Source: Burkholderiales bacterium (GTDB taxonomy: Bacteria > Pseudomonadota > Gammaproteobacteria > Burkholderiales > Casimicrobiaceae). From it: a DNA stretch of 64,000 nucleotides. The DNA lies in the NCBI GenBank assembly GCA_905339295.1, contig CAJPFI010000013.1:1-64000 (forward strand). The letters run 5' to 3'. The position numbers and the translations under genes were made by a program. The notes under the pieces were generated by a model. That model was not told where the DNA came from. It searched no databases and saw only the letters and a list, made by a program, of their open reading frames with translations. How positions within the stretch are numbered: the stretch's first letter is position 1; every line of letters begins with the position of its first letter. Shown piece by piece: positions 1-64,000 of the stretch.

Positions 1-2
1 CG

Positions 3-638
3 CTGGTGACGCTGCCGGCCGAGGTGTTCAACACCGGGCTGCAGGCGAACTACACGACGACGGTGGCCTGTACCGGGGCGACGCTGTCGGGCAGCACGCC
101 GGGGTCGACGTTCACGATGCCGGACAACGACGTCACCTGCACGTACACCAACACGCGCAAGGAAGCGACGCTGCAGCTGGTCAAGACGTGGATCTCCGCC
201 GTGGTCAACGACGCGGTCACGCTGTCCGCGAACGGGATCGTCAACAGTGCCGGCGCCGCGCTCAACGCGGTGGCCAACTCGGCGAACGAGTCCGATCCGG
301 GCGCGGTGGTGACGGTGTACGCGGGCGAGGTGGCGGCGATCTCCGAGGGCACCATCACCGGTTCCGGCAGCCAGTACCTGCAGAACCTGTCGTGCTCGGG
401 CAACGCCAACGGGCTCGTCGCGGGAAGCCTGACGATCTCGGGCAGCGACACGGCCGTCATCTGTACGTTCACCAACCAGCGCCTGATCCCGGCGCCGCCG
501 CCGGATCCAACGGTCCGCCCGGTGCCGGTGAACTCGCCGCTCGGGCTCGCGCTGATGGCCGCGTTGCTGGCCATCGCCGGGGCGTACGCGACGCGGCGTC
601 GCACCTCGCGTCCGGGGAAGGTTTTCCGCAGTCGCTGA
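3..638 (+). CDS. C-terminal part of a repetitive secreted surface protein with CTERM-type sorting tail (5' truncated)
   Basis: The reading frame is already open at the window edge, so only the last roughly 211 residues are seen. Two Ig-like/prealbumin-like repeat units are visible, each ending in a CTYTNTR or CTFTNQR motif with paired cysteines, typical of large bacterial adhesin-like proteins. The C-terminus has a proline-rich spacer (PAPPPDPTVRPVPV), a hydrophobic segment (about 20 residues, rich in Leu/Ala) and an Arg-rich tail (RRRTSR). This is the three-part layout of IPTL-CTERM/PEP-CTERM-like sorting signals, so surface anchoring is inferred. The exact ligand or function cannot be told. 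A terminator follows about 95 bp downstream. Confidence 0.7.
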   Translation: MVTLPAEVFNTGLQANYTTTVACTGATLSGSTPGSTFTMPDNDVTCTYTNTRKEATLQLVKTWISAVVNDAVTLSANGIVNSAGAALNAVANSANESDPGAVVTVYAGEVAAISEGTITGSGSQYLQNLSCSGNANGLVAGSLTISGSDTAVICTFTNQRLIPAPPPDPTVRPVPVNSPLGLALMAALLAIAGAYATRRRTSRPGKVFRSR

Positions 639-732
639 CGTTGGGTCCAGGAGGAGCGGGCCGGTGACGAGCCGGCCCGTGATGGAAGCGGGGCAGGGGG
701 AGCGAAGCAGAAGAGAGGGACCAAAACAAAAG

Positions 733-766
733 GGCCGGGCGCCGCGAGGCTCCCGGCCTTTCGCTT
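733..766 (+). terminator. Intrinsic terminator after the surface-protein gene
   Basis: A 7-bp perfect stem GGCCGGG (733-739) / CCCGGCC (752-758) with a 12-nt loop is preceded by an A-rich stretch and followed by TTTCGCTTT. It fits rho-independent termination of the upstream gene. Confidence 0.6.
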
Positions 767-896
767 TGGGCGGCAGCGGTCCGGGTCACCGCCCCCCATG
801 TGGGTCGGTCTTCAGCCCGACAGTCACCGACCGGCGCACACGGACCTGGTGAGTTGCCGGCCGTGAGCGGGTCCGTTTCCGCCCCCCGACGGCGGC

Positions 897-1958
897 TTAC
901 CGCCGCGCCTCCAGGATCAGGTTGAACGGCGTGGCGAGGGCACGGCGGAAGTGGGTGAAGCCGGCAGCCTTGACGATGGAGCCGAGGCGCTCGGGGCCGG
1001 CCTGCGCGCCGAGGGAGTGGGAGCCGTGCTCGGAGATGGCGTGCGGGACGCAGATGGTGCTCGAGCCGGCGTAGTAGAGGCGACCGATCGGCCCGACGTT
1101 CTGCTCGACCTTGTCGTGGGCGAAGGGCTCGACGAGCATCACGGTGCCTTCCGGGGCGAGCGACTTCGCGGCGTGCTTGAGGGCGCGGTCGGGGTGGCCC
1201 ATGTCGTGGAGGCAGTCGAAGAAGGCGATGAGGTCGTAGTCGAGCGCCGGGTATTCGGTCGCCCTGGCGATCTCGAAGGTGACGCGGTCGGCGACGCCGG
1301 CGTCCTGCGCGATCCTGCGCGCCGCCGCGATGGAGGCGGGGTGGGCGTCGAAGCCCCAGAAGCGGGAGTTGGGGAAGGCCTTCGCCATGATGACGGTCGA
1401 GTGCCCGTGGCCGCAGCCGACGTCGGCGACCTTCGCGCCCTTCTCGAGCTTCGGCACCACGCCCTCGAGGGCCGGGAGCCACTCCGGGACGAGGCTCGCC
1501 TGGTAGCCGTTGCGGTAGAAGGCGGCGACGCCGCAGAAGAGGCGCTCGTGGTGATCGCCCCAGGAGATGCCCTGGCCGGTGCGGAAGGCCGCGAGGATCT
1601 TCTCCTCGTCGAACCACATCGAGGCGTTGACCGACCAGGCGTTCGGGAAGAAGACGGGACTGTCATCGTCGGCGAGCACCATCGCCTGCTCGGGCGTCAT
1701 CTCGTAGGTCTCGCTCGAAGGGTGGTAGGCGAGGTAGCCGCCCGCCACCTGCGAGTTCGCCCACTCGCGCACGTAGCGCTCGGCGCAGCCGCTGCGCTTC
1801 GCGAGCTCGGCCGCGCTGACCGGGCCGGCGCCCTTCAGGGCCCGGAAGAGGCCGAGCTTGTGGCCGAGGTTCATCATCACGCCGCCCTGGGCGCCTGAGA
1901 GGTCGCTCAGCGCCTGGGTGACGACGGCTTCCAGCTTGGCGGAATCGAGTTGTTGCAT
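897..1958 (-). CDS. SAM-dependent methyltransferase with N-terminal winged-helix domain
   Basis: This 353-residue protein has a winged-helix/dimerisation-like N-terminus (about residues 10-90, with SAAELAKRSGCAERYVREW) followed by a class I methyltransferase fold. Motif I is VADVGCGHGHST (about 177-188), with later DLIAFFDCLHDMGHPD and a motif IV/V-like TVMLVEPF. The layout resembles small-molecule O-methyltransferases and similar two-domain enzymes; the substrate is unknown. ATG at 1958 is chosen because AGGAGA lies just upstream. The gene is divergent from the GlxA-type regulator at 2064, with a 105-bp shared gap, which suggests but does not prove that the regulator controls it. Confidence 0.8.
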   Translation of the reverse strand: MQQLDSAKLEAVVTQALSDLSGAQGGVMMNLGHKLGLFRALKGAGPVSAAELAKRSGCAERYVREWANSQVAGGYLAYHPSSETYEMTPEQAMVLADDDSPVFFPNAWSVNASMWFDEEKILAAFRTGQGISWGDHHERLFCGVAAFYRNGYQASLVPEWLPALEGVVPKLEKGAKVADVGCGHGHSTVIMAKAFPNSRFWGFDAHPASIAAARRIAQDAGVADRVTFEIARATEYPALDYDLIAFFDCLHDMGHPDRALKHAAKSLAPEGTVMLVEPFAHDKVEQNVGPIGRLYYAGSSTICVPHAISEHGSHSLGAQAGPERLGSIVKAAGFTHFRRALATPFNLILEARR

Positions 1959-2063
1959 CGCGGGTCTCCTGTGCTTTGGTTGCAATGGGAGCGAACGATG
2001 CCGGTTGCAGGGACGCGGGGCGAGAGCGTAACCTGCCGCCCGCGGTCCAAAACGGCCACTCGC

Positions 2064-3077
2064 ATGTCGAAGCCCATCCACGTCAGCCTGGTCGCGATCC
2101 CCGACGCGTCGATCTCGACGCTGCACGGGCTCTACGACGTATTGAGCAGCTTCACGATGCTGCGCCGGCTGGACGACGCGATCCCGGAGGAGGCGCCATT
2201 CGACGTGGAGATCGTCGGCGCGCTGGAGGGACCGGTGACGCTCGCGAGCGGGCTGGTGGCGCGCACCCACCGCGGCGTGGGTGACATCGAGGAAACCGAC
2301 GTGGTGATCGTGCCCTCGGTAGTGCTGAACGCCGAGGGCTGGAAGACCGGCCGCTACCCGGAACTCGCGGCGTGGCTGAAGAAGGCGCACCAGCGGGGCG
2401 CGACGCTCTGCTCGGCGTGCTCGGGCGCGTTCCTCATCGCCGAGACCGGGCTCCTCGACGGCCGCGACATCACGGTCCATTGGGGCTACGCGCCGAGGTT
2501 CCGCGCCACCTTTCCGCGCGTCGTGCTCCACCCCGAGCGCTCGCTCGTGATCTCCGGGGAGCGCGGCGAGATCGTCTCCTCCGGTGCTTCGATGTCGTGG
2601 CACGACCTGGTGCTCTACCTCATCGCACGGCACGTCGGGCCGACGGCGGCGCAGACGGTGGCGAAGTTCTTCGCCCTGCAGTGGCACCGCGACGGGCTCG
2701 GGCCGTACATGATCTTCGCGGGCCGCAGCGACCACGGCGACGCCGCGATCCTCGCCGCGCAGCGGTGGCTCGCGAAGCATTTCCCGGTCGCCGACCCGGT
2801 GGTGGAGATGGTGCGGCGCTCGGGTCTCGCCGAGCGCACCTTCAAGCGGCGCTTCCAGGCCGCGACCGGCCACGCGCCGCTCGCCTACGTGCAGCAGCTG
2901 CGCATCGAGGACGCCAAGCGCAGGCTCGAGCGCACGAACGAGCCGATCGACGAGATCGGCTGGCGCGTCGGCTACGAGAACCCGGCGTTCTTCCGGCGGC
3001 TCTTCAAACGGGTGACCGGCGTGACGCCGGGCCACTACCGCCGGCAGTTCCAGGTCCCGGTGGTCGCCAGAAGCTGA
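2064..3077 (+). CDS. GlxA-type AraC-family transcriptional regulator (DJ-1/PfpI-like domain plus AraC HTH)
   Basis: The 337-residue protein has an N-terminal DJ-1/PfpI amidase-like sensor domain (about 5-190) with a nucleophile-elbow-like LCSACSGAF (Cys116, Cys119). A C-terminal AraC double helix-turn-helix follows (about 235-335: GLAERTFKRRFQAATGHAP and GYENPAFFRRLFKRVTGVTP). Members of this family are DNA-binding regulators; the DJ-1 part usually acts as a ligand sensor rather than an enzyme. ATG at 2064 is preferred because the fold starts immediately after it; the open frame further upstream has no conserved content. It is divergent from the methyltransferase gene, its most likely target. 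Confidence 0.85.
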   Translation: MSKPIHVSLVAIPDASISTLHGLYDVLSSFTMLRRLDDAIPEEAPFDVEIVGALEGPVTLASGLVARTHRGVGDIEETDVVIVPSVVLNAEGWKTGRYPELAAWLKKAHQRGATLCSACSGAFLIAETGLLDGRDITVHWGYAPRFRATFPRVVLHPERSLVISGERGEIVSSGASMSWHDLVLYLIARHVGPTAAQTVAKFFALQWHRDGLGPYMIFAGRSDHGDAAILAAQRWLAKHFPVADPVVEMVRRSGLAERTFKRRFQAATGHAPLAYVQQLRIEDAKRRLERTNEPIDEIGWRVGYENPAFFRRLFKRVTGVTPGHYRRQFQVPVVARS

Positions 3078-3194
3078 GCGAGGCGGCCCGCGCATCGCTC
3101 GCGCGGCGACATTCGGGAAACGATTCTGGCCGCGCGCGAAGCCGGCTGGATGCATGCCGCGCGTAGCCTCCCCGGCGCGCCAAACGATCCAGTG

Positions 3195-3600
3195 GAAGTG
3201 CAGAGGGGCATCGAGGCTGGAACCGAAGCGGTGGATGAAGGCGACGGCGCCGAGACGGGCCGCGGGGGGCGAACCAGGGCTGTGCGCGCGCGGGCTTTGC
3301 TCCACCGCGCGCAGGAACAAGAGCCGCGTCGTACGCTGAAGGCGGGCCTCGCGTTCCGGGAAGTGGCGCAGGCGCTCGGGCACCGAAACCACCCGCTGCC
3401 GCGCCGGCACGCTTGGCAGAACGTGATCGGTGAGATGCGCTGCCCTCGCCACCATGCGCCGGCTGCCGAACGATGGGCACGCGCTGAGCCCCCTGCACGA
3501 GAACGCGATCAGGAAGTGGTGCCCGCACTGTCCGCACCGCGCCCGGGCAAAGCCTCGGGCGCGGGTGCCGCGGTCGAGGCGGCGGCGGAACTCCCGCCCA
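3195..3600 (-). pseudogene. Decayed IS91-family transposase fragment
   Basis: This gene-poor stretch (3078-3656) reads on the minus strand as the middle of an IS91-family transposase. It has a zinc-ribbon-like CGQCGHHFLIAFSC, then LSACPSFGSRRM, AHLTDHVLPSVPARQ, and finally GAVAFIHRFGSSLD followed by LHFHWIV, the His-x-His region of the Y2/HUH-type transposase family. About 130 residues are recognisable, whereas full proteins are roughly 400-500. There is no credible start, the C-terminal catalytic part is missing and no intact element ends are visible. It is a relic, not an active element. Recognition rests on remembered family motifs. Confidence 0.7.
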
Positions 3601-3656
3601 ACACGACGTGTGCTTCTTTCCTGAACCGCGAACCCGGCGGAGCGCCGCAAGCCGGA

Positions 3657-4889
3657 TCAACCGGCAGCGGGCGCCGTCCCGAGCGGGGACGCCACCTCCA
3701 CGACACCTTCCGCGACGAGCCGGTCGACCTCCGCGTCCGAATACCCCGCCTCCGCCAGCACCTCGCGCGTGTGCTCGCCCAGCATCGGCGCCGGCCGCGT
3801 GATCGACGTCGGCGTCGCCGAGAAATGCACCGGGCAGCCGAGCGCCCTGGTCGCGCCCGCCTGCGGATGCACGAGGTCGACGACCATGCCGCGCGCGAGC
3901 GCCTGCGGATCGGCGAGCGCCTCGTTCATCGTGTTCACCGGACCGACCGGCACGCCCGCCGCGTCGAATGCAGCGATCCACTCCGCCTTGGTACGCGTCG
4001 CGAGCACGCCGTTCATCAGCGCGACCAGCGCAGCGAGGTTCGCCATCCGGTCGCTGTTGCTCGCGAAGCGCGCGTCGTCGCGCCATTCGGGATGGCCCAG
4101 CACGTCGGCGATGCGCTCCCAGTTCGCCTGGTTGGCGCCGCCGATGTTGATCCAGCCGTCCTTCGCGCGAAACGCCTGGTAGGGAGCCGTGAGGATGTGC
4201 GCCGAGCCGGTGGGTCCCGGCGAGACGCCGGTCGCGAACGCGATCGCCGCGTGCCAGTAGGTCTGCTGCAGCGCCGCTTCCATCAACGACGTATCGACCA
4301 CCTGTCCCTGCCCGGTGCGGATCCTGTGCGCCCACGCGGCGAGGATGCCGGCGACCGCGAGGATGCCCGCGTTGATGTCGGCCACCGAATTGCCCGTCTT
4401 GACCGGCGGGCCGCCCGGCTCGCCGGTGATCGACATCAGGCCCGAGACGCCCTGCGCGATCAGGTCGAAGCCGCCCTTGTCGGCGTAGGGGCCGTCGCGC
4501 CCGTAGCCGGAGATCGCGCAGTAGATGAGCCCCGGGTTCTCGGCGGCGAGGACGTCGTAGCCCAGCCCCAGCTTCTCGAGCGTGCCGCGCCGGTAGTTCT
4601 CGGTGAGCACGTCGGCCGTGCGCACGAGTCTGAGCAGGATCTCGCGGCCCTGCGCGAGCTTCAGGTTGAGCGCGATGCCGCGCTTGTTGCGGTTGAGGAT
4701 CAGGAACGGGGCGGACACGCCGTTGACGCGCGGCTCGCGGTAGCTGCGTGAATCGTCGCCGCCGGGCAGCTTCTCGACCTTCACGACGTCCGCGCCCATG
4801 TCCGCGAGCATCATTCCCGCGGTGGGGCCGGCCATGATCTGCGCGAGCTCGAGCACGCGCATGCCGGCGAGCGGGCCGGACGCCGCCAT
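3657..4889 (-). CDS. CaiB/BaiF family (class III) CoA-transferase
   Basis: The 410-residue protein has the usual length and opening of formyl-CoA-transferase-like enzymes: GMRVLELAQIMAGPTAGM, then ADVVKVEKLPGGDDSR and the NRNKRGIALNL segment. The family's catalytic aspartate is Asp171 in NSVADINAGI, the equivalent of Asp169 in oxalate-pathway Frc. It should move CoA between a carboxylic acid and an acyl-CoA donor, activating the acid imported by the linked TRAP system; the real acid is unknown. Its ATG overlaps the stop of the crotonase gene (ATGA), so it is the last gene of the operon that starts at 9718. Confidence 0.88.
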   Translation of the reverse strand: MAASGPLAGMRVLELAQIMAGPTAGMMLADMGADVVKVEKLPGGDDSRSYREPRVNGVSAPFLILNRNKRGIALNLKLAQGREILLRLVRTADVLTENYRRGTLEKLGLGYDVLAAENPGLIYCAISGYGRDGPYADKGGFDLIAQGVSGLMSITGEPGGPPVKTGNSVADINAGILAVAGILAAWAHRIRTGQGQVVDTSLMEAALQQTYWHAAIAFATGVSPGPTGSAHILTAPYQAFRAKDGWINIGGANQANWERIADVLGHPEWRDDARFASNSDRMANLAALVALMNGVLATRTKAEWIAAFDAAGVPVGPVNTMNEALADPQALARGMVVDLVHPQAGATRALGCPVHFSATPTSITRPAPMLGEHTREVLAEAGYSDAEVDRLVAEGVVEVASPLGTAPAAG

Positions 4890-5677
4890 CACCGGCCCTT
4901 GAAGCGCGGCGGGACCTTGGCGAGGAACGCGGCGTAGCCGATCCTGAAGTCCTCGGTGTCGAAGCAGTCGAAGCACTCGTCGCGCTCGGCGGGCGAGAGC
5001 GGCGCGCCCTGCTCGAGACGTCGCGCGAACTTCTTGTGCCAGCGCGCGACCAGCGGCGCGCCCTCGGCGATGCGCCGCGCCGTCGCCGCCGCCTCGGCGG
5101 CGACGTCCGCGTCCGGCACGACGCGCGTGACGAGTCCCTTCTCCTTCGCCTCGCCCGCGTCGAAGATCCGCCCCTCGAGCAGGATCTCGAGCGCGACGGC
5201 CGGGCCCACGAGCCGCACGAGCGGCGCCATTTCGGCGTAAGCCATCACCAGGCCGAGGTTCTTGATCGGCGCCCCGAACCGGCTCGAGGCGCCGCAGATG
5301 CGCAGGTCGCACAGCGCCGCGATCTCGAGCCCGCCACCCACGCAGATGCCGTGGATCTGCGCGACCAGCGGATGGCGGCAGCGCGCCAGCGCGTCGGCCG
5401 TGCGGTGCATCACCTCGCCGTACTCGATCGCCTGCGCCTTGTTGGCGCGCTGGGTCGCGAACTCCGCGATGTCGTTGCCCGGCGAGAACGCCCGCTCGCC
5501 GGCCCCGCGCACGAGGATGCAACGCACCGCCTCGTCGGCGGACAGTACATCGACCGTCTCGCCCAGCATCCCCCACATCGCGCGCGTGAGTGCGTTGAGC
5601 TTCTCCGGGCGATTCAACACGATCGTGGCGATCGCGCCGTCGCGCTCCACGCGGACCAGGTCGGCCGACTCGGTCAT
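4889..5677 (-). CDS. Crotonase-superfamily enzyme (enoyl-CoA hydratase/isomerase-like)
   Basis: The 262-residue protein has the crotonase fold. The oxyanion region is AFSPGNDIAEF (about 63-73), and the HGICVGGGLEIAALCDL helix-strand carries Glu118, the equivalent of the first catalytic glutamate. The second catalytic glutamate of true hydratases, normally in a PE motif before LG, is replaced: the sequence is FGAPIKNLGL, with Ile138. It may therefore be a different crotonase reaction (isomerase, dehydratase, hydrolase or lyase). Start and stop overlap both neighbours by ATGA junctions (dctM upstream, CoA-transferase downstream), which implies coupled translation and a shared pathway acting on a CoA thioester. 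Confidence 0.85.
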   Translation of the reverse strand: MTESADLVRVERDGAIATIVLNRPEKLNALTRAMWGMLGETVDVLSADEAVRCILVRGAGERAFSPGNDIAEFATQRANKAQAIEYGEVMHRTADALARCRHPLVAQIHGICVGGGLEIAALCDLRICGASSRFGAPIKNLGLVMAYAEMAPLVRLVGPAVALEILLEGRIFDAGEAKEKGLVTRVVPDADVAAEAAATARRIAEGAPLVARWHKKFARRLEQGAPLSPAERDECFDCFDTEDFRIGYAAFLAKVPPRFKGR

Positions 5678-6957
5678 CGGTAGAACACGTCGACCAGCCC
5701 GAGCGTCGTGACCGGCACGTAGGTGACCAGCATCAGCGTCGCCAGCAGCACCAGGATGAACGGGATGTTCGCGCGGGTCACGTCCCAGACGTTCTCCTTG
5801 GCGATCGAGCAGGTGATCATCAGGACGCTCGCGACTGGCGGCGTCTGCTGGCCGATCGCGAGGTTGAGCGTCACCATGACGCCGAAGTGCACCGGGTCGA
5901 TGCCGACCGCGGTCACCAGCGGCATCACGATCGGCACCACCAGGATGATCGCCGCCGCCGAATGCAGGAACATCCCGATGAACAGGAAAAAGATGTTGAG
6001 CAGCGCGAGCACCGCCCATTTCTCGCGCGTGACGTCCATCAGCGCCGCCGCGAGCTTCTGCGGGAGCTGTGCCTCGGTCAGGTAGAGGCCGAGCAACGTC
6101 GACGAGGCCACCAGCAGCATCACCACGCCGGTCTGGACGCCGCCGTCGATGATGGCGTCGCGCAGGTGCTTCCAGTCGAGCTCGCGGTAGATGAACAGTC
6201 CCACGAACAGCGCGGCGACGACCGCGAGCGCCGCACCCTCGGTGGCGGTGACGACACCGCCGAAGATGCCGCCCAGGATGATGAGCGGCAGTGTCAGCGC
6301 CCAGCTCGCGTCCTTGAAGCTCGCCCACAGTCGCCGGAACTTGAACGGGTCCTCGACCGGCCAGTTGTACTTGACCGCGTAGTAGTGGCACAGGCCCATC
6401 ATCGCGAAGCCGGCGATGAGGCCGGGAACGATGCCGGCGACGAAGAGCTGGACCACCGAGGTCCCGGCCATCACCGCGTAGAGGATCATCGGGATCGACG
6501 GCGGGATGATGATCGCGAGCGAGGCGGACGACGAGGTGACCGCGGCCGTGAACGGCCCGCTGTAGCCCCGCTTCTTCATCGCGGGGATCAGGATGGGTCC
6601 GGTCGCGGCGACGTCGGCGACTGCCGAGCCGGAGATCTCGGCGAAGAACATCGACGTGACGACGTTCACCTGGGCGAGCGCGCCCTTCATCGACCCGAGC
6701 ATCGCGCTGCAGAAGTCGATCAGGCGCTTCGAGATGCCCGACGTGTTCATGATCGCGCCGGCGAGGATGAACAACGGAATCGCGATCAGCGGGAAGCTGG
6801 TTGCGCCCTGGTACATGGCGATCGCCAGATTGGGCAGGCTCGGCGTTCCCTGCGTGGCTAGCATCGCGACGACCGCGGCGATGCCGAGCGCCACCGCGAT
6901 CGGCACGTTGATCAGCACCAGCGCGACGACACAGGCGAAGACCAGGACGCCGCTCAT
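5674..6957 (-). CDS. dctM: TRAP transporter large permease subunit DctM
   Basis: The 427-residue integral membrane protein has about 12 hydrophobic segments and characteristic DctM motifs: AIPLFILAGAIMN, FFAEISGSAVADVAA and IIPPSIPMILYAV. It is the sodium-driven permease of a tripartite ATP-independent periplasmic transporter, usually for C4-dicarboxylates or other small carboxylates. It overlaps dctQ (start) and the crotonase gene (end) by ATGA. The substrate cannot be read from the permease; the downstream CoA-transferase and crotonase suggest a carboxylic acid. Confidence 0.92.
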   Translation of the reverse strand: MSGVLVFACVVALVLINVPIAVALGIAAVVAMLATQGTPSLPNLAIAMYQGATSFPLIAIPLFILAGAIMNTSGISKRLIDFCSAMLGSMKGALAQVNVVTSMFFAEISGSAVADVAATGPILIPAMKKRGYSGPFTAAVTSSSASLAIIIPPSIPMILYAVMAGTSVVQLFVAGIVPGLIAGFAMMGLCHYYAVKYNWPVEDPFKFRRLWASFKDASWALTLPLIILGGIFGGVVTATEGAALAVVAALFVGLFIYRELDWKHLRDAIIDGGVQTGVVMLLVASSTLLGLYLTEAQLPQKLAAALMDVTREKWAVLALLNIFFLFIGMFLHSAAAIILVVPIVMPLVTAVGIDPVHFGVMVTLNLAIGQQTPPVASVLMITCSIAKENVWDVTRANIPFILVLLATLMLVTYVPVTTLGLVDVFYR

Positions 6958-7415
6958 GGCTGCCTCGCCTCGCGCAACGTGTCGGGCAGCGCCAGCGCCT
7001 GGGCGACGATGAACAGGGTCGCGCAGATCGGGATCACCGACTGCGCCCAGGCCACCGACACCGGGATCGAGACCAGCTTGTCGCCGGCGAGCACCTCGAG
7101 CACCGCGTAGCCAACCCACGCCAGCAATACGAGGAACGCGAACACGGTCGCCTCGGCGAAGAGCGCCATCGGCACGCGGGCGCGGGGCGGCAGCAGGCGC
7201 ACCAGCTCCGGCACGCCGATGTGCGCCCGCTTGAGCGCGCCGAGGGCGGCCCCGCTGTAGGTCACCCAGGCGAGCAGGATCGAGGCGACCTCGTCGTACC
7301 AGGAGAGCGAGTAGCCGAGGTAGCGGAACACGACGCCCGCCGTCACCTCGACGGCGAGCGCCACCATGAACAGGATGACCATCCCCTCGAGGGCCCGCTC
7401 GAACCCTCGACGCAT
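6954..7415 (-). CDS. dctQ: TRAP transporter small permease subunit DctQ
   Basis: The protein is about 153 residues with four hydrophobic segments and the family signature VFRYLGYSLSWYDEVASILLAW. It forms the four-helix partner of DctM in the inner membrane. ATG at 7415 is chosen because GGTGGG precedes it at normal spacing; an in-frame GTG at 7427 would add four residues. The gap to dctP is 15 bp and the end overlaps dctM. Confidence 0.88.
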   Translation of the reverse strand: MRRGFERALEGMVILFMVALAVEVTAGVVFRYLGYSLSWYDEVASILLAWVTYSGAALGALKRAHIGVPELVRLLPPRARVPMALFAEATVFAFLVLLAWVGYAVLEVLAGDKLVSIPVSVAWAQSVIPICATLFIVAQALALPDTLREARQP

Positions 7416-7430
7416 GCCAGCACCCACCGG

Positions 7431-8435
7431 TTACTTGCCCAGCGCGATCGACTTGTCGATCAGCTGCTGCGCGCCCCGGACCTCCTTGCCGAACTCCTCG
7501 TAGACCGGCTTCGACGCGGCGATGAACGCGTCCTTGTCCGGCGTGTTCACCTGCATGCCGCCGGACCTGAGCTTGCCGAGGAGGTCGTCCTCGTCGCGCG
7601 CGGCGGTCTGGTAGACGAACGCCTGCGTCTCCTTCGCCGTGTCCTCGAGGATCTTGCGCACGTCGGCCGGCAGCGACGCCCACTTGCGCGTTCCCGCCGT
7701 CAGGTAGGCCGGCGTGTAGACGTGCCCGGTCAGCGTCAGGTACTTCTGGACTTCCTGGAACTTGGCGCTGTAGATCTGCGTGAACGGGTTCTCCTGGCCG
7801 TCCATCACGCCGGTCTGCAGCGCGGTGAACACCTCCGAGAACTTCATCGGGCTGGGGTTGGCGCCGTAGGCCTGGAACATCTTCACGCGCCACTTGCCCT
7901 CGGGCACGCGCAGCTTGATGCCCTTCAGGTCGTCGGGAACGTTGATCGGCCGCTTGCTGTTGGTGATGTGCCGGTAGCCGTTCTCCCACACGGCGACGAC
8001 CGTGAGGCCCTTCTTCTCGGCCTCGGGCGCGAGGCTCGGCCACACGACGTCGCGCTCGATGCGCTTCATGTGGTCGCGGTCCTTGACCAGGTAGGGCATC
8101 TCGAACATGCCGAACAGGTCGACCTCGGAGGACATGACCGTCGACGGCAGCGCGAGGTCGACGGTGCCGAGCTTGAGCTTCTGCAGCAGCTCCTTGTCGC
8201 CGCCGAGCTGGCTCGAGCCGAACACCACGACCTTCGCCTTGTTGCCGAGCTTCGCGTTGGCGCGGGCCGCGAACTCGTCGGAGCTCTTCTGGAACAGCGA
8301 GCCGGGCTCGCCGACGTGGCCGAGCTTGATCTCGACCTGTGCGCGCGCCGCTCCGGCGAACGCGAGACAGGCGGCGAGCGAGGCGAGCGTGAAGGCGACG
8401 GTGCGGCGTCGTGTCGCGGTGATCGGGATGTTCAT
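7431..8435 (-). CDS. dctP: TRAP transporter substrate-binding protein DctP
   Basis: The 334-residue periplasmic protein has a signal peptide (RRR n-region, hydrophobic core, cleavage near GAARA-Q33). The mature part shows the DctP fold: EIKLGHVGEPGSLFQKS, LPSTVMSSEVDLFGMFEMPY, LKGIKLRVPEGK with the ligand-binding arginine, and FTALQTGVMDGQENP. It captures an organic acid for DctQM. A strong ribosome-binding site (GGAGG) sits 7 nt before ATG. The gap to the aminotransferase gene is 77 bp. Confidence 0.93.
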   Translation of the reverse strand: MNIPITATRRRTVAFTLASLAACLAFAGAARAQVEIKLGHVGEPGSLFQKSSDEFAARANAKLGNKAKVVVFGSSQLGGDKELLQKLKLGTVDLALPSTVMSSEVDLFGMFEMPYLVKDRDHMKRIERDVVWPSLAPEAEKKGLTVVAVWENGYRHITNSKRPINVPDDLKGIKLRVPEGKWRVKMFQAYGANPSPMKFSEVFTALQTGVMDGQENPFTQIYSAKFQEVQKYLTLTGHVYTPAYLTAGTRKWASLPADVRKILEDTAKETQAFVYQTAARDEDDLLGKLRSGGMQVNTPDKDAFIAASKPVYEEFGKEVRGAQQLIDKSIALGK

Positions 8436-8512
8436 CGGAATCCTCCAGGGTGACGTCGTTGCTCGTGGTCCCACGCGCGCTCGATGCGGCGCGCTCGCTG
8501 CATCGTGAACCG

Positions 8513-9718
8513 TCAGGCGGCGTGCGGCAACGCCTGTCGCGCGGCGTCGACGAGGAAGGCCATCGCCGAGTCGACGCCGCCCTTGCGGTGCGGCACGCCG
8601 GCGAGCGCGAGCCCCATCTCGACGCCGGCCAGCGTCCCGCACAGCATCAGATCGTTGAACCAGCCCAGGTGCCCGATGCGGAACACCTTGCCGGCGACCC
8701 TGCCGAGCCCCTGGCCGAGCGACATGTCGTAGCGCTCGAGCACGATGCGGCGGAAGGCGTCGGCATTGTGGCCGTCGGGCATCACGATCGCGGTCAGCGT
8801 CGAGCTGGCCTCGGCGGGGTCGGCGCACAGGATCTCGAGCCCCCACGCGCGTACGGCGCGCCGCGTCGCCTCGGCGTGGCGGTCGTGGCGCGCGAAGACG
8901 TTCGCGAGCCCTTCCTCGAACAGCATGGCCTGCGCCTCGGCGAGTCCGCAGAGCAGGTTGGTCGCGGGCGTGTACGGGAAGAAGCCGCTCGCGTTCGGCG
9001 CGAGCATCTCGCGCCAGTCCCAGTACGAGCGCGGAAGCTTCGCGCGCTCGGAGGCGGCGAGCGCCTTCGCCGAGAACGCGTTGAACGACAGGCCCGGCGG
9101 CAGCATCAGGCCCTTCTGCGAGCCGCCCACCGACACGTCGACGCCCCACTCGTCGTGGCGGTAGTCGATCGAGGCCAGCGAGCTGATCGTGTCGACCATC
9201 AGCAGCGCCGGGTGGCCCGCGCGGTCGATCGCGGCGCGCACCGGCGGTATGCGCGTCGTGACGCCCGTCGAGGTCTCGTTGTGCACGATGCACACCGCCT
9301 TGATCGCGTGCGCCGTGTCGGCGCGCAGCCGGGACTCGACCTCGGACGCGTCGACGCCGTGCCGCCAGTCGCCGGGCAGGAACTCGACCGACAGCGACAG
9401 CCGCTCGGCGAGCTTGCGCCACAGCGCGGCGAACTGGCCGGTCTCGGCCATCAGCACGCGATCGCCGGGCGACAGCGTGTTGACCAGCGCGGCCTCCCAT
9501 GCGCCGGTGCCCGACGCCGGATAGATCACGACGTGCGACTCGGTGCCGAACACGCGCTTCATCCCCGCGAGCACCGTGCGCCCCAGCTCCGCGAACTCGG
9601 GGCCGCGATGGTCGATCGTCGGGCGATCGATCGCGCGAAGCACGCGATCGGGGACGTTCGTCGGGCCGGGGATCTGCAGGAAATGGCGTCCGGCTGGCCG
9701 GCGGTCGGCGGTGGGCAT
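8513..9718 (-). CDS. Class V PLP-dependent aminotransferase (serine/alanine-glyoxylate aminotransferase-like)
   Basis: The 401-residue protein opens with LQIPGPTNVPDRVLRAI, typical of the serine-glyoxylate/alanine-glyoxylate branch. It carries YPASGTGAWEAA, the PLP-binding aspartate in LLMVDTISSLASIDY, and the Schiff-base lysine Lys202 in SVGGSQKGLML. It likely exchanges an amino group between an amino acid and glyoxylate or another keto acid. It is first in the minus-strand TRAP operon and divergent from gntR; one GntR-type operator lies 43 bp upstream. ATG at 9718 matches the family N-terminus; longer in-frame starts exist but lack support. Confidence 0.87.
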   Translation of the reverse strand: MPTADRRPAGRHFLQIPGPTNVPDRVLRAIDRPTIDHRGPEFAELGRTVLAGMKRVFGTESHVVIYPASGTGAWEAALVNTLSPGDRVLMAETGQFAALWRKLAERLSLSVEFLPGDWRHGVDASEVESRLRADTAHAIKAVCIVHNETSTGVTTRIPPVRAAIDRAGHPALLMVDTISSLASIDYRHDEWGVDVSVGGSQKGLMLPPGLSFNAFSAKALAASERAKLPRSYWDWREMLAPNASGFFPYTPATNLLCGLAEAQAMLFEEGLANVFARHDRHAEATRRAVRAWGLEILCADPAEASSTLTAIVMPDGHNADAFRRIVLERYDMSLGQGLGRVAGKVFRIGHLGWFNDLMLCGTLAGVEMGLALAGVPHRKGGVDSAMAFLVDAARQALPHAA

Positions 9719-9760
9719 GGCGTGGTCCCGCGCGGGATGCCGGCGTGACATTGCCGGCCG

Positions 9761-9774
9761 ATTGGTATACAAAA
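9761..9774. promoter_or_regulatory. Candidate GntR/FadR-type operator, aminotransferase-proximal copy
   Basis: ATTGGTATACAAAA matches the perfect palindrome at 9898-9911 in its first ten bases (ATTGGTATAC). It has the GT-n-n-AC core of FadR-subfamily operators and sits in the divergent gap, just upstream of the aminotransferase-TRAP operon. Confidence 0.5.
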
Positions 9775-9897
9775 GGCATCGTACGCCCGGTCGCGAGGTC
9801 GCGCAACCGGTCCGCGCGCGTCGGTGCCGGGTCGCTCTTGGGCGCGTGGCACCCGGTCGCGTGACGTGCGGGCCACATTCGGGACGATCAGGATCCG

Positions 9898-9911
9898 ATT
9901 GGTATACCAAT
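9898..9911. promoter_or_regulatory. Candidate GntR/FadR-type operator, perfect palindrome over the gntR start
   Basis: ATTGGTATACCAAT is a perfect 14-bp palindrome with the T-GGT-AT-ACC-A core expected for FCD-domain GntR regulators. It overlaps the first candidate ATG of gntR (9910), so binding would block transcription or initiation of gntR-ydiJ. Confidence 0.6.
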
Positions 9912-10668
9912 GATCGATCGCGACGAGAGCGACGCTGATTCGCCGGCCGGGCACATGGCGCCGCTGGCGGACGACGAGCCGCCCGCGCGGCGGCCGGCGA
10001 CGCTGCCGAGCGCCGTGGCGGAGCGTCTGCGCGAGCTCATCACCGAGGGCGAGCTCGCGGCAGGTGCGCGCCTCAACGAGCGCGCGCTGGGCGACCGGCT
10101 GGGCGTGTCGCGCACGCCGCTGCGCGAGGCGTTCCGGCTGCTCGCGGCGGACGGTCTCGTCGTGCTCGAGCCGAATCGCGGCGCGCGCGTCGTCGCGCTG
10201 TCGTCGCAGGACATCCGCGAGAGCTTCGAGGTGATGGGCGCGCTCGAGGCGCTCGCCGGCGAGCTCGCGTGCGCGCGCCTCACCGGCGGGGAAGTCGCCG
10301 AGATCAAGGCGCTCACGTTCGAGATGCTCGCGTGCCACGCGCGGGCGGACCTGCCGGCGTACTACCGGCTGAACCGCGCCATTCACGACCGCATCGCGCT
10401 CGCGGCCGGGAACGATCTCCTGCGCCGCAGCTACGCGTCGCTCAACCTGCGAATCCAGAGCCTGCGCTTCCGCTCGAACTTCGATCGCGCGAAATGGGAC
10501 CAGGCGGCGCACGAGCACGCGCAGATGGTCGAGCTGCTCGAGCGGCGCGACGGGAAGGCGCTCGCCGCGCTGCTGCGCGGCCATCTCGCGAAGAAGGGCG
10601 AGGCGGTGCTCGAGGAGATCGCCCGCGCCGGCGCGCGGCACGCGCCGCTCGCGGGATCCGCGCCGTGA
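9910..10668 (+). CDS. GntR-family regulator with FCD ligand-binding domain
   Basis: The 252-residue protein has an N-terminal winged HTH (about 30-95; NERALGDRLGVSRTPLREAFRLL) and a C-terminal FCD domain (about 105-235) with the metal-ligand-type residues Asp, His and His in YYRLNRAIHDRI and the later helices. FCD regulators respond to organic acids. The ATG at 9910 lies inside a palindromic operator and lacks a clear ribosome-binding site; ATG at 9955 is a possible alternative that keeps the whole HTH. Its stop overlaps the GTG start of the downstream dehydrogenase. It most likely controls both itself and the divergent TRAP operon. Confidence 0.88.
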   Translation: MIDRDESDADSPAGHMAPLADDEPPARRPATLPSAVAERLRELITEGELAAGARLNERALGDRLGVSRTPLREAFRLLAADGLVVLEPNRGARVVALSSQDIRESFEVMGALEALAGELACARLTGGEVAEIKALTFEMLACHARADLPAYYRLNRAIHDRIALAAGNDLLRRSYASLNLRIQSLRFRSNFDRAKWDQAAHEHAQMVELLERRDGKALAALLRGHLAKKGEAVLEEIARAGARHAPLAGSAP

Positions 10669-13600
10669 GCGCGCCGCTGGCAAGGCCGGTCGTTGCGCAC
10701 GTCCCGGGCGAGGCGGGAGAGCTGGCGCGGCGGCTTTCCGGCGCGGTGCGCGGCGAGACGATGTTCGACCGGGCGTCGCGCGGGCGCTACGCGACCGACG
10801 CGTCGATCTACCAGGTCGAGCCGCTCGGCGTCCTGGTGCCCGCCTCCCACGAGGACGTGCGCGCCGCGTTCGAGGTGTGCCGCGAGCTCGGCGTCCCGAT
10901 GCTGCCGCGCGGCGCGGGCAGCTCGCAATGCGGGCAGACCGTGGGCCGCGCGCTCGTCGTCGACCACAGCAAGCACCTGCGCGGCGTCGTCGCGTTCGAC
11001 CGCGAGGCGCGAACGATCACCGTCGAGCCGGGAATCGTGCTCGACGAGCTGAACGCGTGGCTGAGGCCGCACGGCCTGTGGTTCCCGGTCGACGTCAGCA
11101 CGTCGGCCCAATGCACGCTCGGCGGGATGGCGGGCAACAATTCGTGCGGCTCGCGCTCGATCGCGTACGGCAACATGGTCCACAACGTGCTCGCGATCGA
11201 CGCGCTGCTCGCCGACGGCACCGAGGCGCGCTTCGGCGACGAGGCGGCGATGCGCGACGCGCCGCCGCGCGTGCGCGCGCTCGTCGAGTCGCTGCGCGCG
11301 ATCGGCGGGCGCGAGCGCGACGAGATCGCGGCGAAGGTCCCGAAGGTGCTGCGCCGCGTCGGCGGCTACAACCTCGACGTGTTCCATCCGCAGGGCGAGC
11401 GGGGCTACACCGCCGACGGCGGCGTCAACCTCGCGCACCTGCTCGTCGGCAGCGAGGGCACGCTGGCGTGGACGCGCACGCTGACGCTCGCGCTCGTTTC
11501 GCCGCCGGCGAAGCGGACGCTCGGCGTCGTCAATTTCCCCACGCTCTACCGCGCGATGGAGTGCGCCCAGCACATCGTGACGCTCGGGCCGACGGCAGTC
11601 GAGCTCGTCGACCGCACGATGATCGGCCTCGCCCGAGACAACCCGGCGTTCCGGGCGGTGATCGACGCGGCGCTCATCGGCGAGCCCGACGCGATCCTGC
11701 TGGTCGAGTTCGCCGGCGACGACGCCGGGGAGACGCGGCGCCGGCTCGACCGTCTCGTCGAGCTGATGGGCGACCTCGGGCTCCCGGGATCGGTGGTGCG
11801 GATGACCGACGCAGGCGCGCAGAAGGCGCTGTGGGAGGTGCGCAAGGCCGGGCTCAACATCATGATGAGCATGAAGGGCGACGGCAAGCCGGTCTCGTTC
11901 ATCGAGGACTGCGCGGTGCCGCTGCCGCATCTCGCGCAGTACGTCGACCGGCTGACGCGCGTGTTCGAGAAGCACGGCACGCGCGGCACCTGGTACGCCC
12001 ACGCGTCGGTCGGGACGCTGCACGTGCGGCCGATCCTCGACATGCGCCGCGACGGCGCCGCGAAGATGCGCGCGATCGCGGAGGAGGCCTCGGCGATGGT
12101 ACGCGAGTACAAGGGCGCGTACTCCGGCGAGCATGGCGACGGGCTGGTGCGCAGCGAGTGGGTCGCGTGGCAGTTCGGGCCGCGTCTCGCGCGCGCGTTC
12201 GAGGAAGTGAAGGCGCTGTTCGACCCGCGGGGCCTGATGAACCCGGGCAAGATCGTGCGTCCGCCGCGCATGGACGACGCCTCGCTGTTCCGCTACCCGC
12301 CGGGTCACGCGACGCTTCCGGTCGCGACGGCGCTCGACTGGTCCGCCTGGGACGTGCACGGCGACGCGGCGAGCGGCGCGCTCACCGCGCCCGGCACCGG
12401 GGGCGATCCGGCGCGCGGTTTCGGCAAGGCCGTCGAGATGTGCAACAACAACGGCCATTGCCGCAAGTTCGACGCCGGCACGATGTGCCCGAGCTTCCGC
12501 GTCACGCGCGACGAGCGGCACCTGACGCGCGGACGGGCGAACACGCTGCGGCTCGCGCTGGGCGGCCGGTTCGGGCCGGACGTCGCGTCGCCCGAGGTGC
12601 GCGACGCGCTCGAGCTGTGCGTGAGCTGCAAGGGCTGTCGCCGCGACTGCCCGACCGGCGTCGACATGGCGCGGATGAAGATCGAGTTCCGGCACCAGTG
12701 GCGGCGCGCGCACGGGCTCGCGCTGCGCGACCGGATCGTCGCGACGCTGCCGCGCTGGGGCGCATGGGCGTCGCGGCTGCCGTGGCTTCCCAACCTGCGC
12801 GACGCGCTGCCCGGCCTCGCCGGGTTGTCGGAGCGCGTCGCGGGGTTGTCGGCGAAGCGCGCGTTGCCGCGCTGGCGGCGCGACACGTTCTTCGCGTCCG
12901 CGCCGCGTGACGACGACGCGCCCGGCGTGGTGCTGCTCGTCGACACGTTCACGAACTACTTCGAGCCGGAAAACGCGCAGGCGGCGCTGGCGGTCCTGCG
13001 TGCGGCGGGCCGGCGCGTCGCGATCGCGCGCGCTCCGGTCGGCGACGCGAGGCCGCTTTGCTGCGGGCGAACCTGGCTCGCGGCGGGACTCGTCGACGAG
13101 GCGCGGGCCGAGGCGCGCCGCGTCGTCGACGCGCTCGCGCCGCACGTCGCGGCGGGCACGGCCGTCGTCGGGCTCGAGCCGTCTTGCCTGCTGACGCTGC
13201 GCGACGAGTTCCTCGCCATGGGTCTGGGCGCGGAGGCCGACGCCCTTGCGGGACGCGCGATGCTGATCGAGGAGTACCTCGCGCGCGAACACGCCGCGGG
13301 GCGGCTCGATCTGGCTTTCGCCGCGCTGCCGCACGAGCGCGCGCTCGTCCACGGCCACTGTCACCAGAAGGCGTTCGACGCGTTCTCGCCCACCGTCGCG
13401 GCGCTGGGCCTCGTGCCGGGGCTCGGCGTCGACGTCGTCGAGTCGAGCTGCTGCGGCATGGCGGGCAGCTTCGGCTACGAGGCCGAGCATCACGACATCT
13501 CGATGCGGATGGCCGAGCTATCGCTCCTGCCCGCGGTCCGGCGGGCCGGCGCCGACACGCTGATCGTCGCCGACGGCACGAGCTGCCGCCAGCAGATCGC

Positions 13601-13697
13601 CGACGGCACCCGCGGGTCCGATCCGCCACGCCGGCCGATCCACGCGATTCGCGTCCTCGCGGCCGCGCTCCCCGCGGCGTCGGTGCGCCTGCCCTGA
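10665..13697 (+). CDS. YdiJ-like FAD/Fe-S dehydrogenase (D-2-hydroxyacid dehydrogenase family)
   Basis: The 1010-residue protein has the domain order and length of E. coli YdiJ (1018 residues). An FAD_binding_4 domain (PRGAGSSQCGQTVGRALVVD, GGMAGNNSCGSRS) leads into an FAD-oxidase C domain (HASVGTLHVRP, EHGDGLVRSEW). A ferredoxin-like module follows, with CNNNGHCRKF (about residue 592) and CVSCKGCRRDCPTG (about 652), then two CCG cysteine-rich domains (CCGRTW about 800, SSCCGMAG about 928). Such enzymes oxidise D-2-hydroxyacids such as D-2-hydroxyglutarate or D-lactate and pass electrons to the respiratory chain. GTG at 10665 overlaps the gntR stop (GTGA), so it is co-expressed with the regulator and may act on a metabolite of the divergent operon. 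Confidence 0.85.
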   Translation: MSAPLARPVVAHVPGEAGELARRLSGAVRGETMFDRASRGRYATDASIYQVEPLGVLVPASHEDVRAAFEVCRELGVPMLPRGAGSSQCGQTVGRALVVDHSKHLRGVVAFDREARTITVEPGIVLDELNAWLRPHGLWFPVDVSTSAQCTLGGMAGNNSCGSRSIAYGNMVHNVLAIDALLADGTEARFGDEAAMRDAPPRVRALVESLRAIGGRERDEIAAKVPKVLRRVGGYNLDVFHPQGERGYTADGGVNLAHLLVGSEGTLAWTRTLTLALVSPPAKRTLGVVNFPTLYRAMECAQHIVTLGPTAVELVDRTMIGLARDNPAFRAVIDAALIGEPDAILLVEFAGDDAGETRRRLDRLVELMGDLGLPGSVVRMTDAGAQKALWEVRKAGLNIMMSMKGDGKPVSFIEDCAVPLPHLAQYVDRLTRVFEKHGTRGTWYAHASVGTLHVRPILDMRRDGAAKMRAIAEEASAMVREYKGAYSGEHGDGLVRSEWVAWQFGPRLARAFEEVKALFDPRGLMNPGKIVRPPRMDDASLFRYPPGHATLPVATALDWSAWDVHGDAASGALTAPGTGGDPARGFGKAVEMCNNNGHCRKFDAGTMCPSFRVTRDERHLTRGRANTLRLALGGRFGPDVASPEVRDALELCVSCKGCRRDCPTGVDMARMKIEFRHQWRRAHGLALRDRIVATLPRWGAWASRLPWLPNLRDALPGLAGLSERVAGLSAKRALPRWRRDTFFASAPRDDDAPGVVLLVDTFTNYFEPENAQAALAVLRAAGRRVAIARAPVGDARPLCCGRTWLAAGLVDEARAEARRVVDALAPHVAAGTAVVGLEPSCLLTLRDEFLAMGLGAEADALAGRAMLIEEYLAREHAAGRLDLAFAALPHERALVHGHCHQKAFDAFSPTVAALGLVPGLGVDVVESSCCGMAGSFGYEAEHHDISMRMAELSLLPAVRRAGADTLIVADGTSCRQQIADGTRGSDPPRRPIHAIRVLAAALPAASVRLP

Positions 13698-13788
13698 CCT
13701 TCCGCCCCGGCGCCCCCGACCGGCCTCGCACCCCCGAACGTCCGGGACTGGGCGAGCCGCGCCGAGCCGGGCGCGGCCCGCGGTCGGG

Positions 13789-13816
13789 GTTGAAAGGTTC
13801 CCGGCCGACCCCATGG
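13789..13816 (+). promoter_or_regulatory. Sigma-32 (heat-shock) promoter of grpE
   Basis: GTTGAAA (13789-13795), a 13-bp spacer and CCCCATGG (13809-13816) match the sigma-32 consensus CTTGAAA/CCCCATnT closely. Transcription would begin near 13823, about 30 nt before the grpE ATG. Confidence 0.8.
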
Positions 13817-13854
13817 TTGCTGCATAGTCTTTGACCCCTGGCGCCTGCCTACGC

Positions 13855-14445
13855 ATGACTGGAAACGACACCCCGAACCCGGCCGATCGACGCGCCGACG
13901 ACATTCCCGGCATCGACCGCGTGGTCGATGCCGCCCCGGCCGATCCGGCGCCGGACCTGGCCGACATCCTCAGGAAGGCGGAGACCGAGGTCTCCGACCT
14001 CCGGGACGCCTGGCTGCGCGCCAAGGCGGAGACCGAGAACGTGCGCCGGATGGGGCAGGCGGATCTGACCCGGGCGCACAAGTACGCGACCGAGCGCTTT
14101 GCCGTCGAGCTGCTGGCCGTCCGGGACGCGCTCGAGCAGGCGCTCGCGACCTCGAACGCGTCCCCCGAGCAGCTCCGCGAGGGGGTCGAGCTCACGCTGA
14201 AGGCGCTCGCCTCGGCATTCGACAAGTCGTCGATCGTCCCGATCGACCCGGCCGGCGAGAGGTTCGACCCCAACCGGCACCAGGCCATGGCGATGATTCC
14301 GTCGTCGGCGCCCGCGCAGACCGTCGTGCAGGTGTTCCAGAAGGGCTACCTGCTCCACGATCGCGTGCTGCGTCCCGCGCTCGTCGCCGTGTCGAGCGGC
14401 CCGGGCGAGGCCACGGGCGGGGCCGCGCCCGATGCGCCCGCTTGA
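13855..14445 (+). CDS. grpE: Nucleotide exchange factor GrpE
   Basis: The 196-residue protein has an acidic disordered N-terminus, a long coiled coil (LRDAWLRAKAETENVRR) and the C-terminal beta-domain with the family motif FDPNRHQAMAM and VVQVFQKGYLLHDRVLRPALV. It drives ADP release from DnaK. ATG at 13855 is used; the in-frame ATG 24 nt upstream would sit too near the predicted transcript start. It is followed by dnaK after a 60-bp gap that itself contains a sigma-32 promoter. Confidence 0.95.
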   Translation: MTGNDTPNPADRRADDIPGIDRVVDAAPADPAPDLADILRKAETEVSDLRDAWLRAKAETENVRRMGQADLTRAHKYATERFAVELLAVRDALEQALATSNASPEQLREGVELTLKALASAFDKSSIVPIDPAGERFDPNRHQAMAMIPSSAPAQTVVQVFQKGYLLHDRVLRPALVAVSSGPGEATGGAAPDAPA

Positions 14446-14468
14446 GTTGACCGCCGATAACCCCATCT
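14441..14468 (+). promoter_or_regulatory. Sigma-32 promoter of dnaK
   Basis: CTTGAGT (14441-14447), a 13-bp spacer and CCCCATCT (14461-14468) fit the heat-shock consensus. The -35 element overlaps the grpE stop codon. The start site would be near 14475, giving a leader of about 30 nt. Confidence 0.75.
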
Positions 14469-14505
14469 TCACAACAGGCAAACACGCAGGCACCGGAGCA
14501 TTCCC

Positions 14506-16458
<1,953 letters not shown>

Positions 16459-16612
16459 CGGGCGTTGCCCGTCGCTTGGCGATCCTCCTCTCGCGGGATA
16501 CTCGGCCGCGTGCGAGCGTCGGCGTGTCGGCGCGGGGCTGAGCGCGACGGAGTGTCTGTCCGCGTTCGAGCGGCGCCGCGGGCGCCTGTCGACGCGGACG
16601 GGGTGCGGAGTG

Positions 16613-16651
16613 ACAAGGGGCCGGGCTGCAGGAATGCGGCCCGGTCTTTGT
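16613..16651 (+). terminator. Possible terminator or attenuating hairpin between dnaK and dnaJ
   Basis: ACAA...CCGGGC (16613-16626) pairs with GCCCGG...TTGT (16639-16651) around a 12-nt loop, with internal mismatches. The T residues lie partly inside the outer stem, so termination may be incomplete, which would lower dnaJ relative to dnaK. Confidence 0.45.
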
Positions 16652-16719
16652 CGTTGACGAGTGTGGGAACATTCGCCCGCTCGAACGGGGGCTGACGGGT
16701 CGAGCAGGGGGCAACGGGA

Positions 16720-17856
16720 ATGGCGAAACGCGATTACTACACGGTGCTCGGCGTCAACCGCGACGCTTCCGACGAGGACGTCAAGAAGGCCTACCGGAAG
16801 CTCGCGATGAAGCACCATCCGGACCGCAGTCCGGACGACAAGGGCGCCGAGGAGAAATTCAAGGAGGCGAAGGAGGCCTACGAGGTCCTCTCGGACGGCA
16901 AGAAGCGCGCCGCCTACGACCAGTTCGGCCATGCCGGCGTCGATCCTTCGGTCGGCTTCGGCGCGGGCGCGCGCGGCGCCGGCCCGGAGGGGTTCGGCGG
17001 TTTCGCCGACGCGTTCGGCGACATCTTCGGCGAAATCTTCGGGCAGGGGCGCGGCGGTCGCGGCAACGGTGTCTTCCGCGGCGCGGACCTGCGCTACAAC
17101 CTCGAGATCTCGCTCGAGGAGGCGGCGCGCGGCACCGAGGCGCGCATCCGCATCCCGACGATGGAGTCGTGCGAAGCCTGCCACGGCAGCGGCGCGAAGC
17201 CGGGCACGCAGGCGAAGTCCTGCCCATCCTGCCACGGCCGCGGCGAGGTGCGCGTGTCGCAGGGATTCTTCTCGATCCAGCAGACCTGCCCGCAGTGCCA
17301 CGGCACCGGCAAGATCATCCCCGATCCGTGCGCGACCTGCCAGGGCGCGGGCCGCGTGCGCAAGTCCAAGACGCTGTCGGTCAAGATTCCTGCCGGCGTC
17401 GACCAGGACGACCGCATCCGGCTCTCGGGCGAGGGCGAGGCCGGCGTCAACGGCGGCCCGCAGGGCGACCTCTACGTCGTCGTGCAACTGAAGCCGCATG
17501 CGGTGTTCCAGCGCGAGGGCGCCGACCTGCACTGCGAGATGCCGGTCAGCTTCGCGACCGCGGCGCTCGGCGGCGAGATCGAGATCCCGACGCTCGAAGG
17601 GCACGCCAAGGTGAAGATCCCGCCCGAGACACAGACCGGCCAGGTGTTCCGGCTGCGCAACAAGGGCATCCGACCGGTGCGCGGCTCGGTCATCGGCGAC
17701 CTCTACTGCCACGTGGCCGTCGAGACGCCGGTCAAGCTCACGGCGCGGCAGAGGGAGCTCCTGCGCGAGTTCGAGGCGATCAACCAGCAGGATCCCGGCG
17801 CGCACAGCCCGAAGCAGAAGTCGTTCTTCGACAAGCTGAAGGAATTCTTCGGGTAG
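16720..17856 (+). CDS. dnaJ: Co-chaperone DnaJ (Hsp40)
   Basis: The 378-residue type I J-protein has the N-terminal J domain ([34 protein letters not shown] region, HPD motif present) and a Gly/Phe-rich linker (about 75-115). Four zinc-binding CxxCxGxG repeats follow ([32 protein letters not shown]), then the C-terminal peptide-binding domains. It stimulates the DnaK ATPase and hands over clients. No separate sigma-32 promoter is evident in the 261-bp gap after dnaK; expression probably comes by readthrough. Confidence 0.97.
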
Positions 17857-18021
17857 CGACCCGAGAGTTTCGAGTGGTCGCGGCGGCCGACACGCGACGG
17901 CGACCGTCCAAGGAGGGCCGCCACCCGGCGCCGACGGTACGATCGCCTGTAGACTTCGAGTCCGTCTCCCGCGCGCCACATCGCGCCCCGACGCCGCGCA
18001 TTGCCCCGACGCAACTGACCC

Positions 18022-19197
18022 CTGATCCCTGACTACGACGTCGTCGTGATCGGCGCCGGCGCCGCCGGCATGATGTGCGCGGCGACGGCCGGGCAGCGTG
18101 GCCGCAGCGTGCTGCTGATCGAGCACTACGAGCGCGTCGGCGAGAAGATACGCATCTCGGGCGGCGGCCGCTGCAACTTCACGAATGCCGGCGCGGGACC
18201 GGCGAACTACCTGTCGCGGAATCCGGACTTCTGCCGCTCGGCGCTCGCGCGCTACGGCCCGCGCGACTTTGTCGCGCTGGTCGAGCGTCACGGCATCCGC
18301 TGGCACGAGAAGAAGCTCGGGCAGCTCTTCTGCGACCAGTCGGCGGTGGACGTCATCCGGATGCTGCGCGCGGAGTGCGACCGCGGCCGCGTCGCCTGGC
18401 GGCAGCCCTGTCCGGTCGACGGCGTGACGCGCTCGGGCGAGCGCTTCGAGGTTGCCACGCCGCAGGGTGCGGTCCGCGCGTCCTCGCTGGTCGTCGCGAC
18501 CGGCGGTCTCACGGTTCCCGCGATCGGCGCGACGCCGTTCGGCTACCGGCTCGCCGGGCAGTTCGGCCTGTCCGTCGTGCCGACGCGGCCGGCGCTGGTG
18601 CCGCTCGCGTTCGCCCCCGACGCGCTCGCGCGCTACGGCGACCTGTCCGGCGTGTCGGTCGACGTCGCGATCTCGTGCGGCGGCGCCCGCTTCCGCGAGA
18701 ACCTGCTCGTCACGCATCGCGGCCTCTCCGGTCCCGCGATCCTGCAGGTCTCGTCGTACTGGGACGGTCGCGAACCGCTCGCGATCGACCTGCTGCCGGA
18801 CGTCGACGCGCGCGACTGGCTCGCGGAGCACGCGCATTCGGACGCACGGCTCGACACGCTGCTCGCGCAGCGCCTGCCGAAGCGCTTCGCGCGCCAGTGG
18901 TGCGCGACGCATGGCGTCGCGCGCCCGATGCGGGAGCTCGGCGAGGCGGGGCTGGGCCGGATCGCGGCCGACCTCGCCTGCTGGCGCGTCCTGCCGTCAG
19001 GCACGCTCGGCTACGCGAAGGCCGAGGTGACGGCCGGCGGCGTCGACACGCGCGCGTTGTCGTCGAGGACGATGGCCGTGCGCGACGTGCCCGGGCTCTA
19101 CTTCATCGGCGAAGTCGTCGACGTGACCGGCTGGCTCGGCGGCTACAACTTCCAGTGGGCGTGGTCGTCCGGCCACGCCGCGGGCGAGGCTGCGTGA
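18022..19197 (+). CDS. HI0933-family flavoprotein (YhiN/BaiN-like NAD(P)/FAD-dependent oxidoreductase)
   Basis: The protein (about 391 residues) has the Rossmann FAD motif DYDVVVIGAGAAGMMCA, then GEKIRISGGGRCNFTNA, the family hallmark. The C-terminal FAD contact region is LYFIGEVVDVTGWLGGYNFQWAWSSG. The physiological substrate of the family is unclear. The start is odd: an in-frame TGA at 18016 and the need to keep the first beta strand leave only CTG (18022) or ATC (18025). The first standard start, GTG at 18046, would cut into the dinucleotide-binding strand, and no Shine-Dalgarno is visible. CTG is used here provisionally. Confidence 0.8.
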   Translation: MIPDYDVVVIGAGAAGMMCAATAGQRGRSVLLIEHYERVGEKIRISGGGRCNFTNAGAGPANYLSRNPDFCRSALARYGPRDFVALVERHGIRWHEKKLGQLFCDQSAVDVIRMLRAECDRGRVAWRQPCPVDGVTRSGERFEVATPQGAVRASSLVVATGGLTVPAIGATPFGYRLAGQFGLSVVPTRPALVPLAFAPDALARYGDLSGVSVDVAISCGGARFRENLLVTHRGLSGPAILQVSSYWDGREPLAIDLLPDVDARDWLAEHAHSDARLDTLLAQRLPKRFARQWCATHGVARPMRELGEAGLGRIAADLACWRVLPSGTLGYAKAEVTAGGVDTRALSSRTMAVRDVPGLYFIGEVVDVTGWLGGYNFQWAWSSGHAAGEAA

Positions 19198-19224
19198 CGC
19201 CGCGGGCAGCGCGCCGTCGCGCGC

Positions 19225-19233
19225 TGCTAGAAT
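19225..19233 (+). promoter_or_regulatory. Extended -10 promoter of the substrate-binding protein gene
   Basis: TGCTAGAAT (TG-n-TAGAAT) lies 35 bp upstream of the GTG start. The same motif precedes purB, aroC and htpX in this window at similar distances. No clear -35 is seen. Confidence 0.5.
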
Positions 19234-19268
19234 TCCCGCTTCGTCCAGCGCGTTCCCGGAGACCTCCC

Positions 19269-20411
19269 GTGATCCGTTTCGCCCCGTTGATGCTGGCGGC
19301 GCTCGTCGCCGCGGCGCCTGCCGCGGCGCAGGTCAGGATCGGCCTGATGGTGTCGGCCACCGGCCCCACCGCGGCGATCGGCGTCCCGCAGAAGAACACC
19401 GGCGACCTCCTGCCGCGCAGGCTGGGCGACACGACGATCGAGTACATCCAGCTCGAGGATGCGGCCGACTCGACGCGCGCGCTGCAGAACGCGAAGAAAC
19501 TGATTTCCGACCACCGCGTCGATGCGCTGATCGGCCCGTCGACCACGCCGGCGGCGCTCGCGATGCTCGACACGATCGCGGAAGGCAAGGTGCCGCTGCT
19601 CGCGACCGTCGGCAGCTCCAACGTCGTCGAGCCGCTCGACGCGAAGCGCCGCTGGGTGTTCAAGACGACGCAGAACGACGACCTGATCGCGTCGGCGCTG
19701 ATCCGCCACATGAAGAAGAACGGCGTGTCCACGCTCGGCTTCATCGGCTTCAACGATCCGTACGGAGAGAACTGGTTCCGCGTGCTCTCGGCGATGGTCG
19801 CGAAGGAGGGGATCCGGATCGTCGCCAGCGAGCGCTACTCGCGCACCGACGCGAGCGTCACCGGGCAGTCGATCAAGCTGATCGCGGCGAAGCCGGACGC
19901 GATGTTCATCGCGGCCGTCGGCGGGCCGGCCGTGCTGCCGCAGGCGACGCTGCGCGGCCAGGGCTGGAAGGGCCCGGTCTACCAGACGCACGCGGTCGCG
20001 ACCGACGACTTCATCAAGCTGGGCCGCGACATGGTCGAGGGCACGATCCTCGCCGCCGGCCCGATGCTCGTGATCGGCGACATCCCCGACGCCAACCCGA
20101 CCAGGAGGGTCGCGCAGGCCTACATCGACGCGTACGAGAAGCGCTTCGGCGCGAAGCCGGCGACGTTCGGCGCGAACGTGTGGGACGGATGGCTGCTGCT
20201 CGAGCGCGCGATTCCCTTCGCGCTCAAGTCGGGCAAGCCCGGCACCGAGGCGTTCCGCGTCGCGCTGCGCGACGCGCTCGAGGCCTCGCGCGAGGTCGTC
20301 GGCACGCAGGGCGTGTTCACGATGTCGGCGACCGACCACAACGGCATGGACGAGCGGGCGCGCGTGCCGGTCGTCGTGCGCGACGGCCGCTTCCGGCTGC
20401 TGCCGGAGTAG
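19269..20411 (+). CDS. ABC transporter substrate-binding protein, branched-chain amino acid (LivJ/K) type
   Basis: The 380-residue periplasmic protein has a signal peptide (APLMLAALVAAAPAAA-Q) and a periplasmic-binding-protein type I fold: VRIGLMVSATGPTAAIG, LISDHRVDALIGPSTTPAAL, LGFIGFNDPYGENWF. Relatives bind branched-chain amino acids, amides or aromatic acids; the ligand is not identifiable. GTG at 19269 is preceded by GGAG. No permease or ATPase genes are adjacent, so the membrane components must be encoded elsewhere. Confidence 0.88.
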   Translation: MIRFAPLMLAALVAAAPAAAQVRIGLMVSATGPTAAIGVPQKNTGDLLPRRLGDTTIEYIQLEDAADSTRALQNAKKLISDHRVDALIGPSTTPAALAMLDTIAEGKVPLLATVGSSNVVEPLDAKRRWVFKTTQNDDLIASALIRHMKKNGVSTLGFIGFNDPYGENWFRVLSAMVAKEGIRIVASERYSRTDASVTGQSIKLIAAKPDAMFIAAVGGPAVLPQATLRGQGWKGPVYQTHAVATDDFIKLGRDMVEGTILAAGPMLVIGDIPDANPTRRVAQAYIDAYEKRFGAKPATFGANVWDGWLLLERAIPFALKSGKPGTEAFRVALRDALEASREVVGTQGVFTMSATDHNGMDERARVPVVVRDGRFRLLPE

Positions 20412-20421
20412 CGCGCTTCGC

Positions 20422-21009
20422 ATGGATCTCGGCGGTCGCGCTCCGCCGACGGGCATCCTGCTCGCCGCGGGCGCGGCGCGCCGCTTCGGCGGCGACAAGC
20501 TCCTCGTTCCGCTGGCCGGCGGCACGTCGGTCGGCCAGGCGGCGTGCCGCGCGATGCACTCGGCGCTCGGCCACGTCGTGGCGGTCGTCCGGCCCGGCGA
20601 CGACGCGCTCGCATCGGCGCTCGCAGCATGCGGCGCGACGATTGTCCACTGCCCGAAGGCGGAAGACGGCATCGGCGCGAGCCTTGCGTGCGGCGTCTCG
20701 GCGACGGCGGACGCGCAGGGCTGGGTGGTCGCGCTCGCCGACATGCCATGGGTCGCGCCCGCGACGATTCGCGCGGTCGCCGACGCCATCGCCGCCGGCG
20801 CGTCGCTCTCCGCGCCGTACCACCGCGGCCAGCGGGGCCATCCGGTCGGGTTCGCGTCCGGCCATCGCGAATCGCTGCTCGCGCTCGCCGGCGACGAAGG
20901 TGCGCGAGCGCTGCTCGAGCACGCCGGTGCGTCGCTCGTGCGCATAGACGTCGACGACCCCGGCGTGCTGCGCGATGTCGACACACCTGCCGACCTGGCC
21001 GAACGCTAA
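20422..21009 (+). CDS. MobA/MocA-like nucleotidyltransferase
   Basis: The 195-residue protein begins with the nucleotide-binding motif GILLAAGAARRFGGDKLL and contains ALADMPWVAPATI, the metal-binding aspartate region, and PYHRGQRGHPVGF. This matches the molybdenum-cofactor cytidylyltransferase (MocA) group of the NTP_transf_3 family. It would transfer CMP or GMP to molybdopterin; the other possibility is a phospholactate-type nucleotidyltransferase. No xanthine-dehydrogenase genes are adjacent, so its partner is unknown. It starts 10 bp after the substrate-binding protein gene. Confidence 0.75.
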   Translation: MDLGGRAPPTGILLAAGAARRFGGDKLLVPLAGGTSVGQAACRAMHSALGHVVAVVRPGDDALASALAACGATIVHCPKAEDGIGASLACGVSATADAQGWVVALADMPWVAPATIRAVADAIAAGASLSAPYHRGQRGHPVGFASGHRESLLALAGDEGARALLEHAGASLVRIDVDDPGVLRDVDTPADLAER

Positions 21010-23321
21010 CGATCCTGCCCGTGCTCCGGCAGCGCCGCGTCGAGACGCGCCGCTCGCGCCGTCCACCACTCCTCGAGCTCGGCCTCCTCGAGCGGCGCGC
21101 AGATCAGGAAGCCCTGCGCCTCGCGGCAGCCCTGGCGGCGAAGGAACTCGACCTGCGCCTGCGTCTCGATGCCCTCGGCGATGCAGCGCAGCCCCAGCGA
21201 CTGCGCGAGCGCGATGATCGCCTGCGTGATCGCCTCGTCGTTGCGGTTGCGCCCGATGCCGTGGACGAAGCGCTGGTCGATCTTCAGCCCCTGGATCGGC
21301 AGCCTCGCGAGGTAGGACAGCGACGAGTAGCCCGTGCCGAAGTCGTCGACCGTGATCGACACGCCGATCTCCTTCAGGCGCTCGAGCGTCGCGACCGCCT
21401 TCTCCGGGTGCGTGATGATGACGCTCTCGGTGATCTCCAGGTCGAGCTGGCCGGGCGGAAGCCCCGACGACGCGAGCGCGTCCTCCACGATCGACAGCCA
21501 GCTGTCGTGCTGCAGCTGCTGCACGGACAGGTTGACAGACAGCCGCATCGGCATCGCCGAGCGGTTCCACAGCGCGGCCTGGCGGCACGCGTCGCGCAGC
21601 ACGCGGGCGCCGAGCGCCTGGATCATGCCGGACTCCTCGGCGATGGCGATGAACTCGCCCGGGCCGACCACGCCGCGCTCGGGGTCGCGCCAGCGCAGGA
21701 GCGCCTCGACGCCGAACGCGCGACCGGTCCTCGTGTCGACCTGCGGCTGGTAGACGAGGAAGAACTCGTCGTCCATCAGGCCGCGCCGCATGTCGGTCTC
21801 GATCTGCAGGCGCTGCTGGACGCGCGCGTTCATGTCGGCCGTGTAGAAGCGGTACGCGTTGCGCCCCGCCTCCTTCGCCGCGTACATCGCGGTGTCGGCC
21901 TGCTTGATCAGCGTCGGGGGATCCTGCGCGTCGAGCGGGTACACCGACACGCCGACCGAGCAGGTGAGCGTCGGCGTCTGGTCGGCGATCCGGAACGGCG
22001 CGAGGAACGACTCGCGCACGCGGTGCACGACGCTCATCACCTCGAACGTCGCATGCGCCGGATCGAGGCCGGGGAGGACGAGCACGAACTCGTCGCCTCC
22101 CAGCCGCGCGACCGTGTCGGATTCGCGCACCGCGCTGCCGAGCCGCTGCGCGATCGACTGAAGGAGCAGGTCGCCCGCGTCGTGGCCGAGCGTGTCGTTG
22201 ATGCGCTTGAAATGGTCGAAGTCGAGGAACAGGCACGCGACCTGGGCGCCTTCGCGCTGCGCGACCGCGAGGATCTTGCGCAGGCGCTGGTTGAGCAGCG
22301 ACCGGTTCGGCAACCCGGTCAGGATGTCGTGCTGCGCGAGCTTGTAGGCGTGCGCCGTCGCGACCTCCAGCTCGCGGGTGCGCTGGGCGACCTTGTCCTC
22401 GAGCGTGCGCTGGTAGGTGACGACCTCCGCCTGCGACTCGGCGAGCCGCTGCGTCATGTGGTTGAACGTCTGCGTCAGCAGGCCCAGCTCGTCGCGCGAG
22501 CGCGTCGGCACGTAGACGTCGAGGCGGCCGCCGGCGACCGCCCGCGCCGCGCGCATCAGGCGGCGCATCGGAGCGACGAGGCCGCGCGTGAGCAGGAGCG
22601 CCGAGAACATCGCGAGCAGCATCAGGAGCCCGACGACGGTGAGCGCGCCGGCGGCATAGGCGCGGAAACGCTCGGCCTGCGGCTGGAGCGAGAATCCGAC
22701 CTGGACGTGGCCGATGACCGGACGGCCGGCGCCCGGGACGCTCGCGGCGGGCGCGCCTGACGCGTGCGCCGGACGCGCCCGCACCGGCGCGACGTGCTCG
22801 AGGAACGTCGTCGCGCCGATCGTCAGTCGCCGCACGTCGGGCGCCGGGCCGGCGCCCGTGGCGAGCGTCGGCGGCGGGATCGGCGCGGCGCCGAGCAGCT
22901 CGCCGAACCTGCGGTTCGCGACGACACGCCCCCCGGCGTCGAGGACCGCCACGTACGCGAGGCTCGAGCCGGGCACGAGCGTCCCGACCACCTCCTCGAT
23001 CGTGTCGCGGTCTGCGATTGCAAGCGGCTCGTCGACCACCTCGGCCAGCATCGCCGAGAACGTGCGCGCCTGCGCGCCCAGATCCTCCGCGCCCCCTGCC
23101 CACTCGCGCCAGAACGTGTAGCCGGTGATCGCCGCCGCGGTCAGGAACACGAGTCCCACGGTGAGGAGCTGCAGCTTCGTCAGCAGCCCGAGCCGCACCG
23201 GCGGAAGGTTCGCCGGCGAAACCGTCTCGGACGCGAGCGGCGTAGCGTACCGGCGCATGCGGCGCAGCATGCGGCCGCGGCTGTCGTCCTTGCGCGCTTC
23301 CGCGTCGGCGCGATCGCTCAT
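21006..23321 (-). CDS. Membrane-bound GGDEF-EAL protein (diguanylate cyclase/phosphodiesterase)
   Basis: The 771-residue protein has two transmembrane segments (about 45-65 and 223-245) flanking a periplasmic sensor of about 155 residues, then a HAMP domain and short coiled coil (about 246-325). The GGDEF domain has an intact GGDEF at 408-412 and an RESD inhibitory site five residues before it. The EAL domain keeps EAL at 539-541, NLS, ITESV, DDFGTGYSSL, KID and AEGIET. Both c-di-GMP synthesis and hydrolysis are therefore possible. ATG at 23321 is chosen; an open frame upstream is low-complexity and unconserved. Its stop overlaps the end of the MobA-like gene convergently by 4 bp. Confidence 0.92.
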   Translation of the reverse strand: MSDRADAEARKDDSRGRMLRRMRRYATPLASETVSPANLPPVRLGLLTKLQLLTVGLVFLTAAAITGYTFWREWAGGAEDLGAQARTFSAMLAEVVDEPLAIADRDTIEEVVGTLVPGSSLAYVAVLDAGGRVVANRRFGELLGAAPIPPPTLATGAGPAPDVRRLTIGATTFLEHVAPVRARPAHASGAPAASVPGAGRPVIGHVQVGFSLQPQAERFRAYAAGALTVVGLLMLLAMFSALLLTRGLVAPMRRLMRAARAVAGGRLDVYVPTRSRDELGLLTQTFNHMTQRLAESQAEVVTYQRTLEDKVAQRTRELEVATAHAYKLAQHDILTGLPNRSLLNQRLRKILAVAQREGAQVACLFLDFDHFKRINDTLGHDAGDLLLQSIAQRLGSAVRESDTVARLGGDEFVLVLPGLDPAHATFEVMSVVHRVRESFLAPFRIADQTPTLTCSVGVSVYPLDAQDPPTLIKQADTAMYAAKEAGRNAYRFYTADMNARVQQRLQIETDMRRGLMDDEFFLVYQPQVDTRTGRAFGVEALLRWRDPERGVVGPGEFIAIAEESGMIQALGARVLRDACRQAALWNRSAMPMRLSVNLSVQQLQHDSWLSIVEDALASSGLPPGQLDLEITESVIITHPEKAVATLERLKEIGVSITVDDFGTGYSSLSYLARLPIQGLKIDQRFVHGIGRNRNDEAITQAIIALAQSLGLRCIAEGIETQAQVEFLRRQGCREAQGFLICAPLEEAELEEWWTARAARLDAALPEHGQDR

Positions 23322-23514
23322 CGCGCACCCGCGCGCGCCGGCGCGGTCCGGGCGGTCGTCGCGAAGGAACGGGGTTCGGGACGCATGGTCGCGCGGGACC
23401 GGCACGCGACCCGGACCGGACCCGCGGGCCCGGTCGGCCGGCCGGCACCTGGCCGGTTGTCGGAACCCTCGGACCGGAGCAACGCGCATGCCACGGTCCC
23501 GGTCCCGCTCGGGG

Positions 23515-25035
23515 TCACGTGGCGGCGACCGGGATCGTGCCGATCCGCGCGCGCCACTCGCGAGGTCCCGTCTCGTGCACGGACGTCCCGTTCGCGTCGA
23601 CGGCGACGGTCACCGGCATGTCGCGCACGTCGAACTCGTAGATCGCCTCCATGCCGAGGTCGGCGAACGCGACCACGCGGGACGCCCGGATCGCCTTGGC
23701 GACCAGGTACGCTGCGCCGCCGACCGCCATCAGGTAGGCGGCGCGGTGCCTGCGTATCGCCTCGATGGCCACGGGACCGCGCTCGGCCTTGCCGACCATC
23801 GCGACCAGTCCGGTGCGCGACAGCATCGTTTCGGTGAACTTGTCCATCCGCGTCGACGTCGTCGGCCCGGCGGGCCCCACGACCTCGTCGCGCACCGGGT
23901 CGACCGGTCCGACGTAGTAGATGACGCGATCGGTGAAGTCGACCGGCAGCTTCTCGCCCCTCGCGAGCATGTCGACGATGCGCTTGTGCGCGGCGTCCCG
24001 GCCGGTGAGCATCTTCCCGTTGAGCAGCAGGCGCTCGCCCGGTTTCCACGACGCGACCTCGGCCGGCGTGAGGCGGCCGAGGTCCACGCGGCGCGCGTCC
24101 GGCGACGGCGTCCACGCGACCCTGGGCCAGCGCGAGAGGTCCGGCGGCTCGAGCCTCGCGGCGCCGGATCCGTCGAGCGTGAAGTGCGCGTGACGCGTCG
24201 CCGCGCAATTGGGGATCATCGCGACCGGAAGGCTCGCGGCGTGCGTCGGGTAGTCGAGGATCTTGACGTCGAGCACGGTGGCGAGCCCGCCCAGTCCCTG
24301 CGCGCCGATGCCCAGCGCATTGACCTTGTCCATCAGCTCGAGCCTCAGCTCGTCGACGCGCGACGACGGTCCGCGGCGCCTCAGCTCGTGGATGTCGATC
24401 GGGTCCATCAGCGATTCCTTCGCGAGCAGCATCGCCTTCTCCGCGCTGCCGCCGATCCCTATGCCGAGCATTCCCGGCGGGCACCAGCCGGCCCCCATCG
24501 TCGGGACCGTCTTCATCACCCAGTCGACGATCGAGTCCGACGGATTCAGCATCGCGAACTTCGACTTGTTCTCGCTTCCCCCGCCCTTCGCGGCGATCCT
24601 CACGTCGACCGTGTCGCCGGGAACGATGTCGAAATGCACGACGGCAGGGGTGTTGTCCCTCGTGTTCGCGCGCCGGCCGGCCGGGTCGGCGAGGATCGAC
24701 GCGCGCAGCGGGTTGTCCGGATGCGTGTACGCGCGCCGCACGCCTTCGTTGATCATGTCGGTCACCGGCATCGTGGCGCCGTCCCAGCGAACGTCCATCC
24801 CGACCTTCACGAACGCGACGACGATGCCCGTGTCCTGGCAGATCGGGCGGTGCCCCTCCGCGCACAGGCGCGAGTTGGTGAGGATCTGCGCGATCGCGTC
24901 CTTCGCGGCCGGGCTCCGCTCGGCCTCGTAGGCTTCGCCCAGCGCCTCGATGTAGTCGACCGGGTGGTAGTACGAGATGTACTGCAGCGCGTCCGCGACG
25001 CTGGCGATCAGGTCTTCCTGGCGGATCGTGGACAT
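23515..25035 (-). CDS. Fumarate hydratase class I (4Fe-4S, fumA type)
   Basis: The 506-residue protein fits class I fumarases, with fused alpha and beta regions. Candidate cluster ligands are Cys66 (RPICQDTGI), Cys185 (GAGWCPPGML) and Cys277 (MIPNCAATRH). The C-terminal beta domain has LNGKMLTGRDAAHKR and the GPAGPTTSTRMD phosphate-loop-like segment. It interconverts fumarate and malate in the TCA cycle using an oxygen-sensitive cluster. It precedes the YqhA-like gene's stop by 15 bp in transcription order (yqhA upstream), so the two may be co-transcribed. Confidence 0.92.
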   Translation of the reverse strand: MSTIRQEDLIASVADALQYISYYHPVDYIEALGEAYEAERSPAAKDAIAQILTNSRLCAEGHRPICQDTGIVVAFVKVGMDVRWDGATMPVTDMINEGVRRAYTHPDNPLRASILADPAGRRANTRDNTPAVVHFDIVPGDTVDVRIAAKGGGSENKSKFAMLNPSDSIVDWVMKTVPTMGAGWCPPGMLGIGIGGSAEKAMLLAKESLMDPIDIHELRRRGPSSRVDELRLELMDKVNALGIGAQGLGGLATVLDVKILDYPTHAASLPVAMIPNCAATRHAHFTLDGSGAARLEPPDLSRWPRVAWTPSPDARRVDLGRLTPAEVASWKPGERLLLNGKMLTGRDAAHKRIVDMLARGEKLPVDFTDRVIYYVGPVDPVRDEVVGPAGPTTSTRMDKFTETMLSRTGLVAMVGKAERGPVAIEAIRRHRAAYLMAVGGAAYLVAKAIRASRVVAFADLGMEAIYEFDVRDMPVTVAVDANGTSVHETGPREWRARIGTIPVAAT

Positions 25036-25050
25036 GGGCTCGCTCCCGGC

Positions 25051-25710
25051 TCAGTGCGCGCCGTCGGCCTGCGCCGCGGCGACCGCATGCCTGGCCGCGT
25101 GCAGCCCGGGCTGCGGCATCAACCTGTCGGTGGCGGCGATCGCCATCGCCGACAGCAGGAACGTGAAGTGGATCGCGGTCTGCCACAGCAGCGTCTTCTC
25201 GTCGTAGGCCGCCGCGTTGATGAACGACTTGAGAAGGTGGATCGACGAGATGCCGATGATCGCGGTCGCGAGCTTCACCTTGAGCACGCTCGCGTTCACG
25301 TGCGACAGCCACTCCGGCTGGTCGGGATGGCCCTCGAGCCGCATGCGCGACACGAACGTCTCGTACCCGCCGATGATCACCATGATGAGCAGGTTCGAGA
25401 TCATCACCACGTCGATCAGGCCCAGCACCACGAGCATGATCACGGTCTCGGACGGCGTCTTCATCGACACCACCGCCTGGCCCACCGGCGTGACGGCGGT
25501 GACGATCTGCCGGACCGCCTCCTGGTTGCCGAACGCGGCCTCGACCAGGTGGATCAATTCGACCCAGAAGTGCCAGACGTAGACCGCCTGCGCGAGGATG
25601 AGCCCGAGATAGAGCGGCAACTGCAGCCACCGGGACAGGAAGATGAGGTGAGGCAGCGGACGCAGCGCGCGCTGCACCCGGGGGTGCGGATCGAGGATCG
25701 GGCGGGCCAT
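25051..25710 (-). CDS. YqhA/UPF0114 family membrane protein
   Basis: The 219-residue protein has three to four hydrophobic segments and the family motif region VVMISNLLIMVIIGGYETFVS, followed by KVKLATAIIGISSIHLLKSF. The function of the UPF0114 family is not established. ATG at 25710. The fumarase gene follows 15 bp downstream, suggesting a two-gene unit. Confidence 0.85.
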   Translation of the reverse strand: MARPILDPHPRVQRALRPLPHLIFLSRWLQLPLYLGLILAQAVYVWHFWVELIHLVEAAFGNQEAVRQIVTAVTPVGQAVVSMKTPSETVIMLVVLGLIDVVMISNLLIMVIIGGYETFVSRMRLEGHPDQPEWLSHVNASVLKVKLATAIIGISSIHLLKSFINAAAYDEKTLLWQTAIHFTFLLSAMAIAATDRLMPQPGLHAARHAVAAAQADGAH

Positions 25711-26004
25711 GGTGGATAAGCGATTGATCGAACACGCAAGTCTAGCATCGTGCGCCGCCTCGCCCGGATCCGGCCCGCGCGCCGATGACCCGGTCGCACC
25801 GGTGTCCGGCGCCCTCGCGGCCAGGACCGCACGTCGCCGGCGCGCCCGCGGCAGTCGCCGCCGGCCGGCGCGGCGAAGCTTGCCCGGCGTCAAGCCGGCG
25901 CGTTGCGCCGCCGCGCCCGGCTTCGGTAGACTCGGCCATCCCCCGAAGCACATCGTCCGCGCGTCCGGCGCGCGGCGCCACGTCACGTGAAGGAGGCCGC
26001 AAGC

Positions 26005-27966
26005 ATGTCCACGATCGAATCCGTCATGCAGGAGACCCGCGTGTTCGAGCCCGACGAGCACTGGATCGCGCAGGCGCACCTCGCGAAGGCCGACTTCGAC
26101 GAGTTGAGCGCGCGGGCGGCGGACGACTACGAGGGCTACTGGGCACAGCTCGCGCGCGACAACCTCGTGTGGCACAAGCCGTTCACCAAGGTGCTGGACG
26201 AGTCCGACGCGCCGTTCTACAAGTGGTTCGAGGACGGCCAGCTCAACGCCTCGTACAACTGCCTCGACCGCCACCAGCTGACGATTCCCAACCGCACCGC
26301 GATCATCTTCGAGGCGGACGACGGCACGGTCACGAAGGTCACCTACAAGCAGCTCTACCAACGCGTCTGCCAGTTCGCGAACGGCCTGAAGAAGCTCGGG
26401 ATCCGGAAGGGCGACCGCGTGCTCGTCTACCTGCCGATGTCGATCGAAGCCGTGGTCGCCATGCAGGGCTGCGCGCGCATCGGCGCGATCCACTCGGTGG
26501 TGTTCGGCGGGTTCTCGGCCAAGAGCGTGAACGAGCGCGTCGTCGATGTCGGCGCGAAGCTCGTGATCACCGCCGACGGCCAGTACCGCGGCGGCAAGGA
26601 GATCGCGCTCAAGCCCGCGGTCGACGAGGCGCTCGCGATGGGCGGCTGCGATTCGGTCGAGGGCGTGATCGTCTACCGGCGTACCGGCGGCCATGTCGCG
26701 TGGAACGCCAAGCGCGACATCTGGTGGCACGACCTCGTCACCGGCCTGCCGCAGGAATGCGAGCCCACGTGGGTGGACGCCGAGCATCCGCTGTTCGTCC
26801 TCTACACGTCCGGATCGACCGGCAAGCCGAAGGGCGTCCAGCACTCGACCGCGGGATACCTGCTGCAGGCACTGTGCTCGATGCGCTGGACGTTCGACAT
26901 CAAGGACTCCGACGTGTTCTGGTGCACGGCCGACGTCGGCTGGGTCACCGGGCACACCTACGTCGCCTACGGGCCGCTGGCGGTGGGCGCGACCGAGCTG
27001 ATGTTCGAGGGCGTGCCGACCTATCCGTCGGCCTCGCGCTTCTGGGAGATGATCCAGCGGCACAAGGTCTCGGTGTTCTACACGGCGCCGACCGCGATCC
27101 GGTCGCTGATCAAGGCGGGAGCGGACCTGCCGGGCAAGTGCGACCTGTCGAGCCTGCGCCTGCTGGGCACGGTCGGCGAGCCGATCAATCCGGAAGCATG
27201 GATGTGGTACTACACGGTCGTCGGGGGATCGCGTTGTCCGATCGTTGACACGTGGTGGCAGACCGAGACGGGCGCGCACATGATCGCGCCGATGCCCGGC
27301 GCGACGCCGCTCAAGCCCGGGTCGTGCACGACGCCGCTGCCCGGCATCATCGCCGCGATCGTCGACGAGACCGGTCACGACGTCGAGAACGGCAAGGGCG
27401 GCTTCCTCGTGATCAAGCGCCCCTGGCCGGCGATGATCCGTACGATCTGGGGCGATCCGGAGCGGTACAGGAAGAGCTACTACCCCGAGGATCTCGGCGG
27501 CAGGCTCTACCTCGCGGGCGACGGCGCGAACCGCGACATGGACGGCTACTTCTGGATCATGGGCCGCATCGACGACGTGCTGAACGTCTCGGGCCACCGG
27601 CTGGGCACGATGGAAATCGAGTCCGCGCTCGTGTCGAATCCGCATGTCGCGGAGGCCGCGGTCGTCGGGCGTCCGGACGACCTCACCGGCGAGGCGGTGT
27701 GTGCCTTCGTCGTGCTCAAGCAGGCGCGGCCCGAGGGCGCGCAGGCGGAAAGGATCGCGAAGGAGTTGCGCGACTGGGTCGGCAAGGAGATCGGGCCGAT
27801 CGCGAAGCCCAGGGAGATCCGCTTCGGCGACAACCTGCCGAAGACCCGCTCGGGCAAGATCATGCGCCGGCTGCTCCGTTCGCTCGCCAAGGGCGAGGAG
27901 ATCACGCAGGACGTGTCGACGCTCGAGAATCCGCAGATCCTCGCGCAACTGAAGCAGGTGACGTGA
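26005..27966 (+). CDS. acs: Acetyl-CoA synthetase (AMP-forming)
   Basis: The 653-residue protein has the length and motifs of Acs: P-loop-like [46 protein letters not shown] and the C-terminal regulatory lysine in [11 protein letters not shown], which is acetylated in known Acs enzymes and deacetylated by CobB-type sirtuins (one is encoded at 53935 here). It activates acetate to acetyl-CoA. ATG at 26005 is used because AAGGAGG lies eight bases upstream. The downstream DUF4212/symporter pair (29294-31665) plausibly supplies acetate. Confidence 0.94.
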
Positions 27967-28062
27967 CGCGAAGGCGGCGCCGGGCGGGCGGCCGTGGTAC
28001 AAAGCGCGGCGCGGACCGTCGGGTTCGCGCCGCACCGCGTCGCCACGCGCGTTCGTAGCCCC

Positions 28063-28401
28063 ATGCAGGAAATCGCCTCCACTCTCTTCGCCCTGCGCCT
28101 GGTCAAGCTCGTGCTCGAGGTCTGCCTGCTGGCGCTCGTCGGGCAGGGCATCGCGACGGTCCTGATCCGCGCGACGGGCCAGGATCCGAAGGAGAACCTG
28201 TTCCACCGGGTGCTGAGCACCGTGTCGTCGCCGTTCACCTGGCTCGTGCGGCGCATCACGCCGCCGTTCATCGCCGACCGCCACGTGCCGCTCGCGACGT
28301 TCGCGCTGCTTCTCGTCTGCTACGCCACCGTGCTGTTCACGATCGCGGACACCTGCATGCGCCACGGGCTCACGGTCGCCGACTGCATGGAGCGCCGCTG
28401 A
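28063..28401 (+). CDS. Small conserved inner-membrane protein, function unknown
   Basis: The 112-residue protein has a hydrophobic helix near the N-terminus (about 12-38), a basic loop (SSPFTWLVRRITPPFIADRH) and a second helix (about 78-95) with a Cys-containing tail. The overall layout recalls YggT-like small membrane proteins, but I cannot assign it. It lies between acs and a TPR gene that starts 12 bp downstream, so it is probably co-transcribed with that gene. Confidence 0.65.
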   Translation: MQEIASTLFALRLVKLVLEVCLLALVGQGIATVLIRATGQDPKENLFHRVLSTVSSPFTWLVRRITPPFIADRHVPLATFALLLVCYATVLFTIADTCMRHGLTVADCMERR

Positions 28402-28413
28402 CGCGGGACGGCG

Positions 28414-28989
28414 ATGGGACGCTTCGAGCGATGGGTCTGGCAGCAGGTCGCGAACTGGGCGCTCGTGTTCGGGCTCAAGGGCGTCGCGCGCCGCGTCTTC
28501 GACCGCGTCCTCGCCGCGGATCCGGACGATCCGCGCGCCCTCGCGTCGGTCGGCTTCCGGTTCGCGCAGGATGGCCGCTTCCGCGAGGCGCTCGCGCAGT
28601 TCGGCCACGTCGCGCGGGTCGCGCCGGACAACGTCGAGGCGCACTACAACCGCGGCTTCCTGCTGCAGAAGCTGAACGACCACGAGGCCGCGGTCGACGC
28701 GTTCGCGCGCGCGATCGCGCTCGCGCCGAACCACGATCTCGCGCTCTACGGACAGGCGCTGTCGCTGATCGCGCTCAAGCGCCTCGACGAGGCGGTCCCG
28801 CCGCTCGAGCGCAACACGAAGCTCCAGCCGATGAGCCCTTACGGCTGGTACCAGCTCGCCCGCGTCCAGTTCGACCGCGGCAAGCCGGAGAAGACCCAGG
28901 TGATCATCGACCACCTGGGCAAGTTCGAGCCGAAGATCGCGGCGCAGCTCGCGCGCGAGACCGGACTTCGCGCGCCACCCCGGCCGTGA
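28414..28989 (+). CDS. TPR-repeat protein
   Basis: The 191-residue protein consists mostly of tetratricopeptide repeats (about 35-170) with typical A-x-x-x-Y/F-x-x-A patterns, for example VEAHYNRGFLLQKLNDHEAAVDAF. No signal peptide or catalytic domain is seen. It probably mediates protein-protein contacts. It is encoded 12 bp after the small membrane protein, with which it may form a functional pair. Confidence 0.75.
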   Translation: MGRFERWVWQQVANWALVFGLKGVARRVFDRVLAADPDDPRALASVGFRFAQDGRFREALAQFGHVARVAPDNVEAHYNRGFLLQKLNDHEAAVDAFARAIALAPNHDLALYGQALSLIALKRLDEAVPPLERNTKLQPMSPYGWYQLARVQFDRGKPEKTQVIIDHLGKFEPKIAAQLARETGLRAPPRP

Positions 28990-29094
28990 GCGATGTTGCG
29001 CTGCGGCATTGACGGCGTGGCGACATTCGTGGTCGATGGGACCCGCGCGGCGGGCGCCGGGAACCCAATCGGTGCATCGACGCTCCGATGACGC

Positions 29095-29124
29095 TTGCGC
29101 GCTGCACGTTCCCGTTTATATACT
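29095..29124 (+). promoter_or_regulatory. Candidate sigma-70 promoter of the DUF4212/symporter operon
   Basis: TTGCGC (29095-29100), an 18-bp spacer and TATACT (29119-29124) occur in one of the few AT-rich patches of this region. Transcription from about 29131 would give a leader of about 160 nt that holds the hairpin at 29178-29196. Confidence 0.5.
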
Positions 29125-29177
29125 GCGCGACGACACGGGGCCGCCCCACGCGGGTTTGCCCCACGATGCATCTCGGC

Positions 29178-29196
29178 CGACCGGGCAACCCGGTCG
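29178..29196 (+). other. Stable hairpin in the long 5' leader of the symporter operon
   Basis: CGACCGGG / CCCGGTCG form a perfect 8-bp stem with a CAA loop. There is no T-run after it, so it is not a simple terminator. The rest of the 28990-29293 gap holds the promoter upstream and a GGAGGAG ribosome-binding site at 29281-29287. Confidence 0.4.
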
Positions 29197-29293
29197 TTGC
29201 CGGCGAGTCGCGCCGCCAAGAGCGCCCGTGCCGGCCTCCAGCCAGGGGGAAGGAAACGCGGTATTCACCGTCGTTCGTCAGGAGGAGCCTGCC

Positions 29294-29557
29294 ATGCAGT
29301 TGACCGAGAAGCAGCTGGAATACTGGAGCAAGAATCTCCGGCTTACCGGCATCCTGCTTTTCATCTGGTTCGTGGTGACGTTCGTCATCGGGTACTACGC
29401 CCGCGAGCTGTCGTTCAATTTCTTCGGATGGCCGTTCGCGTTCTACATGGGTGCGCAGGGCGCGTTGATCATCTACGTGCTCATCATCTGGTACTACGCG
29501 CGCTACATGAACAACCTGGACCGGGTCTACGACGTCCACGAAGGGGAGGATGAGTGA
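29294..29557 (+). CDS. DUF4212 protein, small subunit of a sodium/solute symporter
   Basis: The 87-residue protein has two transmembrane helices and the DUF4212 pattern YWSKNLRLTGILLFIWFVV, then NFFGWPFAFYMGAQGAL. Genes of this family almost always sit directly before a VC_2705-type symporter gene, as here. ATG at 29294 follows a strong GGAGGAG. Its stop overlaps the symporter start (TGATG), indicating translational coupling. Confidence 0.9.
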   Translation: MQLTEKQLEYWSKNLRLTGILLFIWFVVTFVIGYYARELSFNFFGWPFAFYMGAQGALIIYVLIIWYYARYMNNLDRVYDVHEGEDE

Positions 29558-31665
29558 TGGCCGGCCCAACGGAACCTACCAATTTCTTCACGGCGGGCAC
29601 GCAGAAGTCGTTCAACGCGCAGTTGAAGAAGGTGTACACCTGGTACACCGGCGGCTTCCTCGTCTTCGTCGTCGCGCTGGCGATCCTCGAGCAGATGGGA
29701 TTGCCGCGGGCCTGGATCGGCTACATCTTCCTGCTGGCGACGGTCGGCCTCTACGCCGGCATCGGCGTGATGAGCCGCACGTCCGACGCGGCCGAGTACT
29801 ACGTCGCCGGGCGGCGCGTCCCCGCGCTGTTCAACGGCATGGCGACCGGCGCGGACTGGATGAGCGCCGCGTCGTTCATCGGGATGGCCGGAACGCTCTA
29901 CCTGACCGGCTACAACGGGCTGGCCTTCATCATGGGCTGGACCGGCGGCTACTGCCTGGTCGCGCTGTTCCTGGCGCCGTACCTGCGCAAGTTCGGGCAG
30001 TTCACGATTCCCGACTTCCTGGGCGCCCGCTACGGCGGCCACCTGCCGCGCTCGATCGGCATCATCGCGGCGATCCTGTGCTCGTTCACGTACGTGGTGG
30101 CGCAGATCTACGGCGTGGGCATCATCACCACCCGCCTCACCGGCGTCGAGTTCGCCTACGGGATCTTCCTCGGCATCGGCGGCATCCTGGTCTGCTCGTT
30201 CCTGGGCGGCATGCGGGCGGTCACCTGGACGCAGGTCGCGCAGTACATCATCCTGATCATCGCCTACATGATCCCGGTCGTCTGGCTGTCGGTGAAGCAC
30301 ACCGGCATCCCGCTGCCGCAGTTCGTGTACGGCAAGGTGCTCGAGAAGGTGACGGCGCGCGAGGCCCAGCTCATCGACGATCCGAAGGAGCTCGAGGTCC
30401 GCGGGATCTACAAGGCGCGGGCCGACGCCGCGAGCGCGAGCCTCAAGGGCCTGCCGGCGAGCTTCGACGACGGCCGCAAGGCGCTCGCCGACGCGGTCGA
30501 GAAGGCGAAGGCGGACAACAACGCCGACGCGCTGGCCGGCGCCGAGAAGGCGCTGAACGCGTACCCCAAGGACGCGGCCGCGGCCAAGGCGGCGTGGACC
30601 AAGGACGCGGGCGTCGCGGCACGCGCGGGGCCGCCGCTTCGCCACGCCGAGGCGTTCCCGGGGAAGGACGAGAACGCGCGCGACGTCTCGCGCCGCAACT
30701 TCCTCGCGCTGATCTTCTGCCTGATGGTCGGCACCGCGGCGCTTCCGCACATCCTGATGCGCTACTACACGACGCCGTCGGTCCGGGAGGCGCGCAACTC
30801 GGTGTTCTGGTCGCTGTTCTTCATCTTCCTGCTTTACTTCACGGCTCCGGCGCTGGCGGTCCTGGTGAAATTCGACGTCTACACGCTGCTGGTCGGATCG
30901 GAATTCGCGAACCTGCCGCAGTGGGTGGCGTCGTGGACCCGGGTCGACCCGGGCCTGTTGTCGATCGTCGACGTGAACCGGGACGGGATCGTGCAGCTGG
31001 CCGAGATTTCGATCGGCGGCGACATTGTCGTGCTCGCGACGCCCGAGATCGCCGGCCTGCCCTACGTGATCTCGGGGCTGGTGGCGGCGGGTGGTCTGGC
31101 GGCGGCGCTGTCGACCGCGGACGGCCTGCTGCTGACGATCGCCAACGCGCTGTCGCACGACTTCTACTACAAGATGCTCGATCCCAACGCCCCGACCGGT
31201 CGGCGCGTGATGGTCTCGAAGATGCTGCTGCTGGTGGTGGCGGTGCTCGCCGCGCTGGTCGCGGCGCAGAAACCGGCCGACATCCTGTTCCTGGTGTCGG
31301 CGGCGTTCTCGCTCGCGGCCGCGGCGTTCTTCCCGGCGCTCTCGCTCGGCATCTTCTGGAAACGGGCCAACAAGTGGGGTGCGACGCTCGGCATGGCCGC
31401 GGGCCTCGGCATCACGTTCTACTACATGGCGACGACGCAGCCGTGGCTGCGCGGTGTGTTCGGCGTGACCTCGTCGATCGCCGACAACACGTGGTGGGGC
31501 ATCTCGCCGATTTCGGCGGGCCTGTGGGGCGTGCCGCTGGGCTTCATCGTCATCATCGTCGTGAGCATGCTCACGCCGGCGCCCGATCGCGAGACGCAGG
31601 AGCTGGTCGAGCACGTCCGCTACCCGAACCTGACCGGAGACACGCTGGACACCCGCGGCACCTGA
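29557..31665 (+). CDS. VC_2705-subfamily sodium/solute symporter (acetate/carboxylate permease-like)
   Basis: The 702-residue membrane protein of the SSS family has about 13 transmembrane segments and motifs such as ATGADWMSAASFIGMAG, GKFxxPDFLGARYG-like FTIPDFLGARYGG, and ALSTADGLLLTIANALSHD. It likely imports acetate or a similar monocarboxylate with sodium, matching the nearby acs. Unusual is a hydrophilic Ala/Lys-rich insert of about 110 residues (about 260-370) between transmembrane segments. AAGGGGAGG precedes ATG at 29557. A strong terminator follows the gene. Confidence 0.88.
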   Translation: MAGPTEPTNFFTAGTQKSFNAQLKKVYTWYTGGFLVFVVALAILEQMGLPRAWIGYIFLLATVGLYAGIGVMSRTSDAAEYYVAGRRVPALFNGMATGADWMSAASFIGMAGTLYLTGYNGLAFIMGWTGGYCLVALFLAPYLRKFGQFTIPDFLGARYGGHLPRSIGIIAAILCSFTYVVAQIYGVGIITTRLTGVEFAYGIFLGIGGILVCSFLGGMRAVTWTQVAQYIILIIAYMIPVVWLSVKHTGIPLPQFVYGKVLEKVTAREAQLIDDPKELEVRGIYKARADAASASLKGLPASFDDGRKALADAVEKAKADNNADALAGAEKALNAYPKDAAAAKAAWTKDAGVAARAGPPLRHAEAFPGKDENARDVSRRNFLALIFCLMVGTAALPHILMRYYTTPSVREARNSVFWSLFFIFLLYFTAPALAVLVKFDVYTLLVGSEFANLPQWVASWTRVDPGLLSIVDVNRDGIVQLAEISIGGDIVVLATPEIAGLPYVISGLVAAGGLAAALSTADGLLLTIANALSHDFYYKMLDPNAPTGRRVMVSKMLLLVVAVLAALVAAQKPADILFLVSAAFSLAAAAFFPALSLGIFWKRANKWGATLGMAAGLGITFYYMATTQPWLRGVFGVTSSIADNTWWGISPISAGLWGVPLGFIVIIVVSMLTPAPDRETQELVEHVRYPNLTGDTLDTRGT

Positions 31666-31692
31666 TCCGGGACCGCTCCGGCAGTTCCCTCG

Positions 31693-31725
31693 AAGGCCCG
31701 CGCGCGAGCGCGGGCCTTCTTCTTT
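31693..31725 (+). terminator. Strong intrinsic terminator after the symporter gene
   Basis: A perfect 11-bp stem (AAGGCCCGCGC at 31693-31703, GCGCGGGCCTT at 31708-31718) with a 4-nt loop is followed by CTTCTTT. Confidence 0.88.
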
Positions 31726-31803
31726 CCCGGCGCCGGGAACGTCGGGGATCGACGCACGCGGATGCCACGCGCGCAGGCGCTGTCCGGCGGACCCGGTCGC
31801 GCG

Positions 31804-33216
<1,413 letters not shown>

Positions 33217-33374
33217 CGGCGCGGCTTCGTCGGCGAGGGCCCCCATGGCGAAGCCATGGGGATCGACGACGAACGATTGCCGTCGCCGCGGGCGGCCGAC
33301 GCGCAGGTCGCGCCGCGAGCGAAGGATCTTCCGTCGCGGCCAGCGGCGTTCCAGGGCGGCCGCGCCGCGCGGGA

Positions 33375-34019
33375 TCAGGACGGCTTGCGACCGGCGCGGC
33401 GCTCGCGCATGAACGTCGTCACGGCCGGAATCAGAGAGACGACGACGATGCCGATCACGATCAACGTGAGGTTGTCCTTCACCCAGGGGATGTTGCCGAA
33501 CAGGTAGCCGGCGTAGACGAGCGAGGCGATCCACAGGACGCCGCCGACCACGTTGTACGAGAGGAACCGGCGGTACGGCATCTCCGCCACCCCGGCGAGG
33601 AACGGCGCGAACGTGCGGATGATCGGCACGAAGCGCCCGATGATGATCGTGACGCCGCCGTAGCGATCGTAGAACGCCTGCGTGCGTCGCAGATGCTCGT
33701 GGCGGATCCAGCGCGAATCCGGCCGATCGTAGACCCTGGGGCCGATGTAGCGGCCGATCGAGTAGTTCACCGAGTCGCCGAGCACCGCCGCGACCACGAG
33801 CACCGCGACCAGCACATTGACGTTCAACCCGGCGGAGGCGACGACGGTGCCGGCGATGAACAGCAGCGAGTCGCCCGGCAGGAACGGGAAGACGACGAGC
33901 CCGGTCTCCGCGAAGATGACGAGGAACAGGATCGCGTACAGCCACGGGCCGTACTGGACCGCGAGCAGCGCGACGGTCTGGTCGAGCGCGAGCAGCGAGT
34001 AGAAGAAGGTCGTGAGCAC
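33375..34019 (-). CDS. DedA-family membrane protein
   Basis: The 214-residue protein has the DedA/VTT motifs ETGLVVFPFLPGDSLLFIAG and GRFVPIIRTFAPFLAGV, with multiple transmembrane helices. DedA proteins support membrane lipid (undecaprenyl-phosphate/phospholipid) recycling and proton-motive-force homeostasis. The start is GTG at 34019; no ATG is available nearby. It lies 124 bp after secF on the same strand and ends convergently with purB across a 158-bp gap. Confidence 0.88.
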   Translation of the reverse strand: MLTTFFYSLLALDQTVALLAVQYGPWLYAILFLVIFAETGLVVFPFLPGDSLLFIAGTVVASAGLNVNVLVAVLVVAAVLGDSVNYSIGRYIGPRVYDRPDSRWIRHEHLRRTQAFYDRYGGVTIIIGRFVPIIRTFAPFLAGVAEMPYRRFLSYNVVGGVLWIASLVYAGYLFGNIPWVKDNLTLIVIGIVVVSLIPAVTTFMRERRAGRKPS

Positions 34020-34143
34020 GACGGAAATAGAAAGGTCGGAACCGGAGCGTCAGGCGCGATCTTCCGGCGAGCCGACCGTGTCCCGGACGCCGCCCACGGG
34101 AAGTCGGGCCCGACGTTCCCGCTCGGCCTGACCCTCTTCTTCC

Positions 34144-35085
34144 CTACGGAAGGATCTTGTCGCCCTCGGCGCCAGGGCGCTTCTCGGGCCTGACGAGATC
34201 CTCGCGCGAGACGCCCATCCACATCACCAGCGGCGCCATCACCAGCACCGACGAGTAGATCCCGAACAGGATGCCGATCGTGAGCGCGAGCGCGAAGTAG
34301 TGCAGCGCCTCGCCGCCGAAGATCAGCATCGAGGTGACCATGATCTGCGTGCTGCCGTGGGTGATGATCGTGCGCGACATCGTGGTCGTGATCGCGTTGT
34401 CGATCACGTGGGTCACGGTCGCCTTGCGCATCTTGCGGAAGTTCTCCCGGATCCGGTCGGCGACGACGACCGATTCGTTGACCGAGTAGCCCAGCACCGC
34501 GAGCAGCGCCGCCAGCACCGGGAGGGAGAACTCCCACTGGAAGAACGCGAAGAACCCCATGATGATGACGACGTCGTGGAGGTTCGCGACGATCGCCGCG
34601 ACCGCGAACCGCCACTCGAAGCGCATCGCGAGGTAGGCGACGATGCCGATCGCGACGAGCAGCAACGCCAGCGCGCCGTTCTCGTAGAGCTCCTTGCCGA
34701 CCTGCGGACCGACGAACTCGACGCGCACCTGCGCCGCCGTCGGGTCGTCGGCCCTGAGCGCGTTCATCACGCGGTCGGAAAGCTGCGCGGTGGACACGCC
34801 GGGCTTGAGCGGCAGGCGGATCAGCGCCGTGTTCGCGCCGCCGAAGCTCTGCGCCGCGTATTCGCCGATCTCGAGCTTGTCGATCGCCGCGCGGACGCGG
34901 CCGAAGTCGACCGCGTGCGCGTAGCCGACCTCGATGACCGTCCCGCCGCGGAAGTCGACGCCGAAGTTGAGCCCGCGCGTCGCGAGGAAGAGCACGGCGA
35001 CGAGGAACGTGACCACCGAGATCACGTTGAACACCAGCGCGTGCCGCATGAACGGGATGTCGCGCCTGAAGCGGAAGAATTCCAT
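34144..35085 (-). CDS. secF: Protein translocase subunit SecF
   Basis: The 313-residue protein has six transmembrane segments, the periplasmic P1-type domain (GLNFGVDFRGGTVIEV near the start) and the conserved VLGYSVNESVVVADRIREN motif of SecF. With SecD and YajC it uses the proton motive force to help SecYEG export proteins. ATG at 35085 is 50 bp after the secD stop. Confidence 0.96.
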   Translation of the reverse strand: MEFFRFRRDIPFMRHALVFNVISVVTFLVAVLFLATRGLNFGVDFRGGTVIEVGYAHAVDFGRVRAAIDKLEIGEYAAQSFGGANTALIRLPLKPGVSTAQLSDRVMNALRADDPTAAQVRVEFVGPQVGKELYENGALALLLVAIGIVAYLAMRFEWRFAVAAIVANLHDVVIIMGFFAFFQWEFSLPVLAALLAVLGYSVNESVVVADRIRENFRKMRKATVTHVIDNAITTTMSRTIITHGSTQIMVTSMLIFGGEALHYFALALTIGILFGIYSSVLVMAPLVMWMGVSREDLVRPEKRPGAEGDKILP

Positions 35086-35135
35086 GCGTGGCTCTTCGAG
35101 GTTGGGGGGGACGGGTCGGCCGGATGGCGCGACCG

Positions 35136-37004
35136 TCAGCCCTTCGCCGCCGTCGCGGTCGTCGACGCCGGCCGCCAGATCTGGCCGATCGAGATCCGGT
35201 CGAGCTTCTTGCGGCCGCCGTACACGACCGCCACGATGCCGCGCGAGATGAAGACCGCCGAGAACATCGACGTCATGATGCCGATGCAGTGGACGACGGC
35301 GAACCCCTTCACCGGACCGGTCCCGAACAGGAACAGCGCGACGCCGGCGATCAGCGTCGTGATGTTCGAGTCCAGGATCGTGTTCCACGCGCGCTCGTAG
35401 CCGGCCTGGATCGCGGCGTGCGGTGTCGCGCCCCAGCGCAGCTCCTCCCGGATGCGCTCGTTGATCAGCACGTTGGCGTCGATCGCCATGCCGAGCGTGA
35501 GCGCGATCGCCGCGATGCCGGGCAGCGTGAGCGTGGCCTGCAGCATCGACAGGATCGAGACCAGCAGCAGCAGGTTGATGGTCAGCGAGATCGTCGAGAT
35601 CACGCCCATCAGCACGTAGTAGGCGCAGATGAACGCGGCCAGCACGACGAAGCCCCACAGCACCGAGCTGAACCCCTTGTCGATGTTCTCCGCGCCGAGC
35701 GAGGGCCCGATCGTGCGCTCCTCGACGATCTCCATGGGCGCGGCCAGCGCGCCGGCGCGCATCAGCAGCGAGATGTCGTTGGCCTCTCGCGTCGACATGC
35801 GCCCCGAGATCTGCACGCGCCCGCCGCCGATCTCCTCGCGGATCACCGGGGCCGTGATGACCTCCGTGCGGCTCTTCTCGACCAGCAGGATGGCCATGCG
35901 CTTGCCGACGTTTTCGCGCGTGACCTCCTTGAAGATCCGCGCGCCGACGCCGTCGAGGCTCACGTGGACCGCGGGCTCGTTGTTGCGCTGGTCGAACCCG
36001 GACTGCGCGTCGTTGATGCGGTCGCCGGTGAGCACGACCTGCCGCCTGACGAGCACCGGCGCGCCGTTGCGGTCGTTGAAGAGGTCGCTGCCGAGCGGGA
36101 CCTGGCCGGCCTGCGCCTGCTCCAGCGCGCCGGGATCCTCGTTCACCATGCGGATCTCGAGCGTCGCGGTCCGGCCGAGGATGTCCTTCGCGCGCGCGGT
36201 GTCCTGCACGCCGGGGAGCTGGACGACGACGCGCTCGGCGCCCTGCTGCTGGATGATGGGCTCGGCGACGCCGAGCTCGTTGACGCGGTTGCGCAGGATC
36301 TGGATGTTCTGCTGCACCGCACCGTCCTGGATGCGCTTCTGCGCCTCCGGCTTGAGCTGCGCGACGGCGCGGAACTCGCCGTCCGGCCCCGCCTGGTCGC
36401 GCGCGAGGAGGTCCGGGTAGGTCCTGTCGATCACGGCGAGCGCGCGGTTGCGCTCGGCCTCGTCGCGGAACCGCAACTGCACGCCGACGGCATCGCGCGC
36501 GATGCCCGAATACTGGATCCTCTCGGAGCGCATCAGGCTCCTGAGGTCGGTCACGTAGCGGTCGCCGGCCTTGTCGAGCGCCGCCTTCATGTCGACCTGG
36601 AGCAGGAAGTGCACGCCTCCGCGCAGGTCGAGACCGAGGTACATCGGCAGCGCGCCGATCGAGGCGAGCCAGCGCGGCGACGACGACAGCAGGTTGAGCG
36701 CGACGATGTACGAGGGCCCGAGCTTCTGCGCGAGCGCGTCCTTCGCCTTGATCTGCGTGTCGGCGTCGTCGAAGCGGACCTTGACGCCGGTCGCGTCGAG
36801 CGTCGCGCCCCGGTAGGGGATCTGCGCGCCCCTGAGCGCCTCCTCGACGTTCGAGAGCAGCGACTCGTCGAGGCGAACGCCGGTCCTGGACGACGACACC
36901 TGGACGGCAGGCACCTCGGGGAAGAAATTGGGCAGCGTGTACAGGAAGCCGATCGCCACGGCGATCGCGATGACGACGTATTTCCAGAGGGGGTAGCGAT
37001 TCAT
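35136..37004 (-). CDS. secD: Protein translocase subunit SecD
   Basis: The 622-residue protein begins MNRYPLWKYVVIAIAV, with the first transmembrane helix and a large periplasmic domain containing GLDLRGGVHFLLQVD. The C-terminal five-helix bundle holds the GMAIDANVLINERIREE motif. It partners SecF. The gap after yajC is 70 bp and the genes run yajC-secD-secF in transcription order. Confidence 0.97.
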   Translation of the reverse strand: MNRYPLWKYVVIAIAVAIGFLYTLPNFFPEVPAVQVSSSRTGVRLDESLLSNVEEALRGAQIPYRGATLDATGVKVRFDDADTQIKAKDALAQKLGPSYIVALNLLSSSPRWLASIGALPMYLGLDLRGGVHFLLQVDMKAALDKAGDRYVTDLRSLMRSERIQYSGIARDAVGVQLRFRDEAERNRALAVIDRTYPDLLARDQAGPDGEFRAVAQLKPEAQKRIQDGAVQQNIQILRNRVNELGVAEPIIQQQGAERVVVQLPGVQDTARAKDILGRTATLEIRMVNEDPGALEQAQAGQVPLGSDLFNDRNGAPVLVRRQVVLTGDRINDAQSGFDQRNNEPAVHVSLDGVGARIFKEVTRENVGKRMAILLVEKSRTEVITAPVIREEIGGGRVQISGRMSTREANDISLLMRAGALAAPMEIVEERTIGPSLGAENIDKGFSSVLWGFVVLAAFICAYYVLMGVISTISLTINLLLLVSILSMLQATLTLPGIAAIALTLGMAIDANVLINERIREELRWGATPHAAIQAGYERAWNTILDSNITTLIAGVALFLFGTGPVKGFAVVHCIGIMTSMFSAVFISRGIVAVVYGGRKKLDRISIGQIWRPASTTATAAKG

Positions 37005-37074
37005 GTCGGCGGCAGGGGTCGGGACGCGCTGGCGTGGGAACGGCGGCGGCGCGCACGAGCGCGCGGCGTCGTCG

Positions 37075-37401
37075 TCACAGCGACTTCATCGTGCCCTTCG
37101 GCAGGAGCTGCGCGATGGCCTGGCGCTGCACGGTGATCTCGATGCCCTGCGCGATCTCGACGGTCACGTACTGGTCGCCGAGCTTCGCGACGCGCCCGAC
37201 GATGCCGCCGGAGGTCACGACCTCGTTGCCCTTCTCGATCGCGTCGATCATCGCCCGGTGCTCCTTGGCCTTCTTCTGCTGCGGGCGGATCAGCAGGAAG
37301 TAGAACACCACGAAGATCGCGATCATCGGGAGCATCGTGGTCAGCAGGTCGCCTTGCGAGGCGCCGCCGGCGGCCTGGGCGTATGCGGGGGAGATCAGCA
37401 C
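37075..37401 (-). CDS. yajC: Preprotein translocase subunit YajC
   Basis: The 108-residue protein has a single N-terminal transmembrane helix (MIAIFVVFYFLLIRPQQKK) and a soluble domain with the family motif KGNEVVTSGGIVGRV. GTG at 37401 gives the standard YajC length and a normal ISPAYAQAAG opening, with GGAG upstream; the longer open frame is probably not translated. Confidence 0.93.
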   Translation of the reverse strand: MLISPAYAQAAGGASQGDLLTTMLPMIAIFVVFYFLLIRPQQKKAKEHRAMIDAIEKGNEVVTSGGIVGRVAKLGDQYVTVEIAQGIEITVQRQAIAQLLPKGTMKSL

Positions 37402-37524
37402 GGTCGGAAGCTCCGGGACGAAGGCGCGGCCCTTGCGGGAACGGTGCGCCGGGGCGCCGGGCGCCCGGGCGGGCGACATCCGGCATCGAAAAGGATCGGG
37501 TCGGGCTAACCTCGCATTTTACCA

Positions 37525-39322
<1,798 letters not shown>

Positions 39323-39508
39323 GATGGCAAATTGGCGGTCCAACTCCCGCCGCGTCGGCCATCGTCGAGTTTCAGGGTTGTCCGAAGCTTAGCGGGAACG
39401 GGGATCGGTTGCCAAGCTTCGGGCCGCCATCCGTCGGAAACGTCGCCGAAAAGTGACCGAAATCCCTGCAGAAACGCCATTTTGTCGCCGAACGGCGACG
39501 GTGAGGCA

Positions 39509-40558
39509 TTATCCACCGGCGCCGGGGGCTCGCTCGAGCAGCATGGCGTCGCCATAGCTGAAGAATCGGTAACGCTCGCGCACGGCGTGCGCGTAGGCGG
39601 CCCGGATCGTCTCGAGCCCCGCGAACGCCGAAACGAGCATCAGCAGCGTGGATCGCGGCAGGTGGAAGTTGGTGAGCAGGCGGTCGACGGCGCGGAATCG
39701 ATAGCCGGGCAGGATGAAGAGGTCGGTCTCCGCGGCCCCGGCGACGAGTTCCACGCCGGTCGACGCGGCCTCGAGCGCCCGGAGGGTCGTCGTCCCGACG
39801 GCCAGTACTCGTCCGCCGCGTCGCCGCGCCGCGGCGATCGACTCGACCGTCGCCGGCGGCACCTCGAAGCGCTCGCTGTGCATCCGGTGGCGCGAGAGGT
39901 CGCCGTCGCGGACCGGCAGGAACGTCCCGGCGCCGACGTGCAGCGTGATCCGCGCCAACCCGACGCCGCGGGCCTCCAGGCTCGCGAGCAACGCGTCGTC
40001 GAAGTGCAGTCCTGCGGTCGGCGCGGCGACCGCGCCGGGCACGCGCGCGTAGACAGTCTGGTAGCGATCGTCGTCGGCCTTTGTGGCTGGGCGCGAGAGG
40101 TAGGGAGGCAGCGGCAGCGTGCCGTGCCGCTCGAGCCACGCGGGAAGCGGTCCGGTGTCGTGGAACTGCAGGCGGAAGAACCCGCCGTCGCGCGCGAGCA
40201 CCGTCGCGTGCGCCCCGCCGGGCAACAGGACCGCGCGCCCGATTCCCGGGAGATGGCTCGCCCTGAGCTGCGCCCATGCCTCATCGTCGCCGACGATGCG
40301 CTCGACCAGGAGCTCGACGCCGCCGCCGGTCGGCTTGCGCCCTTCGACGCGCGCGCGCAGGACGCGCGTGTCGTTCATCACGACGAGGTCGCCGGGCGCG
40401 ACGAGGTCGACGAGGTCGCCGAACCTTCGATCGGTCAATCCGGTTCCGTCGACGTGCAGCAGGCGGCTGCCGGTGCGCGACGCGGCGGGCGTCTGCGCGA
40501 TCAGCTCCGTCGGCAGCGGATAGTCGAAGTCGGCGAGCGTGAGCGTGGAGTCGGGCAT
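39509..40558 (-). CDS. queA: S-adenosylmethionine:tRNA ribosyltransferase-isomerase
   Basis: The 349-residue protein shows QueA signatures: [55 protein letters not shown] and [17 protein letters not shown]. It builds epoxyqueuosine on tRNA after Tgt. ATG at 40558. A 186-bp gap follows before the CTERM-type gene. Confidence 0.96.
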
Positions 40559-40870
40559 CGATGCTGCGACCGGCACGCAGGCGGCGCGCGGCACGCGGTC
40601 AAGACTGATCACGAACCGCCGGCGGCGACTGCCGCGCCGCCCGCGCGGGCACCCGCCATGTGCCGGGCAGGGATGACGACTCTACCGCGTTGGCTGGGGG
40701 CCGCGCCTGGCGTGCCTCGATCCGGTGTCCCGGGAAGCGGCTGCGGGTCGCGCACCGCGCCGCGGACGGCGCCTGCGATCCGGTAAGCTGCACGTCCACC
40801 GGCCGACCGCGCCGTGCCGCGGCATCGTGCCATCAGGCACGCCATTCACGAGGGTCGAACCGGACGTCCC
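40559..40870. other. Divergent queA/gamma-glutamyltransferase gap, no gene recognised
   Basis: This 312-bp stretch separates the divergent queA and gamma-glutamyltransferase genes. It is very GC-rich. A weak -10-like TAAGCT lies at about 40787, facing the transferase gene. I see no RNA gene, repeat or conserved small protein. Confidence 0.4.
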
Positions 40871-42457
40871 ATGCTGCAGTTCGACTGGTCGATGCCCTAT
40901 CCGTCGCGACGCCAGCCGCTGTTCGCCGACAACGCGGTCGCCACATCCCAGCCGCTCGCGACGCAGGCCGGCGTGGCCATGCTCGCGCGCGGCGGCAATG
41001 CCGTCGACGCCGCGCTTGCCACGGCGATCACGCTGACCGTCGTCGAGCCTTGCAGCAACGGCCTCGGGTCGGACCTGTTCGCGATCCTGTGGGACGGGCG
41101 CGGGCTGGTCGGGCTGAATGCGTCCGGCAGGGCACCGGCGGCGTGGACGCCGGCGCGATTCGCCGGGCGCGCCATGCCCGAGCGGGGCTGGGAGAGCGTC
41201 ACGATTCCCGGCGCGGTCTCGGGATGGCGGATGCTGTCGGAGCGTTACGGCCGGATCCCGTTCGCGGATCTCTTCGAGCCCGCTGTCCGCTATGCGCGTG
41301 ACGGCCACGCGGTGTCGCCATGGGCGGCCGGAAAGTGGCGGCTCGCCTCCACGCTCATGCCGCATGGACTGGGCTGGCAGGACCATTTCCTGCCGCGAGG
41401 GCGGCCGCCGTCGCCCGGCGAGCGGTTCGCGAGTCCGGACATGGCGCGCACGCTCGAGGAGATCGCGCGTTCGACCGGCGAATCGTTCTACCGCGGACGG
41501 CTCGCGCAGGCGATGGTCGACCACTCGCGCGCGCATGGCGGCGGTCACGCGCCGGGCGACTTCGCCGCGCACGCCGCGGAGTGGGTAACGCCGCTCGCGC
41601 ACGACTACCGCGGCGCGACCGTGCACGAGATTCCGCCCAGCGGCCAGGGGATCGCCGCACTGATGGCGCTGGGCATCCTCGCGCATGTCGACGTCGGCGC
41701 GAACGCGCCCGACTCGCCCGCGAGCCAGCACCTGCAGATCGAGGCCATGAAGCTCGCGTTCGCCGACGCGTATCGCCACGTCGCGGATCCCCGGTCGATG
41801 GAAGTCGGCCCGGCGGCGATGCTCGACCCCGCGTACCTCGCGGAGCGCGCGCGGCGCATCGACCCGCGACGGGCGCAGGATTTCGGCCACGGCGACCCGC
41901 CGCGCGGCGGCACCGTCTACCTGTGTGCGGCCGATCGCGACGGCATGATGGTGTCCCTGATCCAGTCGAACTACATGGGCTTCGGCTCGGGGGTGGTCGT
42001 TCCCGGCACGGGGATCAGCCTGCAGAACCGCGGCGCGGGGTTCTCCGCGGACGCGGGCCACCCGAACGCCGTCGGGCCGGGGAAACGGCCGTTTCACACG
42101 ATCATCCCGGGCTTCGTCACGCGCGACGGTGCGCCGTGGGCGGCGTTCGGCGTGATGGGCGGGCCGATCCAGCCGCCGGCGCACGTGCAGACGCTCGTGC
42201 GCCTGATCGACTACCGGATGAATCCGCAGGCCGCGCTCGACGCGCCGCGCTGGAAGGTGGACGCGAACGGGTCGATCGATCTCGAAGCCAGCGCGTCCGC
42301 CTCGCTCCGCACGGCCCTCCGGGACATGGGCCATCGCATGGCGCCCGAACCGGACGCCGCCATGGACTTCGGCGCGGGCCAGTTCATCGTGCGGGGCGAG
42401 GACGGCTACGTCGCGGCATCGGATCCGCGGCGTGACGGCGTCGCGGCGGGATTCTGA
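40871..42457 (+). CDS. Gamma-glutamyltransferase-family protein (cytosolic YwrD-like)
   Basis: The 528-residue Ntn-hydrolase precursor has the N-terminal pattern NAVATSQPLATQAGVAML and GGNAVDAALATA. The autoprocessing nucleophile is Thr348 in PRGGTVYLCAADRDG, followed by SNYMGFGSGVVVPGTGISLQ. There is no signal peptide, unlike periplasmic Ggt, so it resembles the cytosolic YwrD-type branch. It would hydrolyse or transfer gamma-glutamyl groups, or act as an acylase on related amides. ATG at 40871 is preferred over an upstream in-frame ATG with no homology. Confidence 0.87.
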   Translation: MLQFDWSMPYPSRRQPLFADNAVATSQPLATQAGVAMLARGGNAVDAALATAITLTVVEPCSNGLGSDLFAILWDGRGLVGLNASGRAPAAWTPARFAGRAMPERGWESVTIPGAVSGWRMLSERYGRIPFADLFEPAVRYARDGHAVSPWAAGKWRLASTLMPHGLGWQDHFLPRGRPPSPGERFASPDMARTLEEIARSTGESFYRGRLAQAMVDHSRAHGGGHAPGDFAAHAAEWVTPLAHDYRGATVHEIPPSGQGIAALMALGILAHVDVGANAPDSPASQHLQIEAMKLAFADAYRHVADPRSMEVGPAAMLDPAYLAERARRIDPRRAQDFGHGDPPRGGTVYLCAADRDGMMVSLIQSNYMGFGSGVVVPGTGISLQNRGAGFSADAGHPNAVGPGKRPFHTIIPGFVTRDGAPWAAFGVMGGPIQPPAHVQTLVRLIDYRMNPQAALDAPRWKVDANGSIDLEASASASLRTALRDMGHRMAPEPDAAMDFGAGQFIVRGEDGYVAASDPRRDGVAAGF

Positions 42458-42501
42458 CCGGGCAGCGTCGCGATTCGGCGGGCGCGCGTCCGCGGGACGC
42501 G

Positions 42502-42587
42502 TGGTGCCGGGAGAGGGACTCGAACCCTCACGGTGTCGCCACCGGCGGATTTTGAGTCCGCTGCGTCTGCCGTTCCGCCACCCCGGC
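42502..42587 (-). tRNA. tRNA-Leu (anticodon CAA)
   Basis: On the minus strand the acceptor GCCGGGG pairs with CTCCGGC-like CCCGGCA, and the anticodon stem GCGGA/TCCGC holds loop CTCAAAA with anticodon CAA (reads UUG). A long class II variable arm (GGTGGCGACACC) and the T-loop GGTTCGAACC follow. The 3' CCA is encoded (42502-42504). Type II structure plus CAA identify leucine. Confidence 0.95.
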
Positions 42588-42636
42588 CGGTCGAAGCCCC
42601 GCGCCGTTCGCGTCGCGTGGGGCCGGCAAGCCGCGA

Positions 42637-42642
42637 ATTATC
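42637..42642 (-). promoter_or_regulatory. Candidate -10 element of the tRNA-Leu promoter
   Basis: GATAAT on the minus strand lies 50 bp before the mature tRNA 5' end, in an AT-richer spot of the 247-bp gap to folA. No strong -35 is seen. Confidence 0.35.
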
Positions 42643-42834
42643 GCGCATTTGCGTGCCGCCCCGCCGGGACGCCCACGCCGGGATCCCGACGTCCGGCGCC
42701 GACCGGACCCTCCGCCATCGACCTGCCGGCGTCATCGGGGCTATCCCTTGACGACCATTCGGTGCTCCCGGAAGGAACCTCCGGTCCGGAAGCCACCGTC
42801 CCCCGGCCGGATCGACGGGCGACGTCCCGGGAAT

Positions 42835-43377
42835 TCACGCCCCGCGAACGCGGACGTAGTCGACGAACGCGTAGCGGAGCCCGTCGCTCGCGACGTGCGA
42901 CTCGCGTGCGACTTCGCGCCATTCGTCGCGCGCGAACGCGGGGAAGCTGACGTCGCCGTCGAACGGACGCCCGATCTCGGTCAGGTGAAGCGCGCGGGCG
43001 CGCGGCAACGCCTCGCGGTAGAGTTCCGCCCCGCCGATGCAGAAAGCCGGCGGCGGCATCGCCACGCGGGCGAGCGCCTCCGCGAGGGTCGCGACCACCT
43101 CGGCCCCGGCCGACGCGCGATCCGCGCGCGACGTGACGACGATGTTCTGGCGATCGGGAAGCGGGCCGCGCAGCGATTCCCATGTCCGCCGTCCCATGAT
43201 CACCGCGTGTCCTCTCGTGAGCGCGCGGAAGCGCCGCAGGTCGTCGGGCAATCGCCACGGCAGCCCGCCCGCGACGCCGATCACGCCGTTGGATGCGACG
43301 GCCGCGACGATCGCGAGCTCCGGGACGGGGGCGCCGGCCGGCGGCTGGCCGGTGGGCGAGGCGGGACGATCGCTCAC
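42835..43377 (-). CDS. folA: Dihydrofolate reductase
   Basis: The 180-residue protein has the DHFR motifs AIVAAVASNGVIGVAGGLPW, LPDDLRRFRALTRGH with the catalytic aspartate, and VIMGRRTWESL and FCIGGAELYREALP. It reduces dihydrofolate to tetrahydrofolate and is linked functionally to thyA (47752-48546), which lies nearby but not adjacent. GTG at 43377 is the best start; it adds a Pro-rich N-terminal extension of about 20 residues to the usual enzyme. Confidence 0.93.
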   Translation of the reverse strand: MSDRPASPTGQPPAGAPVPELAIVAAVASNGVIGVAGGLPWRLPDDLRRFRALTRGHAVIMGRRTWESLRGPLPDRQNIVVTSRADRASAGAEVVATLAEALARVAMPPPAFCIGGAELYREALPRARALHLTEIGRPFDGDVSFPAFARDEWREVARESHVASDGLRYAFVDYVRVRGA

Positions 43378-43406
43378 GCCGGGCGTGCCGCGCCGCAGGT
43401 CGGTGT

Positions 43407-43425
43407 CATAATCGCGCGGATTATA
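43407..43425. promoter_or_regulatory. Overlapping divergent -10 elements and palindrome between folA and glrK
   Basis: ATAATC-GCGCG-GATTAT (43408-43424) is a perfect inverted repeat. It contains CATAAT on the plus strand (toward glrK) and TATAAT on the minus strand (toward folA, 43 bp from its start). Only about 66 bp separate the two genes, so opposite promoters overlap here. Confidence 0.5.
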
Positions 43426-43443
43426 GCGGCGGCTCGCGCCCCC

Positions 43444-44925
43444 ATGTATTACCCGCGCTCGTTCCTCAAGTTCATCCTGCTGTCGTTCCTGCTGGTGAGC
43501 GTGCCGCTCCTGTACGCGCTCGCCGAGCTCCTGCTGTCGGTCGACCGTCTCTCCGCGCAGAGCCGGGAGGAAGTGCTGCACGCGGCGCAGGCGGCGCGCA
43601 CGAGCCGGCTGCTCTTCGAGCAGGCGACGACGCTCGAGCGCATCGTCCGACAGCAGCTGATCCTCGACGACCCGGCGCTCCTCGACGACTACGGCAGGAT
43701 GCAGCGCGAGTTCCGCGCCACGGGCGCGCAGCTCGCGCAGCTCCCGCTCGAGGCCTCCGAGCTCGCGACCCTCCAGACACTGCTCGACAGGGAGACCGGC
43801 CTCGCGTCGCAACTGGTCGCGCCGCAGCGCACGCAGGAGGGCGCGGCGAAGCTCGCCGAAGGTTTCGCCGCGCTGGTCGACGGCGCGCAGGCGATGCTTG
43901 CCGCGTCGACGCAGCTCACGCAGCGCGCCATCGAGCGGCTGCAGGAGACCGCCGCGCGCGCCCGCGAGAAATGGCTCTGGCTCGCGCTCGCCACCGCGGG
44001 CATCGCGCTGGCGCTCGCGATCCTGTTCGCCGTGCTGATCGCCCGCCCGATCCGACAGCTCGACCTCGCGATCCGCCAGATGGGGACCGCGGACTTCACG
44101 CACGCGGTCGTCGTCAACGGGCCGCAGGACCTGCGCTACGTCGGCCAGCGCCTCGACTGGCTGCGCACGCGTCTGCGCGACCTCGAGGAGCAGCAGACGC
44201 GCTTCCTGCGCCACGTGTCGCACGAGCTGAAAACGCCGCTCACCGCGGTGCGCGAGGGCGCCGAGCTGCTGCGCGACGAGGTCGGCGGCAAGCTCACGCG
44301 CGAGCAGCATGACATCGTGCGCATCGTCCGCGAGAACACGCTGTCGCTGCAGAAGCTGATCGAGGACCTGCTCAGGTGGCACCAGACGCGCATCGTCGAA
44401 CCGGCGACGGTCGGCCCGGTCGAGCTTCCCGGCGTCGTGCGCCGCGTGCTGCGCGAGCAGAAGCTCGCCGCGCTCGCGAGGATGATCGCGTTCGAGACGC
44501 GCCTCGAGCCGGCCGTCGTCACCGGTGACGCGGAGCGGCTGCGCACGATCGTCGACAACCTCGTCTCCAACGCGATCAAGTACTCGCCGCGGTCGGGCAC
44601 GATCGCGGTCGATCTTCGCGCGCGCGACGGGCAGGCGATCCTCGAGGTGGCCGACGAGGGCCCCGGTGTCGAGGCGGCCGAGCGGGAGCGCGTGTTCGAG
44701 TCGTTCTACCAGGGCGCGCCGCCCTCGGAAGGGCGCGTGAAGGGCAGCGGGCTCGGGCTCGCGATCGCGCGCGAGTACGCGCTCGGGCACGGCGGTCGCG
44801 TCGAGGTGACCGGGCGTGCCGATGGCGCGGCGGGCGCGTGCTTCCGGCTCCTGCTGCCGCTCGTGGCGGGCGCGGGCGCGCATGCCGCGGCGCGTCGCGG
44901 CCTGACCGCCGCGGGAGTGGAGTGA
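43444..44925 (+). CDS. glrK: Sensor histidine kinase of the GlrK/QseE type
   Basis: The 493-residue protein has a transmembrane helix at the N-terminus (about 8-28), a periplasmic helical sensor region (about 30-175) and a second transmembrane helix (about 178-200). A HAMP domain, the phospho-acceptor His260 (RHVSHELKTPLTAV), the N-box VDNLVSNAIKYSP, and G boxes DEGPGVE and GSGLGLAIA complete it. The gene order kinase, lipoprotein, sigma-54 activator matches E. coli glrK-qseG-glrR, which responds to envelope stress. Its stop overlaps the next ATG (TGATG). Confidence 0.85.
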   Translation: MYYPRSFLKFILLSFLLVSVPLLYALAELLLSVDRLSAQSREEVLHAAQAARTSRLLFEQATTLERIVRQQLILDDPALLDDYGRMQREFRATGAQLAQLPLEASELATLQTLLDRETGLASQLVAPQRTQEGAAKLAEGFAALVDGAQAMLAASTQLTQRAIERLQETAARAREKWLWLALATAGIALALAILFAVLIARPIRQLDLAIRQMGTADFTHAVVVNGPQDLRYVGQRLDWLRTRLRDLEEQQTRFLRHVSHELKTPLTAVREGAELLRDEVGGKLTREQHDIVRIVRENTLSLQKLIEDLLRWHQTRIVEPATVGPVELPGVVRRVLREQKLAALARMIAFETRLEPAVVTGDAERLRTIVDNLVSNAIKYSPRSGTIAVDLRARDGQAILEVADEGPGVEAAERERVFESFYQGAPPSEGRVKGSGLGLAIAREYALGHGGRVEVTGRADGAAGACFRLLLPLVAGAGAHAAARRGLTAAGVE

Positions 44926-45797
44926 TGGTCCCGCCGGCCCGCGACACGCGCGCGTCCCCGCGGGGTGCATGCCGCGCGCGCACGGCGTTGGTCATCGCAT
45001 GCGCGGCCGCGCTCGGCGCCGGTTGCGGGTCGCTGCCGCAGACGTCGCCGGAGGACATCTACGCCCTCCCGGCGCTCGAGTTCGACTCGACGCCGCTGAT
45101 CGAGTCGCCGCCGCTCGAGCCGGTCGAGCCGGTGGAGCCGCCGCTGCTGGCGCCGCCGCTCATGCCCGCGCCGGCGCCCGCGCCTTCGGTCGCGCCCGCG
45201 CCGTCCATGTCCGCGATCGCGGCCTCGCCCGGTGCGTCGGGACCGGCGTCAGGATCGCCCGCCGCGCGCGCGCCGGCGGAGAACGTGGTCGCCGCGGTGG
45301 CGCCCGCCCCGTTGCCGCAGGTCGCGGTCCTGCCGCCGGAGGACCTCGCGGCACTCGCGCTGATCGCGGACCTGCAGCGCATCCATGCGCTCGGTCCCGA
45401 CGAGGTGAAGCGCGAGCTGGCCGCCGCCACGAGCGCGCTGTCGCGCGAACGCAACGACGCGAACCGCGTTCGCCTCGCGGTCCTCTACACGATGCTCCAC
45501 ACGAATCTCCAGGACGATCAGCGCGCGCTGCAACTCCTCGAGAACGTCGCAAGGAGCGGCGGGGGGGCGACGCCGATCAAGGCGCTCGCAGCCGTGCTGC
45601 ACGCACAGGTGTCCGACCGGATCCGTTCGGTGCGCGAAGAGCAGCTCAAGGCCAACGACGCCGTGCAGAAGCTCGAGGCGCTCCGGGCGATGGAGCGCAG
45701 CCTGTTCCGGGACCGCGTCCGCAGCGGCGGCGGGGGCGGTGGAGGCGGGGGTGGGGGCGGCGGTGGCGGCGGCGGTGGCGGCAGCGGCGGGCGATGA
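44925..45797 (+). CDS. QseG-like lipoprotein of the GlrK/GlrR locus, with poly-glycine tail
   Basis: The 290-residue protein has a hydrophobic signal and a lipobox-like LGAGC, so outer-membrane lipidation is likely, although the -3 residue is atypical. A long Pro/Ala-rich linker (about 50-125) is followed by a helical domain (about 140-265) with LAALALIADLQRIHALGPDEVKREL, resembling QseG. It then ends in about 20 consecutive glycines plus SGGR. The middle position between kinase and response regulator is the strongest evidence for QseG. QseG in enterics binds the kinase and controls its activity. Confidence 0.65.
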   Translation: MVPPARDTRASPRGACRARTALVIACAAALGAGCGSLPQTSPEDIYALPALEFDSTPLIESPPLEPVEPVEPPLLAPPLMPAPAPAPSVAPAPSMSAIAASPGASGPASGSPAARAPAENVVAAVAPAPLPQVAVLPPEDLAALALIADLQRIHALGPDEVKRELAAATSALSRERNDANRVRLAVLYTMLHTNLQDDQRALQLLENVARSGGGATPIKALAAVLHAQVSDRIRSVREEQLKANDAVQKLEALRAMERSLFRDRVRSGGGGGGGGGGGGGGGGGGGSGGR

Positions 45798-45825
45798 CGC
45801 CCGGCCGCGAACGGGGAAGGGCACG

Positions 45826-47175
<1,350 letters not shown>

Positions 47176-47207
47176 CCGGCCGCTGCCGCGCCGGAGCGCT
47201 TCCGTGC

Positions 47208-47225
47208 TGTCGTGACGGAACGACA
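47208..47225. promoter_or_regulatory. GlrR-box-like site 1 (TGTC-N10-GACA)
   Basis: TGTC (47208-47211), ten bases and GACA (47222-47225) match exactly the site known for E. coli GlrR. It lies about 190 bp upstream of the sigma-54 promoter, typical of an enhancer position. Confidence 0.7.
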
Positions 47226-47272
47226 TCCATTCCTGTTGCAAAACAGGGATTTGCGTCGGATCAGCGCGCGAC

Positions 47273-47290
47273 TGTCGTGCGGATGCGACA
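47273..47290. promoter_or_regulatory. GlrR-box-like site 2 (TGTC-N10-GACA)
   Basis: A second exact TGTC (47273-47276), ten bases, GACA (47287-47290). It is centred 65 bp from site 1, close to six helical turns, so two GlrR dimers could sit on the same face. Confidence 0.72.
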
Positions 47291-47326
47291 GTCGGCCCCC
47301 CAACGCGGCCTGGCCGTCCATCTCTT

Positions 47327-47339
47327 GATCAGCGGATTA
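47327..47339. promoter_or_regulatory. IHF-like site between GlrR boxes and sigma-54 promoter
   Basis: GATCAGCGGATTA matches the IHF consensus WATCAR-N4-TTR except for the first base. It lies in an AT-rich patch between the enhancer boxes and the promoter, where DNA bending helps sigma-54 activators. A 13-bp palindrome, AGACATTATGTCT, follows at 47362-47374. Confidence 0.45.
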
Positions 47340-47398
47340 ACGTGTGTTTGATAGACGATAAAGACATTATGTCTGCAAGATAGCGTATTTTTGCAATG

Positions 47399-47415
47399 TT
47401 GGCACGGCACGTGCT
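47399..47415 (+). promoter_or_regulatory. Sigma-54 promoter downstream of glrR
   Basis: TTGGCACG-G-CAC-GTGCT fits the consensus TTGGCACG-R-N3-TTGCW with one mismatch. The invariant GG (47401-47402) and GC (47413-47414) have the required 10-bp spacing. The start is expected near 47425. Confidence 0.75.
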
Positions 47416-47450
47416 TCGTGGTGGTCGACCATCGACGAACGCACGCAGCC

Positions 47451-47597
47451 ATGGACGACTACGCCCCCGACTTCATGTCCCACTGGATTCCTGCGCACGA
47501 TGCGGCCGACGACCGCGACGAGCGCCGGACTGCCGGGGACGAGGAGGCGCTTGCCGAGCTGGCCGAGAGGATCCTCGCGGCGCGCAGCGTCGTCTGA
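47451..47597 (+). CDS. Possible small acidic protein within the sigma-54 transcript
   Basis: The 48-residue ORF (MDDYAPDFMSHWIPAHDAAD..., ending in an Ala/Glu-rich helix LAELAERILAARS) has G/C at most third positions, like real genes here. It begins about 26 nt after the predicted transcript start, but no Shine-Dalgarno is visible. It has no transmembrane segment and I recognise no family. It could be non-coding sequence with the region's base bias. Confidence 0.4.
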   Translation: MDDYAPDFMSHWIPAHDAADDRDERRTAGDEEALAELAERILAARSVV

Positions 47598-47671
47598 ACG
47601 GGTTTCACCCGCGGCCGGAGGGCCGCCCCACCGGAAGCGGGGGACCATGCTTCCTCTATCGGAACCCCCTT

Positions 47672-47704
47672 GCCCGCCAACTCCTCCCGGCGGGCTTCTT
47701 TTTC
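47672..47704 (+). terminator. Strong intrinsic terminator of the sigma-54 transcript
   Basis: GCCCGCC (47672-47678) and GGCGGGC (47689-47695) form a perfect 7-bp stem with a 10-nt loop, followed by TTCTTTTTC. On the other strand there is no T-run, so it serves the plus strand rather than thyA. Confidence 0.88.
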
Positions 47705-47751
47705 GCCCGCAACGATGTGAGTGCTTGCTAGCGTAACCGGAGCGACGGAGG

Positions 47752-48546
47752 CTAGACCGCGACCGGCGCCTTGATCGCCGGATGGTGGCGGTAGTCGGCG
47801 ATCTCCACGTCGTCGTAGTCGTAGTCGAAGATCGAGGCCGGCCGGCGCCGGAAGGCGAGCCGGGGGGACGGGTAGGGGGCTCGCGACAGTTGCTCGTCCA
47901 CCTGCGCCATGTGGTTCGCATACAGGTGGCAATCGCCGCCGGTCCAGACGAAATCGCCGACGCCGAGCCCGCACTGCTGGGCGAGCATGTGCGTCAGGAG
48001 CGCGTAGCTCGCGATGTTGAACGGCACGCCGAGGAAGATGTCGGCGCTGCGCTGGTAGAGCTGGCACGACAGGCGGCCTTCCGCCACGTAGAACTGGAAC
48101 AGCGCGTGGCAGGGGGGAAGCTTCATGCGCGGAATCTCGCCGACGTTCCACGCAGACACGATCAGCCGCCGCGAATCCGGATTGCGCTTCAGTTCGGCGA
48201 CGAGATTCGCGATCTGGTCGATGCGCGTGCCGTCCGGCGCGGGCCAGGAGCGCCACTGGACGCCGTAGACCGGGCCGAGCTCGCCGTCGGCGTCCGCCCA
48301 CTCGTCCCAGATCGTCACGCCTCGCTCGCGCAGCCAGCGCACGTTCGACTCGCCCCGCAGGAACCACAGGAGCTCGAGGATCACCGACTTGAGGTGGACG
48401 CGCTTGGTCGTGACCAGCGGAAACCCGCGCGCGAGGTCGAAGCGCATCTGGTGGCCGAACACCGAGCGCGTGCCGGTGCCCGTGCGGTCCGCCTTGCGGT
48501 GGCCGTGGTCGCGCACGTGGCGCATGAGGTCGAGGTAGGGTTGCAT
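47752..48546 (-). CDS. thyA: Thymidylate synthase
   Basis: The 264-residue protein has standard ThyA length and motifs: [17 protein letters not shown], the nucleophile cysteine in [31 protein letters not shown] and the C-terminal KAPVAV end. It converts dUMP to dTMP and produces the dihydrofolate that FolA recycles. ATG at 48546, 36 bp after a TACAAT -10 element. Confidence 0.97.
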
Positions 48547-48581
48547 CGGCGAACCGGGCGGGACGATCGTCGCGCCCGCCG

Positions 48582-48587
48582 ATTGTA
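48582..48587 (-). promoter_or_regulatory. Candidate -10 element of thyA
   Basis: TACAAT on the minus strand lies 36 bp before the thyA ATG in an otherwise GC-rich gap. Confidence 0.45.
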
Positions 48588-48667
48588 GCGGACGCGCCTG
48601 CGGCGGGGAGCCGCGCCCGCCGACCGCCGGGACTTGACGGCAGGCGTGAACGAAGGTAGCTTGTTAC

Positions 48668-48694
48668 GACTACATAACTAGTCATATAGTCATG
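48668..48694. promoter_or_regulatory. Probable ArsR-family operator
   Basis: GACTA-N6-TAGTC (48668-48683) is an imperfectly extended inverted repeat, followed by a direct repeat TAGTCATA/TAGTCATG (48679-48694). The AT-rich patch is striking against the surrounding GC and lies 44 bp before the arsR-type gene, as expected for autoregulation. Confidence 0.55.
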
Positions 48695-48737
48695 ACTTCG
48701 CGCGCCGGGCGGCCCCGGCGCGGCCGTGCCGACGCCG

Positions 48738-49049
48738 ATGCGCTCCACCTATACCCGCGCCCTTCCGCGCGCCTGGCAGCCGGTCGCGAGCGTGTTCACC
48801 GCGCTCGGCGATCCGCACCGCCAGCGGATCCTGCTCATGTTCGAGCGCGGCGAGCGCCTCTCGATCGGCGAGATCGTCGCGGCGTCGACGCTCTCGCGCA
48901 CCGCGGTCGCGCATCACCTGCGCGTGCTGCGCGAGGCGGGCGTCCTCAGGTCGGAGAAGGTCGGCCGCGAGGTCTGGTACTGGCCCGACCCGTCGCCGGT
49001 GCGCGCCGCGCTGGACGCGGTCGAGGGCTACCTCCGTACGAATCACTGA
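48738..49049 (+). CDS. ArsR-family transcriptional regulator
   Basis: The 103-residue winged-helix protein contains FTALGDPHRQRILLMF, the recognition helix AASTLSRTAVAHHLRVLREAGVL in two pieces, and VGREVWYWPDP. No metal-binding cysteine pair is present, so it is a non-metal ArsR type. ATG at 48738 is chosen; an in-frame GTG at 48726 would add four residues. It probably represses itself through the repeats at 48668-48694 and may control the LplT-PlsC gene 130 bp downstream. Confidence 0.85.
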   Translation: MRSTYTRALPRAWQPVASVFTALGDPHRQRILLMFERGERLSIGEIVAASTLSRTAVAHHLRVLREAGVLRSEKVGREVWYWPDPSPVRAALDAVEGYLRTNH

Positions 49050-49179
49050 CTGGGGAGCGACCATGCCCGGACGCAGCGCGATCCACCCCGCGGGACGTCC
49101 CGCGGCCGGCGCCACGCCCTGCCGCGCGCGACGACCCGCGCCCCTGCGCCGCCGCGTCCGGCGCTGACGCGGCCCCGCC

Positions 49180-51093
49180 ATGTCCGAGCACGTCAACCCC
49201 GGGCCCGCCGGCCACGAGCCCAGCCAGTTCGACCTGATGCGCGAGCGTCGCTTCGCGCCGTTCTTCTGGACGCAGTTCCTCGGGGCCGCGAACGACAATG
49301 TCTACAAGAACGCGCTCGTGATCTTCGTCGCGTTCCAGGCGGCGAGCATGACCTCGGCGGACCCCGACACGCTCGTGAACCTCGCCGGCGCCGTGTTCAT
49401 CGCGCCGTTCATGCTGCTGTCGGCCACCGGCGGCCAGCTCGCCGACAAGTTCGAGAAGTCGCGCGTCATCCGCGCGCTCAAGGTGTCCGAGATCGCGATC
49501 ATGGCGATGGGGCTCGCGGGATTCCTGATGCGCGACGTCGCCGTGCTGTTCGCCGCGCTCGCGCTGATGGGCGTGCAGTCGACGCTGTTCGGTCCCGTCA
49601 AGTACGCGATCCTGCCGCAGCACCTCAAGCCCGAGGAGCTCGTCGGCGGCAACGGCCTGGTCGAGATGGGAACGTTCGTCGCGATCCTCCTCGGCACGAT
49701 CGCCGGCGGGCTCATCGTCGGCGCGGGACCGGACGGTCCGCTGTGGGCCGGATCGCTCGCGATCGCGATCGCGGTCGCGGGCTGGCTCGTGAGCCGGGAC
49801 ATTCCCGTGACGCCCGCCGTCGACCCGGGCCTCGTGTTCAACTGGAACCCGTTCACCGAGACCTGGTGCAACCTCGTCCTGTCGAGCGGCAACCGGGTCG
49901 TGTGGCTGTCGATGATCGGGATCTCGTGGTTCTGGTTCTACGGCGCGCTCTTCCTCGCGCAGTTCGCCGGTTTCTCGCGCGACCACCTGGGGGGCAACGA
50001 GACGGTCGTCACCGCGCTCCTCGCGGTGTTCTCGGTGGGCATCGGGGCGGGCTCGCTGCTGTGCGAGCGGCTGTCGCGGCGGCGCGTCGAGCTGGGGCTC
50101 GTGCCGTTCGGGTCGATCGGGCTCACGCTGTTCGCCGTCGACCTCTGGCTCGCGAGCCGCGGCCTCTCGGCGCCGTCGGTGGCGGGCCTGGAGGCGTTCG
50201 TCGCGAAGCCCGCGCACTGGCGCGTCGCGTTCGACCTCGTGATGATCGGCGTGTTCGGCGGCTTCTACATCGTGCCGCTCTACGCGCTGATCCAGGAGCG
50301 CAGCGCGCCATCGCACCGCTCGCGGATCATCGCGGCGAACAACATCCTCAACGCGGTGTTCATGGTCGCGGCCGCGCTGATCGCGATCCTGCTGCTCGAG
50401 GCGGGACTGACGGTCCCCGACCTGTTCCTCGTCACCGGGCTCATGAACGCGGCGGTCGCGCTGTTCATCTACCGGCTGGTGCCCGAGTTCCTGATGCGCT
50501 TCCTGGCGTGGATCCTGATCAACGCCGTCTACCGCGTGCGCGCCGAGGGCCTCGGGCACATCCCGGACGACGGGCCGTGCGTCGTCGCCTGCAATCACGT
50601 GAGCTACGTCGACGCGGTGGCGATCGCGGCATGCGTGCGCCGGCCGGTGCGGTTCGTCATGGACCACCGCATCTTCGCGATCCCGCTGCTGTCGTTCATC
50701 TTCCGCACGATGGGGGCGATCCCGATCGCGTCGGCACGCGAGGACCCGGCGCTCAAGGAGCGCGCGTTCGCGGAGGCCGCGGCCGTGCTCGCGCGCGGCG
50801 AGGTGCTGGGCATCTTCCCGGAGGGCCGCCTCACGCCCGACGGCGAGCTCGGCATCTTCCGGCCGGGACTCTCCGACATCCTCGAGCGCACGCCGGCCCC
50901 GGTCGTGCCGATGGCGCTCAAGGGCCTGTGGGGAAGCTTCTTCTCGCGCGCCGCGAACGGCAGGGTGATGCGCAGGTTCCGCGGCGTGTTCTCGCGCATC
51001 GGGCTCGCGGCCGGCGCCCCGATCGCGCCGCGCGCCGCGACGCCCGAGCGCCTGAGGGCCGAGATCGCCGCCCTGCGCGGCAACGAGCGATGA
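49180..51093 (+). CDS. LplT-PlsC fusion: MFS lysophospholipid transporter fused to acyltransferase
   Basis: The 637-residue protein combines an N-terminal major-facilitator module (about 20-440, about 12 helices; FLGAANDNVYKNALVIFV opening as in LplT) with a C-terminal PlsC acyltransferase (about 445-635). The acyltransferase keeps HX4D (NHVSYVD, His473/Asp478) and FPEGRLTPDGEL. The Aas-type fusion in other bacteria also has an acyl-ACP synthetase; that domain is absent here. It likely flips lysophospholipids inward and reacylates them. Confidence 0.88.
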   Translation: MSEHVNPGPAGHEPSQFDLMRERRFAPFFWTQFLGAANDNVYKNALVIFVAFQAASMTSADPDTLVNLAGAVFIAPFMLLSATGGQLADKFEKSRVIRALKVSEIAIMAMGLAGFLMRDVAVLFAALALMGVQSTLFGPVKYAILPQHLKPEELVGGNGLVEMGTFVAILLGTIAGGLIVGAGPDGPLWAGSLAIAIAVAGWLVSRDIPVTPAVDPGLVFNWNPFTETWCNLVLSSGNRVVWLSMIGISWFWFYGALFLAQFAGFSRDHLGGNETVVTALLAVFSVGIGAGSLLCERLSRRRVELGLVPFGSIGLTLFAVDLWLASRGLSAPSVAGLEAFVAKPAHWRVAFDLVMIGVFGGFYIVPLYALIQERSAPSHRSRIIAANNILNAVFMVAAALIAILLLEAGLTVPDLFLVTGLMNAAVALFIYRLVPEFLMRFLAWILINAVYRVRAEGLGHIPDDGPCVVACNHVSYVDAVAIAACVRRPVRFVMDHRIFAIPLLSFIFRTMGAIPIASAREDPALKERAFAEAAAVLARGEVLGIFPEGRLTPDGELGIFRPGLSDILERTPAPVVPMALKGLWGSFFSRAANGRVMRRFRGVFSRIGLAAGAPIAPRAATPERLRAEIAALRGNER

Positions 51094-51127
51094 GCCGGGC
51101 GCGCCTGCGCGCGGCAAGGGGACGGCG

Positions 51128-53998
51128 ATGGGCAAGCTGATCGGTACGCTGGTCGGACTCGTGCTCGGCACGAGCATCGGCGAGGGGGTGTTCATCACGC
51201 TCGTGCTGACGGGCGCGGGATTCGCCGTGGGCGCGGCGGTCGACCGTCAACGCGCGGCGCAACGCGCACAGGCGGATCCGGGCGGCGTGGCCGCGCGCCT
51301 CGCGTCGGTCGAGGCGAGGCTCGACGCGCTCGAGTCCCGCTTCGCATCCCCCCGACCCGGCGCACCGGCGCGCGACGCGATCGTGCCGGCGATCGAGCAG
51401 CACTCCGGCATCGTCGCGGTGGTTCCTGCCGCGCCGACGGGCGACCGGGTCGACGTGCCGTTGCCCGCGACCGGGCAGTCGCCCTCGGGTCACGCGGGCG
51501 CGCCACCGCGACCCGCGTACGACGCGGGCCCTCCGCCTCGACCGGCCTACGGCGCGGCCGCGGGCGCGGCGGCAATCTCCCCGGCCGTCGCGGCCGACGT
51601 CGCGCACGCGGCGGATGCGCCGAGGGCGCCTGGGCGCGGCCTGCTCGCCTGGTTCGCCGAGGGCAATACGCTGACGCGCGTCGGGGTGGTCATCCTGTTC
51701 TTCGGCGTCGCATTCCTGCTGTCGTGGTTCGCCGATCACCTGACGCTGTCGATCGAGGCCACGCTCGCGCTCGTCGCGTTCGCGGGCGCGGTGCTGATCG
51801 GCGTCGGCGCGAAGCTCGCCGGCAGCCGCCCGGGCTACGCGCTGTCGCTCGAGGGCGCCGGCGCCGGCATCCTGTACCTGACGACGTTCGCGGCGTCGCG
51901 CCTGTTCGACGTCCTGCCCCCGCTGCCGGCCATGGCCGCGCTCGTCGCGGTCGCGGCGCTCACGGTGGCGCTCGCGTGGCGCGCGGACTCGCAACCGATG
52001 GCCGGGCTCGCGATCGCCGGCGGCTTCCTCGCGCCGTTTCTCGTCGCACGCGCGCCGGGAGAGCCGGCGGCGCTGTTCGCGTGGTTCGCGGTGCTCAACG
52101 CCGCGATCGTCGCGCTGGCGTGGCACCGCGCGTGGCGCGCGCTCAACGCGCTGGGCGCGGTGTTCACGTTCGGGCTGGGGATCTTCTGGGGCTGGCGCTA
52201 CTACGTGCCTCAGCACTTCGCGGTCGCGCAGCCTTTCCTCGCGCTGTTCTTCGCGTTCTACCTGGGCGTCGCGATTCTCTACGCGAAGCGGGCGCCGCTG
52301 GAGCAGCGCAAGCCGGTGGACGCGCTGGTCGTGTTCGGCGTTCCGGTCATGGCGTTCGCGCTCGAGGCGGGGCTGCTCGCCGACTGGCGCTACGGGGCAT
52401 CCGTCGCGGCCCTCGCGATGGCGGCGACCTACGCCGTGCTCTTCGTCGCGCTGCGCCGCCGCCTGGAACCGGGACTGGCGCTGCTTGCGCAGTCGTTCCT
52501 CGCGCTCGCGGTCGTCTTCGCGACGCTCGCGGTCCCGTTCGCGGTCGACGCGCGCTGGACGTCCGCATGGTGGGCGCTGGAAGCCGCCGCCGTGTACTGG
52601 ATCGGCTGCCGGCAGGACCAGAGGATCGCGCGCGCGTTCGCGCTCGCGCTGCAGGCATGCGCCGCCGCCGCGTTCGTGCTCGGCGGCGTGCCGCGCGGGG
52701 CGATGCCGGCATTCGCCAACGCCGGCTTCCTCGGCGCCGCGATGCTCGGCGCGGCGGCGCTCGCGACCGCGAGGGCGGCGGACCGCCATCGCGCCGCGCT
52801 TTCCGAGGGCGAGCGATCGTTCGTCGCGGTCGTGTTCGCGTGGGGCGTGGCCTGGTGGATGCTCGCCGGCGCGGTGGACATCGCGCGCGCGCGCCCCGCG
52901 TGGCTCGGGCCGGGTGTCGGCACCGCGGCGCTGGCGTGGGTCGCGGCGAGCGCCGCCGTCGCGCTCGCGCTGCGCCTGGCGATGCGCTGGGACCGCCTCG
53001 CGTGGTTCGGCGCCGCGATCGCGCCGGCGCTCGTGCTCGCGGGCATCGCGCAATACCACGACGCGCGCACGACGCTCGCCTGGCCGGGCGTCGTCGTCTG
53101 GCCGCTCGCGTGGGCGTTGCATTGGGTCACGCTGCGGACCGTCGAGCCCGCTGCGGAAACAGACGTGACGGCCGAGGAGGCCCATGCGACCTTCGCCGGC
53201 CCCGCATGGCTGCGCGACGCGCACGCCGCGTCCGCGATCGCCCTCGTCGCGTGGGCGTCGTGGGAGGCGAGCGAGTGGACCGGGCGGACGACGCCGCGCG
53301 GCAGCGCGTGGATCGCGTGCGCCGCGGCGCTGCCTGCGATCGCCGGCCTCGCGGCGACGCTGGTGCCGCGGGCGATGGCGCACTGGCCGCTCGCGCGCTT
53401 CCCCGACGCGTACGCGCGGAACGCCGGGTGGGTCGTCGCCTCGGCGCTCGCCGCGTGGTTCCTCGGAACGAGCATCGTGTCTCCCGGCGGCGCCGCGCCG
53501 CTGCCGTGGCTGCCGCTGGCGAACCCGCTCGACGTCACACTGGCTGCGGCGCTCGTCACGCTCGCGCTGTGGGCGCGCGACCGCGCCGCGATGCCGCAGG
53601 CGACGCGCGAGCACTGGCTCGGCGCCGCGCTGTTCGTGGCGGGCAACGGGTTCATCCTGCGCGTGGCGCACCACTATGGCGGCGTGCCGTGGCGGCTTTC
53701 GTCGCTGCTGGCGGAGAAGCCGGTTCAGGCGGCGATCACGCTCGCCTGGACCGCGACCGCGCTGGTGCTGATGGTGTGGGCGTCGCGACGCGCCTTGCGC
53801 GCGCGCTGGCTCACCGGCGCCGTGCTGCTCGCGGCGGTCGTGGTCAAGCTGTTCGCCGTCGACCTCGCCGCGCTGTCGGGGCTCCCGCGCATCGCGGCGT
53901 TCCTCGGCGCGGGCGCGATGCTGCTCGCGATCGGCTACTTCGCGCCGCCGCCCGCCGCGCGCGCGGACGACACGCCGGGTGCGGGATCGCCTCCGTGA
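51128..53998 (+). CDS. DUF2339 polytopic membrane protein
   Basis: The 956-residue protein has a short N-terminal membrane segment, a coiled coil (RLASVEARLDALESR), a Pro/Ala-rich linker (about 75-170) and then about 25 hydrophobic helices. The DUF2339 start pattern is LLAWFAEGNTLTRVGVVILFFGVAFLL. The function of the family is unknown; a cell-envelope role is suspected. Its last 64 bp overlap the convergent sirtuin gene. Confidence 0.82.
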   Translation: MGKLIGTLVGLVLGTSIGEGVFITLVLTGAGFAVGAAVDRQRAAQRAQADPGGVAARLASVEARLDALESRFASPRPGAPARDAIVPAIEQHSGIVAVVPAAPTGDRVDVPLPATGQSPSGHAGAPPRPAYDAGPPPRPAYGAAAGAAAISPAVAADVAHAADAPRAPGRGLLAWFAEGNTLTRVGVVILFFGVAFLLSWFADHLTLSIEATLALVAFAGAVLIGVGAKLAGSRPGYALSLEGAGAGILYLTTFAASRLFDVLPPLPAMAALVAVAALTVALAWRADSQPMAGLAIAGGFLAPFLVARAPGEPAALFAWFAVLNAAIVALAWHRAWRALNALGAVFTFGLGIFWGWRYYVPQHFAVAQPFLALFFAFYLGVAILYAKRAPLEQRKPVDALVVFGVPVMAFALEAGLLADWRYGASVAALAMAATYAVLFVALRRRLEPGLALLAQSFLALAVVFATLAVPFAVDARWTSAWWALEAAAVYWIGCRQDQRIARAFALALQACAAAAFVLGGVPRGAMPAFANAGFLGAAMLGAAALATARAADRHRAALSEGERSFVAVVFAWGVAWWMLAGAVDIARARPAWLGPGVGTAALAWVAASAAVALALRLAMRWDRLAWFGAAIAPALVLAGIAQYHDARTTLAWPGVVVWPLAWALHWVTLRTVEPAAETDVTAEEAHATFAGPAWLRDAHAASAIALVAWASWEASEWTGRTTPRGSAWIACAAALPAIAGLAATLVPRAMAHWPLARFPDAYARNAGWVVASALAAWFLGTSIVSPGGAAPLPWLPLANPLDVTLAAALVTLALWARDRAAMPQATREHWLGAALFVAGNGFILRVAHHYGGVPWRLSSLLAEKPVQAAITLAWTATALVLMVWASRRALRARWLTGAVLLAAVVVKLFAVDLAALSGLPRIAAFLGAGAMLLAIGYFAPPPAARADDTPGAGSPP

Positions 53999-54771
53999 CC
54001 GGGCCACGCCGCCGCGACGAGCGCCGGCAGCGCGATTCCCGAGCGCTGGCGCAGCACGATGTCGACGACGGCCGAAAGCGGTGTCTCGTGCGGGTTGACC
54101 TCGACGACCATCGCGCCGGCGGCCTTCGCCTGGCGCGGCAGCGCCGCGGCCGGGTAGACCTCCGCCGACGTTCCGGCGACGATCATCAGGTCGCATCGGC
54201 GTGCGCCGTCCTCGGCGCGCGCGAGCGCGTCGGCGGGCAGGGGCTCCTCGAACCAGACGACGTCCGGGCGCAGGAACGCGCCGCAATGCGGGCAGCGCGG
54301 AGGCTCGTCGTCCTGCGGTTCGTCGAAGCGGTCGACGATGCGCCCCTCGCGCGAGCAGCGCACGCGCGCGAGGCTGCCGTGCAACTCGACGAGCGACCGG
54401 CTCCCGGCGCGCGCGTGCAGGCCGTCGACGTTCTGGGTCGCGAGCAGGAACGACGGCGTGCGCCGCTCGATCTCGACCAGCGCGCGATGCCCGGCGTTGG
54501 GTCGCGCGGCGCGGACCGCCTCGCGCCGCGCCGCGTACCAGTCCCACACGAGCTTCGGATGCCGCGCGAACGCGGAGGGCGTCGCGAGCTCGAGCGGGTC
54601 GAAGCGCGCCCACAGCCCCGTCAGCGCGTCGCGGAACGTCGGAACGCCGGATTCGGCCGACACGCCCGCGCCGGTGAGCGCCACCACGCGTCGCGCGGAG
54701 GAGAGCGCCGCCGCGAGCTCGCGCGGAATCGGGATCGGCGTGCTCGCCGGGTCGGTCGTTTCGCGTGTCAC
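53935..54771 (-). CDS. cobB: CobB-type sirtuin (NAD-dependent protein deacylase)
   Basis: The 278-residue protein has the sirtuin motifs ALTGAGVSAESGVPTFRD, TQNVDGLH, the catalytic-His LVELHGSL, a partial zinc module (VRCSREG ... CPHCGAFLRPDVVWF) and IVAGTSAEVYPAA. A YAAR (Tyr-x-x-Arg) motif marks class III enzymes that remove succinyl/malonyl as well as acetyl groups. It may regulate Acs (26005) by deacetylation. The start is GTG at 54771. It overlaps the 3' end of the DUF2339 gene. Confidence 0.88.
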   Translation of the reverse strand: MTRETTDPASTPIPIPRELAAALSSARRVVALTGAGVSAESGVPTFRDALTGLWARFDPLELATPSAFARHPKLVWDWYAARREAVRAARPNAGHRALVEIERRTPSFLLATQNVDGLHARAGSRSLVELHGSLARVRCSREGRIVDRFDEPQDDEPPRCPHCGAFLRPDVVWFEEPLPADALARAEDGARRCDLMIVAGTSAEVYPAAALPRQAKAAGAMVVEVNPHETPLSAVVDIVLRQRSGIALPALVAAAWPGHGGDPAPGVSSARAAGGGAK

Positions 54772-54821
54772 GTCGGGTTCGCGAGGTCGCGCCGGGGACG
54801 CGCGGCGGCGATCACGATAGC

Positions 54822-56607
54822 ATGCGCGCGATGACGCCCTCCGAGATCCTCGACGAGGCGCGCGCACTCCACCGCGCCGGACGGCCGGAGGCCGAGGGAC
54901 GCTATCGCGAGGCGCTCGCGCGCGATCCCGGGCTGCACGCCGCGTGGGACGGGATCGGCGTCCTCGCGCACGCATCGCGCCGCTGGAAGGAATCGGTCGA
55001 CGCGCTCGCGCGGGCGGTGGCGCTCGCGCCGAGGAACCCGACCTACCGCGTGCACCTCGGCGCGGCGCTGAACGGCGCCGGGCGCTCGGGCGAAGCGGTG
55101 CGCGCGCTCGAAGCCGCGATCGCGCTCGACCCGCGCTCGTCCGCGGCGTGGATCAACCTCGGCAACGCCTGCCAGCGCGCGGGCGATCCCGACCGCGCGA
55201 TCGAGGCGCTCCGGCGCGCCCTGGCCCTCGACCCGACCCGCGCCGCCGCGCACAACAATCTCGGCAACCTGCTGAAGGAGACGGGGCGCGTCGGCGACGC
55301 GATCGCGGCGTACGAACGCGCGCTCGAGGCCGATCCGGCGCTCGCCGCCGCGGCATCGAACCGGCTCGCGGCCCAGAAGCTCGTCACCGACCGCACGCCC
55401 GAGGCGATTCTCGCGATGCATTGCGAGTGGGCGCGCGCGGTCGAGCGCGACGTGCCGCCGCGCGCCGCGGTGCGTCCCGGCGTCGACGTCCCCGACCGCC
55501 CGCTCAGGCTTGGCTACCTGTCGCCCGACGCGCACATCGCGCTGCCCGCGTTCGTCCGGCGCGTGCTCGCGACGCACGATCCCGGGCGCTTCCGCGTCCA
55601 TGCCTATTTCAACAATCCGCAGCGATCGGGGCGCGATCCGGCCTTCGAGGCACGCGTCGAGGGGCGCGAGATGGCCGGGCTCGACGACGCGCGCGTCGCG
55701 GCGCTCGTCGCGCGGGACGACCTCGACATCCTCGTCGACCTCGCCGGCCACGCCGGGCACAACCGGCTGCCGGTCTTCGCGGGGCGGCCCGCGCGCACGA
55801 CGATCACCTGGCTCGACTACGTGTCGACCACCGGCATGTCGACGATCGACTGGCGGATCAGCGACACGGTGGCCGATCCGCCGGGCGTGGGCGAGCGGGC
55901 GAACAGCGAGCGGCTGCTGCGGCTTCCGGTGCCGGCGTGGTGCTGGACGCCGCCGCCCGGCGCGCCGGCGTGCGAGCGCCCGCCGCTCGAGCGGCTTGGC
56001 GCGCCGACGTTCGGCTCTTTCAACCATGCGATGAAGCTCACCGACGCGACGCTCGCGATGTGGCGAGCGCTGTTCGCGTCGTTGCCCGGCGCGCGGCTGG
56101 TCGCGGTCGGCGTACCGGCGGGATCGGCGCGGCGGCGCGTGACCGATGCGCTCGCTCTCGCCCCGGACCGCGTCGCGTTCGTCCCGAGGCTCGACGACGC
56201 CGGCTACCGCTCGATGTTCGCGCGCGTCGACGTCGCGCTCGACCCGATGCCGTTCTCCGGCGCGACGACGACGCTCGATGCGCTGTGGCAGGGCGTGCCG
56301 GTCGTCACGCTGCCCGGTGCGTGGACCTGGTCGCGCTCCACCGCGAGCCTGCTCACCGGGATAGGCGCCGAGTCGTGGATCGCGCGACGTCGATCACTAT
56401 GCCGCGATCGCGCGCGGGCTCGTCGGCGACCGCGCGCGCCTGGCCGAGGTGCGCGTGGGGCTCCGCGCGCGCGTTCGCGCCTCGCCGATGACCGACGTCG
56501 ACGGATTCGTGCGCCATCTCGAGGCGGCGTACCGCCGCGCGTGGGAGGCGTTCTGCAGCGGAGAGCTGCACCGCGACGACGCGGTCGGCCGCCGGTCGGC
56601 GTGCTAG
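54822..56607 (+). pseudogene. TPR/SPINDLY-type O-GlcNAc transferase-like protein, frameshifted near the 3' end
   Basis: N-terminal TPR repeats (about residues 10-190; for example SSAAWINLGNACQRAGDPDRAIEAL) are followed by a glycosyltransferase-41 domain (LGYLSPDAHIALPAFVRRV, LVDLAGHAGHNRLPVFAGRP, ALDPMPFSGATTTLDALWQGVPVVTL). At about 56385 the frame shifts: after GAESWIA the conserved continuation DVDHYAAIARGLVGDRARLAEV is found only in the +1 frame, which runs to TAG at 56605. The original frame instead runs on into aroC as nonsense. One base change restores a protein of about 594 residues. A genuine mutation or an assembly error are both possible. Confidence 0.8.
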
Positions 56608-56610
56608 ACT
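56602..56610 (+). promoter_or_regulatory. Extended -10 promoter of aroC
   Basis: TGCTAGACT, identical to the purB element and at the same distance (31 bp) from the ATG. It overlaps the stop codon of the frame-corrected upstream gene. Confidence 0.55.
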
Positions 56611-56641
56611 CGATCGCCCTCCGCGCACCGCAGCGACGCTC

Positions 56642-57805
56642 ATGTCCGGCAACACGATCGGCCACCTGTTCCGCGTCACCTCGTTCGGCGAGTCGCACGG
56701 GCCCGCGATCGGCTGCGTCGTCGACGGGTGTCCGCCGGGACTCCCGCTGTCGGAGGCCGACGTCCAGCGCGACCTCGACCGGCGCCGGCCGGGCACGTCG
56801 CGCCACGTCACGCAGCGCCGCGAACCGGACGCGGTCGAGATCCTGTCCGGCGTGTTCGAGGGCCGTACGACGGGCACGCCGATCGCGCTCCTGATCCGCA
56901 ACCAGGATCAGCGCAGCAAGGACTACGCCAACATCGCCGACACGTTCAGGCCAGGCCACGCCGACTACACCTACTGGCAGAAATACGGCATCCGCGACTA
57001 CCGCGGCGGCGGCCGGCAGTCGGCGCGCGAGACTGCGGTGCGCGTCGCGGCCGGCGCGATCGCCAGGAAGTGGCTTGCCGAGCGCTACGGCGTGACGATC
57101 CGCGGCCACCTGGCGCAGATCGGCCCGCTGACGATCCCGTTCGAGGGATGGGAGCACGTCGACGCGAACCCTTTCTTCGCCGCCAACGCGACGATGGTCG
57201 CCGAGCTCGAGCGTTTCGTGGACGCGCTGCGCAAGTCGGGCGATTCGTGCGGTGCGCGCGTCACGGCGGTCGCGAGCGGCGTGCCGGTCGGCTGGGGCGA
57301 GCCGGTCTACGGCAAGCTCGACGCGGATCTCGCGTCGGCGATGATGGGCATCAACGCCGTGAAGGGCGTCGAGATCGGCGCCGGTTTCGCTGCCGTCGCG
57401 CAGAAGGGCACCGGGCACTCGGACGAGATGACGCCGCTGGGCTTCGCGTCGAACCACGCGGGCGGCATCCTGGGCGGCATCTCGACCGGGCAGGACGTCG
57501 TCGTGTCGATCGCGATCAAGCCGACCTCGTCGATCCGGCTCGATCGGCACTCGATCGACAAGGCGGGCAACCCGGTGATCGTCAACACGCATGGCCGCCA
57601 CGACCCGTGCGTCGGCATCCGCGCGACGCCGATCGCCGAGGCGATGCTGGCGCTGGTGCTCGTCGACCACGCGCTGCGCCACCGTGCCCAGTGCGCCGAC
57701 GTCGTCACGTCGACACCGCGCATCGCCGGCGAGGCGCCCGCGGACGTCGTCGCGAAACTGCGTGCTGCGCGCGGCGTCGACGATCCCGATCCCGACGAGG
57801 CCTAG
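56642..57805 (+). CDS. aroC: Chorismate synthase
   Basis: The 387-residue protein has the signatures [40 protein letters not shown] (as two adjoining motifs) and [17 protein letters not shown]. It makes chorismate from EPSP using reduced FMN, the last step of the shikimate pathway. ATG at 56642. It ends convergently with xseA across 93 bp. Confidence 0.97.
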
Positions 57806-57898
57806 GGGTCGAAGGGGCAGGACTCCGGCTTCACCGGGGCCGGGGCCCCGGGTCTCGTTCTCGACGCTCGCCTGCGCCCGACGTGATCGATCGCAGCG

Positions 57899-59293
57899 TC
57901 AGCGGTCGACCGGAGTCCGACCCCGGGAATTCCCGTCGATGCTCGTCTCCGGCCGGACGCGATCGACCGTCGCGTCCGCGTCGCCGCGCGCGAGCGTGAG
58001 CGTCACCTCGTCGCCGTGCCCGAGCGTCGCCGCGTCGTGGACGATGCGGCCGCCGGCGGCGGTGACGATCGCGTAACCGCGGTCGAGCACCGCGGATGGA
58101 TTGAGGTGCGCGAGACTTTGCGCGAGCGTAGCGAGTCGCGCCGCCGCGACGTCGTGCCGGGCGCGGCCGGCGCGTCGATACCCGTCGGCGGCGAGGGCGA
58201 GCCGCTGTGCCTGCGGCAACGGCCGGCCGAGTTCGCGCGCGAGCCGCGCGGCCAGCGCGCCGGTCGCGACGGCGGCGCCCTCGTGCGCGCGACGCGCGCC
58301 GGCGGCCAGGCGAACGACGAGGCCGCCGAGCCGGTCGCGCTGCGCATCCAGGCGCGCCCTCGGGTGGACGAGCCCGCGCGCCGCGAGGTCGAGACGCTGC
58401 GCGCGCAACGCCATCGCGTGCCGCCCTGCGCGCGCGAGGCGGCCGGCGAGGATCCCGACGTGGCGGCCGATCGCCTCGCCATCCGGCGCGACCAGCGCGG
58501 CGGCGCCGGTCGGCGTCGGCGCGCGGACGTCGGCGACGAAGTCGCAGATCGTGAAGTCGGTCTCGTGTCCGATCGCGGAGACCACGGGGAGCCCGGAGTC
58601 GAACACCGCGCGCGCGACCGCCTCGTCGTTGAACGCCCACAGGTCCTCGATCGAGCCGCCTCCGCGGCCGACGATCAGCACGTCGACCTCGGCGCGCTCG
58701 TTCGCGACGCGGATCGCCTCGACGATGCGCGCCGGAGCGGCATCGCCCTGGACCGGCGTCGGATAGACGACGACGCGCAGCGCCGGCCAGCGACGCGCGA
58801 ACGTCGTCAGCATGTCGTGCAGCGCCGCGCCCTGCGGCGAGGTGACCAGGCCGACCGCGCGCGGATACGCGGGCAGCGGCCGCTTGCGCTCGGAGGCGAA
58901 CCAGCCCGCCGCCTCGAGCTTCGCCTTCAGCCGGGCGAACTTCTCGTAGAGCGCGCCTTGCCCCGCGAGGCGCACCGTGTCGACGTTGAGCTGGAAGTCA
59001 CCGCGCGCCTCGTAGATCGTCGGCGTCGCGCGGACCTCGACCGCCATGCCGTCGGCGATGCGCAGGTCGAGCAGCTGCGCCTTCTGCCGCCACAGCACGC
59101 AGCGCACCTGCGCCTGCGCGTCCTTCAGCGTGAAGTAGCAGTGGCCCGACGCCGCGCGCAGGAACCCCGACACCTCGCCGGCGACCCAGACGGGCCCGAT
59201 CGCACGTTCGATCGCGAGCCTCGCGGTCGCGACGAACAGGCCCACCGGCATCGCCGTCGCGCCGGCGGGCGGCGCCAGGCCGGGCGGGCTCAC
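57899..59293 (-). CDS. xseA: Exodeoxyribonuclease VII large subunit
   Basis: The 464-residue protein has the N-terminal OB-fold (WVAGEVSGFLRAASGHCYFTLKD in two parts), the catalytic domain with GLVTSPQGAALHDML, VDVLIVGRGGGSIEDLWAFN and SAIGHETDFTICDFVADVRAPTP (two adjoining motifs), and a C-terminal helical region. It degrades single-stranded DNA with XseB. The GTG at 59293 or ATG at 59251 could start it; the OB-fold begins after both. Confidence 0.94.
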   Translation of the reverse strand: MSPPGLAPPAGATAMPVGLFVATARLAIERAIGPVWVAGEVSGFLRAASGHCYFTLKDAQAQVRCVLWRQKAQLLDLRIADGMAVEVRATPTIYEARGDFQLNVDTVRLAGQGALYEKFARLKAKLEAAGWFASERKRPLPAYPRAVGLVTSPQGAALHDMLTTFARRWPALRVVVYPTPVQGDAAPARIVEAIRVANERAEVDVLIVGRGGGSIEDLWAFNDEAVARAVFDSGLPVVSAIGHETDFTICDFVADVRAPTPTGAAALVAPDGEAIGRHVGILAGRLARAGRHAMALRAQRLDLAARGLVHPRARLDAQRDRLGGLVVRLAAGARRAHEGAAVATGALAARLARELGRPLPQAQRLALAADGYRRAGRARHDVAAARLATLAQSLAHLNPSAVLDRGYAIVTAAGGRIVHDAATLGHGDEVTLTLARGDADATVDRVRPETSIDGNSRGRTPVDR

Positions 59294-59547
59294 GGTGACG
59301 CTCTCCGCGCGCGGCGGGAATCGAGGCGCGTCATGGTCGGCATCGCGCCGTTGTCCAGGACGCGCACGGCGACGCGCAAGCGCGCGCCATGCATGCCGAG
59401 CGCGCGGACGCCGGTGCGCTGCGCACCGGGCGCGACTGCGAGAGCTCGATGCAACTCATTGACGCGGCGGGAAATTCGAACGGCGAAAAGTTGGGCATCA
59501 CAGACAAAACGTCGACGGCGGCACGACTTAGCGCGCGAATGTACAAG

Positions 59548-59582
59548 ATATGCACACCGGTATCCACAGGATTTGTGGACAA
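59548..59582. promoter_or_regulatory. Cluster of three DnaA-box-like sites between xseA and glnS
   Basis: ATATGCACA (59548-59556), GTATCCACA (59560-59568) and TTGTCCACA on the minus strand (59574-59582) each differ by one base from TTATnCACA. The last two form an inverted repeat TCCACA-N5-TGTGGA. The rest of this 429-bp gap (59294-59722) shows no gene I can support. Confidence 0.4.
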
Positions 59583-59694
59583 CGCGCGCCGGGTTCGTGC
59601 GCCCGGCGTCCGGAACGCCTTGCAGGGCGCGGGATTCGGGGCGGTCCGCGATCATTCCCGGCGCGCGACCCCGGTGCACGGCCCCGGCGCCGGT

Positions 59695-59700
59695 TAGAAT
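59695..59700 (+). promoter_or_regulatory. Candidate -10 element of glnS
   Basis: TAGAAT lies 22 bp before the glnS ATG. The base pattern matches other -10 elements in this window, though without the extended TG. Confidence 0.4.
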
Positions 59701-59722
59701 GGCGTCAGGTTCCGTCTTGTTC

Positions 59723-61573
59723 ATGAACAAAACCACGATCGACGACGTCCCGCCCCCGACCGGTGCGCCGGCCGCGCGCGGGCGTGCCTCCGCGGGCGCG
59801 CCGGCACCCGACTTCCTGCGCGCGGTCGTCGCCGAGGACATGCTGGCCGGCAAGTATGGCGGACGCGTCGTCACGCGCTTCCCTCCCGAGCCGAACGGCT
59901 ACCTGCACTACGGGCACGCCAAGTCGATCGTGCTCAATTTCGAACTCGCCGCGGAAAACGGCGGCACGTGCCACCTGCGCTTCGACGACACCAATCCGCT
60001 CAAGGAGGATGTCGAGTACGAGGACGCGATCGCCGACTCGGTGCGCTGGCTGGGCTACGACTGGGGAGTGCACCGCTACCACGCCTCCGATTACTACGAC
60101 GACCTCTACCGCTTCGCCGAGTGGTTCATCGAGCGCGGCCTCGCCTACGTCGACAGCCAGTCGGCGGAGGCGATGCGCGCGACGCGCGGCACGCTCACCG
60201 AGGCCGGCGTCGAGAGCCCGTACCGCCACCGCACGCCCGCCGAGAACCTCGACCTGTTCCGCCGGATGCGCGCGGGCGAGTTCCCGGACGGCACGCACGT
60301 GCTGCGACTGCGGATCGACATGGCGAGTCCCAACGTCAACCTCCGCGATCCGGCGATCTACCGGATCCGGCACGCGACGCACCACCGCACGGGCGACAAG
60401 TGGTGCATCTACCCGCTCTACGACTACACGCACAGCATCAGCGACGCGCTCGAGCGCATCACGCATTCGATCTGCACGCTCGAGTTCCAGGACCACCGCC
60501 CGCTCTACGACTGGGTGATCGGGCACCTCGCGGACGGTGGCCTGCTCGAGCGTCCGCTGCCGCATCAGTACGAATTCGCGCGGCTTAATCTCACCTACGT
60601 CGTGCTGTCGAAGCGCAAGCTGATCCAGCTGGTCGAGGGCGGCCACGTGGACGGGTGGGACGACCCGCGCATGCCCACGCTCGTCGGCGCGCGGCGGCGC
60701 GGATTCACGCCGGAGGGATTCCGGCTGTTCGCCGAGCGGATCGGCGTGTCGAAGTCCGACTCGTGGATCGACATGAGCGTGCTCGAGGATGCGATGCGCG
60801 ACGAGCTGAACGCGAGCGCGCCGCGCCGGATCGCGGTGCTCGACCCGGTGAAGCTCGTCGTCGACAACTATCCGGAGGGCCGGTCCGAGGCGTGCGAGGC
60901 GCCGAACCACCCGCAGCGGCCCGAGCTCGGGCGCCGGGAGCTGCGCTTCGAGCGCGAATTGTGGATCGACCGCGAGGATTTCGCCGAGCATCCGCCGAAG
61001 GGCTACTTCCGCCTCTCCCCCGGCGCGGAGGTGCGGCTGCGCTACGCGTACGTCGTGCGCTGCACCGGCGTCGAGAAGGACGCCGACGGCAACGTGACGG
61101 CGGTCCACTGCACCTACGACCCGACGACGAGGAGCGGCACGCCGGGCGCCGAGGCCCGCAAGGTCAAGGGCAACATCCACTGGCTTCCGGTCAGCGACGC
61201 GGTGGGTGCGGAGGTGCGTCTCTACGACCGGCTGTTCGGCGTTCCGTTCCCCGGCGCGCGCCTGCCCTGGGGACAGCGCGGAAGCGGCGCGTCGCCGGAG
61301 GTGCCCGCGCCGGCGAAGGCGACGCTCGTCGCGGGCGACGATGACGCGGAGGCGGACGCGACCGAGCGGGACTTCCTCGACGACCTCAATCCCGCTTCCA
61401 AACGTGTCATCCGCGCGTTCGTCGAGCCCGCGCTCGCGGCCGCGGCGCCGGAAGCGCGCTTCCAGTTCGAGCGCCACGGCTACTTCGTCGCCGACCTCGC
61501 CGACCACGCGCCGGGACGCCCGGTGTACAACCGCGCGGTGACGCTCAAGGATTCCTGGGGCCGCGCCGGGTGA
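59723..61573 (+). CDS. glnS: Glutaminyl-tRNA synthetase
   Basis: The 616-residue class I synthetase has the HIGH-type motif PPEPNGYLHYGHAKSI (about 54-70), FDDTNPLKEDVEYEDAI, and the KMSKS-type VLSKRKLIQL, followed by the anticodon-binding beta barrels. It is slightly longer than E. coli GlnS (554), through an N-terminal Ala/Gly-rich extension (about residues 8-30) and a Gly/Ala/Asp-rich insert (about 520-555) near the C-terminus. ATG at 59723 is used. Confidence 0.96.
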   Translation: MNKTTIDDVPPPTGAPAARGRASAGAPAPDFLRAVVAEDMLAGKYGGRVVTRFPPEPNGYLHYGHAKSIVLNFELAAENGGTCHLRFDDTNPLKEDVEYEDAIADSVRWLGYDWGVHRYHASDYYDDLYRFAEWFIERGLAYVDSQSAEAMRATRGTLTEAGVESPYRHRTPAENLDLFRRMRAGEFPDGTHVLRLRIDMASPNVNLRDPAIYRIRHATHHRTGDKWCIYPLYDYTHSISDALERITHSICTLEFQDHRPLYDWVIGHLADGGLLERPLPHQYEFARLNLTYVVLSKRKLIQLVEGGHVDGWDDPRMPTLVGARRRGFTPEGFRLFAERIGVSKSDSWIDMSVLEDAMRDELNASAPRRIAVLDPVKLVVDNYPEGRSEACEAPNHPQRPELGRRELRFERELWIDREDFAEHPPKGYFRLSPGAEVRLRYAYVVRCTGVEKDADGNVTAVHCTYDPTTRSGTPGAEARKVKGNIHWLPVSDAVGAEVRLYDRLFGVPFPGARLPWGQRGSGASPEVPAPAKATLVAGDDDAEADATERDFLDDLNPASKRVIRAFVEPALAAAAPEARFQFERHGYFVADLADHAPGRPVYNRAVTLKDSWGRAG

Positions 61574-61732
61574 CCCGGCGGGCCGGGGTCGCGCCGCGGA
61601 AGCGGGGGAGGCGGCGGGAGGGCGAGGCCGTCCGTCGCGGCCGGCCGTCGTCCGTCGCATCGACGGAACGCGGGCCGCCGTCGACCGTCCAACCCGGCGA
61701 CCGAGGTGGCGTCCCGGCGCCCGGTCGGCTGC

Positions 61733-61769
61733 TGCTAGACTTTGAAACCTCCGGGCATCGACCCCAACT
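61733..61769 (+). promoter_or_regulatory. Overlapping extended -10 (sigma-70) and sigma-32 promoters of htpX
   Basis: TGCTAGACT (61733-61741) is an extended -10. It overlaps TTTGAAA (61741-61747), which with a 14-bp spacer and CCCCAACT (61762-61769) resembles a sigma-32 promoter. The sigma-32 start would fall only 2-4 nt before the htpX ATG, giving a nearly leaderless mRNA. Confidence 0.5.
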
Positions 61770-61778
61770 GACGACACC

Positions 61779-62654
61779 ATGAAACGCATCCTGCTGTTCC
61801 TGGCCACGAACATCGCCGTGCTCGTCGTGCTGTCGGTCGTGCTGCGCGTGTTCGGGCTCGACCGGATGATGTACTCGCAGACCGGCCTCGATTACGGCGG
61901 GCTCCTCGCGTTCTCGGCCGTCGTGGGCTTCACCGGCGCGATCATCTCGCTGCTGATGTCGAAGACGATGGCGAAGTGGTCGACCGGCGCCCACGTGATC
62001 GCGGAGCCGGCCAACCAGGCCGAGGCGTGGCTCGTCGAGACGGTGCGCCGGCTCGCGACGAAGGCGGGCATCGGCATGCCGGAGGTCGCGATCTACGAGG
62101 GCGAGGCGAACGCGTTCGCCACCGGGGCGTTCAAGAATTCGGCGCTGGTCGCGGTCTCGACCGGGCTCCTGCAGTCGATGAACAAGGAAGAGGTCGAGGC
62201 AGTGCTCGGCCACGAGGTCGCGCACATCGCCAACGGCGACATGGTGACGATGACGCTGATCCAGGGCGTCGTGAACACGTTCGTCGTGTTCCTGTCGCGC
62301 ATCGTCGGCACGATCGTCGACCGCGCCGTGTTCAAGACCGATCGCGGCACCGGCCCGGGCTACTTCGTCACGGTGATGGTGTGCCAGATCGTGTTCGGGA
62401 TCCTCGCGTCGATGATCGTCGCCTGGTTCTCGCGCCATCGCGAGTTCCGCGCCGACAGGGGCGCCGCCGCCTACCTCGGCAGCCCGACGCCGATGGTGAA
62501 CGCGCTCCGCAGGCTGGGCGGGCTCGAGCCGGGGAAGCTGCCGCAGGCGATCCAGGCCTTCGGCATCACCGACAGGGCCGGTATCATGGCGCTGTTCTCG
62601 ACGCACCCGCCGATCGAGCATCGCATCGCCGCGCTGCAGTCGCAGGCGGGCTGA
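61779..62654 (+). CDS. htpX: Membrane zinc metalloprotease HtpX
   Basis: The 291-residue protein has two N-terminal transmembrane helices (about 4-24 and 40-60), the zinc-binding HEVAH (145-149) in [13 protein letters not shown], and the third ligand Glu in [12 protein letters not shown]. Two further membrane segments lie between. It degrades misfolded membrane proteins with FtsH and is heat- or envelope-stress-regulated in other bacteria, consistent with the sigma-32-like promoter. ATG at 61779 has no strong Shine-Dalgarno. Confidence 0.95.
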
Positions 62655-62842
62655 CCGACGCGACGGGCGCGACGCGGCCCGGGCGCAGCCGGACTTTTCG
62701 CCGCGGATTCGCTGACGCCAAGGAGCGCGCGACGGATTCGGCGGGCACGTCCCGCCGCGCCGCGGGTGGCGCGCACGGAGGCGGGCGGGAACTCCCGTTG
62801 CGTCGACCGGTCTGTCCTGCATCCTCTCACTGGAGTTCGCCG

Positions 62843-63421
62843 ATGATTTCCACCCTTGCTCTCCGGGCCGCGCTGACGGTCGCGGCGCTGGCCGTTTCGA
62901 CCGCGTCACAGGCGCAGGCGCCGTCCGCCACCACCGAGCCCGCCCCGCCGGCGGCCACCGCGCCGGCCACCGCGGCCGCGCCCGCCGCGACGCCGCAGGC
63001 GGGCGCTCCGGGCGCAGGCGCGCCGGCCGCCGACGGCAAGGCGGCAAAGCGGGAACGCCGCGCCACGCGCGGCAACTTCATGCGCGCCAATCCGGATGCG
63101 ACGCCCGTGCTGCCCGGGCAGACGCCCAAGGGTGCCGGCAGGACCGCCGCCGCGGGCGCGGACACCCCGGGCGGGCAGGGGACGTCGCGACAGCGCGGTC
63201 GCGGCATGGCATGGGCCTTCGCCGAGCTGCAGTCGGACACGGAGAAGGCCGCCTACGTCGAGAAGGTAAGGGGCGTCAAGACCTACGCGGAGTGCATGTC
63301 GTTGCTCGACTCCACGAAGAAGGCGCTCGAGCCGCGCGCGAAGGCGCAGAACAAGACGATCAGCGTCGACGCGACCGAAATCTGCGAACGGCGCAAGCAG
63401 CGCGGCCGCATCACCGGCTGA
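62843..63421 (+). CDS. Small secreted protein, function unknown
   Basis: The 192-residue protein has a clear signal peptide (ALRAALTVAALAVSTASQAQA), a long Ala/Pro/Gly-rich disordered stretch (about 25-120) and a C-terminal helical domain (about 120-190) with two cysteines (ECMSLLDSTKKALEPRAKAQ, ICERRKQRG) that might form a disulphide. CTGGAG precedes the ATG. I recognise no family. Confidence 0.6.
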   Translation: MISTLALRAALTVAALAVSTASQAQAPSATTEPAPPAATAPATAAAPAATPQAGAPGAGAPAADGKAAKRERRATRGNFMRANPDATPVLPGQTPKGAGRTAAAGADTPGGQGTSRQRGRGMAWAFAELQSDTEKAAYVEKVRGVKTYAECMSLLDSTKKALEPRAKAQNKTISVDATEICERRKQRGRITG

Positions 63422-63616
63422 CGCCGCGAACGGCGCCGCGCGCGCCGCGCCGGCCGGAGGGTGGCTGCAGCGAGCGGCGCCGCGCCGATCCCTTCGGCTG
63501 CGATGCACCCGGGCGCTCGCGCCCGGCAAAAAGCAACGGCCGACGGGCGCGATGACGAACCGCGCGCGCCGGCCGCTTCATCGCGCCGCGCGAGCGCGGC
63601 GCAACGGCAGGGCGAG

Positions 63617-64000
63617 TTACTTCAGGTGATTCGAGATGAGCTTGGTCATCTCGAACATCGACACCTGCGCCTTCTTGAAGATCTCCCTCAGCTTGGCGTC
63701 GGCGTTGATCATGCGCCGGTTGACCGCGTCCTGGAGCTTGTTCTTCTTGATGTATTCCCAGATCTTCTTGGTGACCTCGGTGCGCGGCAGCGGGCTGGCG
63801 CCGACGATCGCGGCAAGGGCCGCGGACGGCGTCAACGCCTTCATGAACGCGGCATTCGGCTTGCGCTTGCCGCCGGACTTCTTGGCGGCCTTCTTGGCGG
63901 GAGCTTTCCTGGCGGGGGCTTTCTTCGCGGGGGCCTTCTTCGCCGGGGCCTTCCTGGCGGCGGGCTTCTTCGCGGCGGGCTTCTTGGCAGCTTTCTTCGC
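63617..64000 (-). CDS. SWIB/MDM2-domain protein with histone-H1-like Lys/Ala tail (N-terminus outside window)
   Basis: The C-terminal SWIB domain (about 75 residues; LPRTEVTKKIWEYIKKNKLQ, INADAKLREIF, FEMTKLISNHLK) is preceded by repeated AKKAPAKK-type units that run off the window end. In bacteria such proteins, found mainly in Chlamydiae and many Proteobacteria, are thought to be nucleoid-associated. The frame is open to base 64000, so the start is not seen. A perfect 9-bp hairpin at 63583-63602 lies downstream but lacks a T-run. Confidence 0.85.
   Translation of the reverse strand, partial: AKKAAKKPAAKKPAARKAPAKKAPAKKAPARKAPAKKAAKKSGGKRKPNAAFMKALTPSAALAAIVGASPLPRTEVTKKIWEYIKKNKLQDAVNRRMINADAKLREIFKKAQVSMFEMTKLISNHLK

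Follow-up and report, generated by a model that had tools for sequence, protein, structure and literature searches.

A GlrR-linked sigma-54 locus predicted to encode a small protein and a conserved anti-Shine-Dalgarno RNA module on one transcript

GlrR-type systems of enteric bacteria feed envelope control through small RNAs, and the locus described here raises the question of what such a regulator might control in a Burkholderiales bacterium from the DNA immediately 3' of its own gene. The window, a 64,000-nt stretch of contig CAJPFI010000013.1, has at this place two GlrR-type boxes, a sigma-54 promoter and a terminator (Table 1), and the first-pass annotation put forward the interval of about 280 nt that they bound, in which it recognised no gene, as a candidate undescribed small RNA under GlrR/sigma-54 control. 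Comparison with relatives bears out the predicted control and a conserved RNA module, but the transcript would also be the mRNA of a small protein: a conserved 48-aa ORF lies within the supposedly geneless interval, and the label of non-coding sRNA is therefore not right as stated. The reading that we favor, and consider probable rather than secure, is that of a GlrR/sigma-54 dual-function transcript, at once a small-protein mRNA and a 3' riboregulator that would pair with Shine-Dalgarno regions.

Table 1. Features of the element and its regulator gene in the window (position 1 is the first letter of the window)
Feature	Position	Strand	Remark
glrR-like response regulator / sigma-54 activator gene	45739..47175	+	longest ORF
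GlrR-type box 1, TGTC-N10-GACA	47208..47225	+	exact
IHF-like site between boxes, one mismatch	47241..47253	+	position kept in relatives
GlrR-type box 2, TGTC-N10-GACA	47273..47290	+	exact
Second IHF-like site, one mismatch to WATCARNNNNTTR	47327..47339	+	less consistent among relatives
Sigma-54 promoter TGGCACGGCACGTGCT (-24/-12)	47400..47415	+	one mismatch to TGGCAC-N5-TTGCW
Small ORF, 48 aa (MDDYAPDF...LAARSVV)	47451..47597	+	matched in 39/64 family genomes
Hairpin H2 (GGAAGC/GCTTCC)	47633..47654	+	covaries in 11 relatives
Unpaired CCCCC run upstream of terminator	47665..47669	+	31/32 non-g3 loci
Terminator hairpin and T run	47672..47703	+	stem 47672-47678/47689-47695; loop AACTCCTCCC 47679-47688

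The regulator gene, whose true start is by eye probably near 45826, comes last in the order kinase, lipoprotein-like ORF, regulator. Its product has the Pfam domains Response_reg and Sigma54_activat, and the GlrR model NF011695 is its best NCBIfam match; because the score of 646.8 bits lies under that model's cut-off of 763, we call the regulator only GlrR-like. Second in this gene order, the lipoprotein-like ORF (44838-45797, +) has a C-terminal run of about 20 glycines followed by SGGR, and a DHFR-like ORF is seen by eye upstream of the kinase. On the 3' side of the element lies a convergent thymidylate synthase gene (47752-48546, -); its match is convergent in 22 of 38 loci, and at L123 it is co-directional and 34% identical. 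The genome encodes RpoN and Hfq. At the gathering level Rfam recognises only a tRNA in the window, and neither GlmY nor GlmZ.

Both boxes reported by the first-pass annotation are present, and its sigma-54 promoter stands as well, with transcription predicted from that site to start near 47426. The boxes are the only two exact ones in the window, where 0.57 would be expected, and at least two occurred in 10 of 100 shuffles, so that their number by itself is weak evidence. The promoter match by itself is likewise weak: sigma-54 sites with at most two mismatches number 11 in the window against 14.8 expected, and 83 of 100 shuffles had as many. Since boxes and promoter alone are near chance in the window, the case for the control region rests on conservation. 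We tabulated 39 loci including the window, omitting L097-L099 as repeats of L115, L006 and L007, and counted promoters over 38 after dropping L114, which a contig end cuts. A pair of boxes with at most one mismatch each lies 65-67 bp apart in 37 of the 38 (65 bp in 30 loci, 66 bp in six and 67 bp in one), the exception being L010, near a contig end, where the pair is absent; a TGGCA-type site with GC at -12 is found in all 38, and two of these depart from TGGCA by one letter. The IHF-like site to which the earlier annotation pointed, the second in Table 1, does exist, but the conserved position is the one between the boxes, where a site with at most one mismatch occurs in 34 of 37 loci as against 2.4% in letter-shuffled sequence. 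The predicted control of the element by GlrR and sigma-54 is well supported by these conserved boxes, IHF-like site and promoter. In E. coli, QseF (GlrR) uses TGT-N12-ACA sites, help from IHF and a sigma-54 promoter, and the control region of the window and its relatives has the same arrangement, with TGT-N12-ACA-symmetric sites, an IHF site and a sigma-54 promoter all present and binding predicted (PMC6075780).

A pattern that joins a box to a promoter across 95-125 nt occurs at 26 places in 25 of the 64 family genomes and its reversed control at none; the window's own genome has it once, at the window's locus. Four of the 26 places are not the element, judging from coordinates and from the loci read: two (G002 and G030:C140) look by eye like coding DNA, one (G006) lies upstream of an EF-hand-like protein and one (G026) upstream of a different small RNA candidate. 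In 29 of 39 loci a glrR match ends 264-497 nt upstream of the ORF; the other ten are L009, L010, L114 and the seven loci of genus g3, and no glrR ortholog was found in the 16 kb read around one g3 copy. Exact boxes number 47 in the own genome against 13 for the reversed pattern, and a search for a second GlrR target among 28 of the 47 found only the window pair to have a promoter-like site scoring above 8.

The small ORF begins about 25 nt past the predicted transcription start. A single-protein search with the 48-aa sequence found matches in 14 of the 64 family genomes, and a profile built from those 14 proteins raised this to 39 at E ≤0.05: 21 of 22 genomes in the own genus, 3/4 in g2, 7/17 in g3, 2/2 in g4, 5/7 in g5, 1/1 in g6 and 0/11 in g7, with three additional g3 copies spotted by eye. 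Residues invariant in the 14 proteins include P6, W12 and a C-terminal A-A-R. Of the 703 pairs that 38 proteins give, the 25 closest have a pN/pS of 0.09-0.45; the median is 0.74 over the 635 pairs with pS <0.75, many of them near saturation, and protein constraint is clear in close pairs only. The window ORF has no clear Shine-Dalgarno sequence, at most three of the six letters of AGGAGG precede the ORF in 10 of 38 loci, and some relatives have an AGGAG-like site upstream of it. Neither NCBIfam nor Pfam has a family for the protein at E up to 1, and the four relatives tested match none in NCBIfam and none above the Pfam cut-off; the Pfam domain DUF1127, which would have placed it with CcaF1, is absent, and a profile search of the PDB gave a best match of only E 0.23. 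AlphaFold predicts helices at residues 9-12 and 22-47, the latter a long C-terminal helix of modest confidence, and at its mean pLDDT of 71 the model was too uninformative for a fold search.

The strong terminator of the first-pass annotation is clear by eye and from the relatives; a simple terminator scan found none. Over 32 loci, the seven g3 loci being set aside, a terminator is recognised in 30, all with the unpaired CCCCC, and CCUCC, an anti-Shine-Dalgarno sequence, stands in the terminator loop of 29 of the 32. L005 has the loop CUCUCCC; of two own-genus loci, L114 keeps CGAATCCCCC and the stem, with GACGACA as its loop, and in L123 the ORF is present and no 3' module is recognisable. 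Conservation among relatives, the check that the annotation itself had suggested, is thus seen for boxes, promoter and terminator in most loci, but the boxes are missing from L010 and the module from L123. The terminator loop and the unpaired bases upstream rank among the most conserved letters. The exposed loop CTCCTCCC that had been proposed at 47681-47688 is confirmed and conserved; a second one, CTTCCTCT at 47650-47657, was misjudged, its first five bases being the 3' arm of the covarying hairpin H2. In 11 relatives, chosen for a recognisable H2, 66 of 66 cells are paired and 10 are double-change cells, values that none of 500 shuffles reaches; the count of pairs with double changes was reached by 97 of 500. 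In the own genus, L005 and L107 each have an additional hairpin, its loop of the CCUCCUCC type.

Alignment A2, of 26 of the 30 terminators with four near-duplicates left out, gave model R1, and A3, which adds five of the seven g7 sequences described below, gave model R2. In A3 the terminator stem is 97.7% paired, with one compensatory change from G-C to A-U and four of seven pairs invariant, so that its covariation is real but thin. R1 at E ≤0.01 finds 43 of the 64 family genomes in all seven genera; its matches in g3 are weak, and that in G005 lies 6 kb away from the element. The 50-nt module folds better than its shuffles (z -2.62), and the 89-nt 3' part (z -0.61) and the whole transcript (z 0.23) do no better than theirs. 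GCCCGC/GCGGGC stems are common terminators in the genomes examined, and CCUCC is in the loop of none of 12 distinct GCCCGC-type control terminators from elsewhere in the fetched DNA, most of which had been fetched as R2 matches.

Two genera appear to offer natural tests that separate the RNA from the protein. In seven of the 11 g7 genomes the promoter is accompanied by one or more exact boxes and by a 3' module that hardly varies (CCCCCUUUGGCCCACCUCCUCCUGGUGGGC, with a single base changed in one of the seven), and glrR is upstream in the six stretches that contain it; between promoter and module the g7 sequence is diverged, variable in length and devoid of a common ORF. The g3 genomes keep the ORF and have CCUCC on a separate 12-bp hairpin directly 3' of the stop codon, in which 108 of 108 cells are paired over 10 loci (9 distinct sequences), three pairs show compensatory changes and 14 of 15 loop columns, CCUCC among them, are invariant. 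The conserved CCUCC-type loop motif is thus found in g7 and g3 as well as in the non-g3 loci counted above. These patterns support a functional RNA with a putative Shine-Dalgarno-complementary loop, and the function of the anti-Shine-Dalgarno loop class, silencing of mRNAs by pairing of the CCUCC loop at translation starts, would be predicted for it.

R2 at E ≤0.05 matches 89 of 399 genomes of the order, ten of them in the own family, and 24 out-of-family loci that were read look mostly like ordinary GC-rich terminators. Longer stretches were fetched for 20 out-of-family matches, and four of these are GlrR-type loci, L253, L254 and L255 in family f48 and L272 in f11. The module stands behind glrR in L253, L254 and L272, and behind a box and promoter in L255, whose stretch does not include glrR; L272, with the loop CUCCCCCC and no exact box, is the weaker case. 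The operon cargo is CsbD-like and glycine-zipper proteins in L253 and EF-hand, glycine-zipper and DUF3568 proteins in L254; in another family, then, the module terminates glrR-locus operons with different proteins. Among named relatives (80 loci returned, 44 scanned for boxes) an exact box lies 3' of glrR in 15 of the 44, and each of the 19 loci read, those 15 plus four others, shows a sigma-54-like site no more than about 500 nt downstream of glrR. Ten downstream proteins scanned there comprise four with a BON domain (one also with EF-hands), three MdoG/OpgG, and one each of EF-hand protein, glycosyltransferase (by eye OpgH) and globin. A cmsearch of 37 stretches, 33 of them named, gave a best E of 0.16 among the named; three named loci that were read have ordinary terminators, and none of the named loci has a convincing module. 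Because these loci have sigma-54-like sites without a convincing module, we conclude that a promoter 3' of glrR is widespread in the sample and that the RNA module is confined to fewer lineages.

Given that both layers, protein and RNA, are conserved, a dual-function transcript is the simplest account: the ORF is under constraint and the RNA element is conserved independently of it, on what is presumed to be a single transcript. The sensor kinase would phosphorylate the GlrR-like regulator, which would bind the two boxes and, assisted by IHF, drive a single sigma-54 transcript only about 280 nt long, from near 47426 to 47703. Its 5' half would be translated into the 48-aa protein with the predicted long C-terminal helix. 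Its 3' end, consisting of the unpaired CCCCC and the terminator stem-loop showing CUCCUCCC, may act either as a processed fragment or as part of the whole transcript, pairing with GGAGG-like Shine-Dalgarno regions of other mRNAs and lowering their translation; Hfq would probably assist this pairing, and the regulation may be part of an envelope response. What we read directly from the DNA are the sites, the ORF, their conservation and covariation, and the g7 promoter and module without an ORF, and it is from these that we infer transcription, translation, processing, base pairing, targets and a role in the envelope. Several observations count against the dual-function transcript. L114 and L123 break the own-genus pattern, and the L005 loop departs from CCUCC; the long pieces fold no better than shuffles, few pairs of the terminator stem vary, and the median pN/pS is high; no clear Shine-Dalgarno sequence precedes the ORF in the window, the order-level matches read are mostly ordinary terminators, matches in g3 are weak and the GlrR score is below cut-off. 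Among the competing readings, the one that we rate highest is an mRNA only.

According to that competitor, the transcript serves a GlrR-controlled small protein and ends in an ordinary terminator kept for termination. The ORF is indeed conserved and constrained in close pairs, stems of this kind are common terminators in these genomes, and two loci retain the ORF without the CCUCC loop; yet few letters are as conserved as those of the loop and of the unpaired bases upstream, which termination does not require, g7 has promoter and module without the ORF, and no control terminator has the CCUCC loop, and we therefore regard an mRNA only as unlikely. The converse, a base-pairing sRNA in the main with the small ORF as a secondary, lineage-specific passenger, fits a 3' module that is the part common to most family genera and the other-family loci, with cargo proteins that vary between lineages, but the constraint in close pairs and the residues invariant across genera make it less likely again. 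We give a very small probability to the C-rich 3' end being a CrcZ- or GlmY-like decoy for a protein or another sRNA instead of an mRNA binder. Conservation of unpaired C-rich segments at the sequence level suits protein and RNA binding equally, and crcZ sits after its activator gene cbrB, a position that the element resembles; the complementarity of the loop to ribosome-binding sites nevertheless points toward mRNA pairing, and one or two hairpins per RNA would be few for a sponge. Least probable of all, in our estimation, is that the CCUCC loop acts in cis by closing the Shine-Dalgarno sequence of its own ORF, which the AGGAG-like sites of some relatives would permit but which sits badly with the lack of such a site in the window and other loci and with the absence of a conserved ORF from g7.

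The proposed dual-function transcript has partial counterparts among known systems. GlmY/GlmZ are the GlrR/QseF sigma-54 sRNA system of Enterobacteriaceae, and the element resembles the GlmY system (PMC6075780) in having a GlrK/GlrR-like two-component system with a lipoprotein-like gene and the predicted RNA at the same locus, and tandem palindromic upstream sites, an IHF-like site and a sigma-54 promoter. It differs in that its RNA lies 3' of glrR and not 5' of glrK, would encode a protein, has a conserved CCUCC loop module and lacks a GlmY/GlmZ Rfam match. The ar14/NfeR1 sRNAs of Alphaproteobacteria silence mRNAs via anti-Shine-Dalgarno loops (PMC10746234) and, like the element, have CCUCC-type loops on hairpins with variable stems; unlike it, they have three hairpins with CCUCCUCCC and are not known to be under sigma-54/GlrR drive (PMC10746234, PMC3927594). 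The ccaF1-CcsR1-4 locus of Rhodobacter and the 'cuckoo' RNAs give a small protein and sRNAs from one processed precursor (PMC10253847); here too a small-protein gene would share a transcript with a putative regulatory RNA, and ccaF1-CcsR differs in its DUF1127 protein, its RpoHI/RpoHII promoter and its four sRNAs. No Rfam family matches the element at threshold, and the best sub-threshold one by score, ar14 (RF02344), reaches 16.8 bits (E 0.49) against a cut-off of 58.8, not homologous by score; because of this, and because the protein is not DUF1127, the likeness to ar14/NfeR1 and to ccaF1-CcsR is analogy only. In RepG, an sRNA of Helicobacter, a C/U-rich terminator loop reportedly does the targeting, and RepG is under other control and is not known to carry an ORF. 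It targets a G-repeat in an mRNA leader, a homopolymer unlike the Shine-Dalgarno target proposed for the element (PMC8295292). Open-licence literature on GlrR (sRNA/sigma54, Burkholderia, betaproteobacteria, Ralstonia) yielded no description of the element; by title, that on GlrR with sigma54 and small RNA concerns enteric bacteria, and the GlrR regulon literature also touches Acidithiobacillia. Within Rfam, Pfam, NCBIfam and this literature the element is apparently undescribed, as the earlier annotation had supposed.

A further idea, which we hold only tentatively, is that the output which GlrR keeps across these lineages is the RNA rather than a protein, a 3' anti-Shine-Dalgarno terminator module at the end of GlrR/sigma-54 transcripts around which the protein cargo is exchanged: the 48-aa protein, CsbD-like and glycine-zipper proteins, EF-hand and other proteins, or no conserved ORF at all. 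If this idea is correct, an envelope-stress response would have the terminator for its riboregulator. On the dual-function reading, the element would be a second, unrelated RNA output of a GlrR-type regulator, outside the enteric lineage, seeded by the terminator loop and sharing its transcript with a small protein. It would offer a testable answer on the role of GlrR beyond the enteric bacteria and an example of protein cargo exchanged while the RNA end stays constant.

Other small elements came to light in the loci read. In two glrR loci, from Variovorax and Xenophilus, 67-69 aa proteins without a Pfam match follow the sigma-54 promoter (L018, 5062-5262; L043, 4996-5202), upstream of a glycosyltransferase-like gene that was scanned for L043 only. 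In G026 (L165/L226, G026:C39:3069-3330) a box and sigma-54 promoter precede about 100 nt in which two hairpins are seen by eye, with the loops UCCUCCUCCUC and CCUCCUCC, and this may be a separate anti-Shine-Dalgarno sRNA; tandem CCUCCUCC after sigma-54 promoters was found in G026 only (1 of 64 family genomes) against 2 for the reversed control, a chance-level number. Three genomes read in genus g25 of family f19 (L232, L238, L249) have a hairpin CUCUUUAA-CUACCUCCUCCC-UAAAGAG, with variants, and then a C-rich terminator, an sRNA candidate of 'cuckoo' look at which no GlrR/sigma-54 signals were seen. At L241/L260 (G367:C10, near 78480) box and glrR are both absent in 4.8 kb, and a good sigma-54-like site, TGGCATGGCTCTTGCA, lies 69 nt upstream of the locus centre, with an R2-matching terminator. 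Another sRNA candidate is the stretch of L276 at about 10750-10910 (G005), where a sigma-70-like promoter, recognised by eye, precedes some 110 nt that contain C-rich stretches, a CCUCC and a terminator.
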